Assembly (NCBI GenBank): GCA_020746105.1
Contig: CM036618.1
Coordinates: forward strand, 2,914,001-2,978,000
From: Trogon surrucura
Lineage: Eukaryota; Chordata; Aves; Trogoniformes; Trogonidae
Direction of reading: 5' to 3'
DNA: 64,000 nucleotides
The translations under genes were made by a program, and so were the position numbers. The notes below the pieces were generated by a model. The model worked only from the letters and a program-made list of their open reading frames with translations. It was not told the DNA's origin and ran no database searches. Positions 1 to 64,000 of the stretch are shown here, in pieces; positions within the stretch are counted from its first letter, which is position 1; each line of letters opens with the position of its first letter.

Positions 1-394
1 TTCTCGTAAGCCGTGTGAAGTGATGGAGTGTGTGTGGGGCAGGTCAATTTGACAGGCTTCGTGCTGGAGGAGGGAGCACCTCACTTGGCTCCCCACGAAC
101 CTTTCAGCCTGGGCTGTTCTCATGGACAGAGAGACCTCAGCAGTGACTTAGCTGAGATGTTAGATACATCCCTCGTATGTCCATTCAGCATCCTAAACAT
201 GTGGCTGACCTAGCAGCTCTCCATTGCTGAGACTTATTTTTCCACAGAAAGTAGAAAGCTTGACTACAGGGATGCAGTCACGGATATTTATGGCAGCTTT
301 CTGTAGAACTAGAGAATTGTTCCTGTGTTTCTCTGTTTTTTAAAAAAATGCTCATTTTTTCCATTCTGCTGCCTCCTTTCCTGTGTAATGTGCT
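1..394. other. unannotated sequence
   Basis: I see no gene, repeat or clear motif here. Short frames in this stretch have no recognisable similarity. Confidence 0.6.
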
Positions 395-476
395 CTAGGT
401 AGACCTGCTTTAGCGGGAGGGTTGGACTAGATGATCTCTAGAGGTCCCTTCCAACTCCAACGATTCTGTGAGAGAA
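395..476 (+). repeat. CR1 LINE, 3' end fragment
   Basis: This is the last 80 bp of a CR1 element. It contains the hallmark GGTTGGACTAGATGATCTC followed by AGGTCCCTTCCAACTC and a decayed ATTCTGTG tail. The body is missing through 5' truncation. It faces the minus-strand CR1 that starts about 125 bp downstream. Confidence 0.9.
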
Positions 477-602
477 TTCTGTGACAGAGTTCCAGCGGTG
501 CAGCTTCTCGGTGTTGTTGGAAGGGCGCCACCTTCTGCAAAGGCATGTGTGAGTATTTAACAGATGGATAGATTCCTCTGAGACAGCACAGTGCTGAACC
601 GT

Positions 603-1011
603 AGGATCACAGAACAGAATCATAGAATGTGTTGAGCTGGAAGGGTCATCTAGTCCAACTCCCCTGCAGTGAGCAGGGACATCTTCAACTAAATCAGGTT
701 GCTCAGAGCCCCATCAAGCCTGACCTTGAATGTCTCCAGGGATGGAGCCTCCACCACCTCTCTGGGCAACCTGTGCCAGGGTTTCACCATCCTCATTGTA
801 AAGAACTTTTTCCTAACGTCTAATCTAAATCTACCCTGCTCTAGTTTAAAACCATTGCCCCTCATCCTGTCACTGAACACCCTTATAAGCAGCCCCTCCC
901 CAGCCTTCTTGCAGGCCCCCTTCAGGCTCTGGCAGGCTGTTGTAAGGTCTCCCCTTAGAAGCCTTCTCTTCTCCAGGCTGAACAACCCCAGTCCTCACAG
1001 GAGAGGTGTTA
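603..1011 (-). repeat. CR1 LINE, 5'-truncated, about 400 bp
   Basis: It reads on the minus strand, with its 3' tail at 603-630 (ATTCTATGATTCTG type). It covers the end of ORF2, decoding to decayed [14 protein letters not shown], followed by the 3' untranslated part. Stop codons and frame breaks show it is dead. The subfamily differs from the copies at 25 and 54 kb. Confidence 0.93.
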
Positions 1012-1119
1012 CAGCCCGCATACAGGCTTCAGTCCTCGTTTGCAACCTTCTCACCCTCCTTCACGCGGAGTTTCAGGTTGCTACTGCTTCCCAAAGGCTG
1101 CAGAGATTTTCTGAGTCCC

Positions 1120-1520
1120 ACTCTCGGACTGAGCCGGCGGCTGCTGAACCCCCCCTCTAGTGGCTGCCGCACCGAAATGTCGAGAGGTGGGCTGCACGTT
1201 TCAGCTGGTCTCTGCTCGGGAACGGGCAGCGGTGCCAAAAATCGGATGGTCTGCCAGGGGTCCGTGGTTCCTGCGGGCTGGGAAACCAGACCCGCGGCAC
1301 ACGCTCCGTTCGTGCCGTGCTGCTGGCCGCGCTGGCGCAAGGTTCGGTCACGTTGATGCGATCCCTGCGGTTCCCTTGATTGAGACGGGTTATTTGCAAT
1401 GCAGGATTTGTCCTCCTGAACGGGCAGAGAGGGACGTGAATAGGAAGAGCTGCGTCAGGCTTCCCGTCTGGGACTCGCCGCGCGTCTGGTCAAGGGCGCT
1501 TCTCCTTCACGTGGGTTTTG
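1120..1520. other. small CpG cluster
   Basis: CpG-rich unique sequence follows directly after the CR1, including GGCCGCGCTGGCGC near 1325-1340 and CGCCGCGCGTCTGG near 1477-1490. The surroundings are CpG-poor. It could be a small CpG island or a GC-rich remnant. The overlapping frames show no domain I recognise. Confidence 0.4.
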
Positions 1521-2600
1521 TAACTGCTAACATTTTGGATTCATCCAGACCAGACATGCCAGGGTAAAAGCTGGCTTTATTTTAAATCTCATTACAGTTC
1601 CTCTGTGTTTCATCATCCTGCAGACACGCTATTTGCTGCAGCATCACTCCTTGCAGCAGGAGGAATTGCAGAGAAAGCCTCCACGGGCTGGTGGGAAGGG
1701 AGAAGTGCTGCCATCCAGCACGCAGGACCCCCACTGACATTTTTTTCTCCATCACCGTGGAGCCAACAGAGCTGCATGTGCAGCCATTCTTGGGGTTAAA
1801 CCACCAAACCTTGCCCCAACAGTGTATAGAGTAATAGATCCAGACCCCTCAAAGGAGAAATAGCTTCAAAACCCCAGGATGACTACAGAGAAACGGACAC
1901 CGCTACACCTTCATGTCGATGGTTTTAACAAACCCCATCCAGATCGAATGGAGCAAGCAGGCTTGGTATTTACCTGCAAAACAAGCAAGCAGAACATGTG
2001 GCCGTGCTGATAAACGTCAAGAATGATTTCTGACTACTGAAAACTTCAGTTGCAGTTGTCTTTTATGATCACGCATCTTCCCTGGATTATTTCGGTTCCA
2101 ATCTCAGTCTCGGGGCCGTTCCTCTGGCTAATTAAAGGACGGCCACTTGTAACTGCCGGCCAATTTTTTTCAGCAGTCGTCACGTTATTTTACATTTCAC
2201 TCAGCTTGGCTATTAAAATAAACTGGACAATTTCCCAGTTATTGCTGATTCTCAGGCACCGGCACAAAGCTGTGCTCGAGAGTCTGTTGCTGCAGGGAAC
2301 ACAGAGATTAGAAAACAAAAAAAAGGATTTGCCTCCCCATTGTTTCTTATGAGAGATTTCTCCGTCTAGCATCAAGGGTACCTCTGCCTTGCGCAGAGCA
2401 GGGAGGGCAAAGCCCAAGTGCCAGTTCCCCTAAAGCTACACCTGTACTAGTTAGTTATTAACCAACAAACTAACCAGCACCAGGAGGAGGTTATTAAACT
2501 CTCTCCTCTCCTCACAGGGTAGCTGCTTCCAGACTGTCTGTCGGGAACAGCCTGATGCTGTGCTGTCCCTGCTTCTTACTATCCATATGAAAAAGAATTT
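1521..2600. other. repeat-free intergenic sequence with a possible conserved element
   Basis: No gene or transposon is visible. The segment 2050-2290 has a homeodomain core TAATTA (2129-2134) and an AT-rich texture with retained CpGs, as often seen in conserved enhancers. This is a weak inference. Confidence 0.3.
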
Positions 2601-2705
2601 CATAGGATGATAGAATCATTTAGGCTGGAAAAGACCTTTAAGGTCATCGAGTCTCAGCACTTCCAGGTCCACCACTAAACCACGTCCCTGAGCACCACAT
2701 CTTCT
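2601..2705 (-). repeat. CR1 LINE, 3' end fragment
   Basis: This is the minus-strand 3' terminal 100 bp of a CR1. It includes the segment seen on the plus strand as TTTAGGCTGGAAAAGACC and the AGCACCACATCT motif shared with the copies at 35.5 and 54.7 kb. It is strongly 5'-truncated. Confidence 0.88.
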
Positions 2706-5465
2706 GATTCTCATTTCCCTTCTGCTGCTGCTTGCGGAGAGTCTCGATTGCATCTCCCAGCCTTTCCCCGCTGCGGCAGTGGCTGGAAATTTAAAAAAAG
2801 CAAAGCAGAGAAGCTGAGATTATCCCCCGGATCGAGGAGCTGAGGCTTTGAGGTCACACACACGGCACGACCCTGTCCTTGCAGAGCCTTCGGAGATGTC
2901 TCTATCTGAGACTGCAGGAGGATGCTCTGGCCTCTGCACGTGGCACAGGGTAACGGAGGAACAGCAACTATGATTTCTTTCTGGCTCTACCAACACCTCC
3001 TTACGTGCTGGTGCACGGGCTTGTACTACATTACCTATACATTTGTGATGGTGTATGTTATAGTAGGTGTTATAATATCTGCTCCAGCCTGGGATGAGCA
3101 GAGGCCCAGGGTGTTTGGAGTGTGATACCAAACATGAATAAAAAAAAAAATAAAAATTAACAATGCAAACCTCTACTTTAATACTGAAACACGTCGAGAA
3201 CAGCTCATTCACCACTTTCTCGGGCTCACAGAGGAACCCCACTGCCTTCCTTCATGCTCTCCAGCACTTTGGATGCTGATACCACCCAACACTAGCTGCA
3301 TTTCCCCGCACTGCGGCCAGGTATTTATAGGCAGCAGATCTAGGCAGTAATTAGGCCATAGGATAATTTCAACTTGCGCTGGGACCGCCAAGCACTGCTA
3401 GAGGCGGGCAGGAGGTCTTAATCTGAAGGGAACCAAACCCTTTTCTAGATGTGTCACTCCCCAGATGGAGCAGAAGATGCCACCTTGGTGCATCTGGTGA
3501 CGATCCCTACCCGCTTGTCCCTCTTGAAGGTCATCGGGGGCATAAAACGGGTAGAGAATAGCTCCTTTTATGCCATGTGAGATATTTATACAGCTAAGGG
3601 CTGCTGGTCACTGGGAAGCTGCCCAAGACTTTAATGGTTTAATTGCTGTTTCCTGTATGTTCCCCTCTCTGCTGTTCATCACAGATGACAATTGTGGTTT
3701 CGTGTCCGTGGGGCTGGGCTGGGAGTCCCTGAGAATCTCAGCTCCTCGCACAATTACTGCTCTTGGATATCTCTGCCACTCCGGGCATGTCCTTTAAGCC
3801 TCACCCCCAATTAGGGTCACCTGTACGGGCTTAATTTCCTACTGGGAACTCCTACAAGTTGATGTCGGTCCTTTTTTTACCCTGAGGCATGAGTGAGGCA
3901 TCTGGGCATCCTTGCAATGACCCATGGAACACGGTGGGGTGAGGCCGGGATGGACATGATACATGACAAAAAACAAGGGAGGACTGGAGAACGAGCACAT
4001 TTTGGGTACCCTGGTACTCACTGGCTGTGCCACAGAGCTGCATTAGTGTAAAGCAGGGCACAATTAGCCCTTTCAGGACTTGTGTGTGCGAGCAGATAAA
4101 TACACCGTTTGCTCCACCCTGATATTGATCCTGAGATAAAGCCATGCCGCCCTCCGCTCCCAGTTCCATTATCTCCAACCCCAACTGCCCAGAAATCACA
4201 GCCAGAAGCCCCCAGATCACAAAATTGGCTCGAAGTTCTCGATCGTAATTTTTAGTACTCTTGCTAATGTGCTCCGAATTTGCCTTCTGTTTTTTTTTTT
4301 TTCAACTGCTAGACTCAGCTCATCCCGCAAACCTTTTGAAAATCGATTTTTGGTTTTTTGTTGTTTTTTTTAAAATTCATATACCTCCAGGGCCTGGGAC
4401 ATTAAGAAAAACAACACATATGCATGTATATGTATTCCTACCTATATTTATACCTGCATAAAACGAGGCGCACGGTAAATTTACACGAGCTGGCAACACA
4501 ACCGCCCTGTCACAAGAATCTCTTTGACAGGGTGACAAACCACCTACGCCCAATACACTGTGCTTTGTCTGCCCGGGACTGAGATGAGAGGGCAAATGCT
4601 GGCTCAGTTAAATCGAGCCCTGTCAGCCCTGATCCTTCATGTCACCCGTTGGTGGGTTTCACACGTACACCCCCTGCCCTTGAAATATTTAAATACCTCC
4701 CTGAATTGGGACTGGGCTATGGCCAAGGACTGGATGTTTGCTTTAAATCACCGAGGGCTCCTCTGCTGTGCTTTAAAAGCTGATCCTGGGCTGAAGTCGT
4801 GCCAGGATGAGTTTTATCAGTGATGGGAGGGCGAACCTGACAACAAATATCATAAATCTTTCAGAGCTTTAAAAAAAAAAATAAAATAAAAGGAGGACTT
4901 TTCTCCAGCGGGCATTCTAACAAAGCGAGTCGTCCTGGAATTGAGTCAGTGCCCACCGTGCACCCCCCAGCACCCCTCTAGTTAATTCATCTCTTGGCAC
5001 TTCTTTTCCTCCAAAGCTGTCATCAGCACCGTTGCTCAGTAAATCTGATGGAAAAAGCTGCTGGGAAAGTGCGCGGGGGCTCTGGTGTGTGTGGGGACGG
5101 TGTCACCTCTGCCACGGGCACTGCCAGCCCTGGGGGGGGAGTTGCTCTCCAGGCTGAGCTTTGGGGGAAGGCTCAAGCATCAGGACAACCGCTGGGTAAT
5201 CCCAGCCCAAAGACCTGTTCTCCTGCTGCCCTGGCCTCACAGGGAGGCTCCGAGCCTTCATATTTAATGCATAAGGAACACCGAGCTGATCTTTTTATAG
5301 GTGGTGCTCTCAGGCTTCACTTGTCTTTTCTTTTTCAGTTTTTGGGTAATAAGGGATTTGAAGCCAGGAGTTGGGTTTCCAGGTTGGTAGGAGAGGTCTG
5401 TAGGACCAACATCTAGGAGCTAGGGCTTTGCTGGACCCTACTCCTCATCCTGGGGACCAGGGACC
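2706..5465. other. intergenic sequence, nothing recognised
   Basis: The stretch has A-rich runs near 3139-3153 and 4870-4890, and T-rich runs near 4290-4302. No gene, transposon or RNA was recognised. Reading frames are short and unrelated to known families. Confidence 0.55.
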
Positions 5466-5503
5466 TCCTGGAGACCCCTGGAGACCCCTGGAGACCCCTG
5501 GCC
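5466..5503. repeat. 10-bp minisatellite
   Basis: The unit TGGAGACCCC is repeated just over three times without change. It is a short local tandem duplication with no other signal. Confidence 0.85.
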
Positions 5504-7721
5504 CATGGATGACTGCTGGTGTGGACTACACTGCTCAGCCAGGCAGCGAGTGATGATGGAAGGGTGGCTTGAAGCTCCTTTTTTAGCAGAGTACACCTCC
5601 AGCTTTCCCTTCCTTGAAACTAAGGAAAATCTTTTGGATTAAACTCTGTTTTTACACCATTAAGTTTTGTTTTAGAAGAATAAGAGTCTGGAGATCTAGA
5701 CCATATCCTCTGTTTTCCCAGTGATGTACTGGTTGAGAAGCTTTTCTTCTGTTAAACATATCTGTGTTCCTCCTCCGACCTTGCTGAATTTGGCCACCAA
5801 CTTGGAGGTCTACTTGCACCATTTGACTTTCGGCAGATGAAAACCAAGGACTGTCGCGTTTTCCTCTCCAAAGACTGCGTTGCCCTTCCTTCTCCACTGA
5901 TTTTGGTCCTGCTAATTTTAAAGTCAAATCCTTGAATCAAATACGGCACATCTGGGTCAGTGGGTTTTAATCTCTGGCTCCTGGCTGGGACTGTGTTGCG
6001 AGCTGACTCTTCTTAGGTAGATATTTTCAACACCAGGCAAGTGAGGCAACGAGGCAAGATGAGGCAATTAAGCGTTAGTTTTATGAACTAATCTGTGTTT
6101 TCCATTGGTTAACAAGGGATGGCAACGGTACAGAAAGAGCCTCTGAGATTTTTAATCCTAATTTACAGGTTAGCTAGACTCATGGATGAGTAGGTTGGAA
6201 TGATTCCTTTGGATGTCACTTGGGCCAGCCCCAGAAGCCGTGCCGGTCCTTAGCTATTTTTCAAAGTCATTGGTGTTTTATCCAAGAATGGTGGAAAATC
6301 CTGGGGCCTAACCCATCCCCTTGTCCCAAGGCAGGATCAAGAATCTTCTGTCATTTCTGACGCCCACTATTCTGACCTGACATTAAAAACAGCAGCAGAA
6401 AGTCCACCCCAGCTGCAGGGAATCCATCCCCACGCTAAACTAACCTCACGAGAGCAAACTTGCCTGACAGCAGAATAAGAAAAAATTCACCTGATCAACC
6501 GAATCAAACATTTCTTTTACTGGCGGTATTGCTAACTGAATCCTGGTTTTGTCTGGGCTATTGGGATCGTTAACTCTGTGCTAATGAGGGCAGCGATAAG
6601 AGGATGCTGCGCTGGGGCGGGGGGGTATGGAGGGAGGATGGAGAGGTAAATTCAGGTCCCTCGGAGGTATAATCCCCTTGCCACGGCATATCACATCCCG
6701 TCACATCACCCCATGTTAAGCAACCCAGGGCTTTTGCCTTCCCTCCAGGAAAATCTGAGCGGCTAAATTCCTCCCTACGCAACAGACCTCAACGTAGTAG
6801 CGGAGAGGAGAAGAAAACGCAATTTAACAGGCCACGATATAGTGCTATCTATAAATATTTTACCAGGAAAGGTATGCAACTGGTATTTTGAACAAATCCC
6901 CAGCCACAGTTTTAATAAAGTGCCTTTAGCATGCCACTCTGCCATGTTTAAATCTAATTCCAGTTGTCAGTCAAATCGCTGTATGTTATTAACCTATGGG
7001 CATAATTGCCTATTCCAAGTCTGCGGCTCTAAGAGGCTTTATGTATGACTGTAATAAATGAAATAACTTTTATGATTCCAACTCACAGCTGAACACATTG
7101 ACATTGAAAATTACACACGCACAAGCATTACTTTTGTCTTTCCCCGTACAAGATATTATCGGTGCGACTATGACTGCAGAGGAAGACCCGTGTTAGCAGG
7201 GAAACGACTGAGCTTCGCATTAGCTCATCTCTACAGCTGGTGCCACACGGAAACGCTTCAGCCCATCTCTGTTTAAAATAAAAAGTCTTCATCCAAATAA
7301 GCAAACGTTCCTAAAATTGCCCCTGCATGTATCCTCATACGCTGCCATGGACAAAGAGATTCACATCAGATTTAGGGTTGATTGTCTTCATCCTCAAACT
7401 CCTCCCTCTCTCTCACAATATCTTATTTTGTGCCTGTAGCGGGACCTGATGCTGAAGCAGGGATTGGCTTGTTGGTTTATTTTTTATTTGTCAGCACTGG
7501 GACAAGGTGAACACGGAACGCAAAGGGTGAAGGCAGCATTTTCCAGCCTTTTTGTGCTGCCGAAAACCGCAGGCACATGTGGGAGGGTTATCGACCATGA
7601 AAACATGTACGTGCTGTGAGCAGCACATCTCAAAAAGCATCATCTCAGTCTCTCCTGGATGTCACCAGACTTTACAAAAAGTTATGACCCCTTCCAGCTG
7701 TAAGTTGTGCCAGGGGCATCT
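5504..7721. other. intergenic sequence with a possible conserved element at 6830-7085
   Basis: No gene or transposon is seen. The segment 6830-7085 is unique and AT-rich, with TTTAATAAAGTG, GCATAATTGCC and CAGTTG motifs. This texture is typical of non-coding elements near developmental genes. Conservation is not tested. Confidence 0.3.
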
Positions 7722-8206
7722 CATCCACACCTTCGGTAAGTCTGCAGATGACACCGAGCTGTGTGGGGCGGTTGACGCACTGGAGGGGTGTGATGGGATC
7801 CAAAGGGACCTGGGCAAGCTGGAGAAGTGGGCCCATGAGGTCCAACAAAGCCAAGTGCAAGGTCCTGCACCCCTGGTCAATACAGACTGTGGGATTATGT
7901 AATAGAGAGTAGACCTGCAGAAAAGGCCTTGGGGGGACTGGTGGATGAAAAGTTGAACGTGATTTGACGATGTGCACTCACAGCCCAGAACACCAGTCGT
8001 GTCCTGGCCTGCACCCAGAGCAGCATGGCCACAGGGCGAGGGAGGGGATTGTGCCACTCTGCTCCTCTCTGCTGAGACCCCCCCTGCGGTTCTGTGTCCA
8101 GCTCTGGGCTTGTCAGCACAGAAAGGACATGGACCTGTTGGAGTGAGTCCAGAGGAGGCCACAAAAATGATCAGAGAGTTGGAACAACTCTCCAACGAAG
8201 AAATGC
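7722..8206 (+). repeat. CR1 LINE, ORF2 reverse-transcriptase tail fragment
   Basis: It decodes in pieces to the C-terminal part of the CR1 reverse transcriptase: SADDTELCGAVDALEG (after the catalytic FADD-type motif), then GGLVDEKLNV, then a degraded PLCSALVRP-like part and EEATKMIREL. Frame changes and stops (for example TAA at 7900-7902) show it is non-functional. The 3' end is absent after about 8206, so the copy is truncated at both ends. Confidence 0.9.
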
Positions 8207-8956
8207 TGCTCTGTGGTTCTACAATTCTGTCACCTCGACAGAGCCAGGACACTTGGCCTCTAACCCTTGTCCAAACTGTTTTCATATTTGTGCACTGGGG
8301 AACATCTCTCTTCATCTCAACCATCTGAAAGGCACATGGATAGTCTTCTCTGGTCTGGTGAATCGCTTCCTGGATGGGCATCCTGGATGGACATCTCTGG
8401 AGAGTAATTTGTTTTGGAGGTATATCAGCAATGGGCATTCACACAATGTGATTCACAGGCATGAGAGGACCTTCAGAGAGCTGAGATTTGGTTGGGTGAA
8501 TCCCACCTCTGCAACTCTTCTGCCTCACTATAACCTAAAAGCAGCTGAAGAGTGATTGTGACGCTTGGAAAACACTTGCTGAGGACCAGACCCTGCTTAA
8601 AACACCCCAAGAGATAGAAGTATCCTCCACTAAGCCTTCAACATGTCCCCAGCTCCCTACACAGCCTTGGGAGAGAAACAGCAAGAGGTGGACAAACCCT
8701 CGAGCCAGGTTGCTCAGACCTTGCCTTGGGTATGGGGAAAGGTTGTGCTGCTGGCCACCTCCAGAGACCAACCACTGGAGCATTTTATCCTCTTGCTATC
8801 CTGCCAAAATAGTCCCAAAGCATCCTAAAAGAGACCCTTCTCACTTGAAAATATTGTGTCCTTGATGCAGGACAGGAAGGATTCAAGCTCCTGGTTACGT
8901 GACTTTTAGGACTGGGACTGGCTTGAGTCCTAAAATCAGGATGTTTGCACTGAATG
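8207..8956. other. intergenic sequence, nothing recognised
   Basis: This may include a highly decayed continuation of the preceding CR1, but I cannot align it by eye. No gene is seen. Confidence 0.5.
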
Positions 8957-9046
8957 ATACAGAATCAGAGAATCAGAGAATGTTAGAATCATAGAATGTT
9001 AGGAGTTGGAAGGGACCTCTAGAGATCATCTAGGCCAAACCTCCAA
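8957..9046 (-). repeat. CR1 LINE, 3' end fragment
   Basis: It has several copies of the GAATCATAGAAT-type tail, then GGAGTTGGAAGGGACCTC, read on the minus strand. Only about 90 bp remain. It is the last CR1 before the transposon-free domain. Confidence 0.9.
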
Positions 9047-9419
9047 ATGTCTGTATGATGGACATCTTATGGATGAGGGTTTCTGGGGACGGTATAGGTG
9101 TGTTTATGTATCACAATGTGTAAGTTCACATGAGCAATACCATACAAATCTTTCTTGACGTTGGTAGTGATTAAAGAACTGTGATTTCACTGGGCATCAC
9201 GTCCCTGCTAAACCTCTGAGTGAGGTTCTGGATAAGTTTCTGAATGCTCTGCACCTCTTGAGCTCCTCTGACCAAACTCTTGCCTTACAACCACCTGATC
9301 TCCTTGAGGAGGTCAGGATCTGCCCCTAAGAGCCTTGGGAATCCCTCTTCTTTGCTCATCCTCTGACATAGAGGAGCCCTTGCTTCAGAGCAGCTCCCTA
9401 CCTGCGGTGTTTTTTGGAG
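9047..9419. other. intergenic sequence, nothing recognised
   Basis: This is the transition from CpG-poor to CpG-rich sequence. No gene, repeat or RNA was recognised. Confidence 0.5.
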
Positions 9420-12400
9420 CAAAGCGCGCCGAAAAATCTAGAGGTACCCAGCATACCATCGTAGCATCACTGCCCCTTCATCTCAGCGTGGCTCGGGACC
9501 GTACGCACGCACGGCCGTGCAAGCGCCGCAGTGATGGCACGTCCTCCATCGTCACCAGCTGCAGAGCAAATGCTGGACCCGCCTTCCAGCGCCGGGGTGG
9601 CAAGAGATGCGATTCGCCTCTCCTCCTGGCCTCCGCGTCGGGCAAAGCTCGTTGGCTTTGCTCGTTTGGTCGCTCATCGCCCGCGGCGAACCCAGTCACA
9701 CTGAGCATCTCAGCGGCGCTGATCTGTTGAGTCCCCACGGGCTTTAAGCGCAGATCCTCGTTGGGGTTAATCTAATTAAGCGGTCCAATTCTGGGCGTTT
9801 TGCGTGACAGGAAAAAAATATATATATTTTGAGGGGCTGCTTTGAGATGTCTTAATAGGAGAAATGGGATGGCCTCAGTGTGCCGAGCATCTTTAATGAT
9901 GCTGGGACGCCGCGTTCTGCTTCCCTATTCGACCCCTTAATTTCCAGCGGTGATGTCACCGAAAATCCCTATTTGTGGTCTCACTGGCGGTCTAAATTTA
10001 GAGGGTTTGAGATGATTTGTGACTCTGTTGCTGGGGGGAGGCGGGGAAGGGGGTGGTCGGGGAATGACATGTGAGTCCTGTGTCACCGAGGCTTGTTTGG
10101 GCTTTGAAGACGGTGGCGTGGTGCGCGGGGATGACGGCGCTGTCCAGGAAGAGCGAAGAGGGAAAAAAACCATGGGACTCTCTCCTTTTTATAGTCTAAG
10201 CAGTTTAATTGAGCTCGTTGCTTAGCCAAGACATTAAGAAAGGATTTTCCCCTCGAATCCTGATTAGATTTCCCAATAAAACGCCCACTTTGACTGCTGC
10301 TGCTAGGAGATATGTCGGTTCGCGGTTCAAGGAGGCACGCGGCGTAAAAATAAACTGAAAAAAGGAGCTGGATGCTGCGCGGATGCAGAGGGAAAGACCT
10401 TTCTGCATGGAGACCATCATCCTTCGCGGAGCTGGGTGGAGAGCAGAGCTGGAGGGGTCTGCGACTCGACAGAGAGCCGAGAAAGGAGGGAAATAGAGGA
10501 ATTTCCCAGATCTCCTTTCCCACCTCCCCGCCAGAGCATCTCGAGTCAAACCAGCGCCGCAGTCGCGAGCGAATCAGTCAGGGGGTGGGCGTGGGCGGGG
10601 AGGAATAAAAATGGCATAAAAATCGCAGATGGAAGGATCTGCAGACCCCGCTTCCCTGCTCCGTCCGGCCCTTTCCCTCGTCACAAGCGCCCAAGGGTCC
10701 CTCTCCCCAGCCCGGCCGGTCCCTTGCGGCGCGCGACCTTGAGGCCAGATGCCTGAAGGTTATCCGGGGGCATCGCCGTGTTAGTCAAACGTTCGCGCAA
10801 GCTGCTTAATTCTGCCTCCCCCCTCCTCTATAATCCAAGCGGGGATGGAGCCTGGCAGGTTTCTAGACGTTCTGTTTACATCGGGCTGCGGGTGGAGGGA
10901 GGAAGGAGGGGACAGGGCGGAGTGGGGGGGGGGAGGTGGAGAGCTGACGTGCTCAGAATAAAATTGTGCCACCTACTCCTTCATCCCTCGGTGCGAAAAA
11001 AAAAAAAATCGAACGCATCTGTCCACCCCCCTGCACCATTTCCCTACCCGGAGCGTCCACCCAGAAGAGGAGGGGCCGCGCCGCGGCTCATCTCGAAGGG
11101 GGCAAAGGTCTTTGAGAAACCCCCGGCCTGATTTATTCAGGGCAGAGCAATATTTCTCGGGATTAATATTAAAAAGAGCCTCCTGCTCCCTCCTCTCCAT
11201 CCCGCTGAGCTGAGCCCGAGGGAGGCAGACGGGCCCCTGCGGGGTACCAGGCCTTCCCGCCTTGGCGTGCGAGGTGATGGCATCTCTTCGTCCCAGCCGT
11301 TTCGCGAGTGACGAACGGGTTCTTTTATTTATTCGGGGTTATTTAGATCTCGTTTCTCTCTCCCGTGCCGCAGCTCGTTAACGGAAAACCCATTCCGCTG
11401 GCTCACCGGGGAAGGGCCGGGTGCTGCCAGAGCCGGCGGTGATGCAGAGGGATGCTCAGCACGTAGCATCACGGGGCAGGGATCTGCCTGCGGGATCCCA
11501 AGTAGAAGGCACCCCAAACCTCTTTTTCCTCCCCCCTCTCCCCTTTTATTCGTTAAACAGGAGCCCTCTGGCAGTTCAGACTCTCCTGGAGGTCTAGGAT
11601 GCGGAAGCGCCCACCCAGGGTTGAGCAGGCAACCGTGGGCTTCTTCCAAACGGAAAGGTCCAGGTTTTTTTTTTTATTCCGAGGCAGATTTTAATACTTA
11701 TCCCCCACCTGGTGCGGAGTGCGGGTTCTTCCCGGTGGGGGTCCGGGAGGGGGGCGTGTGTGGGGGGTCCTGCCTCCGTAAAGAGACGGCCGAGAAACCT
11801 CCGCGAACAAAGGAGAGGATGCGAAAGAGCTTTATTGGCACGGAGCGACCCGACGCGCTCCTTGCGGCATCCGCCCCAGCCGGGGTGTGAGCCCCGCAGA
11901 GGGAGGGGGCTGTCCCGAAATACCTGCAGCACCCCGGGGTGGGGTGCAAAGAGCCGTCCCAGGGACCCCGAGCCGCTGTCAACGCTCCCGCGGGCACCGT
12001 CCAGTAGGTGAGGGTCTTGCGCAGGGCTGCAAAGATAGATGGACACCCCCCCCACGCCATCGTCAAAGGGGCCCCCCCAGCCTGGGTGCAGCTCTGCAGC
12101 CGCTCCGCGGGGTAGGGGGGACCCGTCCCTTCCAGTAAGGCCTGGTCTTGCCCAGTGCGAAGCACCTGCTGGGAGCACTGGGGCGGTGATGGGGATGGAG
12201 GGATGCGGCTGCAAAGAGAAGGGATGGGAGGAGGGCAAGGAGGTGAAGGGCCCTGGAAGGGAGTGGGGCAAAGGGGTGACGATGGGATCCCAGGCACCTC
12301 TCTGGCTAAAAAGGCACAAAAAAAATTAAATAAAAAGAGAAGCGTGGACAAAAAAAAAAAAAGGAGGGGAAAAAATACAACAGCGGGGTGGCGGCGGAGC

Positions 12401-12909
12401 ATCTCCTGCCCTTGCGGGGCACCCGCTCCGCGTTAGGCCGCGGGGTCGCAGCATCCCTCCGTCCCCCTCCTCTCCTCGGGCTTTCCAGTTTCTTGAAATT
12501 TTATTTTATTTTCTGAATAGGTGCTGTTTCCCTCCCCTCCTCCTCCCTCGGCTCCTTGCACACACACACATACGCCTCTCGCCGGGGCTGTGTTAGGGGT
12601 ATAATGAGGCAGCCGATGGGTAATTGGGATCTTTTGTAGGGAGGATGTATGGCTGGGGCAGCTGCTGGGGGGGTGGAGGGATGTGGGGGGCAGCTGGAGG
12701 TGGGGGGGGGCAGCATTACCATACAAAGGGAACAAATGACATGTTTATCCCTCCAAGAGATTTACGCCCGGTCTCGCCCTGCAGACACAGCGCTATCCAC
12801 CCCCCCTCTCCCGCCTGCTTCTCCCCCAGCACTTTTGATTTAAATTATAAGGATTAAAAGGAGAGGAGGGGTGGAGGAGGAAGACACACAAATAGCCATC
12901 GGGAAAAAA

Positions 12910-12976
12910 AATTATATATATATACACACCTATATACACATATATACATACATATATATACATATATATAAAATAA
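12910..12976. repeat. AT/ACAT dinucleotide microsatellite
   Basis: Alternating TA with interspersed CA over about 65 bp. It lies some 570 bp downstream of miR-124-1 in the transcription direction and is probably length-variable between individuals. Confidence 0.9.
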
Positions 12977-13073
12977 AGCTTGTAAAAATAAAGATAAAAA
13001 GCGGCTTTGCCCCAGCATCCCCCCCTCCAGGGGAACAGCGTGAGCCCCGGTGACCCCAAGACCTGCCCTTGCT

Positions 13074-13140
13074 TTTAGCAGAGGAGAAAAAAAAAAACCA
13101 ACCACAACAACAACAAAACCACCCCAAAACCCAACCTAAA
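13074..13140. repeat. A-rich and AAC-rich low-complexity sequence
   Basis: A poly-A stretch is followed by AAC and AACC repeats. No reading frame or repeat family was recognised. Confidence 0.7.
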
Positions 13141-13440
13141 CCCCATCGTTCTGCGGAGAAAAGGAGAGAGAAAAAGCAAAAGCACAAAGCGGAGGCACCC
13201 GAGCAGCCCCGGGGGCAGCGGCCGCGGTCCCCCCCCGTCCTCCTCCGGGGCCCACCCGCGGGTCAGCCCCGAGTGACAGCTCCAGATTTCATTCCCCGGG
13301 GGGACTGTGCGCGCAGGGACGACCCCCCCACCCCTCGTTTTTTCCCCAGGACCACCCCCCCCCATCTCCTTCTTTTCCCCCCCGCCCCGCTCTGCGGGTG
13401 CCACCTGCGCCGGTGCGCAGCGCCGGGATGGAGGAAGGAT

Positions 13441-13500
13441 GGAGGAGGAGGGGGGGGGGGGTGTTGGTGGGTTTTTTAGGGGGATGGGGGGGGGGGTTTC
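13441..13500. repeat. poly-G and GGA-rich tract
   Basis: GGA repeats lead into G runs on the plus strand, ending about 40 bp short of the miR-124-1 3' flank. It follows a C-rich stretch at 13224-13390. It is simple sequence with no gene. Confidence 0.75.
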
Positions 13501-13557
13501 CGCGGGTGCGGAGAGCCGCGGAGCCGCCTCCGGCCTCGATGCTGGTCAGCCTCGTTC

Positions 13558-13579
13558 TTGGCATTCACCGCGTGCCTTA
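13558..13579 (-). ncRNA. MIR124-1: mature miR-124-3p
   Basis: This is the guide strand, 22 nt, read on the minus strand from 13579 down to 13558. It starts UAAGGCACGCGG and ends GUGAAUGCCAA. The seed (nucleotides 2-8, AAGGCAC) is intact, so the usual target repertoire should be kept. A one-base upstream start (UUAAGG) is also possible from the sequence. Confidence 0.96.
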
Positions 13580-13596
13580 ATTGTATGGACATTTAA

Positions 13597-13618
13597 ATCA
13601 AGGTCCGCTGTGAACACG
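13597..13618 (-). ncRNA. MIR124-1: miR-124-5p (passenger arm)
   Basis: This is the star strand, 22 nt, read from 13618 down to 13597. It begins CGUGUUCACAGCGG and ends CCUUGAU. It pairs with the 3p arm across the stem, leaving the internal mismatches typical of this hairpin. It is identical to the vertebrate miR-124-5p that I know. Confidence 0.93.
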
Positions 13619-13983
13619 GAGAGAGGGGCCTTTCCTCGGGAGGGAAAAAAAAAATAAAATAAGATATAATAAGGGGGGGGGAATTATTACTATTTTTAAA
13701 TCCAAAAAAAAAAAAAAAAAGAGGGGAGGAGGAGGAAGGAAGGAAGGCAGGGGAGGTAGGAGAGGGGCCGCGTTGCCCCCCACCGCCCCCGCGGAGCGCA
13801 GCCTTTGTTCTCCGCGCCCCGCGGAGGGCTCGGCGCGCCCTTCCCGATGGGCGGGGGGGGGGGTTTTGAGAGGAGGAGGAGGGGGGGGAGGATAAAATCC
13901 AATTTAACCCCCCCCTCCTCTCCCGCCCCTCTCGGATTTTTTTTTTTTTTTCCCCCTATAAAATAAAATAAAAACGCAAGGCT

Positions 13984-14056
13984 GGGGGGGGGGGGGGGGG
14001 GGAAAGGGGCTGCCCCGGGAAAGGGGCCGGGGGGGGGGGGAAAGGGGCTGCCCCGT
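13984..14056. repeat. G-rich minisatellite-like tract with 19-nt and 12-nt G runs
   Basis: A G run at 13984-14002 and another at 14029-14040 are separated and followed by near copies of AAAGGGGCTGCCCCG. The plus strand has obvious G-quadruplex potential, and the miR-124 host RNA would carry the C-rich complement. Length may be unreliable because such runs are error-prone in sequencing. Confidence 0.85.
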
Positions 14057-14124
14057 TACCTGCCCTCCGTCTCTGCCCGCCGCTGCCCGCTCTCTGCCGC
14101 CTGCCCCGAGCCCCGCCGCGCTGC

Positions 14125-14130
14125 TATAAA

Positions 14131-14161
<31 letters not shown>
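14125..14161 (+). repeat. TATAAA followed by a 31-nt poly-G run
   Basis: TATAAA at 14125-14130 is directly followed by an unbroken run of G from 14131 to 14161. More G-rich sequence follows to 14190. The TATA box-like hexamer points along the plus strand, opposite to miR-124-1, and is set in GC-rich sequence. It could mark an antisense or divergent start, or it could be chance. The run length is uncertain for technical reasons. Confidence 0.6.
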
Positions 14162-14162
<1 letters not shown>

Positions 14163-14220
14163 TGATGGGGGGGTGTTGGGGGGGGGGTTTGTCTTGGAGG
14201 AAGCGCAATAAAACCTTCCC

Positions 14221-14370
14221 CCGGTTCGCCTGCTGCAGTCAATCCTTTCGCTCGGATCCCAAGTGGTGCAAAAAAAAGAGGAGAGGGGCCCATCTGGCTT
14301 CTCATCAGCTTTGTCAAGTCTTGCATACGCTAAAATGCTAATGACCTAGATAGCTCATGCAAAATGCAGC
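14221..14370 (-). promoter_or_regulatory. candidate promoter or enhancer of the miR-124-1 host transcript
   Basis: This is a normal-complexity block of about 150 bp between poly-G sequence (to 14190) and purine or poly-C sequence (from 14370). It lies 600-750 bp upstream of the hairpin in the direction of transcription. Visible motifs are an E-box CATCTG at 14291-14296 (CAGATG on the minus strand, the type bound by NEUROD and NEUROG factors), a SOX-like CTTTGTC at 14309-14315, an octamer-like TTGCATA at 14321-14327 and an octamer-like ATGCAAAAT at 14357-14365. Such a combination suits a neural regulatory element. Function is inferred from motifs and position only. Confidence 0.4.
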
Positions 14371-14455
14371 AGAGAGAGAGAGGGAAGGGGAGGGAGCAGC
14401 GAGGGAGGGGAGGGGAGGGAGAGGGAAAGGCAGAGGGAGGGGGAGAGCCCGGGTG

Positions 14456-14912
14456 CATCACCCCCCCCCTCCATCACCCCCCCTTTTCTTTACCCCCCCC
14501 CCCCCAACTCCGGCCAATGCACCTTGGTAGGTACGAGCCGGGCTTTGATTTGAAAGGTCACCCGGGTACCACGGGGAGGGAGAGCACGGATAAACCACCC
14601 TGGCTTCACCCCCTCCTCTCCCCAACCCTCCAAGGGCGCGGAGGTTGCATATTCCCCCCCCCCCCCCCCCCCATTGCATCCTCCCCCGTGGGGTGCCGCG
14701 TTCCCCCCCCCTCCTCCGACCCCAACCCCAAACCGCCCTCTTCCTTCCCTCCCCCGCCAAAAAAAAAAAATAAAAGGAGCGAAGGAAATACCCCCTGCGG
14801 TGGTCCCTCCGTCCGGCGGTGCGGCAGCGCGTAATCCCGCGGAAGATGCTCGGGGAAACGGGAGGAGGGAATGGTCGTGTGCCTCCCCCCCCCCCGCCCC
14901 ATCCTTCCGCGC
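14456..14912. repeat. C-rich tracts (poly-C on the plus strand)
   Basis: C runs occur at 14461-14469, 14493-14505, 14654-14672 (19 nt), 14704-14711 and near 14885-14896. They oppose the G runs left of 14.2 kb, so base skew flips across the 14.2-14.45 kb block. No gene is visible here. Confidence 0.8.
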
Positions 14913-15839
14913 TATTGCGGAGGAAAGATGAAAATGCTCTCTCTCTAAAAAAAAAAAAAGTATAAAAAATCAAAAGGTTTGCGTGTGCGGGGTGCGCAGG
15001 GAGCGCGCAGCCGGGCGGGAGCTGCGCGGAGAGAGGAGCTGTCAGCGGCGCCTTCTCATTTCTCATTAGCCAGCCCTAATCTTGCTCGCTGTCCTCCTTC
15101 GGTGATGTTGATCCACTTTCCCTCCCTCCTCCCCCAGCCTCTCCCCCCTCCCCACACACACCTTTTTTTTTTTTTTTTTTAACCCGCACACCCCCTCCTC
15201 GTAAAGCATTATTCAGCCAAAAAAAATAAATAATAATAATAAAAAAAAATCACAGCTGCTGACTCCGTGCGCCGAAAACAAGGCGGCTGCAGCCCTCGCC
15301 CCCAGCCCCTCTCTCCCGCAGAGATGCTCCGGGTGTTGTCCGCAGAAATGCTGCCTTTTAAAACAAGGAGCGACCCGCGGGGGGAAAGAGCCTCCAGCCC
15401 TGCCCAGCACCCCCCCGCACCCTCCACCCGGGGTAGGGTTGGGGATGAGGATGGGGTTGGCGGGGGGGGGGGGGGGAAAACCCCTGCCCTGGCCACCCCC
15501 CAACCTCTCTTAGCCCCTCTGCGGAGAAAGGATGCTGCAGAGCTGGGCGCAGCTTTGCTAAGAGGAGGGAAAAAAAAAAAAAAAAAAAAGAAGAGAGAGA
15601 AAAAAAATTAAAATAAAAAAGGACCAGTTTTGGATGAGGCTTCGCTTTCTCTCCCCCCACCCCCCAATCCAACGCTGCTGGTTTCATGGCTACGCTACTG
15701 TAATTATGAATTCTTCTTCTTGTGACTTGTGTGTGTGTGCGAGGGGCTGGGGGGGGGTTTGTGTTTTGCGGCTGACATCACTGCAGTGGCGTGGAGCTGA
15801 CAGCTCCCAGGGCTGCGCTCGGGCTGCAGTGGCTCCTCA

Positions 15840-15990
15840 GCTTCTTTTTTTTTTTTTTTCTTTTAATTCTTTTTTTTTTTTTGCAGCCTCTGCTGACAAT
15901 TGCGAGGGAGAGAGGAGGTGGTGGTGGTGGTGGGGGAAATGATAATAATGAAATAAATAAAAACAAACAAACAACAACCCACAAACCCAA
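15840..15990. repeat. poly-T, GGT and AAC low-complexity cluster
   Basis: Two poly-T stretches (about 15846-15860 and 15871-15882) are followed by a GGT triplet repeat (about 15917-15934) and A/AAC-rich sequence to 15990. No gene is seen. Confidence 0.75.
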
Positions 15991-16114
15991 CAAACCCACC
16001 CCGGCTCATTGCGTTCAAGGTGAATTTCAAGGAGAAGAGCGTGCTTTTTGTTTACGGTGAGGTCGTGGCGTACACCGGCGATGAGAACCACGCCGTGGCT
16101 GTCTGTACATCTCT

Positions 16115-16196
16115 ATCCAGGGCTATCTATACGTCTATACATCTGTATCCAGGGATATCTATACATCTATACATCTCCATCCGGGGATATCTACAC
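16115..16196. repeat. 32-bp minisatellite, about 2.6 copies
   Basis: A 32-bp unit beginning ATCCAGGGCTATCTATAC is repeated at 16115-16146 and 16147-16178, with a partial third copy at 16179-16196. Copies differ by a few substitutions. It lies about 2.5 kb upstream of miR-124-1. Confidence 0.9.
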
Positions 16197-18067
16197 AGCC
16201 CCAGCATCGCTGCTCCTTCCCGAGTGCCCCGTCAGGCCCCGTAACCTTGGCGGGGCGCTGCGCGGCGTAACCCGGACTAAACCCCAACCAGAGCAGGCTC
16301 CAAAGGCAGGAAATCCTTTATCACTCGCCGGGTGATTTCGTATCAAGGGCATGTGCCTACTCCCGGGATCTCTTTGCACGAGCCACGGCTACCGCGCCGT
16401 TGAGATCATTTCAGCGCCTCATCGCACCTATATTCCTTCCCATTGCGCGAAGACAAACATCTTCTCCCTTTTTTTTCTTTTCTTTTTTTTTTTTTATTCC
16501 CCCAACCGAGGCCTAGAAGCTGCTGAGAAAAAAAAAAAAAAGGCTCAGGGAAGCACGAGTCCATGGTTTGTACCCCGAGCACAGACCGTGTGTGTGTATG
16601 TTCAGAGCCAGGCAGAAGCATCCGGCTCTGAATAAGCACAAGAGCCCCGTGCACATTGATCCCCCCCTCCCTGACGCGCTTAAAGTCTTCGTGCCGAGCC
16701 GGCTGAGAGCCGTGGCCCTTTCTTCTTAGCGCTGTTTAACAGTAGTACCATTTTGTTTCCATTACGTTAATGACATTTCATCTCATGCACCAAATCGGAG
16801 GAGTTTTCAAGGAAACGCTGGAAATCAGACGTCGAAAATTGGTCAGGAGAGTCAGCACAAAAATCTCCCTGCCTGCCCTTTACCACGCCACCTCCGTCGA
16901 AAAAAAAAAATAGATGGCAGATTATTATTTGCTTAAAAGAAAGAAAGAAAAGCAAACCCTATTTACCCTGAATGAGCAACTTCTCCTATACCTCCTTTAA
17001 ACCGTTTGCAATTCAAATCAGAAATCGTATAGTGCAGATTTTAAAGGTCTCGCTGACAGAAGCCGTGAGCCAGAGCATCCCTCTGAGACCGCCGCGCTCC
17101 AAACCGCAGCTGGAGCCGGGGGCCGCGCGAGCATCAGCCCCTGCCCCAGCAGGCAGCTGCCCGATGGGGACCGAGGTCGCGGTGTCACATTATTTATCCC
17201 TTCCTTGGTTTTCTGTCTGATTTATAGAGAGCTGAGCTATTTGACTTAAAGATAAATATACGTGTGCCATGGGAGGTAACTTGGTTGGAGGGGAAAAGCT
17301 GCAGTTTCGGTATCCCTCCAAAATTACTGCTATATATATATTATTTTTTATAAGTAACAGTGTTTTATCTCGCCATAACGTCTTCCTTTGGAGGATCCCA
17401 AAGCGCAAGGGTCAATTTGAAAGAAGTAAATGCAATTTCCCCCTTTTACACAAGTGGGGAAACTGAGGATCAGTGGCCTCATCCTTTGTGGTTTCTCATC
17501 AAGAGAGATGCCTACAGAGCCCAGTCGTGGAGACGGAGCCACTGCTGCAAACCACGGGAGCAGCTGGAGGTGCAAACCCAGACCCGGGCTCGTGTCGCTG
17601 AGCAAAATATCTTTGCAGAACTGACACGGGGATTTTCAGCCTGAGTTTCAGTTTGGGGAGGGGGCGTGGATGCCGCGCCGGATATAAACCTGCGCTGGGT
17701 TAATGCTCAAAAAGATCTTTCACAGGGTCTTTTCTAGTTCACACTCTTGCCCGCTCCCCGTCACGTTTACCGGGGTTATTTAAAGCCCTGCTCCAACCCG
17801 CCCGAAAATACATTACGCTCCTTTAAAAACATAAACCCCGGGACTTAACCGGTGATCCATTCCCTCCCTCTGCACTATTAGCACATTAAGAAATTAAACG
17901 ATAAAACTCCTAAAGATCCGATTGACCGGAATCGCGCCGCTCCATATGGCACGGCATATGTGGCCGGCCCTCCCGCGCGCCCCGTCCGGGATCGCCGGGA
18001 TGCGCGCTCGAGCAGCCTGGGATGGGAAAAAGGGTTTCGAGGCAAATTCGGATGGATTTAGAGCTGC

Positions 18068-18092
18068 TTTTTTTTTTTTTTTTTTTTTTTTA
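18068..18092. repeat. poly-T tract
   Basis: A run of about 24 T residues. Similar T runs occur at 15162-15180, 20151-20171 and 22130-22146. They have no CR1 or SINE body attached and are probably simple expansions. Confidence 0.85.
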
Positions 18093-18618
18093 ACTACGAA
18101 ATTTCACTTCTCTGCTCCACCTCCAGCACCAGAGGAAAAACCGTAGAGGTGATGTATGTCCCTAAATAAGGATGCGGAGTTCTGCTTTGCTGGAGGAGGT
18201 CAGGTGAGGTGATTTAACGCTTTGCAGAATGGCTCCTAAAAGATGATGGGCTTAAGAGAACAACCCCAAGCCCTGAACCTGCATCCCTACAACCAGGTTA
18301 ACCTCTGGAGCCCATGGCAGAGGTGACTTGGGGAAATGGATGTTGAGCACCCAAGCCAGGGAGAGGGGAAAAGTCTTTTTTTTCCTTTCCATGATAAATG
18401 GCATCGCAGTAAACAATAGGCTCTGGGCCTGGCTGGGAGCTTTCCCCAAGTGAAGACTGATTTCTAAAAGCCTTATGAGCTTCTTTCACCGTTTTGGCTA
18501 AAGATAAATCTTTTTTTTTTTATTTTTTCCTAGGGCTCACCTGAATTTCTGAGTGCTGGGAGGTGCAAGGGGGTGAAGATTGCGGATCGCTCACCGAGCT
18601 CAGCGCCATGCCTGGCAC

Positions 18619-18641
18619 TTCAGAGACGGACGGACAGAGCC
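18619..18641 (+). promoter_or_regulatory. candidate non-canonical RE1 (REST) site
   Basis: The right half GGACAGAGCC at 18632-18641 matches the RE1 half-site consensus GGACAGNGCC completely. A TTCAG lies at 18619-18623, but the rest of the left half is poor and the spacing is 2 nt longer than in a canonical RE1. REST represses miR-124 genes in non-neural cells through nearby RE1 elements (established), so a site 5 kb upstream would make sense. The match alone is weak. Confidence 0.25.
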
Positions 18642-20460
18642 CGTATCAAAAAACTTTAACTCTGAACACGACCTAAACCAGCTTAGTGGGGATAGACATG
18701 AAGGAAGGGATTAACTCCCCTCGCCCCCCAACCAAGAGCAACAAATCCCATTAACTGCCCATCTCCAGGAGGGGAAACTCTGCATCCGCTGCTCCCCAAA
18801 ATAGGGACCCGCTGCATTTATTGATTTACCTCAAATAAAAACCCCAGCCCGTGGCAGCGACTCCTGCAGAAGCTTTGTGCTGAGAATTAACGATGGCTTC
18901 TGGGGAAAGCATCGCTGCGAACCAGCCGGACCACGACATTCTGGCGCGTCGGCTGCTCCCCTCCTAAATAGTTAATTCCTGCAAGAAGGTTAAAAACGTC
19001 TCGGGGATCAGACGCAGTCACCTATAGCTCCCCTTCCTGCCGGGTTTCTCGGTAGAGAACGGGGAGCAAAATTCGGCAAGAGGGGGATGAAAAATCTCTC
19101 CCTGCCTGAAAAACCCAGATTGTTCCCAACCTGTAATTTGCTTCAAACCAGGTGAATTACTCCCCGAAACGATAGGTAGGAATAGCACAAAATATAGTGG
19201 AGGGGGGGAAAGAAGCTGTTAGAGGCAACAGCAGAAGAAAAACTCCGTTATCTATGGTAACAGTCTGGAGACTGATTTATCGAGCGTATAAATAGAGCAG
19301 GAGAAGCTTTCCCGACGTAGACGCTCCGATGGGCGAACCAAGAGTTTCTTCGACCCTCCCTTTCAGGATCAGCTTAATCCGAACATTTCCCCTCGAGGCA
19401 GCGGCTCCCGCCCCGCGACGTGCGACATCGCACCCATTTCCCTAAGAAACGGGCCCAAACTCCGTCTTCTCAAGGTTGTGCTGGGCAGGGGATGTGAGCC
19501 CGGTGGTCTCCCCCTTCCCCGTGCAGGCATTTCATCTTCATCCCCCCCCCACGACCCCTCCAAACCAGCCCTTTCTAAGCCCCCAAATATTTTTGCTTTG
19601 TTTTGCCACCGGGTTTCGTGGCGGATGAAAGCTGATGGTGCAGGTGCTCATTCCTTCCCACCGTTTTAATAATATTATTTCATCGGGAGGGGGGAAAAAA
19701 CCCAACCCCAAACACTCTGAATTTCTTGTATTTCTCTGATTTATATCTGAATTTTCCTCGGAGGGAGGGAAAAAAAACCATCTAAAGGTCTCTCAAGCCG
19801 AGGGTTTAAAATAATGCGTCGTATTTAAGCGAATCGTGTTGGAGTAAGCACAGAGGAAGAAAGGAAAGATGTAGGGCTGGGCTGGAGCCTCGTTTAAGCA
19901 TTTTGAGTGATATAACATAATAAAACGGGGGGTAGCAGCGAGGTTTCAACGCTCTTTCTCAGATCTACCCGGGCTGTCGGTATTTCGGGGAGCCTCAAAC
20001 CCTTTTGTACCCGCCGTCGCATTATTATTATTTTTTTTTTATGAGTGTTCTCAAAGCAGATTAAACCTGAAAACTCTCCTCGCTGGAATTCGCTATTTCT
20101 TTCCCGAGCCTACGGCAGCAACGGCCTTGAAATCCTGCGGCTTCGTGGCTTTTTTTTTTTTTTTTTTTTTTATTTAATACGGTGCCATCTCCCGGCATAT
20201 ACATTATTATCTCGGCTCCTATTGTTCTATAGGTCAGCGCGCGAGCCCCGCGTCAGGTAGAAGCACTTTCCTGGTCCCTTTTGTGCCGTACGCCACGAAA
20301 ATAAATGTCTGCCTAGTGTGTGTTTCCCGCACGCAGATTCAACTGGCGTTGAAGAGCAGATGGTTCAGGTAGCGGATTTAAATCTGTCCTAGCCAAGCCC
20401 TAGTCCTGACCTATATTGCAGGACGAGTGCCAGGCATACCTTTGCTTTCCCCTATATCGA

Positions 20461-20482
20461 TTATATATATATATATATTCTA
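20461..20482. repeat. TA dinucleotide repeat
   Basis: A short uninterrupted TA run in AT-rich sequence. There is no associated element. Confidence 0.85.
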
Positions 20483-21803
20483 TATTTTGTTTTTCTCTCC
20501 TCCATCAGCTGTCAGCAAATAAAAAAAAAAAGGAGCAAAAAGAAAAAAGCAATACCTTCATGACTGATATTTACACAAGTAAATATTTTTTATGTATATA
20601 CAGCCAGCACGAAATGATTTTTAATGAATTATCTGTGAGTGAAAACAGTTCTGTAAATCAGCAGGGCTGCAGGCAATTTTTACCATATGTCGGCTTGCAT
20701 TTGTATCACAGAATTTGTTTTCGCGGGGACGAGATATCTGCTTTTTTCTTTCGTGGCTTATGTGCTAGAATTAGGATCTACATAACTCAGTGCATTTAAG
20801 CAAGAATATTGTCTGGTTTTATTGGACTATTATTAATGCGAGGGCGAACGGATCCTATACTGCGCTGCACACAGCAAGGCAGGCAGTAAGGGCTGCGTGC
20901 TAGCAGGGAGAAGCCCAAATGATATTAAAATCCCTCTTTTTAAAAATTTTTTCCTTTTTTTCTTCCCCATAAAGCTTTCTTCCAGCCTTTCTCCAGGAGG
21001 TTTCTTAGGCAAAATCAGCAAAAAAAAAAATAAATATGGAAAATACAAGCTGCGCTCAGCTCACGTCCCTCCCTTCCCCCTCCGTAAAATAGCATCTGAA
21101 TTCCTAATGGCAATAAGGATGAATTACTTAATGTATGGAGGGGGTGCTCAGGCTAAAAACACGCTCCGTAATAAGGCTGAGCTTTATTATCACTCCGTTT
21201 GCCCATAGAAGTGTGAAGCTCGTCAGGCACGGCAGAAGCCGGAGCCCGAAATGAGAAATCGCCACCGTAACACCCTGCAAAATGCAGGTTGAAACTTCTG
21301 ACTGATCCAGGTTAGGAATAAATCGCTCTCCTAAATTCGGTTAGAAAAAGCAAGATGGAAAGTAACCGGGCGGGGAGAGGAGGACGGGCGAAAAACCAAA
21401 CTGAAATTGCTATGGAGATCTCTCGTTCCTGAGCTCGGGGGATTTTATTCCTGAGCTGGTAACGGCGAGAAAATGTTTCAATGATCTTTCGAAAAATATT
21501 GACGCAGTGAAAAACCTAAAGCCGGACCCTCCGTCGTTTAACCGGGGCTGAATCCAGGTGGGAGTGGGGGACACATATGTGACACGACGTGACTTCACGT
21601 GGGTCGTGCCAGCGCTGGGAGGGAGGAGAAGCCTCCGGGAGCCGTGGTCCTCGTCGTACCCTGAACAAAGAGCGGCTGCCCCTGGACAGGTCCTGTCTAT
21701 CGAGTGATTCGCCGCTGACTTCAACAGGAGCAGGACGCTTTCCATTTGTCCCCGAGAATATTTCTGGAGATGCTGCCTCCAGCAGGAAGAGGGGAGAGAA
21801 ATT

Positions 21804-21915
21804 AGATATATATATATATATATATTTAAAAATTATATTATATATATATATAAAAAATATGTATATATAACACATATTTAATATATATAATATATATTTA
21901 ATATATATATATAAG
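21804..21915. repeat. 110-bp TA-rich microsatellite
   Basis: Interrupted TA dinucleotide arrays extend over about 110 bp, with short A and T runs between them. They lie in otherwise CpG-containing sequence. The array is likely polymorphic. Confidence 0.9.
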
Positions 21916-22149
21916 AGAATGAGAATAATACTTTTTTTCTTTCTAAAATCCCAGTTCTTCCCTTTCTGCCCCCGTTTCCATCCTCTCCCGCAAAGGATGC
22001 GGCCACGACTCGACTCGATCATGACGTAACGTTTAGATGAAAAATGCCGTAACCGTTTGTCACCAAAATGCCCCGTGTACCGAGACAGTGTGAGCCTGAC
22101 AGGGCTGATGAAGAACGGCACTTAAGCTAATTTTTTTTTTTTTTTCTGC

Positions 22150-22510
22150 TAAACTCTGTTGTGCACTATGCAAATCTGATTGCGAAAGCGGGACATTATC
22201 AACACTTTAACGCTAGTTAACTTTCGGAGATGATGCTCGGAGCAATCGACATAAACTCGGCACGCAGCAACTTAAATAACAAAAATGTTTCGCCAGCCAG
22301 CGTAACGCCGGGTGATGGATCGTGCCGCGTGCCTGCGAACAAATTAAAAATACATCGCTCCACATCGCTCGTGGCAGCAGCGAAGAGGAACCGGTTTCAA
22401 ACCGGAATAACAATAATAGCAATTATGTACGAATCTGGCCTGAATCATCTCGCCCCACTCGTGGTTATTGATTATTAATAGGATAATATTTGCACGAGCC
22501 CGCCTTAGAG
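22150..22510. promoter_or_regulatory. candidate regulatory element with octamer and Grainyhead-type sites
   Basis: This is unique, CpG-retaining but AT-balanced sequence. A perfect POU octamer ATGCAAAT is at 22168-22175. At 22391-22405 the inverted repeat CCGGTTT-C-AAACCGG includes the full Grainyhead-like palindrome AACCGGTT (22389-22396). TTATTGATTATTAAT near 22462-22476 resembles homeodomain sites. The composition is that of conserved non-coding DNA, but conservation was not tested. Confidence 0.35.
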
Positions 22511-22540
22511 CGCATCCCTCATCCCGTACAGAAAAACCAA

Positions 22541-23697
22541 CCGCGGTCCTTCGGTGGGCTCTTGCCAACTCTTAGATTTATCAAGTTCCTCAACAGCATG
22601 TTTGTTTTTTCTATTTCCCCCCAAAAAGGTCCACACGATCATGTGGGAATCGCAGCTTTCCTTTCCTTTTTATTTTTTTCCCTGGGGAAGACACACTTGT
22701 TTTTATCCATCAGGGCTGTGCACCGCAAACCCTAAAGGTCATCCTCCCAGAGAAAGGAAGAATAACCTGCAATTTGTTATTTTTAAAAGCTCGCGGTGTT
22801 TGGGAGAGGCTCCCCATGGAAAGGTGAACGGATTTAGAGGAGAGGATGGGGCATGTGTCTCCCTCGTTAGCATTCGCACCATTCCCTGCGACGACGGGGA
22901 ATGATAATAATACCTTAAAACCTTCCAGAAAAAATAGGATTTAGGGTGCGAACTGAGGAGGAAAAAAACCAACAAAACAAACCCACCAACGCCGCGCTGC
23001 AGCCGAACCCATGGTGAAAAGTTGAAGCTGAATTTCCTGCGGCGGTGTTATTGATCGGGATGTTAACAACCGGGGCGCGCGGGCAGCGGAGGGAGGTTGG
23101 CCAGCAGCCAGCTGCCGCTGCTGGTCCAGGCCTGGAAGGACGCCTGCTCAGATACGGCAAAACCAACTCCCTGGTCCAGGTCTTCTTCAAAAACATTAAT
23201 TAATACTCGCGCGCTGAGTGAAGTGCAGAGAATGAGCTGTGTTTCGCATCCGCAGAGTTGGGGTGTGGGGAGGGGAAGCACCTTAGAGAGGGTGGCTCAG
23301 GGAATCCACCCAGAATTGAGCCTCATCTTCACAGTCTCTTTGACCCTGCCTTGTCTCAGTCTTCTCCTTAAAAAAACCACTGGCAATCTTAACCAGTCTA
23401 TTAATGAAACGCAACAATTCAAGGCAAATATTGTAGATTGGTGGACCAAACAACATCTCTCCCAAAATTCGGAAGATGTTCCAACAGGCACAGTTGATGC
23501 AGGGACCGGAGGGATGGGCAGAGCACCAGCCTGCCATGGGGGGTCTGGCAAAGGAAATTCTTAGACTCAAGGAAAAGCCTTCGAGAGATGTCTGGCTGCA
23601 GAGATGCAATAAAGTGCAGGTGTTTTTCTTTTGTTCTGAGACAAGAGAAGGCATTTTATGGGTGAAGAAACCAAGGAGGACCCTACTGGGTTTGGTG
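22541..23697. other. intergenic sequence, right edge of the transposon-free domain
   Basis: CpG density falls off across this stretch, with a last GC-rich patch near 23065-23130. No gene or repeat was recognised. Confidence 0.5.
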
Positions 23698-23793
23698 AAT
23701 CATCAAATCATCGAATTGTCAGGATTGGAAGGGACCTTAAAGACCATCTAGTTCCAACTCCCCTGCCATGAGCAGGAGGGTTGAACCAGCTTT
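23698..23793 (-). repeat. CR1 LINE, 3' end fragment
   Basis: The plus strand shows GGATTGGAAGGGACCTTAAA, then ACCATCTAGTTCCAACTCCC, which is the minus-strand CR1 3' end. About 95 bp survive. It is the first CR1 to the right of the transposon-free domain. Confidence 0.88.
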
Positions 23794-25135
23794 GAATTTA
23801 CACCAGCCCCATGGAGCATGGGCTAGGCTTGCTGCTGACAGCATCACACCAGAAAGCAGAGAGAACCCTAGCTAGACCCTTCTGCATGACTTATTTTATT
23901 AAAAAATAATAAAATGTACTTCAGCTCTTTGACAGAGGGGATGAGCAAGGCTTGATTGTCACCCAGATGTGTCTGCCCATGGTGGGGTGAGATTCATCTC
24001 TCCGGACTTCAGTTCTTTTGTTGGCCACAGGTAAAACCTGCTCCGAGGTGTCTCTGAAGCCGGCAGCAATTTGGGGGCATCAGGGAGAGTCTGAGACTGC
24101 ACACACACCCCAAGGTCACAACTCCCCCGAGAAACAGATCAGTCCTGTTATTTTGGGTCAGGGAGGGGGCATTTTTGGTTCGTGCTGCCTCAGCAGCTCA
24201 CCTTGATGATCCTTTACTCTGTTTCAACTCCTTACACTCAGCTGGAAGGGCATCACCCAAGTGGTCACCAAAGCCAAGGTCTTGCAACCCCCAAGGTACC
24301 CCGAAGAAACCTCTTTCCACCTTCTTCCGTGTCCAGGGTGTCCCTGGACGTCACCCCCTTGCAACTCCACACCTCGAAAAGGATGTCTGACCCTGGCAAG
24401 CAGCTGGAGACCACTGCACCATGGCAGAAAGCCTCCTTCTGTAGCCGTGGCTGCTCTGGAGGGGAGCTGAGGTCAGCCGGCACGTTGCTGTTTGATGAGA
24501 GAGCTCTCCTCATTCTCACCCAAGGCAAAGGCACTTCACCGCTGAATTTCTGAAGCCGTAACAAGCCCGGTCCTAGTCCCCGGTTGCCTCTCACAGCCAT
24601 CAGCAAGTCCTGGAGTGAGAGCATAAATGCACTTGTTCTGCCTTCCTGAGTGCAAGGAAACTGTCTCAACAATGAGGATGAAATATTTCTCGTGGTTTCC
24701 TGTAAATGAAGGGAGAGAAAGCAGGGCAGATGGCAGCTACTTGAACCTCTCCACCCCATGATTCGTAGCCTACAAGAGCTTTGCGGAATAGCTGGGACAA
24801 GGTTTCTCTGCCGGGGGAGAACTCACTTCTTTATCATCTCTGCCTAGGTCCTCTTCTTTAATCTTTCAGCTCCTGTTTTTGTATTAAATAACATTTGCAT
24901 TTGTGGGGGGTGAACAAAAACAGTCCCCCCATGGCCTCTTGCTTTGCTCTCCATCGTAACCCCAAAATCCACCTCCCTCTCTGTGATGAACTTTTGTGTC
25001 TCCAGCAGCAGCGGCGTGCAAGGGACCACCACCACTAACCTCAGATATCAGGAGCTGTGTTATTATGATTGCCTTGGACCTCATTTTCAATAAAGGAGAG
25101 ATTTGGGCGTGATGGAGTCATCCACCACCAAACTG
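23794..25135. other. intergenic sequence, nothing recognised
   Basis: I see no gene, RNA or repeat family. Several medium-length frames overlap on both strands without recognisable motifs. Confidence 0.5.
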
Positions 25136-25857
25136 GCAGCAAGGCAAAGTGCTGGGTCCTGCCCTCGGGTCACCCCAAGCCCCGGCAGCGCCACAAGCTG
25201 GGGGAGCAGCGGCTGGAAAGTGCCTGGCGGGAAAGGGCCTGGGGGTGCTGGTGGCCAGCGGCTGGAGAGGAGCCAGCAGGGTGCCCGGGGGGACAAGAAG
25301 GCCAACGGCGTCCTGGCCTGGGCCAGCCCTGGTGTGGCCAGCAGGGCCAGGGCAGGGATTGGCCCCTGCACTCGGCACCTCGAGCCCCGGGGTCAGTTCT
25401 GGGCCCCTCCCGACAAGAAGGAGCTGGAGGGGCTGGAGCGTGTGCAGAGAAGGGCAGCGGAGCTGGGGCAGGGTCTGGAGCCCAAGTGTGGGGAGGAGCG
25501 GCTGAGGGCCCTGGGGCTGTTCCGCTGGAGAAGAGGAGGCTGAGGGCAGACCTTCTTGCTCTCTGCAGCTCCCTGGCAGGAGGGGAGAACCAGGAGGGCG
25601 TCGGGCTCTTCTCCTAATGAACAGGACAAGAGGAAACGGCCTCAAGTTGCGCCAGCAGAGGTTTAGATTAGATATTAGGAAAATTTTTTTCATGAAAATC
25701 TTTGTTAAGCCCTGGAGGGATTTCAAAGCCATGGAGATGTGGTGCTCAGGGCCATGGGTTAGTGGTGACCTTGGTAGTGTTGGGTTAATGGCTGGACTCA
25801 GTGATCTTAAAGGTGTTTTCCAACCTAAATTATTTTACGGTTCTGTGATTCTATCAT
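25136..25857 (+). repeat. CR1 LINE, 720-bp copy with small internal deletion
   Basis: It starts within the ORF2 reverse-transcriptase region (remnant of a KAKCRVLH motif) and passes the block decoding to GVLVASGW and VARRASRARAGIG-like remnants. It then covers the ORF2 end and the 3' tail, ending with TTCTGTGATTCTATC. Compared with the copies at 32.6 and 54.6 kb, the GGCTGCCCAGGGCAGTGGTG block is missing near 25712-25716, so a small internal deletion happened. It is unusually GC-rich and CpG-poor for a CR1 copy. Confidence 0.92.
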
Positions 25858-27698
25858 GTCCACCCTTAACCTCTTTTCAAGCTGCCTTTCGGGATTTGAA
25901 ATCAAGACCAAGAAAACGTCTCAACTGCCGTCACATCATCTCAAATCACTGCTTTTCATTTTTTTTTTTCGCTTCAGACAACCAGCGTCAGCTCTTGTCC
26001 TATGTTTTATACATCGTCAGCAAGAGACAATCTCCTTCATAATAGTTCAGGAGCACATCCAATTAAACTGGCAAACAATATTACATTTTCCCATTACTTC
26101 ATGGAGAACATCCTTTCTGATAAAGAGAAGCCCGGAGGTTATAGAAATGTTAAGGATTTCTTGCACAGACTCTTAGATGGCTAAATCTGTGATCTCAATT
26201 CGAATTAGCTGGTACCTGCTGCTTGGGATGTTTGTTGTTAGATGTTACCAGTGATGGTGATACCCGAGAGACTGTAACACAACAGACTTGAAAGGCTCTG
26301 AGGTCAAGAGCAATAAAGTTTAAAATATAATATTTTCCTGCTTGGAGATATTTATATATATACATATATATATATATCTCCTGAAAAGAAAACTCTGAAG
26401 AATAATGCTTTCAAATGCAAGCTCAAGAACATCACAGGGAAAAAGGCAATGCATTTTGTAATGAATTCGCTTAAGCAACTCAGGTGATATTGTTGATTTG
26501 CTGCTCCCCGGGTTGTAATTTATTAGAAATTGCTTCTGATGTTTACAGGATGCATAAAGAGTAGTTCAATGTAAATAAGGTGCTGCTGTATGTTTAAGTG
26601 TCCCTTCTGGTGAATTAAATAACTTCATGAAAAGACTTCTTGCATACATTTACTCCCCTTCTTACTTCAATGTCATCTTGCCTCAGTTAGCCGGAGGAAA
26701 AAAAACAGGTCGCATGTGAATATTTTAGCGTTCTTGATGGACCTGCACTTCAATAGGGTTTGGAAAACCCCAAATCTCTTTGTGTGCTCTGTTCACCGCC
26801 TTCACCTTGTCATTGCCGTCTTCTGGGGCGAGATGCCACCGCGTGAAGAAGAAATGGTCCCTCCCTTCCCTCGACTGCTGGTAAACCCAGGGGGACCTGT
26901 TGCACGTAGCCTCCTCAAGACAGAGCGTGTGATATTATTCAAGAGTCACCTTTCTCGTGGAGTGATTTGCTTCATATAAGGCTTGCTTTCAATGTAGAAA
27001 TAAATCTGAAAATCTATATACAACTGTTTCCAATTGATCAGACAAGTCTTGCACAGCCAAGGCTAATCAGAAGGAGTTGTAACGCACGGATTCCTTAAAA
27101 CGTCTTAAAATTAATGGCAGGATCTATCCCGGAGCTATAATTTTTTTTTCAGAGTGCTTAAAGGGGGTTATGCGGGCATAATTCAACTGGATCGAACAAT
27201 CTAATCTCGAGATTTACACCATTAGTAATGCTTACTTCTCCGGTAATCAATTCTTACAGTGCAAGCAGGAGCGCCGAAACACGCAGCCCTGGTGTGAAGC
27301 ACACAAATTCTAACAGGTTTATTCCTCCACAATTTGCTTTTTTGAGCAGGACCTCGCCTTACAGCCCTCACAGACAAGCCCGACAAAGCAGGTCTGTTTA
27401 CCCAACCGATCGACAGACAAACTTCAAATACCAGCATTTGCTTATACTATTAACCATTAATGCCCTCCTATAAATGCCAGAAGACCTCGCTTTTACAGCA
27501 CCGAGTCACCTGTTTTCTCCCAGCGAGGGTGCCAGCTGCCTCGAGTAAGCTTTTGGGCTGGTCTGCTGTATTCACTGATCACCCGCCTCTTGGCAATGAG
27601 GGTCAGCACAAGCTCTACATCCCTCACGGTCTTCAAAACACACGTTTTTGGACTCATTTTCCAGTGTCACCGCAATATTCCAGAAAGCACTCTAGCAA
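25858..27698. other. intergenic sequence with a possible conserved element at 27080-27260
   Basis: A TA microsatellite lies at 26348-26376. The segment 27080-27260 has motifs such as AAAATTAATGGC and GGCATAATTCAACTGG, with several CpGs in AT-rich DNA, resembling conserved non-coding sequence. No gene was recognised. Confidence 0.35.
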
Positions 27699-27875
27699 AC
27701 TGAAAGAGTTGGAACAGGCTTCCCAGGGCAGTGGTGGATCCACCATCCCTGGAGGGATTTCAAAACCGTGGAGTTGTGGAGCTCAGGGACATGAGTTAGT
27801 CGTCACCCGGCAGTGCTGGGTTAACGGTTGGACTCGATGATCTTAAAGGCCTTTTCCAACCTGAACAATTCCAAA
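27699..27875 (+). repeat. CR1 LINE, 3' fragment
   Basis: It covers the last 175 bp: GGAACAGGCTTCCCAGGGCA, the GGAGGGATTTCAAA block and GGTTGGACTCGATGATCTTA. The 3' end is lost in AATTCC without the usual tail. Confidence 0.92.
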
Positions 27876-28085
27876 CATGAAATCCCCTCTTCTTCAGGGC
27901 AACATGTGCTTAAATTTATCCTCGTGTTTTACTTGCCCCAAAGGATTTGAGCATGTATGGGATGACGAATTTGCTGGGGCTGCTCTCCCGTGCTGCAAAC
28001 ACACCATGGTCTCTGCCCAGCCCAGGTGAAGGTATTTATGCCTCCACCACAGATCCTAGCATGTAGGAGCAGAAAGTTGACAGCA

Positions 28086-28303
28086 TGGATAATAGGAAAA
28101 AGTTCTTCACTGAAAGGGTCATTGGGCATTGGAAGAGGCTACTCAGGGCAGTGGTGGAGTCACCATCCCTGGAGGTATTTAAACAACATGTAGATATGGT
28201 GCTCGGGGACATGGTTTAGTGGTGACCTGGCAGCGCTGGGTTAATGGTTGGACTCGATGATCTTAGAGGTCTCTTCCAATCAAAGAGATTCTGTGATTCT
28301 GTA
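28086..28303 (+). repeat. CR1 LINE, 3' fragment
   Basis: Same subfamily as the copy 210 bp upstream, but starting earlier (GGATAATAGGAAAAAGTTCT). It ends in GATTCTGTGATTCTGT. Because the two overlap in element coordinates, they are separate insertions or a duplication, not one split copy. Confidence 0.92.
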
Positions 28304-28699
28304 AAATTTTAAGCATGTCAGGCTCCTGGTTATGATGTTACTTCGTGATAGTGAGTGTCTCAGCATGTACTAACCTTGAAGCATTTGAGGCTTAAAATAC
28401 AAGTATTTGTTCTAGCTGTACTGTTTTCATCCTAAATGACTTAAAAGCCTTCTTCTTGATACCAGATATCATCACGAGGTTTTACTCCACACTGGCAGGG
28501 TTTTAAAGGAGGAGTAAGCTGGGACTGAATCCAGCTGTGACCTCAGCCTTGTCTGTGTGAGTACAGCAGCACTGAGACTGGGTCTGCATGGGCCAGGGAC
28601 ATGGAAATGCCTTTCTTACCCTGAGGCTGTGCCATGGTCACTAGCTCACGGGAAACATTCTTTATATTCTGTATTTTAATGAGTATCTTCACAGAATTG
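28304..28699. other. intergenic sequence, nothing recognised
   Basis: No gene, RNA or repeat was recognised between the two CR1 groups. Confidence 0.5.
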
Positions 28700-28920
28700 T
28701 ACAATCATAGAATAGTTTGGGATGGAAGAGGCGTTCAAAGTTCATCCAGTTCAACCTTCCTGAAGCTAGCAGGGACATCTTCAACTAGATCAGGTTGCTC
28801 CATCCAACTTGAACTGGACTGTCTCCAGGGATGGGGTTCCTACCACCTCTCTGGGCAACCTGTTCCAGTGTTTCACCACCCTCATCATAAAAAATGTCTT
28901 ACTTATATCTAGTCTGAATC
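28700..28920 (-). repeat. CR1 LINE, 3' fragment, left arm of an inverted pair
   Basis: A minus-strand CR1 3' end, with its tail at 28702-28715 and the CATCTTCAACTAGATCAGG block. It stops exactly where a plus-strand CR1 begins. The subfamily matches the 603-1011 copy, not its partner. Confidence 0.92.
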
Positions 28921-29188
28921 CAAGGGGCAATGGGTGCAAGTTGGAGTGTAGGAGGTTCCACAAAAACATTAGGAAAAACTTCCTTCCTGTGAGGGTGCCA
29001 GAGCCCTGGCCCAGGCTGCCCAGAGAGGGTGTGGAGTCTCCTGCTCTGGAGACTTTCCAACCCCACCTGGACGAGTTCCTATGTGGTTGCCCTGGGTGAT
29101 CCTGCTCTGACAGGGGGTGGCACTGGATGATCTCCAGAGGTCCCTCCCAATCCTGACCATTCTGTGACTCTATGATACTATGATACCC
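28921..29188 (+). repeat. CR1 LINE, 3' fragment, right arm of an inverted pair
   Basis: It begins at CAAGGGGCAATGGGTGCAAG with no gap from the minus-strand copy, and runs to a tail of CTATGATACTATGATA. It belongs to the subfamily seen at 51 and 58 kb. Confidence 0.92.
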
Positions 29189-30477
29189 TCTTTTAATTTA
29201 AGCTTACATTATTGCCCCCATGTTTTGCTAATATGTTTTTTATTTTTATTTGTTTTTTTTTTTGCCAGTGGCTCCATCTTCTTCCTGCTGGCAGAAGTAC
29301 CATGAGACGCAGGAGGGCTCTGTGAGCTTTCTTGCAAGATGTGCATTCCCTTTTGAAGCCACAACTTTTTGTCCTCTCTTCCCAGGAGCTTTCATTCTGA
29401 GGGCGGTGATGGCAAAGGAGCAGCTGGTCACAGAGGAGCGTTATGGGCTAAGCACTCTGTGAGAAGGCAAATGCCTTTTTGCGCCAGGCTTTTGGGTGTG
29501 ATGTAAGAGAGAAAAAAATAATAAGAATTTCCTCCCTGTTAGCAGATACAGTCTAAGCTGGGTTTTGTTCTGGCCTGTCCCCATTCAGATGTTACAGAGG
29601 TGCTGCTGTGTGGATGTGACAGGGGTGACTTGTCACTGGGATTCTGCGAGCTCAGGATTGAGGGTCCAAGCGCACGCTGGACTCCCCTACTCAGTGATCA
29701 GGACATCCCTTCATTTTAAAGAATGATATAAAACAATAAAATCCAGACAACACACTCAAAAAACCTCACCCTACTTAGGCCATTCAAATCTCCTTTGGTA
29801 TTTCAGCCTCTTGGCTGAAATTTCCATCCCCAGGAGGTGTTTCTGGAGCTGGCCCATGGCCTGGCCTGCAAGCTGGACTGGAAGTCTGCATCTCCTCCAA
29901 GAGAAGCGTGTCAGGGGAGGCTGTATGAGAAAAAGAGAAATTGCAAGGAGGGCGCTGGGGGAGACAACGAAAATACAGAAAACGGGAAAAGCATTTCTAA
30001 ATTGGAAGAAAACATAGAGTCATCAAGCTGTGGTCTGGCATCTCCTCCTCTGCTGGTCCAGCTGGAGCAGCACCACGGCTGTGCATGCTCTATGCAGGCG
30101 TGGGCATGTTTGGTTGGGGCAACAGGCCAAGGGCTTTGGGTTTGCTTTGGGTTTGCTTTGGGTTCACGATGGGTTGAGAGGGGGTGGATGAGCAGCTGCC
30201 CCTGTTCCACCGATCCAGGGGACTTCATTGTGCCTGGGAAGCTTGGTCGCTTCGGAGTTTGAAATGATGCTAAAAAGACACTGTGGGGTTTCCTGGTGAT
30301 TTTCCCCCATAGTTCTGGATTAGTTGAATTCAAAGAAGACCCCTTACAGCTGCAAGGCTTTAAGCTCTGCTTCAGATGATCTGGAAATTAAAATCTCTTC
30401 TCTTTCTGCCTCTTCCACCCTCTGTGGCCATGTGCTGGGTTTGGCTATCAGAATTCAATCACCAGAGCTGGTTCCTG
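29189..30477. other. intergenic sequence, nothing recognised
   Basis: A small tandem repeat of TTTGGGTTTGC lies at 30131-30163. No gene or RNA was recognised. Confidence 0.5.
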
Positions 30478-30950
30478 AATCATAGAATCACAGAATCATA
30501 GAATGTTAGGGATTGGAAGGGACCTCGAAAGATCATCAAGTCCAATCCCCCTGCCAGAGCAGGAATGCCTAGACTATGCTACACAGGAATGTGTCCAGGC
30601 GGGTCTTGAATGTCTCCAGAGAAGGAGACTCCACACCCTCCCTGGGCAGCCTGTTCCAGGGCTCCGTCACCCTCACTGAGAAGAAGTTTCTTCTCGAGTT
30701 TAAGCGGAACCTCTTATGTTCCAGTTTCAGCCCATTACCCCTTGTCCTATCAGTGGTTGTCACCGAGAAGAGCCTGGCTCCATCCTTGTGACACTCCCCC
30801 TTGATATATTTGTAAACATTAATGAGGTCACCCCTCAGCCTCCTCTTCTCCAAACTAAAGAGCCCCAGCTCCTTCAGTCTTTTCTCATAAGGGAGATGCT
30901 CCACTCCCTTAATCATCCTAGTTGCCCTGTGCTGGACTCTCTCCGAAAAA
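30478..30950 (-). repeat. CR1 LINE, 470-bp 3' fragment
   Basis: The minus strand decodes to [20 protein letters not shown], then [17 protein letters not shown], the very end of CR1 ORF2, with one long open frame. The 3' untranslated part and tail end at 30478. The well-kept frame suggests a younger copy than most here. Confidence 0.94.
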
Positions 30951-31122
30951 GCAGAAGAGACTCCTAACTCATTCTTCCCTCCGTATCTATGCAAAGAGAT
31001 ACTTGTAACACAAGCTGAGTTAGAATTAGGCATATTCATATTTTCATTTATTTTCTGAACAGAAGCATAATGTTCCTTAGGTTTGACCCTGCAAAATGCT
31101 GGTTACTTTGACCTTGATCCAT

Positions 31123-31622
31123 GACCAGAGGGACATGGATCTGTTGGAGTGTGTTCAGAGGAGGCCACAAAGATGATCCAGGGGCTGGAGCAGCTCTGCT
31201 ACGAGGACAGGCTGAGGGAGCTGGGAGTGTTCAGTCTTGAAAAGAGAAGACTTAGGGGGAACCTAAGAGCTGCCTTCCAGTACCTGAAGGGATCTTACAG
31301 GAAGGCTGGGGAGGGACTCTGTACAAGAGCATCCACTGACAGGACAAGGGGAAATGGGTTTAAGTTGCAGGAGAATAGATTTAGATTAGATCTTAGGAAG
31401 AAATTCTTCAGTACGAGGGTGGCAAGACTTTGGAATAAATTGCCCAGAGAGGTTGTGGCTGCCCCCTCCCTGGAGGTATTCAAGGCCAGGTTGGACAGAG
31501 CCTTGAGTAGCCTGATCTAGCTGAGAGGCGTCCCTGCCCGTGACAGGGAGTTGGATCAGATGATCTCTAAGGTCCCTTCCAACTTAAGCCATTCTATGAT
31601 TCCATGATTCTATGATTCTAAG
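31123..31622 (+). repeat. CR1 LINE, 500-bp 3' fragment
   Basis: It decodes to EEATKMIQGLEQLCYEDRLR, then [16 protein letters not shown], the end of ORF2. The 3' part follows with a good tail of ATTCTATGATTCCATGATTC. It lies back to back with the minus-strand copy 170 bp to its left; the two are of different subfamilies. Confidence 0.94.
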
Positions 31623-32552
31623 AAATTGTGCATGGCAACTCGTAGCATGCCTGGGGGATGTTTGCAACGTGCATCTAAATTCTGGAAAACACATGATGTG
31701 TTGTCGACACAACGAAGTTTGTTCTAGTGCCGGTACTGGGTCAAAACACGAGCAGGAGCTGTGTGCAACCAAGGAAGGACGCCGTCCACGAACAGTGTTG
31801 TGCTTATGGAAGAAGGAACGCCAAAATCAATCACGTGAGCCATCAAGAAAGAGGAAAGATGGTGTTTGCTGCTGTTGATGCTAATGAGCTTATGTGATCT
31901 TATTCATCTGAAATTAGTGCTCTTTTGTGACTTGGTAAATGACTTGCAGTGACACAGAAAGGAAAAGTAGTGCCATCCCAACAGGGTGGGGAGATGTATT
32001 TGGGCCATGTTGTCTCTCCAGGTCCCCATTTTCTGTGCGCAGCACTTCTGCTAATGGAGCTGTGTTTAACGGCAAGAGGCGTCATCTTTCTGCAGTTCAA
32101 ATGCTCACAGCACCTCTTAGATTTGACTTTTTTGGCTTCTCTGGTGGGACAGGAGGGAAGAAAGCAGACAGGAGATTAGAGAGGGAAGAAGCTCATTAGC
32201 AGGCAGAGCGCTCCTACTCTCTCCTTTCTTCTAAAGCCTGATGAATGCCACAAGTAAGAGAAGAAAATCAGAAACCAGCTCTGGGAGAGCGGTTAATGCC
32301 TTGGAGTTGGGCTGGGATCCTGCCATCCGCAGTGAGCTGTGGCACTGTGGAGCATGGACCTGCAAATGAAGACTCCCTCGCTACGCTGTGCTGGTTCAGC
32401 TGAGTTGAACATGTCGGCAGGGAGCCCCAAGAGTTTAATATTTATAATGTGTTTTGACCAATAATGTATTCAGACCTATTTTTAAGCTGCACGGAGGGAC
32501 ATCCTCTGTCTCTGCGATGTATGGAAAACTCCTGGCCCCTGGAGGTAGCTGA
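31623..32552. other. intergenic sequence, nothing recognised
   Basis: No gene, RNA or further repeat family was seen. Confidence 0.5.
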
Positions 32553-32968
32553 GGAGAACAAGTGTGATGAGGAGTGGCTGAGGGACTTGGGGTTGTTCAG
32601 CCTGCAGAAGAGAAGGCTGAGAGGAGACCTTGCTCTCCACAGCTCCCTGACAGGAGGTTGTAGTGAGGTCGTGTTGGTCTCTTCTCCCAAGGAATGAGTG
32701 ACAGAACAAGAGGAGATGGCCTCATTTTTTTGCCAAGGAAGGTTTAAATTGGATATCAGGAAAAATTTCTTCACAGAAAGGGTTGTCAAGTCTCAGAACA
32801 GGCTGCCCAGGTCAGTGGTGGAGTCCACACCCTTGGAGGGATTTCAAAGCTGTGGAGATGTGGTGCTCAGGGCCATGGGTTAGTGGTGGCTCTGGCAGGG
32901 CTGGATTAATGGTTGGACTCAATGATCTTAAAGGTCTTTCCAACCTAAATGATTCGATGGTTCTAAGA
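32553..32968 (+). repeat. CR1 LINE, 3' fragment
   Basis: It decodes to [20 protein letters not shown], the ORF2 end, and then the 3' part with GGTTGGACTCAATGATCTTA. The tail is reduced to GATTCGATGGTTCTAA. It is of the same subfamily as the copies at 25.1 and 54.3 kb. Confidence 0.93.
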
Positions 32969-34429
32969 GCTTTATAGCTGATGTCCACACTGGAAAGAGA
33001 AGGTTTCCAGCCTTCCTTCAGTTTTCCAGAGGCCGGGAGGAGAACCAGGGCTGGGGTGGGATATTGCACGGTTCATGGGGTGGGAGAAGACACAACATTA
33101 AGTTCTGGGTATGGAATGCCTGGGAATGGCACGGGCTCTGCCGGGGTGGGATTGGCTGCCCTTGTGTCAGGTGTATTCACCTGAGCTTACTCTGGTTTAG
33201 ATTCTCTGGAAAAATGCTTTTGCTGTTGCTTTAGAAGGAAATTCTTCTGGCAGCAGTCCTCAACCATGGGTCGGTTTATTTACACAAAGATGGATTCAGA
33301 TAATGAGAAAACACCGTTGTGAGCCCAAATAAGCATGAAATCAAGTTTTTAAAGCAGGAAATAATTTTTCCTGAAAACAAAGTAGTTAAAACTCAGGTTC
33401 TAATGAGAGACCAGGAGGAAAATCTATAGCAAGAGGGGATGAAACCTGTCTTGTTTGGATTATGTGATTAGAAGTTTTACTATTTTCAGTATCACTGATC
33501 TGAAAAAGTAAGCAATGTCAGCAGAAAATTAGGCAACGTGGGAGGAAAATTTGGTGAGCATTCTGGGTTTTATTTCTGCCCTGGAAATCAGTTGTTAGCT
33601 GAAAAACACAGAGGGAAATTCAATCAGTTGATGTTTCACTTCTTCTGTTGCACGCAGAGCCGGGAGAAACCAATGGTTTTTTGGAAGGGAATTTGTGTGG
33701 GAGATGACACCAGTTCCTTTCACACAAATCCTAACACCTCCAACCACATTTTTTTTTTAAATTTTGATATTTTAATGGAAATTTTGTGGGCCTGAGAATC
33801 ATTTATAATTAATATGTGAAGGAGAAGTGGCTGGTAATAAGGAGGCTTCACTTCATGTCTCCAAACAAGCCTCACCTAGATGAGATTTGTGCCTGCACAG
33901 GTCTCTACAAGTGCCTGCGTATTATTTGAAATGGAAATAAATTATCCCCAGCTGCTCAGACACTGAACGGGAGGGTGAGAGCAGCCCATGGGGTGCCCAA
34001 ACTGGGGGCTAAGCCAGAAGATGTGACCACAGGTCTCGTGGCTTTCTGTCCTGTGCAGCATGCAGCAAAGGGGAAGAGATTTGGAGGCTGCTTTTCAAAT
34101 AAGTAGCCCCATTCCCATTTCCATGTAACCTGCAGAGGAGCTGGTGTGACTGAGCTGAAACCAGGTCCTCTCCAATTTTAGGCAAAACTGGTGCAATGGG
34201 AATGTGTCTAGCCCAAAATACAGTGACAGGTCAGGATGGGTTTCGAGATCTGAGATCCTGATTCGTATTTTCATTTAATTCTTTCCATCCCAGGAACAAC
34301 GTAAACCAGCCTTAAAATGACTGTGCAGTATCAAGTTCTTCCCTTATTTCCCCAGTGGTGCAGAGGTCTCTAAGGACAAGCCCTGTGAGTGGCTGTGTTG
34401 AGCCAGGGCTAAAGAAGAGCCGGGGGATT
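32969..34429. other. intergenic sequence, nothing recognised
   Basis: Mostly AT-rich unique sequence. No gene, RNA or repeat was recognised. Confidence 0.5.
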
Positions 34430-34890
34430 TAGGCTTTATCTCGGAAATAGTATTTCAATGCCTCACCCTGACTGAACCGCTGCCGGAGCTGCTGGCGGGT
34501 CAGCAATTTCCTCACCGAACCTCCGAAACAGGTGAAATCCTGGGCAGGGCTTGGAGCATCAATCAGCCGAACTTCTAAAATAGCAATCCCCGTAATAGGA
34601 TTAAAGGGCGCCAACCAATCGGGGCAAAGGCTTGAAGAGATTACGCGAGGCATGCGAGAGGAAGGATTAGCAGGAGACGCAACAAAAACGGGAGCCAGGA
34701 GAGCGCGCTTGGGCACGGAGCCACGCGCCATGCGCGCTTGGGGTTGAGTTGACCTCGCCACCTCTGCTCCAGGACAGCCAGGACTCACCTTCTCTTAATA
34801 AACTCTGTGGAAATTATCTTTTCTTCAGCATGAGATGGAGGCATCCGTAGTGAAATTATCTCCGACCTGTGAATTGACATTCTCTCATGG
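34430..34890 (+). mobile_element. possible solo LTR or LTR-like insertion (doubtful)
   Basis: The segment is CpG-rich (cluster at 34590-34760) in CpG-poor surroundings, which hints at a foreign or younger insertion. A CCAAT box at 34615-34619 and an AATAAA at 34797-34802 are spaced like the U3 and R parts of a retroviral LTR. A CA at 34886-34887 is directly followed by TGGTGAC, like the start of a tRNA-Trp primer binding site, but the following bases do not match. No clear TG start, target-site duplication or internal retroviral gene is visible. A 119-codon minus-strand frame here has no known similarity. It could also be a small CpG island. Confidence 0.22.
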
Positions 34891-35540
34891 TGACGTTTGA
34901 GCCGCAGACATTGAACTCCAGTAAGAAATGTGTGTCCTACCTGCTGCATAGGTTGTGCTTGTAAATCATGGGCTTGGCCACCTCACTGGTTTAAGTCAGG
35001 TGAGATCTGAGCTGTTGACAGTCTGCAACATCATCCCTCACCAACCGTGACGCCACGTCATGTAACTTCAGGCATTACCAAACACTGTTTCAGGCAGAAG
35101 ATGGAGGTTTGTGCTTTTGGAAACAACATGGCAGGAGTCAAGGGCGTCTTTCAATCTTCAGGTTTTTGGAGTTTTCTGGAATTGTAGCTTGAAATATAGT
35201 CTCCAATAAGCAAAAATCCCACTATTTTTCACTTGCAGAACTGCTCAGTTAGCTATGCTTCCCACTAAGCTGGGGACAGTGTGATCTTTTCACAAGTCTC
35301 TGAAGATCTCTCTCCAGCATCCCCAGGGTGGCCAGGGCAGCCTGAAAGCAGCCTTCTGCACCCAACCTGCACCAGAACCATCTGATCCTTTCAAAATTAT
35401 ATCTCTCTTTGCTGGTCTGAAAGCATCCTCTATACATTTGTCCACCTGACTGGGACCTTACTGGTGACACAACTGTCATGGTGATGGCATGCGAAAGAGG
35501 AGATGGATACTTCGACATGTCTCTTTGAACCGCAACAACA
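34891..35540. other. intergenic sequence, nothing recognised
   Basis: No retroviral internal sequence follows the LTR-like segment, and no gene is seen. Confidence 0.5.
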
Positions 35541-35788
35541 GGAATCATAGGATCATTTAGGTTGGAAAAGACCTTTAAGACCATCGAGTCCAACTGTTAA
35601 CCCAGCACTGCCGGGTCCGCCACTAACCCATGGCCATGAGCACCACATCTCCACAACTTTGAAATCCCTCCAGGGACAGGGATTCCACCACTGCCCTGGG
35701 CACCCTCTTCCAGGGCTTGGCAACCGTTCTGGTGAAGAAATGTTTCCTAATATCCAATCTAAAGCTCCCCTGGCACAACTTGATGCTA
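35541..35788 (-). repeat. CR1 LINE, 3' fragment
   Basis: The tail is at 35541-35556. TTTAGGTTGGAAAAGACCTT and the GAGCACCACATCTCCAC block follow on the plus strand. It ends at the region decoding the ORF2-proximal GCGCCAGGGGAGGTTTAGATT-like part. Good similarity to the 32.6-kb copy on the opposite strand. Confidence 0.93.
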
Positions 35789-37796
35789 CACACGAAAGCA
35801 CTTTTTGTTAGCAGATGTTAGACTGATGGGTGAATGCTGTGTAGCACTGGGTGTTGGTGTTGATCTACATTCACTAAACAAGGATTCTGAGCAGAGACAC
35901 GCGCACTCGTGTGTGCAAAGTACTTCAGAGTGGTGCCTGACCCTGGACACACCAAGATCCTGCTGCTCCTGCTGCTCCTGCTACTACCACTGATGCTGCC
36001 AGTGGGAGCATCGAATAAAAAAGTTGTTGCTTTTCACATACACCGCTTCACCTTTCTTTTCACAGGGGAATGCGTTCCGCTGAGAGGCCACTACACTCCC
36101 AAAAATTTTGGATACCGTCACCTGCTGTGATCAACATCTCTGTCTTCTGCTGCTCTGGCAGATAGCTGACAGCTGCTCCAGCACCGCGATGCACATTTGG
36201 GGTGTCACTGATAATAGTGCAAAACGTTTTTATTTGTTTTATCTCTGGGCAAAAGATCCCTTAGATGTTTTCTCGACATAGCTCTTTCCAACAAGATGAT
36301 TACATTTGCAAGGAGCCTCGGTGTGGACGCAGATATAACAGCAATTTATATGGAATGGCTCGTTCTTTTGTGTGTGTGCCATGCGCCATCAGCCTAAAGA
36401 CCATTTGTACGACAAAATTGAATCCGCTGCCGAAACCCACAGTTTTTTGTGTATCGTGTGCAGTAAACACACTGTGTACTGCGGTGAGATGTTTATATAT
36501 TTATTATCAATGTGTGCAGCTGGCTCTTAGTCCATTTTGAAGTTGGACTTTGCTTCAAACTAGGAGTTTGGGTCTCCACTGGGGAGAAAGGTTCATCTCC
36601 AAGGACAATTTTTTCTTGCCTACAACAGGATGGGATGAGCTGACCTCTGGCCATGCCCGTCTTCTCCTGCACAAGGAGGTTTCCTTCTATGGGAGGGCTT
36701 TTGAACAACAACCATCTTCTTGGGTCATGAGACACTTGTTTTATCTAAATATCCAGAGTAATCTCCGTGAGTGACAGGGAAATGCGCGTGTGTCTTGGTA
36801 AATTGCTGCGAGGGGCAGTTATCGCAGTTTGAGACGTATATCTGATTTTTGAACCTCACCTTGTCATGCAAACTGGGAGCAAGACTGAGTCAGCCAAAGA
36901 GCAGTCATTAAGATTGCATTTGTTTTATATATATAAGATCAATAGCCTGGGGCAAGTTTCCGTGGAAAATGTTTATTTTGTTAAAAAGTCACTCTTCATT
37001 GAGGAGACTGGAGAAAAAGAGAGAAAGATTTGTTAAAAAAAAAAGCGCCTTGAATATCAGATGAAAAAAAATGCTATAGAATTATGTATTTATTTGCTTC
37101 CTTTTAAAATGTCTTTGGAAATATGCCTTTGAGTATTTCTGACAAGCTCTGAAAATAAACGTAGCCAAACAAAGCTTAAGCCTGTCTATAGAGACATGGG
37201 ATATGTCAGGATTCCTCTGTCTAGACCCAATTTTTTTCATTTTTTTGGCTAATCCCATTCAGATTCCTGTGCTGACCCATTAATATAATACACGAGCTTC
37301 AGTCTGCTTCTGAACAGGAGCTGAATATCACTGGAAGAAGCAGCCACTGCCCTTCCATAGCCGTCACAACGACTCATGTTCCTCCTCCTGATGCGTTTTT
37401 AACATCTCCTGAAAAGTCACTTATTCAAACTCTTTTCTGCCAGCCCACTCCTCCCTCTTGAATCCAGTCAGGAGTCGCGAGATGAGGTATCCAAACCTCA
37501 GGCAAACATGGAACGCTGATGAGATGTGGGAGGTGTAGACGAAGCAGAGAGTCGTACCCACGCGTGGTGCTCTGCGGCGATGGGTGCTGGATCTGCTGCT
37601 TCTCCTGGTTTCAGCTGCTCCGTTGCTTTTGGGGGTTAAAGGATCTCCTGAAGGAAAGAGCTTGGTAGGTGAACGTTGATGTTCTTCTTAAGAATGCAGT
37701 TAAAAAATGTCTTTTTGAGGGAAAGGAAGAAGAAGAGACGTCCAAAAAGAGAACACAAGCCTATGGAAGATCTTGATCTGCTGAGTGCCATCTTTG
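35789..37796. other. intergenic sequence, nothing recognised
   Basis: Unique, mostly AT-rich sequence with a short CTGCTC repeat near 35960-35985. No gene or RNA was recognised. Confidence 0.5.
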
Positions 37797-37908
37797 GATC
37801 ATAGAATCATAGAATCATAGAATGTTAGGGGTTGGAAGGGACCTTGAAAGGTCATCAAGTCCAATCCCCCTGCCAGAGCAGGAACGCCTAGATAATGCTA
37901 CATAGGAT
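37797..37908 (-). repeat. CR1 LINE, 3' end fragment
   Basis: It has three perfect CATAGAATCATAGAAT-type tail units and GGGTTGGAAGGGACCTTGAA, read on the minus strand. It is close to the 30.5-kb copy in sequence and strongly 5'-truncated. Confidence 0.93.
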
Positions 37909-38437
37909 GTTCTAAACCTATCCAATATGGGAGATTTATTCCTGCTCCAGAGGACATCAAAGCCATAAACTCTATCCTGGCCCTGCTCATGGCAAGATTT
38001 CTGCATCGTGTGGGTCTCCAGCTGCTGGGTTGGGTGGAGGAGCATTGTCAGCCTCCAGAGCCCACAGCTGCGTTGACTTTTAGAGGTTGATTTCCCCAAA
38101 CCTTTGTCATCTGTAGCTGAATTTTCCTTCCAGACTATTAGATAGGCAGGATCTGTAACATATAGTAAGTGTTTGATGAAGGCTGAAGGGCAATCATGTT
38201 TTTTACCGACTTTTATTTAAACTTAATCTAAATGTAATTTAAGATTTATTGCATGCCCTATAAGCAAACAGCTCTGATTGAGCTTCTTGTTTTACCCAAG
38301 ACTGTGTTTTAGCCAGAGTGGTGGCCAGGGGCTCTGGAGGGCTGGTGGGCTTGTCGATTCTGGTGAAGGCTTGAGAGGTTGAGAGCCTTGTCAGCCTCAC
38401 CAAGACATCAGACCTCTTCCACTACTATTAAACTGAT
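37909..38437. other. intergenic sequence, nothing recognised
   Basis: No gene or repeat family was recognised. Confidence 0.5.
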
Positions 38438-38489
38438 GCAACGCAGCCGACATAACCAATATAACCGACGCAATATAGCCGATATAACC
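38438..38489. repeat. 20-bp direct repeat at the 5' junction of a CR1
   Basis: Copies of GCAACGCAGCCGACATAACC (38438-38457) and GCAATATAGCCGATATAACC (38470-38489) differ by four transitions and are 32 bp apart. They abut the CR1 directly. Confidence 0.8.
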
Positions 38490-38833
38490 CAATACCTGAA
38501 GGGAATCTACAGGAAGGCTGCAGAGGGACTTTTCACAAGAGTGTCCGGTGACAGGACAAGGGCAAATGGTTTTAAACTGAAGGAGAATAGATTTAGACTC
38601 GGTTTAGATCTTAGGAAGAAATACTTCAGTATGAGGGTGGCCAGACTCTGCATTAGATTGCCCAGAGAAGGTGTGGATGCCGCCTCCTTGGAGATGTTCA
38701 AGGCCAGGTTGGATGAGGTTTTGAGCAACCTGGTCTAGATAAGGGCATCCCTGCCCAAGGCAGGGGATTGGATTAGATGACCTCCAAGGTCCTTTCCAAC
38801 CTAAGACATTCTACTATTCCATTCTATGATTCC
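38490..38833 (+). repeat. CR1 LINE, 3' fragment
   Basis: It starts at CAATACCTGAAGGGAATCTA in the last part of ORF2 and includes GGTGGCCAGACTCTGCATTA. It ends with CATTCTATGATTCCCC. It has one extra GGTTTAGA insertion near 38601 compared with the 31.1-kb copy of the same subfamily. Confidence 0.93.
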
Positions 38834-40298
38834 CCTAGAAATCAGAGTTCCATTTCCCCTCCCAAATAATCCTGAAGCACCCCAGACCCACACAATGGTG
38901 CAATCTAAGTGGACCACACAGTGATAGGAGAGGTCACCTGAGTGATGTGGAACAGCCACTCCACAACAGAAATGAGCTACATCCTGGGTTTTTGGCTCCT
39001 GTTTAGTAGTTAAGTTTGCACCTAAACCTGGGAGCCAACCGGCAGAGTCGTGTCACGCCCATGTTATCAGAGTCCCCGAAACCAGTTGGACACATCCCAA
39101 CTGCCTTTTGGGGTTGGCACTTGTCCTGCTGTGCTGAGCAAGCCCACGTTCTGCCACCCCAAGGTCTACCAGTATAGACATGGGCTTTGAGTTTTGCATC
39201 TGCCTCCTGCAGGTAACACTCCTGATTCCCTGCACCAAACCCTACAGCTGGGAATTCTTTCCACCTTTCTGACTCAGAGGTCTCTTCAATGAACATTTCA
39301 TGGCACTGAAGGCTCTACATACAGTTATACTTCAGATGCATTCCCAAGTATCAGTATATCAAAAAAAGAAGAAAAATGCAGCTTAGAAGGTACACAACTC
39401 TTAATGTCTTTAAAACCCCTTTTAAAGGAGTATAGCTGGATTTTTTTTTTTTTTGCTTTTGTATAGAGTCACTCCTTCGGGACTTACTCTGGGTATAAAC
39501 TTGTGCTGGTACAATCTAACATCCGAAATAAATCTAAAGTTGAGGTAATCTTTTTGAGCTCAGTCTTATAAAACACTGAGTACCATCCGCACCTGGAATG
39601 ATTGTGTTTCTTAATTCCACCTCTGGGTGCAACAGAGGATCTTGCTGACCTTTTTTTACGGGGCTTAACACTCTGTTCCCATCTTCATGATGCTCCTGTT
39701 GTGAACCTTGAAGGTGCCTCTGACACTTCACTTTTCTCTCATGAAAAACACAGGCTATAAGCTCCTCCTGAACAGCCCCTTCTTGTAAATAAATATATTT
39801 TTTTCACAAAATTCCCTTCAAATGTTGCAGGTTAAGTACTTTCACCTGCTTACTGAAGTGTGCATCGTATTATCAGTACCAACATTAATGTATAACTCAC
39901 ATATGGTAAAAACCTCTCAACCTATATCAAAGATTTTCTCAGTGCCTTCCTGTAAGAAGTCAAATGAGTCCTGGTGCAATTTCAAGTAGAAAGGCTCGAC
40001 CAACCTAAATATCAAAGCTTGTGTTACTCCCTAGAGCAGCTTGTTTGTCCAAACAATCCCATGCCACTCAACTCCACTCTTCCATCGCCCACAGGCTGAC
40101 GTGAGTGTGGGCCCTTCCTCTCAATCGCCTTCTTCCTCAGGCAATTACTTGCAAATCAGACACAAGACCCCAACATCACAGTCTTGGGGCCCAGTGTCCA
40201 TCTCACAGCTGGCTCTGTCAGAAATAGTGAAATTAATGGAGTCCAAGTGGTCATCAGCAGCACAACCCTGGTGTGGTTCTGACCGCTACTGAGTGAAG
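38834..40298. other. intergenic sequence, nothing recognised
   Basis: Unique sequence with a poly-T run near 39441-39454. No gene or RNA was recognised. Confidence 0.5.
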
Positions 40299-40324
40299 GA
40301 GCTCTGAGCAACCTGGTCTAGGTG
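40299..40324 (+). repeat. CR1 LINE 3' region, left piece of a split copy
   Basis: GAGCTCTGAGCAACCTGGTC belongs to the CR1 3' part. Its continuation resumes at 40487 after an interrupting minus-strand CR1. Confidence 0.8.
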
Positions 40325-40486
40325 AATCAGAATCATAGAGTAGTTCCAGCTGGAAGAGACCCTGAAGATCACTGAGTCCAGCCTTTGTCCCAGCCTATCA
40401 ACCTACTAAACTCTGTCCCCCAATGCAACATCTAGTCATCTCTTAAACACTTCCAGGGATGGTGACCCAACCACCTCCCTGAGCAA
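40325..40486 (-). repeat. CR1 LINE, nested insertion inside another CR1
   Basis: A minus-strand CR1 3' end (tail AATCAGAATCATAGAGTAG, then CCAGCTGGAAGAGACCCTGA). It is truncated at 40486 in ACCTCCCTGAGCAA. It splits a plus-strand CR1, so it is the younger of the two. Confidence 0.85.
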
Positions 40487-40578
40487 GATATCTCTGCTCA
40501 CTGCAGGGAGGGTTAGACCAGATGACCTTTAAAAGTCCTTCCCAACACAAACCATTCTGAGGTTCGACGAATCTATGA
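40487..40578 (+). repeat. CR1 LINE 3' end, right piece of a split copy
   Basis: GATATCTCTGCTCACTGCAG continues the piece that ended at 40324 and leads to GACCAGATGACCTTTAAAAG and a decayed tail. Confidence 0.85.
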
Positions 40579-42769
40579 AATAATATTCAAACCCACTCTA
40601 GCATGGGTTAGAGCTTGTTCTTCATAGTTTCTCTGGGTGCAACCACCCTCTTTAGGAGAACAAGAGGCTTTGGCAGTGTGGGTGTGACCACCCCACCCTA
40701 GCCGTGCTGGAACCAGAGTGCAGACCCAGCGCTGGTTATTTTAGCAGGACAAGTGCAGCATTAATGTCACCATTACATGTGCTGGCAACCCAGCCTGTTA
40801 TTAGAGTAGCCATCTTCCAGTGCATTTACTTCATCATGGGCTTCAGTTGTATTTCCTAAAGCTGTACTGTGGGAAAGTTGTAACTGGAATCTTGAAATTT
40901 AATTTAGCAGTTGCTGGGCTGTTGGGCGTTTTTTCTGCCCGTTGTACGCCAGACGTAATCATATTCTGTCAGAGGCAGAATAAGTCAGTACGTCCTGCAT
41001 TACTAAGTGTAGGACGAGTTTATTAGCTGCTGAGTTCCCCTGGATTTGGTTTTTTTTTTGGTGGTTGTTTTCATGTTTTAATATTTTCTCCTACGACATA
41101 TGTACATATTTGTTTTTGTGGCTCTTGTCTGCGGACTTCGGTGTGTTCTGTTAAGTGGGTAAATCAAGAGAAATTACGAAAATACCAAGATGGAAGGGCC
41201 AGGCAGTGGTTTAGGTAAGGTAAAATAACAGACAACCTTAGCTCTGTATATCATTAATAATCTGTATTCTGCCAAGGCTGGGAAAGGGAAAGAGAAAGTG
41301 AGAGTATGGGTGGGAGCTGATGCTAGAAATGAGTCTGGAGCAGACACAAAGTGATTTTGTGTCTGCCTGTGTGGACGATCTTCACTTTGCTGTTACTCTT
41401 GAGATGCGATCACCTCCAAGAGACGTGTCAGCCCTGGGGACACGGTCACCTCCCTGCCCAATTCACATCAGCTCAGAGCAGTGGTGAACATTCATCTGTT
41501 GACCCCCATTTCTGTTGAGATACCCGTAGAAACCTCAAGCAGCCACATAGTTAACTTTCCTGGGATAAGGTGTGTTTTCAAAACCTGCGTTGAGAGTTGG
41601 AAACGCAGGGAAACTCCATGTACTCAGGCTGCCTCTGCTTTTGCTATGTAGGTCAAAATACATGTGAAACCAAAGGATGAAAAGGAACCACCACAGTATC
41701 AGATATGTCCAATGTAAATGCCTTTAAGAAAAAAACAACTAAAAAGAAAAGTGAATTCATGACTACCTCTATTATGGCCTAAATTCATTAATAACCACTG
41801 AAATTACAAAGGGACAACCAACACCAGAATTTAAGCAGCGACTATTTCTGAGCTGCTGCTGCAGAGCCTGACCCCAGGTTTAGGGGAAGGACTGACCCAC
41901 GTTTTGACATAAAAATTGTTCTTCCATGGGTGCAAATGGCAGAATCTGTCTGGTCACTGATGTCAGCACCGTAACACCACATGGACGTGCTCCTGGCTGG
42001 AGGGCTGCTGTGAAGATGCCCAGATCCCTCGGAGAAACTCAGCTGCGGTCCCCTGGCGGCTGCCTGCTCCTGCCAGCGGTCCTCAGTTGACATTGTCTCC
42101 TGGCCTCGCCTCTGAATGCTTCTCTGTCCTCTTTTGCTCCCTGTTGGAAGCCCTTTCCCTTTGGCAGATTGATGGGGGGGTGGTGGTGTCCTCAGCGGCC
42201 CTACTGCCATCTGTGTCCCCCCTCCTGCTGCAACATCCCAGAGGCACCACCACTTTGGGATGGGCTTCCAGGGGTCAGGTTTGTCCTCTAACCACTGCCG
42301 AGTGGAGCCAACATCTCACCTGACAACGACGTCCAACCACGGCACAGCCAAGCATCCTGCCTATTTAAGACAGAGCAGATATGGAGAGGCTTTCCTTTTG
42401 CTGTCAGGTTTGCTCCATAAAAACCTCTTATTCCAAGGCGATCGGGCCGCAGGAGGGAGCAGGAGACCAAATCTCCTGGTTCCTCTTCTGGCTTCATCCC
42501 TTCTCCATCCCTGTGGCTTTTCTCTCCCCTGCCTGCTGCTAATCAGCATTCCTGGCAAAGGGCAGCACTTAGTGCCCGCGGAGCGTGGGGAGGTCGTCGG
42601 GGATACGATGTTCCCGCCTGGGCTCCTGCTTCCAGCATCCCCAAACTGCCCCTTTCCCGAGTTCAAAGCCGCCGTGGCATAAAAAAAAAGGATTCAGCCT
42701 GGTGCGCTGGGTCCTACCCAGGAAAGGAAAGTTGTTTTCGCAGCACTTGCGTTTAAAAAGAGGAAAAAA
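40579..42769. other. intergenic sequence, nothing recognised
   Basis: Unique sequence. GC content rises from 41.85 to 42.7 kb with overlapping frames on both strands, none with recognisable domains. Confidence 0.5.
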
Positions 42770-42778
42770 AAAAAAAGT

Positions 42779-42855
42779 ATTTGTATATGTGTATGCGTGT
42801 TTGTGTGCGCGCACGCGTGTGTGTGTATATAAATACATATATATATATTTTCCCC
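42779..42855. repeat. TG/CG/TA alternating microsatellite, Z-DNA prone
   Basis: Positions 42802-42830 alternate pyrimidine and purine without a break, including TGTGTGCGCGCACGCGTG. A TA-rich stretch follows to 42855. Such sequence readily adopts Z-DNA under supercoiling. Confidence 0.9.
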
Positions 42856-42889
42856 TCTGAAACAACTCGCTTCCCTTTGGGAATAAAGG

Positions 42890-43345
42890 GGATCTTTAAA
42901 AATGCAAAAATTCCTTCCAGACAGTTTGTCATGTCTTACTAGAAACAGCCGACCCTATTAGCAATTTAAATGATGTCTCCTATTAGCATAATTTTTAATG
43001 AAGCGCAGCACGTGTCTCACATTTGCGTTTCCGCTGCGGATGGGGAGGAGGCACTCGGACCCTCAGTGAACGTAGTAGAAATTGGCTTTGAGAAGACGAG
43101 GAGGGACGCCGCAGCCTTTTGACAGCGACTCAAGCCGGGTGCCATGAAATTCAGAGTTGGGGGCGTGCATGCGTTCTAATGATCCCCTGCTAGGGCGGTT
43201 GATGGTGTCCACACGGTCGTCATAACGGGCCAGCCTACAGACAACACTGCAGTGTGACACCGCGTAGATGCTTACCGCAGAATTAACATCGCATGCTCTT
43301 GACTCGCTTTCATAAGTTTTGAGGCCCGGCCAGGACTTTTTTTTA
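42890..43345. promoter_or_regulatory. candidate CpG-retaining regulatory element
   Basis: Unique sequence with CAATTTAAATGATG and GCATAATTTTTAATGA near 42960-43000, followed by many CpGs to 43330 (for example GACGCCGCAGCC and CACCGCGTAGATG). It directly precedes the ATTCT array. The texture suggests a conserved non-coding element. No frame with recognisable similarity overlaps it. Confidence 0.3.
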
Positions 43346-43375
43346 GAATTCAAAAAAAATTTTTCTCCAAATTTT

Positions 43376-43975
43376 ATCTATTCTATTCTATTCTATTCTA
43401 TTCTATTCTATTCTATTCTATTCTATTCTATTCTATTCTATTCTATTCTATTCTATTCTATTCTATTCTCTCTATATAATATATATTAATATTTTATATA
43501 TTTTTAAAGATTTTAAAAATTTTTCTCCCAATTTTATATATTTTATTTTATTTTATTTTATTTTATTCTATTCTGTTCTATTCTATTCTATTCTATTCTA
43601 TTCTATTCTATTCTATTCTATATACATAATATATACGTTATATATTTATATTTTATTTTTTAAAGATGTTTTAAAAATTTTTCTCTAATTTTTATATACT
43701 CCTATTCTATTCTATTCTATTCTATTCTATTCTATTCTATTCTATTCTATTCTATTCTATTCTATTCTATTCTCTCTATATAATATATATTACATATTAA
43801 TATTTTATATTTTTAAAGAATTCTTAAAAAATTTCTCCAAATTTGATATACTCCATTCTAGTCTAGTCTAGTCTAGTCTAGTCTATTCTATATATATAAT
43901 ATATTATATATATTACATATTTTTTCTATTTTTATTTTTTTTTTTATTTTCTCCAAATGTTATATATATAACCGG
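43376..43975. repeat. higher-order (ATTCT)n array with AT-rich spacers
   Basis: Four pentanucleotide blocks start near 43377, 43541, 43702 and 43854, a spacing of 164, 161 and 152 bp. Each is followed by a related AT-rich spacer of about 70 bp with TATATAATATAT, TTTTTAAAGA and TTTTCTCCAAATTTTATATA-like parts. The first three blocks are (TATTC)n of about 90, 80 and 70 bp. The fourth is short and has drifted to (AGTCT)n. So the pentamer and spacer amplified together. Confidence 0.93.
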
Positions 43976-45049
43976 GCGGAAAACCTTCCCGGATAAAAAA
44001 TGCCGTGGGAATAGGTCACCACAACTGTTGGTCAGCAAGCCAGGTTTCGAGCCGCAGGTGAAGGGAGCAAAGGAGAAACAGATGTGGTGAGTTGTACGCG
44101 GGTGGTTTTGCTTCTAGAGCAGCTGTGGCGAGTTGTGGGAAGGTCTGTGAATTATTCCTGTTGGGGAATGGATGAAAAAAGTCATCTCTGTTGTCCAGCT
44201 TCACCAGTGAAAACATAGAAAGGGCCCGCTGGAATGTTTTTAGGATTCAGAAAAGGTTGCAAATAGCCCGTTGTTGGATGCGCACAGAGAAACCATCGTT
44301 TTCATTTATGTATTTTTTGGTTTTTTTTCCCAAAAGTCTGGGGAATAGCAGGATTTTTCTTCCCTGCTGCCATTCATAAAGTCTTCAGTAGCTGTTACAC
44401 ACGATCCAGAAACTTTCTCAGGGCTGCTATTGCAACGCCAAGCGCTCCCTACCCACCCGGGAGTCCAAAAGGGGTTAGCAAACCCAGAATGACAGACGGC
44501 AATAAACGCTAAATAAAACCACTCACCACTCCAGATCTGTTCTTATTATTTCAAATTGTTATTTGCTTTACAGTACCCTCGTGGCAGCGCGCACGAAGGG
44601 AATGCCAATGGCTTTTCAACTCAAACATCAGCTAGAGAAGGGCTGTTGCTTTTGGTTTTGATTTTTTTTTAAAAAAAACATCCGTGATTTCTCTAAGATG
44701 AAATAGTAACTGAAATTTGCCCGTTTTTCCCCCCTGCTTTTCCCCTGTTTTTCCCACTTCTCCCCGCCTGCAACGCCGATCCGTCGCACTACGCCAGGTC
44801 CTCCCGCACGAGCCATTTGCGGCGTTAGAAGGGAAATCGTGCGTGGGTGTGAAATCTTGTGTGCACACATGTTCCGCATTTTGTTTGCTTAAAAGCCCGT
44901 GCAAAGCTCTTTTTTTTTTTTTTTTTTCCTCCCCCCCTTAATGGGAAAATCCTCCCGGGAACTGAAGTTACACAGGTGATAACACACAACACAAACCAGT
45001 AACCGATCCCCTATGGGGAGGACGGAAACATCCTTGTGCTGGGCCACCC
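43976..45049. other. intergenic sequence, nothing recognised
   Basis: A T run lies near 44910-44927 and A/T runs near 44662-44680. No gene or repeat family was recognised. Confidence 0.5.
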
Positions 45050-45330
45050 TTCGGGGACGCAGAAGGTCACTTGGACCAACCTTTCCCCCACGTTGGCTTC
45101 CCCGCCTCGCGCGCGAGTGCTCTGCCACGATACGGAAACATCCTCATTAGGATAATAGGCAGATTTCCAGGATCCACTTCTGATTCCCTCGTCCTGGAAC
45201 GGTCCCAAATATCACAGATGTTTTGACGGCTCTCCCGGAGGGCGGCGGCAGCAGCTCGTCCTCCGCTTTCGGCACGTCGAGCCCTGGCACGCGGCGAGCT
45301 GCTGGGGCTCTGTTCCGTGCCGGGGATGGC
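45050..45330. other. small CpG cluster
   Basis: About twenty CpGs in 280 bp, including CCTCGCGCGCGAG near 45104-45116 and GGCGGCGGCAGCAGCTCG near 45241-45258. It may be a small CpG island or distal promoter. No transcript evidence is visible. Confidence 0.4.
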
Positions 45331-48300
45331 AGCCACCCTGGTGAACCCAACACCTTCACCCCAGCAGAGAGAGGTCCCGATGTGGGGGACTGCCCAGCTG
45401 GGTTCTTCAAAGCCCTGTGGCACCCTGGAGATACAACCTCCAGCCTGTGTGTGCTGCACTAGCTCCTGGGAAATAAAAAAATGTGGTTTTTTTAGGACAT
45501 CCTGCAAGCAAGTGCTGCTGCTTGAGAAGGACCTTGCTTTCAAGAAAGATGCAGAAGGATGGATACAGGTTGATGCCTCCTTTCCACAGGGAATTATGAA
45601 TGGGAAGCAAAGCACTGAATAGCAGTGAGGAAAGCCTGAGCATTAGGGCAAAAAGCAGGGAATAAACTTTCAGCACCAAGTGACCTTCAGCATCAGGCTG
45701 ACCTTTCCCAGCGTTGAGCAAACAGAACCCTGTTTTCCGTACTTGGGCCCAATTCTGATGGCTAGGGGATGGGATGGATGAAACCACATCCTGATTCATT
45801 TGGTAAACCTAGGAAATGATGTCTCTTCTACCTTCCCTCCTATCCTCCCCACCTGCCTTTCCATTCATGGGAAAGAAGTACAGCTCAGCTTTGCTGCACT
45901 TGGTTGACGTGTCCCTCTCAGTGAGATGCCTGTGGATTTTGTGGCGTGGCAATAAACGCAAAGCTCAGACAAGAGACGACTGGGAAACTAACCATCCTTA
46001 GTGCCTTTCACAGATATTGATCGAATGAAGAGCATTGAAGTACCCTGTGAATTAAGTGAGCAGGATTAGGGCTGCATCTCTAAAGTTGCGCAGAGAGCTC
46101 CCAGGCCACCACAGTTTGTCCCTACAGGACCATCCATCCCTGAGGCAGTCGCTGGAGCAATCTTGATGGTGTTTCTGGGGAGATGTCATACTTGGTCCTC
46201 AGGTTGTCTTCTCACCTCTGCTCTCGTAGCTCCTAGACCTCGAACGAGTTCTACCTTTACTGAGTGAGCAAGTGACTCAGAAAGCATCATAGATACAGAC
46301 ATGAAGACTCACTGTTACCTTAGGGATAAAATACGGCTCTTTCCCTACCTTCTCCACATAGCTTTTTCCTTTGAAAGAAAGCCTGTGGTTGTTCTTGGCA
46401 GGGAGCTGTCCATGACAGTCACGAGACGGGATCCCACGTGCTCATGATGAAGAGCCCCTTCCTTAGGGCACTAAACTGAATTGAAGGCTCCTAGAGAAAT
46501 ACCAGGACAGACCATAATTGTGCAAGTTAGAGCTTGGCCAGAGTACTGGAGTTAATTCTGTTAATCAAAACATGTGCTGGCATTACAAATGATGATAAAC
46601 GGTTACAAGCCTACCTTGGTATCTCTGGAGGATGTTGCCATCAGCAGCAGAGACTTACCCAGGACCATTCAAGCACAGAAGGGAAAAGCCATCTGCAACA
46701 TTTGGTGTCAACTAGAGGCTGCAGATCCCAGTTTTGTGCAGCCAGGACTTGTGAGACTGTAGAGGGAGGAACGTCCACCCAACACAGCCCAATGAAATGC
46801 CTGAACTATCTTTTCAACCTCAGAAAGCCACTTGTCCTGAAAGGACGTGGCTCTGGCCAACACAGGGATCTCCATACGTACCTGCAGAGGCTGAGGAATT
46901 CTGAAAGTTTATTCTAACAGAATATTTATACTGGAAAACATCTTTGATATTTACTGTGCTACCTCAGTAATGTTACTGCTTAATGACTGTGCCGGTACAA
47001 ATAAATAATAGGAGTTAACTCACAACCAGCAATGGAGAAGGACCTTTCTTCACTGAAGATTCAAACAGCTCTCATCGTACGAGTTTTCCCTTTTCCCCGA
47101 GAGAGACCAAATCAGATCTTTCGTGAAGATTTGATTTGTATATCCTGTTGCTGATGGACAGGTTTAAAGCCCAGGGAGCTGAGAGGGAAACTGTGGGGTT
47201 GTGCCTCCTCTGTGAGCAATCACCATAAGAACGTGGGCTTAGCCTTCAAGAATAAGAGGTCCCTTCCAACCCGGTAATCTATGAATAAACAGGTCTGCGG
47301 CAGAGACATGTCTGCTTGGTGCCATCAGCCTCTCAGCCCTGCAAATGCTGCACTACGAGCTAGCTTCTTGTGCCAGGTGGCATGACATGGCCCCACAGAT
47401 CCCAGTAAGCCAGTAGGAACATGTGGCAGGTGTCAGCACCCTGCTCTGCCACAAACTCCCAAGAGGTCCAAGGTGATGTGCTTGGAAATGGAAGAGAAAC
47501 GGCCAACAGTGGTGGCATTTGCACTGTCCAGCTGTATGTTGTAGCTCAGGACTGTGGCACTTCAGAAGAGCTCAGCAGCAGATGGGGATACACCACATCA
47601 CATGTCTCCCGGCCTCTGCTGACTCTCCCACAAGGTCTGGCACAGAGCAAAGCCCTGACTTTTCTCCCACAAAAGCTTGTTTCATTTATTGTCCCTGGTA
47701 AACTATCTGTCTCCCCCCATCACTTGCACCGAGCTTCAGGGAGGTGAGTGTTCTGGGAACTGGAGTGGATTTAATTTATTTTATTGTCCTCATTTTATCT
47801 GCCAGGTGGAGGTCAAGAGGAAATATTCTATTTTATTTTGGGTTTTAATTTAGGAATACTCGAGTTACCTTACCTGATTGAAGCTGACCCCTGCAACACT
47901 GCCTGCTAAATACTGCAGAGAAAGGTGCAAGGCATCTGTCAGCAGGCAAGCATGAAATTCCTTGCTTGTCAGTAAAGTTTCTGTAAACTGCTCAGAGTTG
48001 ATCTTGCAGCTGAATGATTACTTAAGTGGGGGCTGAAACTAGCACTAGCAATGCAAGAATAGATTTGTCCTACTGCTACGATGCCCTGGTAGCTCTCCAC
48101 TTTCTCCCAGTGGTTGGTTGCTCCTTCTGTCCTATGCTGTCGTCTGGAATGCAAGCTGATGGCGATTGCCCTTTCATAACGTCAGCACATTGTCCAGCAT
48201 GACCAAGCACCAGGACTGATTTGGGCTCCTAACACTTTATTATCATGCAGTCTTCCAGAAAATTAATTGCTTTCTCTGTTAGTGATAATCCAGACTCTAG

Positions 48301-48430
48301 AGCATCTCCTCTTGGTTTAAATAGCAAAATTACAGGAGGAGCAGCTGGTTTTTGCTTTTTTGCTTAAACAGGATTTCACTTGCACTAAGGAAGATTAGTG
48401 TAAACAAGAATTTAACTTCAGGGACTGAAA
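45331..48430. other. intergenic sequence with one CR1 tail remnant
   Basis: Near 47252-47284, AGAGGTCCCTTCCAACCCGG followed by CTATGAAT is probably the last bases of a plus-strand CR1. Otherwise no gene, RNA or repeat was recognised. Confidence 0.45.
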
Positions 48431-48828
48431 CTTCCCTTCCCTTCCCTTCCCTTCCCTTCCCTTCCCTTCCCTTCCCTTCCCTTCCCTTCCCTTCCCTTCC
48501 CTTCCCTTCCCTTCCCTTCCCTTCCCTTCCCTTCCCTTCCCTTCCCTTCCCTTCCCTTCCCTTCCCTTCCCTTCCCTTCCCTTCCCTTCCCTTCCCTTCC
48601 CTTCCCTTCCCCTTCCCCTTCCCCCCTTCCCCCTTCCCCCTTTCCCCTTCCCCCTTCCCCTTTCCCCTTCGCCCTTCCCCCTTCCCCCTTCCCCCTTTCC
48701 CCTTCCCCCTTCCCCCTTTCCCCTTTCCCCTTCCCCTTTCCCCTTTCTCCTTCCCCTTTCTCCTTTCCCCTTCCCCTTTCCTTTTCCCCCTTCTCTTTCC
48801 TTTTTCCCCTTTCCCCTTCCCATCTCCC
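48431..48828. repeat. (CTTCC)n polypyrimidine array, about 400 bp
   Basis: About 36 perfect CTTCC units (48431-48610) are followed by imperfect CCCCTT, CCCTTT and TTTCC variants to 48828. The plus strand is almost pure pyrimidine and the minus strand pure purine, which favours triplex (H-DNA) and, on the minus strand, G-rich structures. Long frames across it are artefacts of the repeat. Confidence 0.96.
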
Positions 48829-50959
48829 AGCAAAGAGTGGAATCCAGGGAACAAACAGAAGGGTTCACTCCACCTTCTGACATATTTTTGGCCAACGCCG
48901 ACCCCGTGGCATTTCAGAGGAGCTCCCACGCAGTGGGTAGCTCTTGCCTGCAGGTTTTGTGCTGGGCAGTGTGTTAAATGCCTACGAAACACTTTTGGAA
49001 ATGTGTTGCGGAGTAAATGTTTTGGTGGTTTTTTTTTTCCTGCTCATTTGTTGCTAGGCTAATGTTGGGAAACAGCAGAACAGGCCATTTGCAATTGTAA
49101 TGCCGAGCAGTCAAGCACAAGCACGTTAGCATCTAACTCCGACCGCAGCGCCCACAGATTGGCAGCTGGCACTTTGGGTATAGCCCTTAAAGCTTATTAA
49201 ATTGACCGGTCTTTGGAGTTTTAAATCTTTCCTACAGCGTCGTATTGAAGGGCACTCATGCCTACTGCTTTCTCCGCTGAGATTAATTGGCCTGCCTTTG
49301 TGAGTTCTTCAACTTTGAGCCAAACCATATGCAAGAGTGCCATCTTCACAAAGTCTTCTGAAAGGACCTTTGTGATAAATAAACAAACTGATTTTGTTAC
49401 AAATTCCTGTTGTTGACCTCTCTTGTAGAGCTATCAAAAGAGGGAGGGACTGGTTCAGGACTGTTCCATTGACTATAGATCCAGAATGTTAAACCTCCAA
49501 GCCAAAGCTTCAAATTTGGAGCCAAGTTCATGGGAACCAAAATTTCCACCGAGAAATCCTAACTGAACAAAATGTGAGAAAAAAGGCGTCGAAGAAGTAA
49601 TTTCTTCTCAGATAAGTGCCCACAGCACCAGACTGCCAGAGGAAAAGAGCTGTGCCAATAATCCATTTTCTGCAAGTCTTTCCTAACTTTAAATGATTCC
49701 CAGTTGAAGACCAGTCCAAACTCAACAGCTTTGTGGGACATGGCGTGTTGGTGTTTCTCCTTGGATGAAGCGGGACTTACAGCTCGCAGGGAGCCGCCGT
49801 GATGGTGGTGCTCCAGAACACGTATTATCCCATTTCTGGCCATGAGAGGATCATAGATCTTCAAGTTCGACCTACATCTATTTTTCCTGTTGATGCAATA
49901 TAATAATACCCTTAAAAGGACCTCCTTGTACTCCCTGGACTTCTCTTATGTGTTGGGAACTCATTAAAGTTTTGAAGAACTACAGTTACATCATATTATC
50001 TCCTTCTTCAGCAAAGGGAAATTATTTCTCATTGTTTTTCTTGCCCCACTCTGCTGTGGCCCAGGAAGAAGAAACTCATTGGGCTCTTAGAAGGTTTATA
50101 AGGGTTTGCCCTGGCCCCACGGTTTGGAGAAGCCATGGGAGGATTCAACAACCGCATTCGAAGCTCCACGCTCTTCATAGAGGGGACAGCACTTGGATTT
50201 ATTGTCCTGCGCAAACCGCTTGGCAGGAGCACTACTTCTCCCCCACAAGGATGGTGGGAGGCACATCGTCTTCCTCTCCGCGTAGTTGCTGGCGAAGCCG
50301 TGAAATTAATGCGGCCATATGGAAGTAGGCTGCAGCTCTTGCCTGTCTAACACACTCCAGTTTCCAAAATCATTCTCCTGACACAAACGCAGCCATAGGC
50401 TGCTCCAAACCCAAGGCTTGTGGCTAAAAAAGATGATTTTGTTCCTCTACATCAGCCAAGGTACTCTTAGGTGTGAAAGATAAAGGTCTCGAGCAATTTA
50501 TAACTGCTAATGTTCTGGCCCTGAAATAATCATGGAAGACATTTTATTTTCTGTTTGTTCATCCTGACTTGAAGTGAATCAACTTCTGAGCTTGCACCAT
50601 GTGATGGTGGCAGTGGCTCATGTGTTTTCTGTGCCAGGAGAGAGTATCCAGGCAACTAGACCAGATATCAAAATCTTGTCAGATTTCTCCCACCCTGTAT
50701 TCTGTCTGTCTTACGGCCCTTATTACGTCTGAATTTAGGACCCCTTGACGAATTTAATCTTTTTGCAGACAGAGCGATGCCTCCATTCTGTAGATGGAGA
50801 CCAGAGACATGGAGAGGTGCGTAGGACACCTGGCTGAAGTAGGGACTGAAGTAGGATGTGAACTAGTAACAGAGACCTTTGTTTAAAAATGGGAAGAGTT
50901 CTGAGTGTGAGAGGTTCAAGCCAAGAAAAGGAAAATTAACAACAAGCTGTTGTCTTACT
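48829..50959. other. intergenic sequence with a possible conserved element at 49080-49400
   Basis: The part 49080-49400 holds GAGATTAATTGGCC (homeodomain core at 49283-49288) and AAGCTTATTAAATTGACCGG, and is repeat-free. No gene was recognised in the segment. Confidence 0.3.
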
Positions 50960-51080
50960 GGATTGTAGAAGAATTTAGGCTGTAAGGTCCTTGGGAGGTC
51001 TCTGGTCCAAACTTCTCCTCAAAGCAGGGTCAACCCTGGGTTTTTAGACCAGGTTGCTCTTCTACTTGGGTCTTGAAAAT
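50960..51080 (-). repeat. older CR1 LINE, 3' fragment
   Basis: A decayed minus-strand CR1 3' end: AATTTAGGCTGTAAGGTCCT, the CTCAAAGCAGGGTCA block and TTGCTCTTCTACTTGGGTCT. It stops abruptly where a better-preserved CR1 starts. Confidence 0.85.
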
Positions 51081-51915
51081 GTCACAGAATCACAGGATGT
51101 TCGGAGTTGGAAGGGACCTCAGAAGATCATCTAGTCCAGCCCCCCCGCCAGAGCAGGATCACCTACAGTAGGTCACACAGGAACGCGTCCAGGCGGGTTT
51201 TGAATGTCTCCAGAGGAGACTCCACACCCTCCCTGGGCAGCCTGGGTGAGGGCTCTGTCACCCTCACAGGGAAAAAGTTTTTTCTAATATTTTTATGGAA
51301 CCTCTTGTGTTCCAGCTTCCACCCATTGCCCCTTGTCCTGTCAATGGACGCTGCTGAAAAGAGCCTGGCTCCATCCTCCTGACACTCCCCCTTGACATAC
51401 TTATGAACATGAATGAGGTCACCCCTCAGCCTCCTCTTCTCCAAGCTAAAGAGACCCAGCTCCTTCAGCCTTTCCTCATCAGGAGATGTTCCACTCCATC
51501 ATCTTTGTGGCTCTACACTGGACTCTCTCCAGCAGTTCCCTGTCCCTCTGGAGCTGAGGGGCCCAGAACTGGACACAATATTCCAGATGTGGCCTCACCG
51601 GGGCAGAGCAGAGGGGCAGGAGGACCTCTCTCCACCTACTGGCTACTCCCCTTCTAACACACCCCATTGGCCATTGGCCTTCTTGCCCACGAGGGCACAC
51701 TGCTGGCTCATGGTCATCCTGCTGCCCACCAGCACCCCCAGGTCCCTTTCCCCTGCGCTGCTCTCCAGCAGGTCAGTTCCCAACCTGTGCTGGCACAAGG
51801 ACAGTCTCTGTCCAAGGACAGAGACTGCACAACTGCAACCTGCGCCACTGTTTGTACCATTTGCCCACAGTCTGACGTTATTCCGCATCCTTGTGCAAAG
51901 CACCAGCCCAGTGAG
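51081..51915 (-). repeat. CR1 LINE, 830-bp 3' fragment, the longest copy here
   Basis: The minus strand decodes from the reverse-transcriptase end: [20 protein letters not shown], then [14 protein letters not shown], then [20 protein letters not shown], then [35 protein letters not shown] and the 3' part with its tail at 51082. Frames are broken by a few indels, so the copy is inactive. It is the same subfamily as the 57.8-kb copy, in the opposite orientation. Confidence 0.95.
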
Positions 51916-54296
51916 TCCCCACAAGAGTAACCTGAGAGAGGGATCAAACTCACTGGATGGAGGCTTCTGCTGTATCTGCTGAAAAAAAGAGGGTTCTTGT
52001 CCCAGTAACAAAATATGGATTCCTGCATATGAGTTAGACGTAGGATCTAATCTAATTAATAGAGGCGCTCAATCTACACCTTAATTTTGCTCCTGTCTTG
52101 AATCACACAGGTACTCTTTACCTGCTCAGGGTGAAGAGACAGGTACGCTGAAGACATCACCAAGAAGAACCATACATGGACTGTCCACAGTTTCTCAGCA
52201 CTTGTCACCCATCCCTGGGCAGGAAAACCAGATCAATTCACCTGTCATTGAGATTCCTCCCCTGTGAGTGAGAAGCAAAAGCCGAATCGTTCGGCTTTTC
52301 ACACTTATCTTTTTCACTCCTGGTTTTTGCTCGGCACTTCATTGTCATGAAGAGAAATTGAGGAAGACAGGCATCATTTCTTGTTCGAGCAAAGAGCAAG
52401 AATGAAAATGGAATGCCTGTCTTTTTTTTTTTCCCCCCCTAGTAGTTAGGAACTTGTAAGTCAGTCATGGACACTGCCATGAAAGAACGGTAGCTGGATA
52501 CTGAACTAAATTTAAACTTTATGTAAATGTGGAATTTTGAGACCTGAGAATTGTTTGTTATGTTGCAGAGATGCAGCTCCCTCTCCGTCCCTGTTAGGGA
52601 AAGAATAGAGGTGTTATTTTTTTTCTAATTTAAGTAAAAAAAAGTGTTGATGACCCAACAATCTCAAAATGAGGTGAGGGGCGGAGGGCAAAATCAAGAA
52701 AACTATATGCATTTTTAATTCGTCATTTTAGTTTAATGTCCTCAGGTTTTATTTCTTTAGCAATTCTTCTTAAAAGCACTTACTCCAAACTAACTAAAAA
52801 AGCACAGTGCCCTGAAATAAGAGACGGCATGCCCGAACGTCCTAAATAAAGACAAATAAATAAATAAAGGGCCTGTTAAATTTTCTACATAATGTCCATG
52901 AATGAGGAAGCGTCCCCCTCTTCCTTTTCGACCTATGGATATCATTAATAAGGACTGTTCCAGCACAATGAACTGGAAAGAATGGTAATATTTTTAATTT
53001 CCTCTCTTCAGCAGAAATAGTTGCTTTACCATAGTAATGTCCGCACGAGCTTCTGGCTTGACACGAAACAGGACTTTATCTTGGGTTTGGTGGGTATGTC
53101 AGAATAGAGTCTGATTACTTCGGGAAACAACATTCATGCCACAAATTCTAATGAGCCTTCCAGAGACGACTCGTGGAGGCTCTTCCCAAGTGACCTGGAC
53201 TGAGAAATGGCACAAAATTCCTGTAGGCAGCTTGGCAACCCTTAGTTATAAAGCCAGGCACTTGGTTGACACATCCACAGTTGTCCCTATTTGGTAGCAA
53301 AAATATGATTTTGGGGTAAGGTACAGGTGTAACCCAGCTTTCATGAGCTGAACCATGAGCCCAGCTTCACCCAGTTTTGCTGCCGTTTTTCCCAGGAGTA
53401 ATTTAGAGAGATTTAAAAGCAATACTGATTAGAAATCAGCTGTTAGCACGGCTTTCATTGACCAGTGACCCTTCAGCCAGGCACAAGTGAAGGTGAGAAG
53501 CAAAACAGACTCAGAAGTTTGCTGGGGAACTTGCTCATTCCTTTAATGCAGCTCTCATTTTCCTACTTGAAATTATTTTGCTAACAAGCTCAGCGAAGAA
53601 ACACAAGAATAACAACTAGATCAATTAAGTTTTGCTTTTTTGTGCCCTTCCAAAGAGTCTGGTATTTTGTGGGCTATGTGGTCCCACGTGACGCTTGCTG
53701 TGGTCTCACCCGAGCCACTTGCTGTTTGTTACAGGGCAGAAAGGAACTGGCCTAACTCTTATATTTGCATTTTGTCCTTTCAAAGTAGACAAGAAAAACA
53801 GCTCAGAGTTCAGTTTCTGTGCAGAAAGTCACACTGCAAGCAACACTCTGCAATTTTCCAGCCCCCTGTGGGCACATTGTGTTTGATCTTCCTTTGTTAT
53901 ATTTTAAAAATATATGAAGATGTGTCTAAGGAATTATTCAGGCTGGAAAATAAAAGAAAGCCTTTTACTGCCCCATGAGTTTTTAGTGGAGGAGAAGAAA
54001 ATGAAAGAGTAAATGCAATGCTTCCATGCGAGCCAGGATGGGGGATTTGTGCCGTGTCTGTGATACCTCCACGCAAAGACACGGATGCGCCAAGGGCAGT
54101 AGGGCATGGCGGGATACCCAAAACTTCAACAGAAGCCACCCCAAACAGGCAGGACAAATTGCAAACATGATCCAGGGCAGGAGCCTGACCTGACAATGGC
54201 TCCGATGTGTCACGTGTGCTTTCTGCTGCTGCAGGAGTAAAGACAAAAGGAAAGGAGAAGAAAGATCCACACCAGTAGCATCCTGCCTTGTGTCAG
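51916..54296. other. intergenic sequence, AT-rich, nothing coding
   Basis: It contains the 52277-52299 palindrome, listed separately. The part 52700-53050 is unique and AT-rich with many A runs. No gene or repeat family was recognised. Confidence 0.5.
52277..52299. repeat. perfect 10-bp inverted repeat with 3-nt loop
   Basis: AAAAGCCGAA, TCG, TTCGGCTTTT. It would form a stable hairpin on either strand. No gene ends nearby. Its role is unknown and it may be chance. Confidence 0.9.
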
Positions 54297-54822
54297 AAGT
54301 CCAAGAAAGTCAAGAGCATCCTGGCCTGGGTCAGCACTGGTGTGGCCAGCAGGACCAGGGCAGGGATTGTCCCCATGGACATCCCCATGGTGCTGGGATG
54401 GATCTGGATATGGGCAATGAAGTCTGATGAGGAGCAGCTGAGGAACCTGGGGCTGTTCAGCTGCAGAAGAGGAGGCTGAGAGATCTTGTTCTCTACAACT
54501 TCCTGACAGGAGGGTCTAGCAAGGTGGGGATCCATCTCTACTCCCAAGCAACAAATGATAGGACAAGAGGAAATGGCCTCAGGTTTCTCCAGGGGAGGTT
54601 TAGATTAGGAAACATTTCTTCACTGAAAGGGTTGCCAAGCCCTGGCACAGGCTGCCCAGGGCAGTGGTGGAGTCACCACCCCTGGAGGGATTTCAAAGCC
54701 GTGGAGATGTGGTGCTCAGGGACATGGGTCAGTGGTGGCCCTGGCAGTGCTGGGTTAATGGTTGGACTCAATGATCTTAAAGGTGTTTTCCAACCTAAGT
54801 GATTCTACGATTCTATGAAAGC
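54297..54822 (+). repeat. CR1 LINE, 525-bp copy with internal deletion
   Basis: It opens with KKVKSILAW-like ORF2 sequence and VASRTRAGIV, then jumps at about 54385-54420 straight to DEEQLRNLGLFSCRRG. About 150 bp of ORF2 are thus missing or replaced. The 3' part is well kept to GATTCTACGATTCTATGA. Confidence 0.93.
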
Positions 54823-55334
54823 TGGGTTTGAGTGGTTTTGCTACTAGAGCCTTGTATTTTCTCTTGAGGCCAGGACACCAGAAGAGCACACACTTGAGAA
54901 AGGTGGTTATGGAGCAAAAGTAGATTGGTCCCCAGGAAGAGGACTGGAAGAAATAGGCTTTTTTTTTGCAAGAGGAGGGTTTGGGTTGGGTATTAGGAAA
55001 GTTGTTCCACACTAATAGCGGAAGAAGACCTTTTCTAAGGTCTTGAAAAAAAAACCACATCAGTATGATTGTGACCTCTTCAAGGGGAGAAACTTTGGCT
55101 TCAGTGGGGAACCTCACAGATGTAACACAACTCACATCACGTTTTATACAGGTCCTAGATGCAGGCAGTCACTGTTCCATATTTTTGTGTTGGTGTGTGG
55201 CCTGGGGAAGGTCTCTGAGAGCCCTCATTGGGTTGAAGGGATGAATCAAATATCTGCTGAGATTACACGGAGCCTATTTCTTACCACCTTGGTGCAAAGG
55301 GAGGCTGAGTGCCAGTCAGGAGAGCCTCTGGAGG
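54823..55334. other. intergenic sequence with a possible CR1 scrap
   Basis: TTGGGTATTAGGAAAGTTGT near 54983-55010 resembles the CR1 block GATATTAGGAAAAATTTCTT. Nothing else was recognised. Confidence 0.35.
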
Positions 55335-55389
55335 TCCGTCCGTCCATCCATCCATCCATCCATCCATCCATCCATCCATCCATCCATCT
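55335..55389. repeat. (CCAT)n tetranucleotide microsatellite
   Basis: About 12 units of CATC, preceded by two CGTC units. The CGTC units may be unmutated ancestral units or variants. It is likely to be polymorphic. Confidence 0.95.
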
Positions 55390-57825
55390 TGGAGCAGCAC
55401 GAAACATTTCCCCTCGCTGCCTGGCCAAGGCACAAAGCTCGGGAGATCTAACACGAGCACGCAGGAGGGGGCACGGCTGCCAGCATAAATGATCAAAGGG
55501 CAGAGCAGGCTGATGTGCATAAAGACGCTGTGATACGGCAGAAGAGATCCCCCATAGCCCTCGCCGATGCTAATGCATATATTTACCTCCTGATTGACTT
55601 CATAATTAATTGACTGTGAGGGGTAGATCCTTCTCTCACCTCCCTTGCTCTCGATGGGGCTGCAGCAGCCTGCAGAGTGACATGGGTGTAAAACAGCCAC
55701 ACAAGGGGCGAGCGAGGCCTTTTGTCTTTATTTTCTCTGGAAGTACATAAAAGCCATAAGGAGACTGTAAGGATGTAAATGAAGGCAAAAACGTATTTAT
55801 TTCAACCCCCAAACTGCGGCAGGAGCAAGTCAGCATATGGAAGGGCTTAGGCAGTAGTTAAAAAGAAGAGGGGCTTGTATTTTTGACTCTAAGGTGGATA
55901 TATTATGAAAAAAATGAGGTAGAAAGGTAGGGGAAATTAATACTTCCATCCCAACCAGAACAAGGAGAAGAAGCATTTGTTATGCAAATCTTTTCATTAT
56001 TGCAAATCCCGAGTGCTGATAAGAGATAAGCGTTGTTCTAGCTTTATTTCAAGTAGCTCCCGCACAGACGCGGGTACGTGATTATATTGCTGCGAGAGAA
56101 AGAAACAAACACACACATTTTCCCCGTACATTTATTTCTGTTACTCGAACATGCATTCTGGAGCCTGCCTGAAAAGGCATTTGGTCCATTGAGGCTTGTT
56201 CATTTTACCGCTTTGTTTTCTGCTAAGGTGACATCTGCTCCTGAATGACCTTAGCATCTTTTCTCTCCACAGCCTGGCCCGGGTGGCCGCTCCTTTTATG
56301 CGCATACATTAATGTTTGGGTGAATCGCAGCTTCATGAGGTCTGTTCTTTATCCTTTTCATTTCCACTAATCCCGGAGTCTGCGGGGAACAAAGGGCTGG
56401 ATCCTCGCGGTGTAAACGGCCAGACCCGACTCGCGGGGATTTACATCCGCTACGCCGCGACACCGGTTATCTCCAAAACCCACTCCCCACTTCACCATCT
56501 CCACCGTCAAATTCCTTGCCCTTGTTGATAATTTATTGCATTTTCCCCCCTCACTTCTCTTTTTTTTTTGTGTCTGCTTAGGAGGCAGCTGTGAAATTTC
56601 CTTGCAGCAATGGGTGTGCAGAGCTGCTCCCATCCCGGGTACCCCCAGCCGCCGTTGGACACATCCTTGTTGCACCAGGGAGGTTGTCAGTGGGTTGAAG
56701 GGTTGATGCCCACATGAATGGAATGAGATGCTGCTTTCCTTCCCATTGCTCCGCCAAGATGCTCCGTAGTTTTGTGGCCCCGGTGCAGGATCTGTCCCCG
56801 ACCACTGCTGCCTTCCATGGAAATCAATGAGGTTTGCTCAGCCCTGCACTTAGCTGAGACACAGCTCTCTGTTGGCTTGGCTATTAAATTACTTTTCCAT
56901 GTGACAGCGGAGCTTCCAAAGTTTGCAGTATAATTTCAGTCTTCATATGCAGCTCTTCGAGCCATTTTTTCCCCCCTCTTCCATTGTTTTACCGCTCTTT
57001 CTCCATTCGGAGGCAACAGGAATATTACATTGGCCCCATCTCCCTTTGTCTGGCACTTTTATTTCTCTGCCTCGCCGCAAAACAAAATCAATTTTTATAA
57101 CTGATTTCTCTGACCTGGCACCAGAATGACATGCCTACAGTTTCTGCTACAAATTCTCCTTGCTGTCTGTAATAAGTTACTTAACCATTCCATTATTTCG
57201 CGCTGGCTCCCGGTGGGTTTTAGCTGCATAAGATGTCTTTCTGATGAAATTGGCACCGGCTTTTAAAAAATCCAAATCAATTATATCTCCTGGGCCCCAC
57301 TGAAGACTTTAAAAGAGGTTAGTTAGGCAGGATTTTCACTTTGCACATCTGGGTGGAAAACGCAAAGGCGTTTTTTTTCCCCCTCTGCCTGCACGTACGA
57401 GCCGCTCACGTCGTTTCTTCGATAAAATTGTTTATAGTTGGGCGAGTCGGGAGCTCACTCGGGGAGGAAATTTGGCTGATATATATGGCAAGACTCCAAT
57501 GGCTTTAGCGAATGCAATGTTGATCACTTGAACAACAGGATCAGCAATATGGCACGGATGCGATAGCCCTTTTTTTCCAAGCCTGGTTATAAAGTACCAG
57601 ATAACACCGTTGTGTCAGAGGGCAACTCCCATTCGAGGGGCAGAATTATGATCTGTGAGTTAGATCTGCTCTCTTCTCCCACCTTCTCCTTAGCAAGGTT
57701 TTATCCCTGGAGCTGATCCAACTTGTTTTTCCCTTTCAAAGTGATATGGAGATCCAAAATTACCTACCCTAGGAATCTTTCTGGTAAGGAAACAATCCCA
57801 ACGAACTTCTTAAACACCAATTTGA
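55390..57825. other. repeat-free intergenic sequence with possible conserved elements
   Basis: No gene or transposon was recognised. The stretches 55900-56150 and 56880-57620 are AT-rich and unique, with motifs such as GGCTATTAAATTAC and CCAAATCAATTATATC and scattered CpGs. This is the best candidate zone for distal conserved elements in the right half of the window. Confidence 0.35.
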
Positions 57826-58460
57826 CCATGAGCCAGCAGTGTGCCCTCGTGGCCAAGAAGGCCAAGGGCATCCTGGGGTGTATTAGAAGGGGAGTAGCAC
57901 GTAGGTCCAGAGAGGTCCTCCTGCCCCTCTGCTCTGCCCTGGTGAGGCCATATCTGGAATATTGTGTCCAGTTCTGGGCCCCTCAGCTCAAGAGAGACGG
58001 GGAACTGCTGAAGAGAGTCCAGTGCAGAGCCACAGAGATGATGGAGTGGAACATCTCCTGATGAGGAAAGGCTGAAGGAGCTGGGGCTCTTTAGCTTGGA
58101 GAAGAGGAGGCTGAGGGGTGACCTCATTCATGGTTATAAATATGTCAAGGGGGAGTGTCAGGAGGACGGAGTCAGGCTCTGCTCAGTGATGTCCGATGAC
58201 AGGACAAGGGGCAATGTGTACAAGCTGGAACATAGGAGGTTCCATAGAAATATTAGAAAAAACTTTTTCCCTGTGAGGGTGACAGAGCCCTGGCCCAGGC
58301 TGCCCAGGGAGGGTGTGGAGTCTCCTGCTCTGAAGACTTTCAAACCCCGCCTGGACACATTCCTGTGCGCTCTGCTGTAGGTGATCCTGGTCTGGCAGGG
58401 GGTTGGACTAGATGATCTTTTGAGGTCCCTTCCAACCCCGAACATTCTGTGATTTTGTAA
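57826..58460 (+). repeat. CR1 LINE, 635-bp 3' fragment
   Basis: It decodes in one frame to [54 protein letters not shown] and [16 protein letters not shown] shifted frame then gives [20 protein letters not shown] and the 3' end at AACATTCTGTGATTTTGT. One frameshift separates the two parts of ORF2. It is one of the best-preserved copies in the window. Confidence 0.95.
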
Positions 58461-59023
58461 TTTCACTAGATTTCTCAATCTTCTCAACCAAGACTCACTT
58501 GAGCTGTTTTCTAAAGGAAAATGGGAAGGAAAAAAATTGACTCCCTCACTTCTTCGAGGTCATATCGTTATGCAAAAAACCCACATGTGCACAACTTCCC
58601 ACCTTTTTAAAAAATCAAACCTAAATTTGACTTGTTCTAAGTACCTAATGGGAGCTGCAATTTCTTGCTAATTATATAATTACTCCAGATTGTTATGTAG
58701 CACTGGCAATTAAACACTCGAAATACTTTCAGCTTGAAGAAAGTAATTACGTAATTCCATCGGATCTGTGCAAGTCAAGCTGCACTGGTTGCTGCCCTCT
58801 TTTCCCTATGACTTCACGTCGGCAGTCGCACACACAGAGACGCGACGGTGAATTCTTGAGCTGCTGCGAACCAGCAGAGCTCGGCCAGACTTGCCACATC
58901 CCTTCACAGCACCCGAAGGCCAAGCTGGGTATAATGTAAAGGCTTAACATGAATAATCCCCCTTATTTACATGGACAGAGGGATATGGATGTGTTTGTGC
59001 ATGTATATATATTTTTTCTTAAA
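58461..59023. other. intergenic sequence, nothing recognised
   Basis: AT-rich unique sequence. No gene or repeat was recognised. Confidence 0.5.
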
Positions 59024-59426
59024 GATATTAGGAGGGAGAATGGTAAAACTGCCATTTGGGATTTCCGAAGGGAGGACTTTGACTTGTTTAGGAGGTTACT
59101 TGATGGAAATCCTTGGGAGTCAGTTTTGAAGGGTATAGGAGTCCAGGAAGGCTGGACACATTTCAAGGGGGAGGTCTTAAAGGCACAGGAGCAGGCCACC
59201 CCCACATGCCATAAGATGAGCCGGCGGTGAAGAAGACTGTCCTGGCTGAATAGGGAGATTTGGGTCAAAAATTAGGGAAAAAAGGAAGTGGTGCTGATAG
59301 GGCTGGGACAAAGGTTGGACTTGATGATCTTGAAGGTCTCTTCCAACCAAAACTGTTCCGTGATTCTACGTTTCTGTGATTCTACGTTTCTATAATTCTA
59401 TGATTCTATGATGCTATGATGCCATG
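59024..59426 (+). repeat. CR1-like LINE with large internal deletion
   Basis: Positions 59024-59230 decode to the linker between the endonuclease and reverse-transcriptase parts of CR1 ORF2 (DFRREDFDLFRRLLDGNPWE, then GIGVQEGWTHFKGEVLKAQE). Within 40 bp this is followed by the extreme CR1 3' end (GGTTGGACTTGATGATCTTG) and a long tail of about eight GATTCTAC or GATTCTATG units. The whole reverse transcriptase is missing. The tail is the longest in the window. Confidence 0.88.
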
Positions 59427-59453
59427 ATACATACATATATATATATATATGTA
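59427..59453. repeat. TA microsatellite at a CR1 tail
   Basis: ACATACATATATATATATAT follows the CR1 tail directly and probably grew from it. Confidence 0.85.
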
Positions 59454-62400
59454 TGTATTCTATTCTGGTTTTAGAAGCCTTTTTCTTTTCAGAGGTTAGC
59501 AGGGCCAAGCTCATGGGAGTAACCCACCATCGTAGTCCCCCGTTGGACCTCTCTGCCACATTATGCAATGTGGTCCCAGTCCTGGGACTTCCCAGTGGAT
59601 ATTTTCTTGGGAAGTGTTTGCCCAGAACCAAAAAATGATGCATTTCATGGCATGGCATCTCTCGTAGAGCCACAGCAGCAGCTCAAGTGTAGCCTGATTG
59701 CTATTCACCACCTCCTTCTGCATACCACATCCAGGGCCCCATGGTTATCCATGTCTGACCAACACAAAAAAGAAAAACGTCCTTGTCCGCAGTATCTTGG
59801 TGTAATGTCCTTTGACACTTCATGCTTTTAATTCAGGTGACAACTCTCTGAAGCCTGTGCAGTCCCTGTTCTCTGTGCCAAGACACTCAGAAGACGCATT
59901 AATCTTCGATCCTGTACTTTAGCTCCTTCTTTCACAATAGCAATGATAATTATAAAGAAGGTTGGAGTGTCTTTTAGGTCGGGTCCAAGAGTAGAGTGGG
60001 GACCAGTGAGAGATGATGCTGGCCATGGCTGTCAAATACTGTGACTTTTCACTGCATCCTTCGTGCAGAATGAAGCTGTACATGTATAAGTAAGAGGTAT
60101 ATGAGATTTCAGCATTGCATTAACTTCTTATTTCATCCTGTTGGTTTTGCAGGCAGTTCTAAGGCTTCCCACAGGGAGAAGGGAAAAGGAAACACAGACT
60201 AAAACTAAGGAAAAAATAGCTCAGCAGTGGACTGAATTTGTGACAGCCCTCCAGAAAACAAAAATGCTGGGACTTAATGCCATTGAGTTGAGAAGAATTC
60301 ATTGACGGCCACTGATTTCAACAAGAACCTCCCTGCCGTACTGTTTATATGGAAGCTACTAGAACTCTGATTCTATGAGACCAGGATTTTTCATGGATTT
60401 TGGTTCCATCTCTCTTTATGCCCTATGGTCCAAATGACTCTTCCTTCTTGCTAAATTTATATGTTTTTTGTGTGAATAAGATCTGAGAGTGGAACCTCTA
60501 CAACCTCTACTCCTTGGTTCAGTCTTGGAAGAAGACAGCATGGAGCTGGAACCTCCCTGAGGTTACTTTGCTGCAGACACTTTGCCAACTCCCATCCTCC
60601 CCAGGCCACTGTCACGTGATTTTGCTGCCTCTCTCCTCTGGGAAGCTAAAACTCAGCCAATCCCCTTCTGGGCCTGGAGACTAGAGCAGTGGTCCTGTTT
60701 TGGAAGGGAAAATCTCACCCCACCCTTGAAGCCATGATGTGATGCTCTCCCGTACGCAATATAGGAAGCACAAGAAGGTTTTGAGCAGGTAACCGGGGTT
60801 CTTCATGCCAGGCTCGTTGCCATAATGGAAATATTTGGCTTTGCTTGGCTCCAGCAAACTTTGGTTGGTCCCTGGATCACACCTATGCATACATATATAT
60901 ATATATACACTCCACTATATATTATATACAAATTTCTAAAGCCCCAGTAAATTCTAGGCTCTGTTTTGCCATCCTGGTGCAAATAAAACCCTCACTGAAG
61001 TAGGCACAGCTTTGACTTGCGTGAAACCCAACAAGTTTAGCCCTCACTTTGTTGGAAAGCAGCATTTCAATTCAGACCCAGCTAGTGCAAATCGACCTTG
61101 AAAAAGTACCTCTGTCAGTGGGATGATCAGAGATGATCTGTTTTGACTTGACAGTAAAAAAAAAAAAAAAAAGAAGAAAAAGAAAATCCAACCTCTTTCA
61201 TTTTGCTTGCCCCTCCTAAGCTGGGGGCAGCCCTCTGTTTAGTCATTCCTGGGGCTGAAACCAGCAAGGAATGCTAAATGGATTAATTAGTACTACATCA
61301 CTCTAAATTTAGACAGCTTCCTTTCAGAATTAGATTTCTTCAGGTTTATGCCATTACATTTCTTAAATGTACATTCTCAATCACATTAGCAATTATGAAT
61401 ACATTACATTTATATTCTTTCTGAAATATTTTACTGTTGTACCTTAGGATATAAAATAAACACACTGTTCTATCCAATCAGAAAGGTGAGGTCACTACCG
61501 GTCATGATTTTATTGGAAATTTTAAAGATAATCCTGAGACACCCCTCAGGAACTATCAAGTATCTCCTTGTATGAGAAAAGCAACTTTCATTTTTTTGTG
61601 TGAGGTTTTATCTCCTGGAGTTGCAGAGGTATTCTTGAAAAAAAAATAAATGGAGCGTCTGCAAAACCCAGGAGGTGAGTAAAACCATTTGTTTGCCATT
61701 CAAACTAGAATGTCTCTTTACCTAAGGTAATTACATAATTCTGGGGACTGATCTCATGACTTCTTATCACCGGAAGTTAACATTGCTGAAAATGATATAA
61801 ATGGATATAACAACCAAATAATCAAATGAAATCTCCCACAGAGAAGGATCCTGGAGCAGGTGCATCATCCCAGAAGCAATGGTAGGGAAGGTTCTGTGTC
61901 TATGCCTTAAGTTTTGCAATTCTGGTCTTACATTGGAGAGTTTTTCTCTGCTCTTCATTACACGTGAAGACAACCGTGGGCAGTAAGAACAGATGAGTTC
62001 TGCTACATCAGAGTAAAAGGCACATTAGGTCTGCATGATAGACTGTCTGAGAGAGTTTGAAAATTTTGTGTACAAACCAAATTTTTTCAGAAGTTTTCAG
62101 CATCTGGCTCCTCCCGTGGAATCAGATCTTCAAGTCAGGCAGAGGAATATCGAATATAAGTGATGCACTCTTGAACATCTGAACTCGTTGAGCTCTCCTG
62201 ACAGCTCTGGTCATAGTGAATCTACGGACATAAATGGGCTATTCTGTAGGAAATCTGGTGATTAATAGAAAGAGTGACAGGAAGGTATTGAAAAGCTGCG
62301 AAACTATTGCAGGAAGCGAGGCTAGGCAGCAATAGATTTCAAATGAAAATAAGAGTGTTTCACCTTCCCTGGTGTTTTAAGAAATGCAAAACAAAACAAT

Positions 62401-62793
62401 AGCTGTTAGTTTGGCACATGGAAAAAGCCCAGGTGTACAGCGTTTATTTAGAGAAGTTGTAGGGGTTACAGTGTGCAGCAAATGGGTTTGTGGTGTTATA
62501 GCAGTGAGTGAATTCAAAAGCGATTTCAGGCAAAAAAAGGAACTTGACTGTTTTTGGGGAATGGCAGCAACAGTGAAGAAGTGACAATATTTGCACACAC
62601 AGCAGGGGAACCTGCTTCAAGCGAAATGCCAAGGCAGTTTACTGAGAAGGATGTTTCTTCTTTTAGAGAGCTCATTTCTACCAGTTTGTAAATTAATAGC
62701 GACTGAGAGTCATAAATGCTTCACAACTGGTGGCTGTAAAGCTACAAAACAGAAAGATAGAAGCTCAGCGTCCCCTTTAGAGACAGTCAGCAC
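59454..62793. other. intergenic sequence, nothing coding recognised
   Basis: It contains a TA microsatellite at 60893-60931 and a poly-A run near 61156-61172. The part 61280-61520 is AT-rich and unique. No gene, RNA or transposon was recognised. Confidence 0.5.
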
Positions 62794-62945
62794 GGCCCCA
62801 CCGAGGGCACATCCTGCCTGACCAACCTGGTGGCCTGATGGGGTGGAGTGACTGCATCAGTGGACGAGGGAAGATCTACGGATGTGATATCCCTGCACTT
62901 CTGTGAGGCCTTTGACAGGGTGCCCCACAGATATGGTGCCCCACA
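62794..62945 (+). repeat. CR1 LINE, reverse-transcriptase core fragment
   Basis: It decodes to TASVDEGRSTDVISLHFCEA, then FDRVPHR, matching the CR1 RT region around motif A (family form: GRATDVIYLDFCKAFDTVPH). The catalytic aspartate position of YLDF is replaced by His (SLHF), and a frameshift precedes the segment (CLTNLVA in another frame). It is an isolated 150-bp internal piece lacking the 3' end, unlike the other copies. Confidence 0.85.
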
Positions 62946-64000
62946 ACACCCTTACGGCAGGGACACTCTGTGGTTTATTGCCCCTAGGAAACACTGTGCA
63001 GAACGGCCTGGAGGAGCCGTGTGGTGGGATGTGTGGGGATGTGGTAGGATCGTGGGGAGCCGGTGCAGCAACCTGTTAAAGCTCCAGGGTGGGAGGATGG
63101 TGACCAGGTTCCAGGGATCAGCATGGCTTGATGCGTGGAGCCGTGTCCGTGAGTCCAGCACAGACCCATCTGTCCTCCTCCACCAGAGGGCTGAGCCCCT
63201 TGGGGAAGGGGACAGGGGAGTCACCCCCCAGGATTGCCCACACCGCTGGCGGTGACACAGCCCTGCGGATGGCTCGGTGCCCTTCAGGCCTTGGTGGAGC
63301 TGGTTTGGGGCTCAGCGATGCTTTTGCACCTTTTTGGTGACACTTCCTGGTGCCCCCTATGCTCCCTCCCCATCCCACGCAGGCACGGAGAGGATAAACA
63401 GCTTGTAATGGAAAAACTGAGGGAAAACAAGTCAGCAAAGCTGCTACAGCATCAACTCCCACACCCCCTTCCTTGCCCCCACCCGTTATTCCTTCCTTCC
63501 TTCCCCGTCCCCACCTCCCTCCCCAAAGCCGTCTGATCCCCACAACAGGCCTGATCCCACCCTCCTGCCCCAGCACTGGCTGCGGGAGCCTTGAGCTTTC
63601 TGCCGGTTTTTGGGTCCCTGGGCAGGGAGACGCTGCTGGGATGGGGCTGATTGGCCCCCAGTGCCCCCAGGGAGGAAACCAGGGGCCTCATGGCATCTTC
63701 CAGGAGCCTCTTCTCAGGCCATGCCATGGTGCCAGCATGGTGCCACGGAGTCCCTCTTGGCTTGGACACGAGGTGGGGCAGAGTGGCTGGGTGCCCTCAT
63801 CCATGAGGACATCAGTGTCCAGGCTGACGTCATTGCCTGGGGAGATGAGACAACCATGGGGACATCGTTGCTTGGTGGGTAGCCCCTGGCCAGGCCTCGG
63901 CCATGCTTGATGGGCTGTGCTGTCTCTGCTGCCCCTGGGAGTGCTGGCAGCTGGGGAGGAATGGAATGGTGGCAGCACTGGGGGGGCCGTGCATGCTGCT
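62946..64000. other. GC-rich sequence to the window end, nothing recognised
   Basis: GC content rises, with several overlapping frames on both strands. None shows a domain or a convincing codon pattern. This could be the approach to another gene or more decayed LINE sequence. I cannot decide. Confidence 0.4.

Follow-up and report, generated by a model that had tools for sequence, protein, structure and literature searches.

The minus strand of a 64-kb stretch of the Trogon surrucura genome carries a hairpin that is almost certainly this bird's orthologue of miR-124-1 and is presumably transcribed and processed as a miR-124 precursor. The window, by which we mean the whole 64-kb stretch (C2:2914001-2978000), belongs to a genome searched over 1.166 Gb in 164 contigs. 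The sequence, the fold, the paralog type and the neighbours were each established for the window locus itself. The hairpin is intact and almost identical to human miR-124-1, and the result is therefore the correct identification of a known gene rather than a discovery. Its interest is that an intact, deeply conserved RNA gene, invisible to ORF-based annotation, was recognised from raw sequence together with the right paralog. The features of the locus are listed below in window coordinates.

13547-13631, minus strand: mir-124-1 precursor hairpin in the 85-nt frame of hsa-mir-124-1, from Rfam, folding and the human alignment
13597-13618, minus strand: miR-124-5p arm, 22 nt, the sole exact match in 64 kb
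13580-13596, minus strand: 124-1-type terminal loop bearing UUUAAAUGU on its 5' side, the same as the hsa-mir-124-1 loop (PMC11172088)
13560-13579, minus strand: mature miR-124-3p arm, 20 nt, the sole exact match in 64 kb
13552 and 13626, minus strand: the two bases (hairpin positions 6 and 80) of a basal-stem C-A mismatch that is U-G in human, from the comparison of folds
13538-13544, minus strand: two overlapping CNNC motifs, starting 16 and 19 nt past the 3p end
9311-19701, no strand: CpG-rich domain around the hairpin, containing 9 island intervals (out of 29 in the window) that cover 8110 of 10391 bases
9045-23696, no strand: stretch around the hairpin free of interspersed repeats, the largest of 105 such gaps in 264 kb

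The whole window was scanned with the covariance models of Rfam release 15, using the gathering score as cut-off. RF00239 (mir-124) was the sole family above that score, with a match on the minus strand at 13553-13625 (81.9 bits against a cut-off of 49, E 1.6e-17) that covers the model at full length (1-72 of 72). Even with as many as 3 mismatches tolerated, the 3p 20-mer and the 5p 22-mer have a single place each in the 64 kb, and both are exact there, just as the first-pass annotation had read them; neither arm appeared in any of 100 shuffled sequences. The mature 3p sequence, UAAGGCACGCGGUGAAUGCC, sits on the 3' arm of the hairpin, as it does in the mir-124 family. The hairpin of 85 nt has a folding energy of -30.5 kcal/mol, compared with a shuffle mean of -19.17 (sd 2.99, n=200), which corresponds to a z of -3.79, and 0 of 200 shuffles were as stable. 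CNNC is a pri-miRNA processing motif, and the one at 16 nt past the 3p end is also present in a second mir-124 copy, on contig C20. The letters of the 3p arm equal those of the zebra finch miR-124 probe given in PMC3118218. The Rfam search and the folding, both suggested beforehand, thus bear out the claim of an intact miR-124-1 precursor on the minus strand at 13547-13631.

The plus strand of the same segment has a folding energy of -33.0 kcal/mol (z -3.53), a little below that of the sense strand, and matches the mir-124 model at 30.6 bits, below the cut-off of 49. These values would suit a plus strand that also yields a hairpin microRNA, an antisense miR-124. However, near-palindromic hairpins fold on either strand anyway, and we regard such a product as very unlikely.

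As for the paralog, the window hairpin and hsa-mir-124-1 (MI0000443, as printed in PMC11172088) are identical at 82 of 85 bases without gaps, and the arms and the loop are unchanged. The alignment score was 155 for hsa-mir-124-1 versus 124 and 126, both gapped, for hsa-mir-124-2 and hsa-mir-124-3. The locus-specific loop of the window hairpin, UUUAAAUGUCCAU, is that of the printed hsa-mir-124-1 and is unlike that of the C20 copy. The human gene, with LINC00599 as its host, likewise lies on the minus strand and is divergent from MSRA. The earlier assignment to the 124-1 type was based on the loop; this assignment holds, and the ungapped alignment and a divergent MSRA on the same contig now stand beside it.

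There is at least one mir-124 place in this genome besides the window, on C20, as judged from the best 60 of 65690 candidates of the family search with the window's own copy left out. This copy (C20:2603078-2603149) scores 85.2 bits with Rfam, and among the matches listed for the exact 3p pattern genome-wide, again without the window's own, C20 was the only place. The C20 copy has the same arms as the window hairpin. It differs in a loop that is one A shorter and in its basal stem, which reads AAGAGAGG versus AAGAACGAGG in the 3' flank and basal stem of the window hairpin. Besides short matches that look like chance, the two loci have a single match in common, 74 bases long and 97 per cent identical. 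By its sequence, we take the C20 copy to be of the 124-3 type. In chicken, the mir-124 family gene gga-mir-124a-2 is described as the orthologue of MIR124-3 (PMC7686352) and is a paralog of the window gene; it is probably orthologous to the C20 copy.

To the right of the hairpin lies MSRA. Its exon 1 was found at C2:3001847-3002005 on the plus strand, 74 kb from the hairpin and opposite to it in strand, where a tblastn search with human MSRA gave a match of 56 residues beginning at Met1, with 39 per cent identity (E 7.6e-5). The frame begins with the start methionine, contains the segments RMGDSAS and EEALPGR and then runs into a GTAGGG splice donor. The PMSR family (PF01625) has seven matches in the genome, four on C2 and three on C27. 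The four on C2 are PMSR-domain exons in order on the plus strand (C2:3161543-3331325), which places MSRA beside the hairpin as expected of miR-124-1. Those at C27:4169044-4170578 on the minus strand (L024, L026) make up a second, compact MsrA-like gene, with three PMSR stretches in 1.5 kb (profile positions 5-48, 43-81 and 115-152).

To the left lies a KIF13B-like gene. Starting 92 kb left of the hairpin, a kinesin-3 motor domain is spread in order over eight stretches of the minus strand between C2:2835640 and 2820830, and a further exon was found at C2:2806504-2806292. Against PDB, KIF13B ranked first for two of the motor stretches (7e-37 versus 3.6e-24 for KIF1A in one, 1.9e-36 versus 5.5e-20 for the next family in the other). 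KIF13A was absent among the best 60 of 132 and the best 60 of 140 PDB matches, which does not separate KIF13B from KIF13A. Among the protein relatives of the further exon, 1 of 60 carried PF12423 (KIF1B domain), and Pfam gave DUF4600 alone for the exon itself, below threshold. The best PDB match thus agrees with the KIF13B side of the rodent order for miR-124-1 (PMC2632650).

The first-pass annotation had expected TNKS and MSRA on either side. The MSRA side was correct, whereas TNKS was found elsewhere, its place on the left being taken by the KIF13B-like gene. With E values up to 1 accepted, the TNKS C-terminus had no match in the 314 kb surrounding the hairpin, about 163 kb of which lie to the left. 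Genome-wide it gave five matches: three exons on C7 at 91-97 per cent, which are those of TNKS, and two exons on C8 at 82-88 per cent, taken as TNKS2. The human order is TNKS - MIR124-1 - MSRA, which we do not consider defining for miR-124-1.

The loops of the window and C20 hairpins differ by a single base. The mature arms are identical in all three paralogs, as the C20 copy agrees, and hence undiagnostic. On these two points the window hairpin could be taken for a mir-124 gene of the 124-2 or 124-3 group. However, its loop is that of 124-1, it aligns with hsa-mir-124-1 without gaps, and it is the C20 copy, not the window copy, that carries the basal AAGAGAGG of 124-3. The neighbours, MSRA on the right and a KIF13B-like gene on the left as for rodent 124-1 (PMC2632650), largely refute such an assignment and leave it extremely improbable.

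The order in the window genome is accordingly KIF13B-like (minus), miR-124-1 (minus) and MSRA (plus). PMC2632650 describes miR-124-1 as intergenic, with MSRA and Kif13b as its flanks and a human region without Kif13b; the mouse locus of mmu-mir-124a-1 and Rncr3 shares both neighbours with the window locus. KIF13B and MSRA are described as syntenic in several mammals, with the pair broken up in human (PMC11169010). It follows that the window order agrees with that of rodents, and since the window genome and rodents share KIF13B - miR-124-1 - MSRA, this is likely the older amniote order, as far as one bird genome and the two articles (PMC2632650, PMC11169010) can indicate. The window locus therefore differs from that of hsa-mir-124-1 in that TNKS is not adjacent and a KIF13B-like gene, moved away in human, is (PMC11169010). 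The failed TNKS side of the synteny check is informative, as it points to the human rearrangement. The expectation of TNKS fits the rearranged human chromosome only.

All three differences from hsa-mir-124-1 as printed lie in the basal stem: U to C at position 6, U to C at position 78 and G to A at position 80. The human U-G pair 6/80 is thereby lost to a C-A mismatch, while 8 of the 9 predicted outer pairs of the human hairpin are kept; the earlier statement that pairing in the outer stem survives the substitutions holds for those eight and fails for pair 6/80. The window fold is 4.8 kcal/mol weaker than the human one (-30.5 versus -35.3 kcal/mol), which counts against reading the hairpin as a working miR-124-1 gene. 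It is conceivable, though we doubt it, that the C-A mismatch, which lies eight bases below where the 5p arm starts, has become fixed in birds and alters the Drosha cutting or yield of pri-miR-124-1, and that birds lean more than mammals on the C20 copy of the 124-3 type. That the lost pair and the weaker fold mark a silent relic, a sequence that Trogon surrucura retains but does not transcribe or has ceased to process, is hardly credible, as the arms and loop are unchanged from human while the surrounding DNA shows no conservation with the C20 locus outside the 74-base match, and as the hairpin lies in a CpG-rich, repeat-free setting.

The miR-124-1 hairpin was said to be the lone recognisable functional gene in 64 kb. 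This stands within the tests made, which were partial: one Rfam match at the gathering score, no Pfam match at E 0.01 in the 20 ORFs scanned of 184 in the window (stop-to-stop, at least 90 aa), and no exon in the window for human MSRA (best E 0.38) or the TNKS C-terminus (best E 1.8). With the Rfam limit relaxed to E 1, the window has 28 matches, of which mir-124 alone reaches the gathering score. The other 27, including mir-297, mir-3099 and a GC-rich cluster at 13.9-14.5 kb, were taken as chance on simple-sequence DNA. At the gathering score no family was found in any of the ten 10-kb pieces of the right flank. The ten 10-kb pieces next to the window on the left gave one partial tRNA match (L002:9221-9279, minus strand, 38.8 bits, model 8-63 of 71).

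The hairpin lies within a CpG island (13031-14131), and human miR-124-1 is likewise placed inside one by PMC2632650. Upstream, the islands at 16031-16821, 16941-17321 and 17481-18161 cover the distances from 2.4 to 4.5 kb. For mammals, the same article puts the start sites and the CpG islands some 3.5 to 3.8 kb upstream (PMC2632650), a distance that the upstream islands fit weakly and not specifically. The match is weak because the window has 29 such intervals.

In the miR-124 pathway, the pri-miRNA is cut by Drosha/DGCR8 and then by Dicer, the 3p strand enters Argonaute, and progenitor and non-neuronal mRNAs are repressed. On the strength of this established knowledge, the window gene would be transcribed and processed, and would find its targets, in the same manner. 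A minus-strand primary transcript would probably start in the CpG-rich 16031-18161, 2.4 to 4.5 kb upstream, Drosha/DGCR8 would cut at the hairpin base and Dicer at the loop, and the 3p strand, with the seed AAGGCAC, would be loaded into Argonaute and may repress non-neuronal and progenitor mRNAs in neurons. In mouse, RNCR3 is pri-miR-124-1, and its loss is reported to cut the miR-124 level of the brain by 60-80 per cent (PMC6401137) and to harm cones (PMC6562649). The REST/SCP1 pathway is named as the point of action of miR-124 in the spinal cord of the chick (PMC6401137). In zebra finch, 111170 of 111628 miR-124 reads came from brain, not locus-specific (PMC3585881), and miR-124 drops after song exposure (PMC3118218). 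Bird miR-124 reads cannot be assigned to one paralog because the mature sequence is common to the paralogs.

The absence of two signals looked for around the hairpin counts against its reading as a working miR-124-1 gene. A REST/RE1 site was rejected, since the best match to the consensus was 14 of 19 bases, no better than chance, with 12 of 20 shuffles also reaching 14. AATAAA was absent at 3.2-3.3 kb downstream of the hairpin, the mammalian position given in PMC2632650. An ATTAAA does lie 3338 nt downstream; it carries little weight because AATAAA and ATTAAA together number 16 in 8 kb.

None of the 23 repeat intervals of at least 80 bp in the window, defined by copies elsewhere in 264 kb, falls inside 8209-23695. 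With uniform placement, a repeat-free gap of 14.65 kb has a probability of 0.006 at the hairpin and of 0.076 anywhere, which are modest statistics. The repeats look like CR1 elements, whose reverse transcriptase several of the ORF fragments seem to represent. A 0.9-kb stretch at 63112-63983 of the window recurs once in inverted orientation, with 87 per cent identity, some 159 kb further left (C2:2818482-2819365). Pentanucleotide arrays occupy 43377-43773 and 48431-48821 of the window, with about 79 copies of TCTAT at 72 per cent, and CTTCC with longer-period variants.
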